The position numbers and the translations under genes are program-made. From Candidatus Omnitrophota bacterium (lineage in GTDB: Bacteria > Omnitrophota > Koll11 > Duberdicusellales > 4484-171), in NCBI GenBank assembly GCA_030692055.1, contig JAUYCY010000172.1:1-13587 (forward strand): DNA of 13,587 bases. The letters run 5' to 3'. The notes beneath the pieces were generated by a model. The model had not been told where the DNA came from. It made no database searches and saw nothing but the letters and a program-made list of their open reading frames with translations. Positions within the stretch are counted from its first letter, which is position 1. Each line of letters begins with the position of its first letter. This document shows positions 1 through 13,587 of the stretch, one piece after another.

Positions 1-1
1 A

Positions 2-64
2 GCTCTATATTACAATAATTCTAATGGCAGAGGATTAAGAGATATTAAATCAATTGTAGCTTAA
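2..64 (+). CDS. possible C-terminal end of a gene cut by the window edge
   Basis: Reading frame 2 is open from the window edge to a TAA at 62-64, giving about 20 residues that end in GLRDIKSIVA. The composition looks protein-like, but the stretch is too short to assign to a family. It would be the only plus-strand gene in the left half of the window. An open frame of this length can easily occur by chance, so this is only a possibility. Confidence 0.25.
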   Translation, partial: ALYYNNSNGRGLRDIKSIVA

Positions 65-273
65 GACATCTAAGAAAATATATAATAATCAGCTGGGAAT
101 TATGTCCCAGCCTTGCTTACTCTGTTCATAAGGCAGACAGACTACAGGCAAAAATTTAGGTTAATTACCGTATTCCACCTACGCGGTGGAAAATGGTTAT
201 TTGGTATTTTCCGCGAAACGGAGTCTTTTTCTGCCGAAGGCAAGGGCTGACTCCGTTATCCTTTTTCAGCGCA
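65..273. other. hairpin-rich intergenic region
   Basis: No convincing gene is seen here. Several perfect inverted repeats are: CTGGGA/TCCCAG (93-98, 105-110), TTCCAC/GTGGAA (173-178, 186-191), and CGGAGTC/GACTCCG (219-225, 249-255), which encloses a small TGCC-GAA-GGCA hairpin. The first could be a weak terminator for the gene entering from the left, but no T-run follows it. The region resembles the other repeat-derived spacers of this window. A plus-strand open frame across it (193-489) overlaps the better-supported minus-strand gene at 274-711 and is not credible. Confidence 0.5.
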
Positions 274-711
274 TCACCACTTAAGCACAATGCCGATTAC
301 GCCAAGAGCAATAAATACAAATCCAAACGCAAGCGTTACATAGACCCCCATAACATTGCCAGCTACCAGTACCGATTGGGTATGTTTTTGGGGATTATAG
401 TAAACTGGTACGTTTTTACCTGCAGGGTAGCTTTCGATTATCTTTTGGGCTTTTTTTTCAGAAGTCTGCAGCCTGTCGCCGAAAGCTAATTGCTCTGACT
501 GCATTTGATTGCCACCAACATAGTATTCATAAAGCACATATGGTTGATATGAAACCGTGCGCCTACGACCACCACTGACTTTTTTACGGACATCAGAAGC
601 AATAATCTTTCCTGTCGTCAAAGGCCAGCTTTTACTACGCAGGCCCATTATTGCGATGTACAACATTCCAGAAACCCAAATAATTCCGAAGAAAAAAATA
701 AAATAAAACAT
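274..711 (-). CDS. DUF3592 family two-helix membrane protein
   Basis: The 145-residue product has a hydrophobic helix at the N-terminus (about residues 2-24), a soluble central part (about 28-108) and a C-terminal membrane helix (about 117-144) just before a terminal KW. The central part has the DUF3592 pattern: a segment SWPLTTGKIIASDV, then a YxPYVLYEYYVGG-like strand, an F-G-D segment, a helix ending in YPAGKNVPVYYNPQ, and the second helix. In this family the central domain sits between two helices and its function is unknown. The ATG at 711 keeps the first helix intact but has no clear ribosome-binding site; the internal ATG at residue 16 would remove most of that helix. The gene stands alone, with hairpin-rich DNA on both sides. 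The family call is from memory of the motif. Confidence 0.75.
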   Translation of the reverse strand: MFYFIFFFGIIWVSGMLYIAIMGLRSKSWPLTTGKIIASDVRKKVSGGRRRTVSYQPYVLYEYYVGGNQMQSEQLAFGDRLQTSEKKAQKIIESYPAGKNVPVYYNPQKHTQSVLVAGNVMGVYVTLAFGFVFIALGVIGIVLKW

Positions 712-762
712 AATATTTAAAAATGATTAAACCTTGAGACGTTTATATTTTTTAATGAGGCA

Positions 763-865
763 GCAACTTTTCAAGTCGAAGGCTCCGAAAAGTTGCGTAG
801 TCCAACAGGACACCCTGCTGGGTAGCCGAATTATCCCCGAAGCCAAAGACGTAGGGGACAAAAAT
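763..865 (-). repeat. multi-hairpin repeat, inverted copy of the element family
   Basis: Three hairpins follow one another: GCAACTTTTC/GAAAAGTTGC (763-772, 787-796), CCAACAGG/CCTGCTGG (802-809, 814-821) and CCCC/GGGG (835-838, 854-857). The second pairs better on the minus strand, where an A-C mismatch becomes a G-U pair. On the minus strand the linker between the second and third hairpin reads AATTCGGCTAC (823-832 region). That is the linker found between hairpins of the elements at 7619-7835 and 11438-11581. The stems themselves share no sequence. Function is unknown. Confidence 0.55.
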
Positions 866-887
866 TATTCCGAAATTATAATTTCAC

Positions 888-1172
888 TTACGCGGTAACC
901 TTATGAAATATCTTACGTAATTCAATTTTAGCTTGTTCCAAAATTTTCTTTTGACCGGGATTTAAATTCTCTCCTGCCCGATTTATATAAAAATTTAACA
1001 TGGATATGGCGGAAGCATATGGAGCAGCTTTACGTCTTGTGCTCATTTCAGCGGAACTTTTCAATGATTGGGCAATTTTGCGCGGGTCCTTCCAAGTAAA
1101 GACGCCCTGCTCTAAATCAAGGGCGTTACTCCCTTTTGTTACAGCGTCAGACCACCTTTTTACACGCTTCAT
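888..1172 (-). CDS. DUF3175 family small protein
   Basis: This 94-residue basic protein has the recognisable DUF3175 layout. It starts with a KRW-S-AVTKGSNALDLEQGVF segment, then WKDPRKIAQSLKSSAEMSTRRK, a helix AISMLNFYINRAGENL, and a closing helix with ILEQAKIELRKIF. The family is small, widespread and of unknown function. The many K and R residues would suit nucleic-acid binding, but that is inference. The start at 1172 gives the expected family N-terminus; there is only a weak purine stretch upstream. It lies about 100 bp after the end of the ATPase gene, has no overlap with it and is probably an ordinary chromosomal gene at the island's edge. Confidence 0.8.
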   Translation of the reverse strand: MKRVKRWSDAVTKGSNALDLEQGVFTWKDPRKIAQSLKSSAEMSTRRKAAPYASAISMLNFYINRAGENLNPGQKKILEQAKIELRKIFHKVTA

Positions 1173-1273
1173 AGTTTATCTAATTCTTTAAAAACTGCCG
1201 CAATTTTTAGGGAGCGGAAATTGGTTTGATTTTTCAGCTTTCAGCGCCTGACCCCATTATTCTTTATAGCTAT

Positions 1274-3682
1274 TTAATCTTTCCAATCAATCTGAAGCTG
1301 ACCACATTTACATGATATTTTGTCCTGACCAGGCACCTTTAAACTTTTCTGCACTGTTTCACCTTTTACACATATAAAAAGTCCTTGAAATTTTCTGATT
1401 TTTTCAATAGTTTCTTCTAAGTCCGCTTTTGAATCCAAGTCTGGATTATCGTGAGATTCTGAATTCGCAATAAAACTTGATACTTCAAGTGATTTGTAAT
1501 CATGATGAGACGGTATGGGTGACTTCTTTTTATTGAGGGTCGCAGTAAGGGCAGGAAATAATTCTCCTATCATCCGTTTTTCATTATCTTCATCTAGCTT
1601 AAACGGTAAGCGCACTTCAAGAGCTAAACATAGATGCTTTAATAGATTTTCCATACCAATCCTTAAATCATTACCTACTTTTTCACCCGCTTCTAACTTA
1701 GTTTTAGCCTCTTTAAGCCAGTCGGAAGAATCATCTTTGAATCTTATTCCTTTTTCAAAACTCCAAGTTACTTCTTTTTTCACCCATTCTGGAAATTGCC
1801 GTTTTATCATTTCATACCAAAAACTCTCGTGCGTCAGTAATAAAACCTGATAATCTGAAAATTCTTTTTTCAAAAGCTCCAATAATCTTAATCTATATCT
1901 TCTATCAAAACTTATCAATACATCATCTAGAATAAAAAATCTGTTTACTCGATTAAATTTTTTTACAGCTGCAAGGAATAAGGCTATACCAAGACTATTC
2001 AACTGAGATTCGCTAAGGTATTTTTTGGGGGGAGATGCCTCATTTCCGTAAAAATCTAAATTAAACTCTATTCCTGCCTCACCTTTAATTTCTAGCTTTA
2101 CATCTTTAACCCTGTTTTTCTTATTTAAGAAATAGAAGTATTTATTTATATCTGTAGACATTAAATCCAAAACCGTTTTTAATGAATGATTTTGCAGTTG
2201 AAGCATCTGCTCATCAATATACTGCATGTCTGAGATTTGCTTTTCGAATAATCGAACTTCTTTTCTGTACTTAATTGTTTCCAGTGCAATATCTTTGCCT
2301 CTAAACAAAGCTTGAAATATACTTTGCTTTTCCTTCTCATCCTGAGTTATTGATAATTTATCAATCATTGATTGCAGCGTTGCATTGAGGGCTATTAATG
2401 ATTCGCTCGCTTTTTTACTGTCTTCGTCGATTTTTGTTGCATCCAACAAGCTCTGGCTTCTATTCTGGAAGGCTAGAGATAACTCCGAGGAAATATTTGG
2501 TAATGATAGCTTTAATGTCTGCAGAGTGTCTTTTAAGTACACTATTGTCTTTACATTTAGCAATTTTTCCAAATCATCCATTTCTCTTTCCAGCTGGGCC
2601 AGTGTAATCTTAATACGCGAGAGTTCTTCTTCAAGCGTTGTAAGATTAGCACGGGCACTCGAATATTTTTGGTATCTATCTACAACGCTTCGTAGCAATG
2701 CTTCACGATTTATGTCTTGTTCGCACAAAGGGCAATATTTTAAGCTAGAATCAGTTTTTATAATTTTTTCTGCATTTCGCAGAAAGTCACTTAAATTCAA
2801 TTTGCTCAAAACATCTTTGTTTTGAACTAATTCGTTAAATCTTTTTTGCCAATCGGTTAAAGCTTTACTTATTCTAATCTTTTTTTCCAAAGATACTACT
2901 TTAGCCTTAATATTCTCTAATTCGATTCTATCTTTGGTTTTCTGCTCATTCGGAATTAACTTAATCGCCTTTGCTATGGCTGTTTCTAAATCCCCGAGTG
3001 ATAAAATTTTTTCCTCATAACCAAGCTTTTTTAAAAGAGTGGAGCTTTTTTGAAACAAATCGTCAACGGTATTTACTATATCGCCATAAATATTTGACGC
3101 CATTAAGCCATCATTATTAGCTATTCTCTGTCGAATGTCAGATAAGTACGTGCTTCTTTCAAGGTCCCTTAAAGCACCTGCTATCGAATTTCTTACATTC
3201 ACAATATCTTCATAGCCAATGATTTTTGCGATTTCGTCCTTTTTTTGACCTTTGGGCTTTGCTAAAAACCACAATATTGAATGCTGGTTTAAATATAGCC
3301 TGTCGTAATAAGATTTATTTTCAATATAATCAATAAATTCGGTAGATTTATTTGACCACTCGCTTTTGCCTTTGTCTTTTTTGAATAATTTAGAAGCACT
3401 TAACTCTTTCTTACTAAAAACAATACTGACGATTGTTTCATCCTTAGCCGATGCGCCTAAATTAACAATATCTTCTTTTTCAACGCCTTCCCCGGTTAAC
3501 GCTGCAACAGAATCTCTATAAAACCATTCGATAGCCTGAGCAAATGTACTTTTTCCTTCACCATTAAAACCGAATAAAATACAACTTCTAAAATCAGTAC
3601 CGAAATCCAATTCGATTAACTCTCTTGCTCCTCGAAAATGCGCTAATGATAGTTTTCTTAATTTAATATCAGGGCTACTCAT
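1274..3682 (-). CDS. SMC/Rad50-like AAA ATPase with zinc hook, probable defence component
   Basis: The 802-residue protein has a split ATP-binding head. Residues 1-46 begin a RecF/Rad50-type fold (KLRKLSLAHFRGAR) with Walker A GFNGEGKST at 38-46. Two long helical arms (about 250-380 and 410-500) surround a CPLC motif at 317-320, which resembles a Rad50 zinc hook. The second half of the head follows: an ABC-signature-like YLSESQLNSLG at 555-565, Walker B FFILDD at 582-587 and a switch histidine in LLLTHES at 614-620. A further module (about 650-802) has a conserved-looking NSESHDNP segment (740-747) and ends in a CKCG pair; I cannot assign it. Such ATPases work with nucleases in several defence systems. 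Its start overlaps the end of the 60-residue gene by 8 bp and has GAGG ten bases upstream. Substrate and exact family are unknown. Confidence 0.85.
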   Translation of the reverse strand: MSSPDIKLRKLSLAHFRGARELIELDFGTDFRSCILFGFNGEGKSTFAQAIEWFYRDSVAALTGEGVEKEDIVNLGASAKDETIVSIVFSKKELSASKLFKKDKGKSEWSNKSTEFIDYIENKSYYDRLYLNQHSILWFLAKPKGQKKDEIAKIIGYEDIVNVRNSIAGALRDLERSTYLSDIRQRIANNDGLMASNIYGDIVNTVDDLFQKSSTLLKKLGYEEKILSLGDLETAIAKAIKLIPNEQKTKDRIELENIKAKVVSLEKKIRISKALTDWQKRFNELVQNKDVLSKLNLSDFLRNAEKIIKTDSSLKYCPLCEQDINREALLRSVVDRYQKYSSARANLTTLEEELSRIKITLAQLEREMDDLEKLLNVKTIVYLKDTLQTLKLSLPNISSELSLAFQNRSQSLLDATKIDEDSKKASESLIALNATLQSMIDKLSITQDEKEKQSIFQALFRGKDIALETIKYRKEVRLFEKQISDMQYIDEQMLQLQNHSLKTVLDLMSTDINKYFYFLNKKNRVKDVKLEIKGEAGIEFNLDFYGNEASPPKKYLSESQLNSLGIALFLAAVKKFNRVNRFFILDDVLISFDRRYRLRLLELLKKEFSDYQVLLLTHESFWYEMIKRQFPEWVKKEVTWSFEKGIRFKDDSSDWLKEAKTKLEAGEKVGNDLRIGMENLLKHLCLALEVRLPFKLDEDNEKRMIGELFPALTATLNKKKSPIPSHHDYKSLEVSSFIANSESHDNPDLDSKADLEETIEKIRKFQGLFICVKGETVQKSLKVPGQDKISCKCGQLQIDWKD

Positions 3683-3857
3683 TTACTTTTTTCCTCAAGT
3701 CGTCAAGCATACGAGATAAGCTTGTTTTGGTAAGCTTCTTTTGTTCCCATAAAACTAGTAACTGACTACGCAAGTCTTTGCTTATTTTGTCATCTGTGCT
3801 TAAATTTTTAAAATACTCATCTAAAATCTCCAAACCACTCTTTATTTCATCGCTCAT
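3675..3857 (-). CDS. 60-residue helical protein of the GIY-YIG/ATPase operon
   Basis: This small, charged, mostly helical protein is not one I recognise. Its ATG overlaps the TGA of the nuclease gene (ATGA at 3854-3857) and its 3' end overlaps the ATPase start by 8 bp. GGAG lies about ten bases before the start. The double overlap indicates translational coupling and supports a real gene. The segment LVLWEQKKLTKTSLSRMLDDL could form a short helix-turn-helix-like pair, so it might be a DNA-binding adaptor or a regulator, but this is speculation. A role as subunit or antidote of the neighbouring nuclease is equally possible. Confidence 0.7.
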   Translation of the reverse strand: MSDEIKSGLEILDEYFKNLSTDDKISKDLRSQLLVLWEQKKLTKTSLSRMLDDLRKKVNE

Positions 3858-4324
3858 GTTTTAGATTCTCCATAAAAATTCCAGTCAATATAAATTAAAT
3901 TTTTTAGCTTGGTTACTTTCCCAATAATAGAATCACCTCTTCTATTATTACATATTGGATAGGAACCGTAATTTTCTGCAAAGCTTTCCAGAAATAATGA
4001 TTCGATGGTTTGAATTTTTTCAGTTGGGAAAAAATGTTTTAAAAATTCCCAGTCCAAATATGTAAATTTAAGCTCCCACCTCTTTTTATACCCAAATATA
4101 CCTTTGTTATTTGAACGACCTGAAAAATGATTTTTTAATCTATTGCCAATACTATTTATCCTCGACTCACTCATTCCGATATAAATTAGCCTAGAGTTAT
4201 TAAAAGGATACGGAATCAATAATTCGTTGTGAAAAATGAAATAAAGCCCTGTTCTACCTGATAATGCCGTGAAGTTTCGAGTTTCAAAATCACGAACTAA
4301 ATCACGATTAAAACGAATAGTCAT
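3854..4324 (-). CDS. GIY-YIG nuclease-like protein
   Basis: The 156-residue protein carries the order of GIY-YIG catalytic elements: GLYFIF at 26-31 (first motif), LIYIG at 46-50 (second motif), R62 in the helix GNRLKNHF, E108 in TIESLFLESF and asparagines at 126-127 in YPICNNRRG. In this family these residues bind one metal ion and cut DNA, so the enzyme is probably active. The domain fills almost the whole protein; no separate specificity domain is visible, which suggests that partner proteins give it targeting. It is first in a three-gene overlapping operon with a small protein and an SMC-like ATPase. GAGG lies ten bases before the ATG. It could instead be a stand-alone homing-type nuclease, but the gene coupling argues for a defence complex. 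Confidence 0.8.
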   Translation of the reverse strand: MTIRFNRDLVRDFETRNFTALSGRTGLYFIFHNELLIPYPFNNSRLIYIGMSESRINSIGNRLKNHFSGRSNNKGIFGYKKRWELKFTYLDWEFLKHFFPTEKIQTIESLFLESFAENYGSYPICNNRRGDSIIGKVTKLKNLIYIDWNFYGESKT

Positions 4325-4362
4325 AGTTAGAAAACCTCAAATATCTCATTTATTTTAGCCTT

Positions 4363-4523
4363 CTACTCATCCTCATAGATTACCTTAAACTCAAATCTAA
4401 CAACATAAGGGGGCGTTTCTATTTTTCGAAAACAAGCACCTTAATTCTTTTATTTAACGCAGTACTTTGTGCTTCCTACAAAGTATTAGAAGCGGCACTT
4501 CCTCTCTCTACACCTAAATTCAC
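4363..4523 (-). pseudogene. decayed remnant of a coding region
   Basis: Between the zinc-ribbon gene and the nuclease gene, the minus strand has protein-like stretches in two frames. One frame reads NLGVERGSAASNTL from a GTG at 4523, is stopped by TAG, then continues as EAQSTALNKRIKVLVFEK. The other frame then gives IETPPYVVRFEFKVIYEDE up to a TAG at 4363-4365. Joined by one in-frame stop and one frameshift, they look like the end of a lost gene. No family is recognised. This could also be chance, as the total is only about 50 codons. Confidence 0.3.
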
Positions 4524-4536
4524 ATTTCAAGATTAC

Positions 4537-4755
4537 CTAGATTTGTGTTTTTTCATTTTCGCGGCGCTTCTCTATCTCTTCTATCCAGACTTCAATCGAT
4601 CTATCGATCCCAACGACAAAATCTTTCTTACAAGATTTGCAAGTGACGCGATGTCTTTCGCCATCGATGAAATCCCATTTACCTTTTTGATCGAGATCGC
4701 GGTATCTATAGCTGGCTTCACAATACGGACACATCAATTGATTTTCCCAATCCAT
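4537..4755 (-). CDS. small zinc-ribbon protein
   Basis: The 72-residue protein has two CxxC pairs, CPYC at 9-12 and CKSC at 39-42, about 26 residues apart, as in a zinc ribbon. A charged helix rich in E, K and R follows. Its start is 12 bp after the DpnI stop, so it is very likely in the same transcript. It does not resemble the DpnD protein of the pneumococcal DpnI locus as I remember it. The role is unknown: it could assist the restriction enzyme, regulate it, or be a phage-like ribbon protein acquired with it. Confidence 0.7.
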   Translation of the reverse strand: MDWENQLMCPYCEASYRYRDLDQKGKWDFIDGERHRVTCKSCKKDFVVGIDRSIEVWIEEIEKRRENEKTQI

Positions 4756-4767
4756 AACAGCTTAAGT

Positions 4768-5541
4768 TTATCTTATGCGGTAGCAACCTTTTCCGATAAA
4801 GTCCAAATATCCCCTATCTCTCAAAAACTGCAATTGCTGCCTAATTTTGTCTTTGATATGTTTATTGCCGGGGTGCTTGGAACTTAATTCGTCTTCAAAG
4901 CCATACATTTCTTGCAATGAAAATTCTTTTTTATTTAAACTATCTATGCAATTCATCACATCTAAAATCCATCCCTTAAGCTCGGCGTCTTTTGATTCCC
5001 GTAAAAATAATGTTTTGCGCCAACTTTGCAAAACGACTTCTTTCTTTTGAATCAGTCTATCCTTAATATAAAAAATCCTTCCGCTGGAAGGAATTTGATT
5101 CAATAAAATATTGCAACCAACCCAACCAGCGCGTTCGGCATCATTAGAAAGCGGTTTCCTTCTTTCAATAATTTGAGGGACAAAAAAGTGTTTGGGTATA
5201 ATAGAAAAATTAACGACTTCTAACTTACTAACTGCGTAATTGAGCAGAAAAAAACTTGGGTTACTTGTGCTTTGCAAACGCTCTATCATCGTTCGATAGG
5301 CTCCATCAACTATTTTAGCTCCAAACCTATCTCCTTTGCTTTTTAGCTCGAAGTCTTCACTGCACCTTGAACAATAGAAGTCGCCAACCGGCTTGTTACG
5401 TTTGTAGGGGCTCACAATATGCCCGCATCCCGGACAATATATATAAGAACCGACCCAATCTTCTGTTAAAACCCGTACTTTCTGTGACGGACTTTTATAT
5501 TGAGCCCCGAGCTTTCTATCAAACCCTAAGCACATACTCAT
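4768..5541 (-). CDS. dpnC: DpnI-type methyl-directed restriction endonuclease
   Basis: The 257-residue protein matches the DpnI family nearly end to end (DpnI is about 254 residues). Such enzymes cut GATC only when its adenine is methylated. The N-terminal PD-(D/E)xK domain has D54, E65 and K67 in DFYC...FELKSK, with zinc ligands C36, C39, C57 and C60 in CPGC and CSRC. RAGWVGCN near residue 137 matches a conserved DpnI segment. The C-terminal part (about 185-257, KIRQQLQFLRDRGYLDF) is the winged helix that also reads methylated DNA. All the key residues are present, so activity is likely. No partner methylase is needed, and none is in the window; host GATC should be unmethylated. The ATG overlaps the stop of a 50-residue gene (TAATG), showing coupling. 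Confidence 0.95.
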   Translation of the reverse strand: MSMCLGFDRKLGAQYKSPSQKVRVLTEDWVGSYIYCPGCGHIVSPYKRNKPVGDFYCSRCSEDFELKSKGDRFGAKIVDGAYRTMIERLQSTSNPSFFLLNYAVSKLEVVNFSIIPKHFFVPQIIERRKPLSNDAERAGWVGCNILLNQIPSSGRIFYIKDRLIQKKEVVLQSWRKTLFLRESKDAELKGWILDVMNCIDSLNKKEFSLQEMYGFEDELSSKHPGNKHIKDKIRQQLQFLRDRGYLDFIGKGCYRIR

Positions 5542-5693
5542 TAAGTCACCTGATACCCGATCCTTTTTGCCAGTCTTTTTAAAACAATAAAAATATGGTC
5601 TTTAGATGGTCCGGACTGGTAATGCTTTTCCTCATCTACCCACGTGTAATCTAAAAGAGCCTTGATGTCTTCTTTTTCTCGATTGGCTATCAT
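5541..5693 (-). CDS. 50-residue protein translationally coupled to DpnI
   Basis: A short open frame runs from ATG at 5693 to TAA at 5541-5543. The TAA shares one base with the DpnI start codon, so the ribosome could restart directly. The product is charged at first (MIANREKEDIKALLDYTW) and ends in a helix IFIVLKRLAKRIGYQV. I do not recognise a family. A weak GGA lies about ten bases upstream of the ATG. It is the first gene after the promoter and terminator module at 5703-5833, which makes a regulatory or leader role possible. The coupling and the protein-like composition favour a real gene. Confidence 0.65.
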   Translation of the reverse strand: MIANREKEDIKALLDYTWVDEEKHYQSGPSKDHIFIVLKRLAKRIGYQVT

Positions 5694-5702
5694 AATTTAT
5701 TT

Positions 5703-5742
5703 CCAAAAAAAATGAAACCTCCGCTTTTTTTAGCGAAGGTTT
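5703..5742 (-). terminator. intrinsic terminator directly before the DpnI operon
   Basis: On the minus strand AAACCTTCGCT and AGCGGAGGTTT form an 11-bp stem with one U-G pair, followed by CA and eight T. On the plus strand the same stem has a C-A mismatch, so the minus-strand orientation is favoured. It lies between the candidate promoter and the first gene of the DpnI operon, so it may end a short transcript or act as an attenuator. Confidence 0.75.
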
Positions 5743-5753
5743 TACTTTTTTAG

Positions 5754-5786
5754 CGTCCGGGATTTACCCCTTCAAAACTCGGGACG
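5754..5786 (-). ncRNA. conserved structured leader or small RNA, copy 1
   Basis: On the minus strand an imperfect stem starts with CGTCCCGAGTTT and closes with TAAATCCCGGACG; the apical part holds GAAGG. The second copy at 7938-7969 is nearly the same. GAAGG could pair with CCTTC in the 5' arm of the terminator at 5703-5742, giving a possible switch between two structures. A TTGACA-type promoter lies at a matching distance upstream. I cannot match it to a known riboswitch class. Confidence 0.5.
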
Positions 5787-5804
5787 TGACCTATTTGTAA
5801 TATT

Positions 5805-5833
5805 AATTTATACCCAAAAAGTAGATCTGTCAA
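5805..5833 (-). promoter_or_regulatory. sigma-70-like promoter for the module before the DpnI operon
   Basis: The minus strand has TTGACA (5828-5833) and either TATAAA (5807-5812, 15-bp spacing) or TAAATT (5805-5810, 17-bp spacing). Transcription would begin near 5800, about a dozen bases before the conserved stem. The second module has the same arrangement. Confidence 0.55.
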
Positions 5834-6062
5834 GATTCTTATCTCCAGCTAAGCCATCCCTCTACCCAAACCTTACCCTTTTCCCCTTAAATGCGAAGAA
5901 TACAGCTATAAGCTGTAAGTTGTAAGCTATCGTTCGACTTGGCTCAGGACAAGCAGGCTTCAGGCTACAAGCTTAAGCCTACGAATTGCGGCCAAGATTT
6001 TATACTCGTTATTTTTATGTTAATCTACTTATCATATATCGTTATTCGCAATAAACATCCCC
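5834..6062. other. intergenic region with short repeat fragments
   Basis: No gene is seen. The stretch 5905-5930 has repeated TAAGCT/GTAAG units, and 5931-5975 holds a CGACTTGGCTCAGGA fragment and a CAGGCTTCAGGCTACAAGC run. The first of these resembles the repeats at 7898-7925 and 8085-8112. A short plus-strand open frame (5939-6160) runs into the opposite-strand gene and is not credible. Confidence 0.4.
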
Positions 6063-6767
6063 TTACATTGCTTTCAGCGATTCTAAATCATTTAGCATCT
6101 GATCATGAAATTCAAATAGATATTCTAATATTACATTTCCTTCCCATTTGCTTTCGATAAGATAACTTACCACCTCTTTGCAAAAACTGTCTATTGGCAA
6201 ATGCTGTCTATTACCTTCTCTAGCTGAAAGGTGAATATTCAAAATGTTTTCTTTGTAACCTTTAAGCAAGTCCCATATCTTTTTATCGTCGTGTATATGC
6301 GAAATATCAAGTGTCATCGGTAAATCTAATCTAACGATTTCGTCAGGAGTAAATACTCGTCTTTTGCCTTCAAAGGTTTCAATACAAAAAATAATTTTGT
6401 TTTTATATAAATCAGTAAAATACTTTAAGTTATCGATAGCCCTTGCCTGCACAACCTTGTCTTTATTTACGTTGTTGGGATGCAATGTAATAGTGCTTAC
6501 ACCAAGCAACTCTGCAAAATCTGCTATTTCTTTTGCCCAATCTCTAAATTTTTCATCTGTAATAGGCGCTTGGACAGCGTGTATGCTTAAAAGTTCCGTA
6601 CGAAAGGTTTTGATCTTGTCAGCTATTTCTTTCAAATGTACCCTGATGGGTTCATATATATTCCAGTAATAAGGCAGAGCTAACTCAACAGGTACCTTAA
6701 GATTTGAGAATCTTTCTTCTACCTGTTCGAGTCTATCGAACGATTGTCGAATCCCAAGCTTAATCAT
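6063..6767 (-). CDS. sugar-phosphate isomerase/epimerase-like TIM-barrel protein
   Basis: The 234-residue protein has the pattern of the xylose isomerase-like (AP-endonuclease 2) barrel. Likely metal and active-site residues stand at strand ends: H63 in LLSIHA, H96 in TITLHPN, E130 in FCIETFEG, D154 and H157 in TLDISHIHD, H179 in ILNIHLSAREG, H189 in RQHLP and E215 in VILEYL. Members isomerise or epimerise sugars or cut abasic DNA; the IHLSAREG and E-T-F motifs favour a sugar-type enzyme, but the substrate cannot be read from sequence. The protein is shorter than typical members (about 260-290). The start at 6767 follows AGGG by five bases. It lies at the right edge of the defence island and is probably unrelated to it. 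Confidence 0.8.
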   Translation of the reverse strand: MIKLGIRQSFDRLEQVEERFSNLKVPVELALPYYWNIYEPIRVHLKEIADKIKTFRTELLSIHAVQAPITDEKFRDWAKEIADFAELLGVSTITLHPNNVNKDKVVQARAIDNLKYFTDLYKNKIIFCIETFEGKRRVFTPDEIVRLDLPMTLDISHIHDDKKIWDLLKGYKENILNIHLSAREGNRQHLPIDSFCKEVVSYLIESKWEGNVILEYLFEFHDQMLNDLESLKAM

Positions 6768-6850
6768 TTAACCCTAATTTATGCATCATTGAAATCAGTT
6801 ATCAAATCCGCCGAGTCTGGCCGAATTCCGTCTAGAAACAAACCACAACC

Positions 6851-7600
6851 CTATTCAATTGAAAAACTCGCCGTAACTACTGCCATAACCTTCTTCTCCA
6901 ATGAAGAAGTATCGCTTTCGCCATACCAGGAAACCTCTGTAGAAGTAGCCGGAGTTATTTGGAAAACGCCCATTTTAGCTGAGCGGATTACTCCGATTTT
7001 ATTGCCGGTTGATTGCGCCATGCTGATAGCGCGGGCCTTGGCATCTTCAGTGGCCTTAGAAAGCATTTCTATTTTTAGCTCGGCAAGTTTGGTATAGAAA
7101 TATTGCGGGGCTTCGGAAATAAAGGCAATATCCTTATTTATAAGATCAGTAGAAACACGCGAGATATCATCAACCTTAGCCACATCAGAAGACCTCACCT
7201 CTATTCCTTGCAAGAGTTGGTAGGCTTCGATTTGATTAGTATCATTACCTTTTTCGTTCTTTTTATAAAGCACCTGCGTATTTATCTGCGATATGATTAA
7301 CTCATTTTCTTTTACGCCTTTTGAAAGTAAGTATTCTTTTACTATCTTTAAATCTTCCTGTAATGCGGCGTAGGCGTTTTTAAGCTCGGGGTCTCTTCTG
7401 GCAAAGCTTGCCTTCCAGGCTACGTAATCAGAAGTAATCTTTTTCTCTGTGGAACCGGTAACATCAATAACCTCACTGGAAAACTTTTTAATCTGTAATA
7501 GCCCCTTAGACAGAATCACCGTAGAAACTATTGTTGCCAAAGCGATACAGAGACCCAAGATGATGATTTGAATGTTTTTTAACTCCCCAAAAGCCCTCAT
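6851..7600 (-). CDS. SIMPL domain (DUF541) membrane-anchored protein
   Basis: From the ATG at 7600 the product has 249 residues: an N-terminal membrane helix (about 10-33) followed by a SIMPL domain. The domain begins VIDVTGSTEKKITSDYVAWKASF, has the YAALQEDLKIVKEYLLSKGV helix, a Y-Q-LLQGIEVRSSDV strand and a C-terminal AKARAISMAQSTGNKIG helix with a closing beta strand. The SIMPL domain probably lies outside the membrane. Known relatives include SIMPL (a signalling partner in mammals) and bacterial periplasmic proteins tied to stress resistance; its job here is unknown. A longer open frame would start at 7693, but AAGGAGGG seven bases before 7600 and the repeat-like extra sequence argue for the short start. 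Confidence 0.85.
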   Translation of the reverse strand: MRAFGELKNIQIIILGLCIALATIVSTVILSKGLLQIKKFSSEVIDVTGSTEKKITSDYVAWKASFARRDPELKNAYAALQEDLKIVKEYLLSKGVKENELIISQINTQVLYKKNEKGNDTNQIEAYQLLQGIEVRSSDVAKVDDISRVSTDLINKDIAFISEAPQYFYTKLAELKIEMLSKATEDAKARAISMAQSTGNKIGVIRSAKMGVFQITPATSTEVSWYGESDTSSLEKKVMAVVTASFSIE

Positions 7601-7618
7601 AAGCCCTCCTTCAATGAA

Positions 7619-7835
7619 CAGACGACTTATGGAGCTACGGCAAACATAAGTCGTAGCCCGTAAGGGCGTCTGTGAATTGAACCCCCACACCAATTCTTGA
7701 AAACCAATCTAAATTTAAACCACAAGCATATCTCATTACTATGCCAACTCTTTACCTCCCACACTTTATACAAAAATTGGTGTGGGGGTAAATTCGGCTA
7801 TGCATTTTTGCTGCACCTTCGGCTTGCAAAAACGC
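7619..7835 (+). repeat. three-hairpin repeat element, copy 2
   Basis: Three stems follow: CAGACG/CGTCTG (7619-7624, 7667-7672) enclosing ACGACTTATG/CATAAGTCGT (7622-7631, 7645-7654); a perfect 15-bp arm pair ACCCCCACACCAATT and its complement (7681-7695, 7775-7789) with a 79-bp loop; and GCATTTTTGC/GCAAAAACGC (7802-7811, 7826-7835). The linkers GAATTGAA and AAATTCGGCTAT recur in the element at 11438-11581, while the stems differ. It fills the region upstream of the SIMPL gene. Confidence 0.65.
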
Positions 7836-7842
7836 AAGCCTC

Positions 7843-7885
7843 ATTAAAATAAAAAACCTTCGCATACTTTTATCGCGAAGGTTTT
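7843..7885 (-). terminator. intrinsic terminator of the second leader-like module
   Basis: AAAACCTTCGC (7853-7863) and GCGAAGGTTTT (7875-7885) form a perfect 11-bp stem. On the minus strand the run TTTTTTATTTTAAT follows. It is the counterpart of the terminator at 5703-5742. Confidence 0.75.
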
Positions 7886-7897
7886 ACTTGTTTTTAT

Positions 7898-7925
7898 CCT
7901 TCGACTCCTTTAGAGTCGCTCAGGA
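7898..7925. repeat. short interspersed repeat (CCTTCGACT...GCTCAGG type)
   Basis: The segment CCTTCGACTCC...GAGTCGCTCAGG contains the hairpin CGACTC/GAGTCG. It lies between the conserved stem and the terminator of the second module and is missing in the first. The same kind of repeat ends the GAF-ANTAR gene (8085-8112). Confidence 0.6.
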
Positions 7926-7937
7926 TGGCTTACGCCA

Positions 7938-7969
7938 CGTCCGGGATTTAGTCCTTCAAACTCGGGACG
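7938..7969 (-). ncRNA. conserved structured leader or small RNA, copy 2
   Basis: The minus strand has the same CGTCCCGAGTTT / TAAATCCCGGACG stem ends as copy 1, with GAAGG in the apical part. Promoter, stem and terminator come in the same order. Here a 28-bp repeat and some linker sequence separate the stem from the terminator, and the next gene start (7600) is about 240 bp beyond the terminator. Confidence 0.5.
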
Positions 7970-7988
7970 ATTGCCTAAATATGTTTCT

Positions 7989-8016
7989 AATATACTCCTC
8001 TCTATATAACTGTCAA
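7989..8016 (-). promoter_or_regulatory. sigma-70-like promoter of the second module
   Basis: On the minus strand TTGACA (8011-8016) and TATATT (7989-7994) are separated by 16 bp. The conserved stem starts about 19 bp after the -10, as in copy 1 (about 20 bp). Confidence 0.6.
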
Positions 8017-8078
8017 GGTAAAAATGAGATGCTGCAATTTATTCCATTCTCTTTAGCAAAATGACTATAACCCCATTT

Positions 8079-8804
8079 TTATTGCCCTGAGCGAGATAAG
8101 CGAGTCGAAGGGTTTATCTCATGTGAAAGAATAATCGCCTCAGCCACTTCTTTCATAGGAATGCGCTTATCCATGCTGGATTTTTGTATGAGTTTATAAG
8201 CTTCCTCTTCACCAACATTTTTTTCCTTCATTAGTATTCCTTTGGCCCGCTCTATTTTCTTTCTGGCTTCAAGTTCTCCCTGCACAATTTTTGTTTTCAC
8301 TAAGAGCTCGGTATTCTCAATAGCTACGGCTGCCTGATTCGCCACAATGCCTAAAAGCTCAATATTACTTTTAGTAAATTCGTAAGGAAAGGTTGTGTAG
8401 CAATTAATCACTCCGACGACCCTCTTTTTTACCATCATCGGGACGCTAAGCATAGAAACTAAGTTTTCTTTCTGCGCTAACTTTTTCTCTTTGTATCTAG
8501 CGTCTTCTAAAACGTTTGCAATAACAATCGGACTCTTTTCCTTTGCGACTAAGCCCACAATACCCTCGCCTACCCTTAGGCTTCTTTCTTTTAAATACTC
8601 TTGGCTCATTGCCTGGGTGGCGCGGATTTTTAAACTTTGCGTGGCTTCGTCAAGCAGCCACAAAGCGCAGATCTTGGCTTGCATCACATTAGCGGTTAAG
8701 GTAACGATGAGTTTGAGTACATCCTCAAGATAAAGGTCGCTGGTTATGGCTTTAGCGATTTTGCTTAAGGTGTCAACATAGGCTTTATAGGAAGTCTTTT
8801 TCAT
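8079..8804 (-). CDS. GAF-ANTAR RNA-binding antitermination regulator
   Basis: The 241-residue protein has a GAF domain (about 24-163; LRVGEGIVGLVAKEKSPIVI and LSVPMMVKKRVVGVINCY are typical) and a short connecting helix. An ANTAR domain (about 178-228) follows, with LEARKKIERAKGILMKEKN, EEEAYKLIQKSSMDKRIPMKEVAEAI. ANTAR domains bind paired stem-loops in nascent RNA and prevent termination, often at nitrogen-use genes; the GAF part probably senses a small ligand. The gene is divergent to the glutamine synthetase gene, so that gene or a linked nitrogen gene is a plausible target. The last ten residues (NPSTRLSRSGQ) come from an interspersed repeat that replaced the original end. There is no strong ribosome-binding site. 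Confidence 0.9.
   Translation of the reverse strand: MKKTSYKAYVDTLSKIAKAITSDLYLEDVLKLIVTLTANVMQAKICALWLLDEATQSLKIRATQAMSQEYLKERSLRVGEGIVGLVAKEKSPIVIANVLEDARYKEKKLAQKENLVSMLSVPMMVKKRVVGVINCYTTFPYEFTKSNIELLGIVANQAAVAIENTELLVKTKIVQGELEARKKIERAKGILMKEKNVGEEEAYKLIQKSSMDKRIPMKEVAEAIILSHEINPSTRLSRSGQ
8085..8112. repeat. short interspersed repeat inside the 3' end of the GAF-ANTAR gene
   Basis: CCCTGAGCGAG...CGAGTCGAAGGG has complementary ends (CCCT/AGGG) and the same CTGAGCGA and GTCGAAGG parts as the reverse complement of 7898-7925. It is translated in frame as PSTRLSRSGQ and leads to the stop at 8079. Confidence 0.7.
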
Positions 8805-8958
8805 GATATCTTTTTATATCTTGTTTAAAGCATCCTCATTGTAGCAAGATTTTAGATTAAATCAATCCTTTCGACCTGAAAAATTACCTAAATTATACGC
8901 TAAAAATGCTTATTTTTCAAGGTTTTTACCCCGAAACGAAAAAAATACAAAATTATAC

Positions 8959-8990
8959 TTGACAATTGTAAAGCAATGTTTTACAATTGT
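8959..8990 (+). promoter_or_regulatory. glnA promoter overlapping an inverted-repeat operator
   Basis: TTGACA (8959-8964) and TACAAT (8982-8987) with 17-bp spacing form a near-consensus sigma-70 promoter. The arms ACAATTGTAAA (8962-8972) and TTTACAATTGT (8980-8990) are a perfect 11-bp inverted repeat with a 7-bp spacer, covering -35 to -10. A protein bound there would block RNA polymerase. Transcription should start near 8994. Confidence 0.75.
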
Positions 8991-9010
8991 ATTGAAGAAA
9001 TGAGGATACA

Positions 9011-9025
9011 TTGACAATGGTAAAG
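9011..9025 (+). promoter_or_regulatory. third operator half-site in the glnA leader
   Basis: TTGACAATGGTAAAG differs from TTGACAATTGTAAAG at 8959-8973 in one base. The two are direct repeats 52 bp apart, about five turns of DNA helix. No -10 box lies at the right distance, so it is more likely an extra protein-binding site than a second promoter. Confidence 0.45.
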
Positions 9026-9029
9026 TGAA

Positions 9030-9084
9030 GCTCCGCGGCATTATAGCCATGACTTCTTCTATTTCCATGGTTTCACCGTGGAGC
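9030..9084 (+). promoter_or_regulatory. long hairpin in the glnA 5' leader
   Basis: GCTCCGCGG (9030-9038) and CCGTGGAGC (9076-9084) form a 9-bp stem with one G-U pair. Inside, CCATG/CATGG (9047-9051, 9066-9070) can pair, and CCATGG (9065-9070) can pair alternatively with CCGTGG (9076-9081). Two exclusive structures are thus possible, but no T-run follows, so a classical terminator is not seen. Confidence 0.5.
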
Positions 9085-9096
9085 GAAATCCTGAGC

Positions 9097-9115
9097 AGTC
9101 CGCCTTTGGCGGACT
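9097..9115. repeat. GGCGGA-type palindrome in the glnA leader
   Basis: AGTCCGCC-TTT-GGCGGACT is a perfect 8-bp hairpin 18 bp before the ribosome-binding site. Its core recurs twice within the glnA coding region at 10091-10126, so it is probably one member of a small palindrome family. Confidence 0.65.
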
Positions 9116-9145
9116 GTCGAATGGACAAATAATAAGGAGGTACCT

Positions 9146-10714
9146 ATGGAACAAGATTATTTAAGCCCAACAGAAGTAGCTAAGGTTTTAGGCATATCGC
9201 GCCAAGCAGTAATTGAGCGTATAAAACACGGCCATCTCTATGCTGAGCGGGTAGGAAACCGTTATATCATACCTAAAAATACGCTTACCGCAAAAGACGT
9301 ATCCTCCAAAGAAGAAACGCCTGATAGCGGCACTTTTACTGTCAACACAAAAGCAAAAAAAGAAGAAATCACGGCAAGTATCTTAGAAAGAGTGCGTAAG
9401 GGCGACATCAAAACCATACAGTTGTGGTTTGTGGATATTTTAGGAATATTAAAATGTATTTCTATAACTCCGGGGGAACTAAAAGATGTTTTGGGCCACG
9501 GTAAAGGCTTTGACGGCTCCTCGGTCACCGGTTTTGCCGAAGCGCAGGAATCCGATATTATCGCTATGCCGGATCCGGCAACTTTTAAGATACTGCCATG
9601 GACCAAAGAAACTACGCCTACTGCCCGGCTTTTTTGCGATATCTTAAACCCCGACCAAACCCCTTATGCCGGCGACCCGCGTTATGTTTTAAAAAGAGCG
9701 CTTGCGCGGGCAAAAAAGTTAGGTTTTACTTTCTATGTCGGGCCGGAATTGGAGTATTTTTATTTTAAATCCGACAAAAGCCCTGAAGTTATAGATGAAG
9801 GGTCATACTTTGAACTCATCCCTAATGATCTCGCCGACGCCATGCGCAATAAAACCGTAAGGGTTTTAGAAGAAATGGGCATAATTATAGAAGCAACACA
9901 TCACGAGGTTGCACCCAGCCAGCACGAAATTGACCCTAAATATAACGATGCTCTAACTATGGCCGATAACGTCATCACCAGCAAATACATAATCAAAGAA
10001 ATTGCCCAACAAAACGGGATTTATGCTACTTTTATGCCCAAGCCGCTTTTTGGCGTAAACGGCTCAGGTATGCATGTGCACCAATCATTGTTTTCCGCCA
10101 AAGGCGGATCCGCCTCAGGCGGAAAAGAAGACCGTAATGCTTTTTTTGAGAAAAAGGATAAACAGCACCTTTCCTCCACTGCTAGGCACTTTATTGCCGG
10201 GCAATTAATCCATGCGCGGGAAATTTGTTCTCTAACCGCGCAATGGGTAAATTCTTATAAAAGGCTAGTCCCCGGTTATGAAGCGCCGGTATATATTTCC
10301 TGGGCGCAAAGAAACCGCACCGCATTGCTACGGGTGCCGCTTTATCGGCCGGGAAATGAAAAGGCAACACGGGTAGAATTAAGATGCCCGGATCCGGCCT
10401 GCAACCCCTATTTGGCCTTTGCGGTAATGCTTACTGCCGGCTTAGAAGGAATCGAGAAAAAATATACGCTGATGCCGCCGGTTGAACCAAATCTCTATCA
10501 CATGGCTATGGAAGAACGCGAGAAGCGCGGCGTAGCGTCTTTACCGGGAAACCTCTTTGAGGCAATCTTAGAAACAGAAAAAAGTAAGTTTATAAAAGAA
10601 ACTTTAGGCGAGCATATATTCACGCGGTTTCTCTTTAACAAGAAAAAAGAATGGGAAGAATACCGTATCCAAATCACCCAGCACGAAATCAAGAAGTATC
10701 TTCCTCTGCTTTAG
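9146..10714 (+). CDS. glnA: type I glutamine synthetase with an N-terminal helix-turn-helix domain
   Basis: Makes glutamine from glutamate, ammonia and ATP. The 522 residues exceed the usual 440 or so because residues 1-50 form an excisionase/MerR-type DNA-binding domain (LSPTEVAKVLGISRQAVIERIKHGHLYAERVGNRYIIP), joined by a linker of about 22 residues. The synthetase part has FDGSSVTGF (122-130), VGPELEYF (198-205), VNGSGMHVHQSLF (304-316) and RVPLYRPGNEKATRVELRCPDP (396-417), all normal. NLYHMAMEEREKRG (449-462) resembles the GSI-alpha type rather than an adenylylation loop, though Y451 aligns. Residues 317-326 come from an inserted palindrome. AAGGAGG at 9134-9140 fixes the start; no start codon lies near the synthetase domain itself. 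It is divergent to the GAF-ANTAR gene and convergent to phoU. Confidence 0.95.
   Translation: MEQDYLSPTEVAKVLGISRQAVIERIKHGHLYAERVGNRYIIPKNTLTAKDVSSKEETPDSGTFTVNTKAKKEEITASILERVRKGDIKTIQLWFVDILGILKCISITPGELKDVLGHGKGFDGSSVTGFAEAQESDIIAMPDPATFKILPWTKETTPTARLFCDILNPDQTPYAGDPRYVLKRALARAKKLGFTFYVGPELEYFYFKSDKSPEVIDEGSYFELIPNDLADAMRNKTVRVLEEMGIIIEATHHEVAPSQHEIDPKYNDALTMADNVITSKYIIKEIAQQNGIYATFMPKPLFGVNGSGMHVHQSLFSAKGGSASGGKEDRNAFFEKKDKQHLSSTARHFIAGQLIHAREICSLTAQWVNSYKRLVPGYEAPVYISWAQRNRTALLRVPLYRPGNEKATRVELRCPDPACNPYLAFAVMLTAGLEGIEKKYTLMPPVEPNLYHMAMEEREKRGVASLPGNLFEAILETEKSKFIKETLGEHIFTRFLFNKKKEWEEYRIQITQHEIKKYLPLL
10091..10126. repeat. in-frame double palindrome inside glnA
   Basis: TTTTCCGCC-AAA-GGCGGA is followed directly by TCCGCC-TCA-GGCGGAAAA, so the whole 36 bp is a large palindrome apart from the two 3-bp loops. 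It encodes SAKGGSASGG between the normal SLF and RNAFF segments, where most type I enzymes have about four residues. Confidence 0.75.
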
Positions 10715-10734
10715 GGATAGATATTACGAACAAT

Positions 10735-11412
10735 CTATTTGTCCTCTTTTAACCTCTCAGGATGGTGCCTTACGACTTCTGCTTGAACCATGTAAATCAC
10801 ATCTTCGGCGATATTGGTAGTATGGTCACAGATACGTTCAAGGTGCCGCGCAATCAATAACAGCGGAACTGCCCGGTCTGCGCTGGAAGCGTCACGCGCC
10901 ATATAATCGTTGATTAACTCATCGCATATTATATTCCTAAGCTTATCAGCCTCAGAGTCAGACAAAACTACCTTCTTAGCTAAGTTAACATCTTTATTGA
11001 TAAACGAATCAATGACATCTTTAACCATATTTTGCGCAATAGTAGATAATTTTGGTATATCAATCAGGGGCTTAAGCAAAGGCTTATTTACCAATTCCAG
11101 AACGCGTTGGGCGATATCTACGGCTAAGTCTGCGATGCGCTCAAGCTCAGCGTTTACCTTCATTGCCGTAGCGATAAAACGCAAATCCCCCGCCATCGGT
11201 TGATACCTGGCAATTAAATCAATGCATTTCTCATCTATGGCTAATTCTAATTCATCGATTTTATTGTCAGCGCTAATTACTTCTTGCGCCTGGGTCTTAT
11301 CGCGGTTCTTCAGCGCTTCAATAGACTTAAATATCGCTTCTTGCGCCAAAACCGCCATTTTTAAAATATCTTTGTGTAAATCTTTCAGTTCTACGTCTAG
11401 GTGTCTCTCCAT
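10735..11412 (-). CDS. phoU: phosphate transport regulator PhoU
   Basis: The 225-residue protein has the two repeated three-helix bundles of PhoU. The metal-binding E/D-xxx-D motifs are visible as AELERIADLAVDIAQRV and RHLERICDHTTNIAEDV, and MAGDLRFIATAMKVN is a typical segment. PhoU links the Pst transporter to a PhoR-type sensor kinase and restrains phosphate uptake. It follows the pst genes but is separated from pstB by 182 bp that hold a hairpin repeat. The open frame could start at 11496, but the extra 28 residues are translated repeat, and GGAGG lies eight bases before the ATG at 11412. Its 3' end faces glnA only 20 bp away, with no clear terminator between. Confidence 0.93.
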   Translation of the reverse strand: MERHLDVELKDLHKDILKMAVLAQEAIFKSIEALKNRDKTQAQEVISADNKIDELELAIDEKCIDLIARYQPMAGDLRFIATAMKVNAELERIADLAVDIAQRVLELVNKPLLKPLIDIPKLSTIAQNMVKDVIDSFINKDVNLAKKVVLSDSEADKLRNIICDELINDYMARDASSADRAVPLLLIARHLERICDHTTNIAEDVIYMVQAEVVRHHPERLKEDK

Positions 11413-11437
11413 TGTTATTACCTCCTTCAATAAGATA

Positions 11438-11581
11438 GCATTTTTTTCAAGCGGCAAGCGTAGAAAAAATGCGTAATCGAATTGAACCCTTGACATTTAC
11501 CTTTATATTTTTATTAAAGTAGATGTCAAGGGTCAAATTCAGCTACGCACCTTTTCTTTGCTTGTAGGCTTAAAAAGGTGC
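11438..11581 (+). repeat. three-hairpin repeat element between pstB and phoU
   Basis: The stems are GCATTTTTT/AAAAAATGC (11438-11446, 11464-11472), ACCCTTGACAT and its complement (11486-11496, 11523-11533), and GCACCTTTT/AAAAGGTGC (11547-11555, 11573-11581). The linkers GAATTGAA and AAATTCAGCTAC match those of the element at 7619-7835. The insertion sits between the last pstB gene and the phoU ribosome-binding site; it may weaken or tune the expression of phoU. Confidence 0.7.
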
Positions 11582-11594
11582 TGCTTCATTTGAT

Positions 11595-12350
11595 TTATCC
11601 ATATCTACCAGTAATATAATCCTCTGTCCGTTTATCTTTCGGCTTTGTAAATATATCATCGGTTTTAGCGAATTCAATTAGTTCGCCCAAAAGCATAAAG
11701 CCTGTATCATCAGACACACGCGCTGCCTGCTGCATATTATGCGTTACTATTATTATAGTATAATTTTTCTTAAGCTCACGCATTAATTCTTCAACCCTTG
11801 CGGTTGCCTGCGGGTCCAGAGCTGAACAAGGTTCATCCATAAGCAGCACCTCTGGTTTTACTGCAATAAGCCTGGCTATGCAAAGTCTCTGCTTCTGCTC
11901 CAGTGATAACCTCAGGGCCGGTTCATTTAGTCTATCTTTTAATTCATCCCACAAAAGAACATCTCTTAGGCTTCTCTCAACAATTTCATCTAACTTATCT
12001 CTTGTTGTGCCATCCGCGTGAACCTTCTCCCCAAAAACGATATTTTCATAAATTGATAGCGGAAAAGGATTGGGCCTCTGAAATACCATCCCTACCTTTT
12101 TACGTAAAACTACTAAATCTGTGTTGGAATTTAGAATATTAGTATCGTCAATTAAAACTTCTCCCTCCGTACGCACGCCTTCAATCAAGTCATTCATGCG
12201 GTTAAAAACTCTAAGCAAAGTAGATTTACCACACCCTGAGGGCCCGATTATGGCGGTAATCTTCTTTTCGCTGAATAAAGCATTAATATCTTTTAATGCC
12301 TGAAAATTTCCGTACCATAGATTAAGATCTTTAACTATTATCTTTGACAT
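11595..12350 (-). CDS. pstB: phosphate ABC transporter ATPase PstB with degenerate signature motif
   Basis: The 251-residue cytoplasmic ATPase of the high-affinity phosphate importer Pst. Walker [10 protein letters not shown] (36-44), Q91 in [16 protein letters not shown], Walker B VLLMDE (168-173), D-loop SALDP and switch H204 in [14 protein letters not shown] are all standard for PstB. The ABC signature, normally LSGGQ, is LSLEQ at 148-152, followed by KQRLCIAR: both glycines are gone. The start is 21 bp after the preceding pstB. Read with that gene, whose Q-loop and H-loop are altered, this looks like one half of a heterodimer. It carries the intact catalytic residues but gives a poor signature to the partner. 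A sequencing error is unlikely to explain two neighbouring substitutions in an otherwise open frame. Confidence 0.93.
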
Positions 12351-12371
12351 TTTATTACGCTATGCGATATT

Positions 12372-13118
12372 TTATCCGAATTTTCCTCTAATATAACCGT
12401 CCGTGCGTTTATCGTGTGGCGCGGTAAAAATCTTGTCTGTTTTGTCCAACTCAATAAGTTCACCATTTAAAAAGAAAGCTGTCATATCGCCAACCCTAGC
12501 CGCCTGTTTTACATTGTTAGTCACCAAAACTATTGTATATTTTTGTTTTAACTTAACCATAGCGTCTTCTACTTTTGCGGTGGATATAGGGTCCAGCCCT
12601 GAACAGGGCTCATCAAATAAAATTACCTCTGGTTGGACTGCGAGGGTTCTCGCTATGCACAGACGCTGCTGTTGACCTCCAGATAATTTAAAAGCGGATT
12701 CATTCAATCTATCCTTTACCTCCTCCCAAAGATATGCTTCTTTCAAAGACCCCTCTACTTTATTTGCCAAAATCTTCTTATTTTTTGTGCCATGCATCCT
12801 TACGCCATAAGCCACATTATCAAAAATAGATAGTGGAAGCGGCAGCGGTAATGCGAATACCATACCTACTCGCTTGCGCAATAATTCCATATCAATATTT
12901 TTGATATCTTCGTTTTCAAGCTTTACCGCTCCATTCATTCTAAAAGTCTGGTTAAGATCGTTTAAACGATTAAGCATCCTTAAGAAAGTCGTCTTACCGC
13001 TGTTTGAGGGCCCAATCACGCTTAAAATTTCATTAGCCTCTACCCCCATACTTACCTGCTTTAGGGCATGCACGGGACCGAACCATATATTTAAATCGCG
13101 TATCTCGAATTTCACCAT
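12372..13118 (-). CDS. pstB: second PstB-type ATPase with altered Q-loop and H-loop
   Basis: The 248-residue paralogue of the neighbouring PstB. Walker A is GPSNSGKTT (36-44), the signature LSGGQ (145-149) is intact, and Walker B is VILFDE (165-170). But the Q-loop glutamine is replaced by A89 ([14 protein letters not shown] instead of VFQRPNPFP), and the switch histidine by N201 ([14 protein letters not shown]). In ABC ATPases the Q-loop couples to the membrane subunit and the histidine is needed for hydrolysis. The protein probably binds ATP without efficient turnover and supplies a good signature to its partner. Its ATG overlaps the pstA stop by 7 bp, so it is translated directly after the permease. 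Both copies share PstB-specific flanks such as [15 protein letters not shown] and DKRT-YI-G, so they arose by duplication within the family. Confidence 0.92.
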
Positions 13119-13587
13119 TTTTTCTTCTTTCTGAATTTATATCGAATAATTATTGCAACTAAATTCATAAATAGAACTAACGCCAGCAAAACAAACGCTG
13201 TCCCATACCTTATCTTCTCGTCAACATTGGGTACCTGTGTTGAAATGACATAAAGATGATACGGCAATGCCATTGCCTGATCAAAGATAGAATCGGGTAG
13301 CCGCGGCAGATAAAAAGCCGCGACAGTAAAGAGGATTGGGGCTGTTTCTCCGGCCGCCCTTCCCAGGCCTAAAATGGTCCCGGTTAATATGCCCGGTATG
13401 GCGTTAGGGAGAACAATGTGTCTTATCGTCTGCCATTTGCTCGCGCCTAAAGATAAACTCGCCTCGCGGAACGAATAAGGGACGCTTTCCAGAGCCTCAC
13501 GCGATGTAGTGATAATAACCGGCAGAATCATAATCCCTAAGGTGAGTGAGCCGGAAAGAATCGATGTTCCGAATTTGAAAAAGACGA
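13112..13587 (-). CDS. pstA: phosphate ABC transporter permease PstA, C-terminal part
   Basis: The gene runs off the right edge; 157 residues are seen. The segment [32 protein letters not shown] is the EAA loop that contacts the ATPases, and [24 protein letters not shown] is typical of PstA. Three hydrophobic stretches are visible: one around [15 protein letters not shown], one after the EAA loop, and a last helix [21 protein letters not shown] before a basic tail. It is an inner-membrane permease that pairs with PstC. Its stop overlaps the following pstB start (ATGGTGA). pstC and pstS are expected further to the right on the minus strand. Confidence 0.93.

Follow-up and report, generated by a model that had tools for sequence, protein, structure and literature searches.

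The window analysed here, the whole stretch of 13,587 nucleotides from a Candidatus Omnitrophota bacterium, carries on its minus strand three genes that overlap by 4 bp and 8 bp and encode a GIY-YIG nuclease, a 60-residue helper protein and a Rad50/SMC/RloC-like ABC ATPase. The overlaps claimed in the original prediction were confirmed from the ORFs, and all of the nuclease and ATPase motifs that it had named are present and conserved in relatives. A DpnI gene lies beside the trio at 4768-5541 (Pfam DpnI, 4e-74). No tRNA or Rfam family was found within the window, where promoter-like sites occur at chance level and no terminator-like site was found. The genes and motifs are given below, with nuclease residues compared across 55 relatives and ATPase counts taken from 140 aligned full-length sequences, of which 138 are distinct and the window is counted twice.

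3854-4324, minus strand: GIY-YIG nuclease gene (ORF, 156 aa)
4241-4249, minus strand: nuclease G26-L-Y28 (G26 and Y28 invariant)
4175-4183, minus strand: nuclease Y48-I-G50 (Y48 and G50 invariant)
4139-4141, minus strand: nuclease R62 (invariant)
4001-4003, minus strand: nuclease E108 (invariant)
3947-3949, minus strand: nuclease N126 (invariant)
3675-3857, minus strand: 60-residue helper gene (ORF, 60 aa)
1274-3682, minus strand: ABC ATPase gene (802 aa; zinc hook, C-terminal HEPN/anticodon-nuclease-like domain, zinc ribbon)
3548-3571, minus strand: Walker A, G38-S45 (G38, G43 and K44 140/140)
2723-2734, minus strand: zinc hook CPLC, residues 317-320 (C317, P318 and C320 140/140)
2003-2017, minus strand: ABC signature LSESQ, residues 556-560 (E558 140/140, S557 139/140)
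1922-1936, minus strand: Walker B/D-loop, ending D586-D587 (D586 and D587 140/140)
1829-1831, minus strand: switch histidine H618 (139/140)
1649-1663, minus strand: R674-x3-E678, first part of the proposed RNase triad (R674 139/140, E678 140/140)
1451-1465, minus strand: N740-x-x-S743-H744, last part of the proposed triad (H744 140/140, S743 134/140, N740 94/140)
1370-1372, minus strand: C771 of the C-terminal zinc ribbon (138/140)
1301-1312, minus strand: C791-K-C793-G794 of the C-terminal zinc ribbon (C791 135/140, C793 131/140)

The ATPase thus carries Rad50-type head motifs and a CPxC hook, with T617 also conserved in 140/140. The nuclease, in which G26, Y28, Y48, G50, R62, E108 and N126 are all invariant across the 55 aligned relatives, matches PF01541 (E 0.002, 18.8 bits against a 22.6-bit cut-off) and PF20815 (E 0.0045) below their cut-offs, and PF20815 matches five of the 55 relatives at E 0.001 (best 0.0003). 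AlphaFold2 returned a single compact and confident model (mean pLDDT 92.7), for which Foldseek gave no match to solved structures at E 0.001; the best match was a weak one to 2lwf (E 0.055, probability 0.87), a plant glutaredoxin N-terminal domain that we take to be GIY-YIG-like. No second domain was seen in the 156-aa protein, which is predicted to be an active nuclease with DNA as its substrate. Using PADLOC, PDC-M57B was matched by 2/55 of the relatives (best 0.003) and UzuA by 1/55 (best 0.007), and both were rejected as the identity of the nuclease because the matches, three among 55 proteins, were too weak.

To describe how the trio is distributed, we surveyed the best 80 of 153 ATPase-centred candidate loci, a sample in which distant members are under-represented and which, being centred on the ATPase, cannot reveal GIY-YIG or 60-residue genes living without it. 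The concern attached to the original prediction, that the three genes might not be found together elsewhere, proved unfounded: the same three genes stand side by side in many genomes, in homologues from many bacterial phyla. The GIY-YIG gene adjoins the ATPase/60-residue pair in 71/80 loci, or 71/77 of those with enough flank, and in 14 of these 71 it is inverted (divergent) yet still adjacent. Mantel correlations among the three protein distance sets were 0.86, 0.87 and 0.85 (71 trios, window included), with maxima of 0.17, 0.20 and 0.23 in 2000 permutations each. The 80-locus conservation, the adjacency despite inversion and the congruent distances rule out a chance neighbourhood, and show the GIY-YIG, ~60-residue and ATPase genes to be co-inherited across phyla.

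The ATPase and 60-residue genes occur without an intact GIY-YIG gene in 6/77 loci with enough flank, and no GIY-YIG gene was found elsewhere in the five searched genomes of these six loci, a search that had no positive control of its own. The profile used there did detect GIY-YIG in G003 (Maribacter algarum). In one of the six loci (L014) the order is mod-like, 60-residue, ATPase and res-like, the outer two being genes of a Type III-like restriction system. Five more ATPase relatives were inspected beyond the 80 loci: L161 is a trio, L158 has a weak 60-residue-like ORF with no GIY-YIG gene found, and L136, L160 and L162 have neither.

The 60-residue family has the consensus IKSGKEILDxFF...VD...LYxxxKLTxTN...LR (alignment of 43), and a member lies directly before the ATPase gene in 78/80 loci, the other two being cut. 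Its profile was seeded by position and motif pattern in 58/81 sequences (window included), which match by construction, while 21 further matches are independent of the seeding (worst E 3.8e-7). The gene keeps its place directly before the ATPase gene irrespective of GIY-YIG presence. The best PDB matches of the family profile, which may be chance, were 1irz (E 0.003), a plant response-regulator DNA-binding domain, and 2dbb (E 0.014), a transcription-regulator chain. The window's protein had no LmuC match in PADLOC at E 1, and the family profile matched no LmuC or DndE chain in PDB at E 5, so that identification as either is not supported.

Behind the ATPase head lies a domain, helical in the structural model, that holds R674-x3-E678 and H744, whose conservation across the 140 ATPases is on par with that of the Walker residues; the model is of low confidence over residues 694-702 and 741-746. 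In RloC, as described in the available part of PMC2610378, a zinc hook is accompanied by R-X3-E-X36-52-H, often with Ser before the His, and triad mutants are inactive; the RNase domains of PrrC and RloC are HEPN domains according to the accessible text of PMC3710099. We compared residues 621-770, outside the ATPase core, by hhalign with 16 C-termini of the RloC/PrrC family PF13166 (AAA_13) (score 32.7, probability 52.8), and none of 100 column shuffles scored as well (best 23.6). The near-identical L092, L095 and L133, L122 (no LTH anchor) and L093, L097 and L098 (missed by the P-loop pattern) were excluded from this run, which replaced one with few redundant PF13166 sequences in which mostly the ATPase part aligned. 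The alignment places R674xxxE678 on RRxxE and S743H744 on SH, and it is because of it that we treat the triad columns as RloC equivalents.

Other comparisons gave lower scores. Two PF13166 subgroups, which align with each other at 90%, reached 5% and 8% (0/40 shuffles as good in each), aligning only R-x3-E, with S743H744 not on SH. Five distant cousins of the ATPase family gave 8% (0/40 shuffles as good) and 1% (1/40 as good, with the H region alone aligned). The E-to-H spacing of 60-83 residues (median 65) is outside the 36-52 of RloC, and PF13166 does not match the window ATPase at E 1. From six relatives scanned by hmmscan, chosen partly because four bore a precomputed PF13166 label, P0043 passes the cut-off (42.4 vs 36), three match below it and two are unlisted; the Notoacmeibacter copy scored 36.3 in a genome search, just over the cut-off, though hmmscan of this same protein, P0058, lists no match. 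PADLOC PrrC matches 6/37 ATPase members (best 1.3e-5). No PrrC/RloC or HEPN chain was among the fold matches listed for the whole ATPase (Foldseek/VIA), most of which cover residues 5-651 and barely touch those beyond, so that they do not address the C-terminal domain. Taken at sequence level, the R-x3-E...SH domain resembles the RloC/PrrC RNase triad, a putative link with moderate support from profile alignment, and the ATPase probably does more than sense.

According to a Lamassu/ABC-3C-like reading, which corresponds to the model of the original prediction, the ATPase would be a sensor only, the 60-residue protein the middle component and the GIY-YIG protein the sole effector, released or activated once foreign DNA is sensed. 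The composition and the position of the small gene are the same as in Lamassu (effector, small middle protein, SMC-like ATPase) in the available text of PMC10586767, the window ATPase matches PADLOC LmuB at 1e-21, one LmuB model matches 37/37 members at E 0.001 and the Lamassu LmuACB structure 9hqu is at rank 16 in the Foldseek list. However, the LmuB match is non-specific, since the same members match mad3 (36/37), PtuA (18/37), AbiLi (18/37) and AriA (17/37), alongside PbeC models (12/37, best 8e-6, and 10/37, best 2e-7), and we read these overlapping numbers as generic ATPase similarity. Moreover, the best LmuB match reaches no further than residue 632, short of the conserved C-terminal domain; PADLOC finds no LmuA among the 55 GIY-YIG relatives at E 0.01; and the accessible part of PMC10586767 does not name GIY-YIG as an LmuA domain. 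LmuA combines a variable N-terminal enzyme domain with a C-terminal docking domain, whereas no second domain was seen in the 156-aa protein. The persistence of the ATPase/60-residue pair without an intact GIY-YIG gene also speaks against a sole effector, and we regard this reading as possible though rather unlikely.

A second reading, in which a Rad50/SbcC-like ATPase and a structure-selective GIY-YIG enzyme replacing Mre11 form a mobile DNA-repair or processing complex rather than a defence system, is improbable given the extra conserved C-terminal domain, the rare and patchy occurrence, the mobile copy and the flanks. The GIY-YIG gene was found in 1/395 genomes of the class of G003, namely G003 itself, in genome-wide searches in which each genome contributed few scored candidates (2 with the ATPase, at most 9 with GIY-YIG). 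Among plasmid records, three have ATPase matches, two of them at 21% identity, and one has GIY-YIG, the same Aliiroseovarius plasmid as an ATPase match; the plasmid copy sits beside Tni-type transposition genes. The defence-island setting put forward in the original prediction is supported by DpnI beside the window copy and by flanks of trio loci rich in defence genes: 347 PADLOC models were matched by 125 of the 137 nearest neighbours (all but five of 1259-2010 aa, six of 925-1143 aa and one of 188 aa), 195 by 95 genes >5 kb away and 34 by 119 genes from elsewhere, these being counts of models, not proteins, against a crude control. For the control, up to the first eight genes of <1000 aa were taken from each of 16 stretches in nine of the genomes, and the matches listed for them include mad3 (3 proteins), PDC-S02 and SoFic. 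Since none of 46 pattern matches in viral_contigs encodes an ATPase relative and phage records gave no ATPase match at 1e-10, no direct phage link was seen.

That the trio belongs to, or branched off from, the systems of DndD/CxC (PbeABCD-type) ABC-ATPase and DndE and employs a GIY-YIG (URI) nuclease is very improbable: the available text of PMC10853773 describes a core of coiled-coil ATPase (CxC hook in one clade) and small protein, with URI/GIY-YIG genes sometimes at the borders and at times on the opposite strand, and PbeC models match as given above, but the hook here is C-P-x-C and not C-x-C in 140/140, DndD itself is hookless, no NCBIfam family matches the ATPase at E 1 and a PDB search with the 60-residue profile gave no DndE structure at E 5.

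The trio is probably an undescribed antiviral defence system. No PADLOC 2023 model describes it, the GIY-YIG partner being covered only by the three weak matches, and no published description was found, in line with the original prediction that no characterised system has this make-up. It is not described in the available portions of PMC10586767, PMC10952713, PMC2610378, PMC3710099, PMC9519451, PMC13190303, PMC13096335, PMC12707154 and PMC10853773; the NAR 2020 ABC-3C classification, which lies outside this comparison, may mention it. The claim of the original prediction that the ATPase merely senses and licenses the nuclease was not supported, as the ATPase has its own conserved R-x3-E...SH domain. 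This RloC-like domain, and the retention of the ATPase/60-residue pair without an intact GIY-YIG gene, lead us to think that there is probably another effector besides GIY-YIG. We see an about even chance that the genes form a three-gene anti-invader operon, most likely anti-phage, with two nuclease activities.

In such an operon, two ATPases joined through their zinc hooks would scan DNA for ends or breaks, and the GIY-YIG enzyme would cut DNA, as does the restriction enzyme that accompanies PrrC. In response to breaks, or once the DNA-cutting arm is overwhelmed, an ATP-dependent change in the head could release the HEPN/RloC-like domain, which would then cut RNA, probably at a tRNA anticodon loop, and stop translation; the 60-residue protein may serve the ATPase as an adaptor or hold it in check. 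More tentatively, and with the balance somewhat against it, we propose a ‘double-barrelled’ immunity, in which an RloC-type ATPase acting as tRNA anticodon nuclease, bound by a dedicated ~60-residue regulator and coupled to a separate GIY-YIG DNase, would make up a single DNA-sensing machine that cuts invader DNA and halts translation, the ATPase and regulator being a portable suicide module for differing DNA-cutting partners. If so, that partner would be GIY-YIG in most of the loci examined, its place in L014 being taken by a Type III-like restriction system. If right, this would unite the ATPase-activated partner enzyme of Lamassu and Septu with the suicidal anticodon nuclease of RloC/PrrC, two defence strategies so far known separately, and would add a constant small protein as partner of RloC-type ATPases. 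Since the trio is compact (~3 kb), occurs in many bacterial phyla and has its catalytic residues separable in two genes, the switching of RloC would be directly testable, that is, how its zinc hook and ATPase read DNA and turn on the RNase.

Among known systems, Septu (PtuAB) and PARIS (AriAB) likewise combine a defence ATPase with a separate nuclease, and PtuA and AriA models match some of the relatives. The PtuB partner of Septu is an HNH nuclease, and we know of no Septu or PARIS ATPase with a zinc hook and an RloC-like domain. The AriB nuclease of PARIS is a Toprim enzyme. SNIPE, PD-T4-3 and PD-lambda-1 use a GIY-YIG nuclease against phage, but SNIPE consists of one membrane-anchored protein that carries DUF4041, and a Rad50-like ATPase partner is not described for any of them in the accessible parts of PMC13190303 and PMC10952713. 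DndD/CxC systems with DndE (including PbeABCD), as far as their available description goes, share the coiled-coil ATPase and small protein, with URI nucleases near some, whereas the hook here is CPxC rather than CxC and the 60-residue profile did not match DndE, made of two ribbon-helix-helix units, in PDB at E 5. With Lamassu/ABC-3C the trio has in common an effector enzyme, a small middle protein and an SMC-like ATPase; it differs in that GIY-YIG replaces the LmuA effectors listed in the available text of PMC10586767, in a nuclease without docking domain, and in that the ATPase has a catalytic-looking C-terminal domain of its own. The likeness to RloC/PrrC comprises the ABC ATPase head, the CxxC zinc hook (RloC), the C-terminal R-x3-E...(S)H and an occasional embedding in restriction-modification loci (available part of PMC2610378; L014 here), while the ATPase described here is set apart by a constant ~60-residue partner, usually joined by a GIY-YIG one, by an additional zinc ribbon at the C-terminus and by a longer E-to-H spacing (60-83 vs 36-52).

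The genes under study are three members of the window:

1274-3682, minus strand: ATPase, 802 aa, whose residue numbers are used below
3675-3857, minus strand: small protein of 60 aa (60-mer), encoded directly before the ATPase
3854-4324, minus strand: GIY-YIG nuclease, 156 aa

The GIY-YIG, 60-mer and ATPase genes form a conserved unit. The original prediction proposed counting how often the two smaller genes accompany the ATPase across genomes, and this co-occurrence was found to be the rule in the best-scoring loci. When one genome per species was scanned with the ATPase as the centre, 153 relatives came up; within the best 80 of these 153 loci a 60-mer relative (as called, mostly 58-83 residues) lies directly upstream of the ATPase in 78, and 71 have a neighbouring GIY-YIG gene from the same family. 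Both loci lacking the 60-mer (L078, L080) are cut by a contig end; the nine lacking GIY-YIG comprise three cut loci (L070, L078, L080) and six with sufficient flank (L011, L013, L014, L046, L061, L062), one of which, L046, retains a remnant. At L046 7681-7772 the gene is recognisable only as this short piece, ahead of an open 60-mer/ATPase pair. Searches of the genomes of L011, L013, L014, L046 and L061, some of them small metagenome bins, revealed no GIY-YIG gene elsewhere. Where present, the gene lies on the same strand ahead of the pair in 57 loci and is divergent yet adjacent in 14 (twelve alphaproteobacterial, one Desulfobacterales and one Planctomycetota, as judged from the title of the record or the genus), with a gap of 15-103 bp in the twelve loci with non-overlapping called starts. 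Protein distances across the 71 trios correlate strongly (r 0.86 for ATPase/GIY-YIG, 0.87 for ATPase/60-mer and 0.85 for GIY-YIG/60-mer; permutation maxima 0.17-0.23).

The trio is rare. By record title, the best 80 of 153 loci include Bacteroidota, Alphaproteobacteria, Desulfobacterota, Planctomycetota, Nitrospirota, Chloroflexota, Bacillota, Cloacimonadota, Patescibacteria, Aminicenantes, Melainabacteria and others, some phyla being assigned from general taxonomy, and archaeal names occur among the GIY-YIG homologues. Within the class of Maribacter algarum (395 genomes), an ATPase match at 1e-60 was found in two, the seed and a distant stand-alone copy, and GIY-YIG in the seed only. Relatives of the L014 ATPase at 1e-40 occur in 5 of 294 genomes of its class, L014's included, and an ATPase relative in 1 of 279 genomes of the L011 phylum, which is L011's own. 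Five further relatives were inspected outside the best 80: L161 has all three genes, L158 lacks GIY-YIG and has an ORF that resembles the 60-mer weakly (E 0.0015), and L136, L160 and L162 have neither partner. The trio is thus the hallmark of one subgroup within a broader family of ATPases.

The ATPase/60-mer pair is a module. The gene order at L014 is N6_N4 methylase (mod-like), 60-mer, ATPase and ResIII helicase (res-like), with an 8-bp overlap between the mod-like and 60-mer genes; the pair here sits inside a Type III-like restriction locus in one run (5737-12948). At L011 a short ORF ahead of the pair resembles the end of a DNA-specificity domain, and the neighbour of the more distant, shortened L160 ATPase resembles a type I restriction subunit. 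No restriction-type partner was seen at L013, L046 or L061. A linked type I restriction enzyme keeps PrrC silent, and of 72 RloC genes, 8 were mapped to type I or III loci (PMC2610378); by analogy, GIY-YIG would stand where the DNA-cutting restriction partner stands beside PrrC/RloC.

The original prediction overlooked a C-terminal helical domain with an R-x3-E...SH motif. Past the head, the predicted model shows helices over residues 655-766 and then a zinc ribbon (C771, C791, C793). Among 140 aligned ATPases, R674 is present in 139, E678 and H744 in 140 and S743 in 134, the conservation of R674, E678 and H744 being as strict as that of the Walker residues. RloC is an ABC ATPase with a CXXC zinc hook and R-X3-E-X36-52-H, often with Ser ahead of His, and its triad mutants lose anticodon-nuclease activity (PMC2610378); the PrrC/RloC RNase domain belongs to the HEPN superfamily (PMC3710099). 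When residues 621-770 were aligned, profile against profile and unsupervised, with the C-termini of 16 proteins of PF13166, the RloC/PrrC family, R-x3-E and SH were both superposed (score 32.7, probability 52.8; the best of 100 column shuffles scored 23.6). With PF13166 subgroups of five and ten sequences R-x3-E alone aligns (probabilities 5 and 8, each scoring above all 40 shuffles), and with five distant cousins of the trio ATPase family the probabilities were 8 (above all 40 shuffles) and 1 (equalled by 1 of 40 shuffles); in the same test, known relatives reached 90. The E-to-H spacing is longer (60-83, versus 36-52 in RloC; PMC2610378). We therefore term the ATPase RloC-like rather than RloC. 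A stand-alone distant ATPase of 779 aa (L136 7997-10336, minus strand), without 60-mer or GIY-YIG, carries a CPAC hook, R-x3-D (RKIMD) in the R-x3-E region, GSH and a C-terminal zinc ribbon; it is a possible link between the trio ATPase family and RloC.

The predicted defence-island setting was borne out, with DpnI beside the window copy and flanks of relatives rich in matches to PADLOC 2023. The 125 nearest neighbours matched 347 models and 95 genes more than 5 kb from the trio matched 195; a comparison set of 119 genes, taken from elsewhere in some of these genomes, matched 34. As both sets lie far above this comparison set, the flanks are defence-rich to the edge of the fetched DNA, beyond the immediate neighbours. 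Among the 125 nearest neighbours are Type III methyltransferases (4), OLD/Gabija/AriA-type ATPases (up to 5), Shedu (4), Fic (2), single cases of ApeA and a PLD-type protein, and two DUF3375 proteins, which we take to be Wadjet JetA. The copy on an Aliiroseovarius plasmid (L153, 8309-14980), annotated as 'GIY-YIG nuclease family protein', 'hypothetical protein' and 'AAA family ATPase', directly adjoins TniQ, TniB and Mu-type transposase genes, which suggests carriage by a Tn7-like element. Other genes of the window are:

4537-5693, minus strand: DpnI locus, with a 72-aa zinc-ribbon-like ORF, the 257-aa DpnI with its two Pfam domains, and a 50-aa ORF that shares 1 bp with the start of DpnI
6063-6767, minus strand: xylose-isomerase-like TIM barrel (Pfam 2.5e-10), with a sub-threshold match to the cobamide-remodelling enzyme CbiR (6.5e-13, 48.8 bits; cut-off 105)
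8079-8804, minus strand: GAF protein with ANTAR-like end, divergent from the next gene (by eye; joint span 8079-10714)
9146-10714, plus strand: glutamine synthetase with N-terminal helix-turn-helix-like extension (by eye)
11595-13118, minus strand: two tandem PstB-like ATPases, the first with an unusual ABC signature, LSLEQKQR versus LSGGQQQR in the second (by eye)

The composition, co-inheritance, motif conservation and defence-rich context of the trio are established, and it very probably serves defence of some kind. In the mechanism we propose, which as a whole has roughly an even chance of being right, the ATPases would pair through their zinc hooks and sense DNA breaks; RloC of A. baylyi reacts to double-strand breaks (PMC12707154). 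The GIY-YIG enzyme would cut DNA, the ATPase C-terminal domain may cut RNA, probably tRNA, and the 60-mer could act as adaptor or restraint.

PADLOC 2023 has no model covering the GIY-YIG partner, and a full-text literature search, which did not extend to the 2020 ABC-3C classification, found no description of this trio. The nearest published cases are Lamassu/ABC-3C, by its composition (PMC10586767), the GIY-YIG (URI) genes that border DndD/CxC-DndE systems (PMC10853773), and single GIY-YIG defence proteins such as SNIPE, PD-T4-3 and PD-lambda-1 (PMC13190303, PMC10952713).
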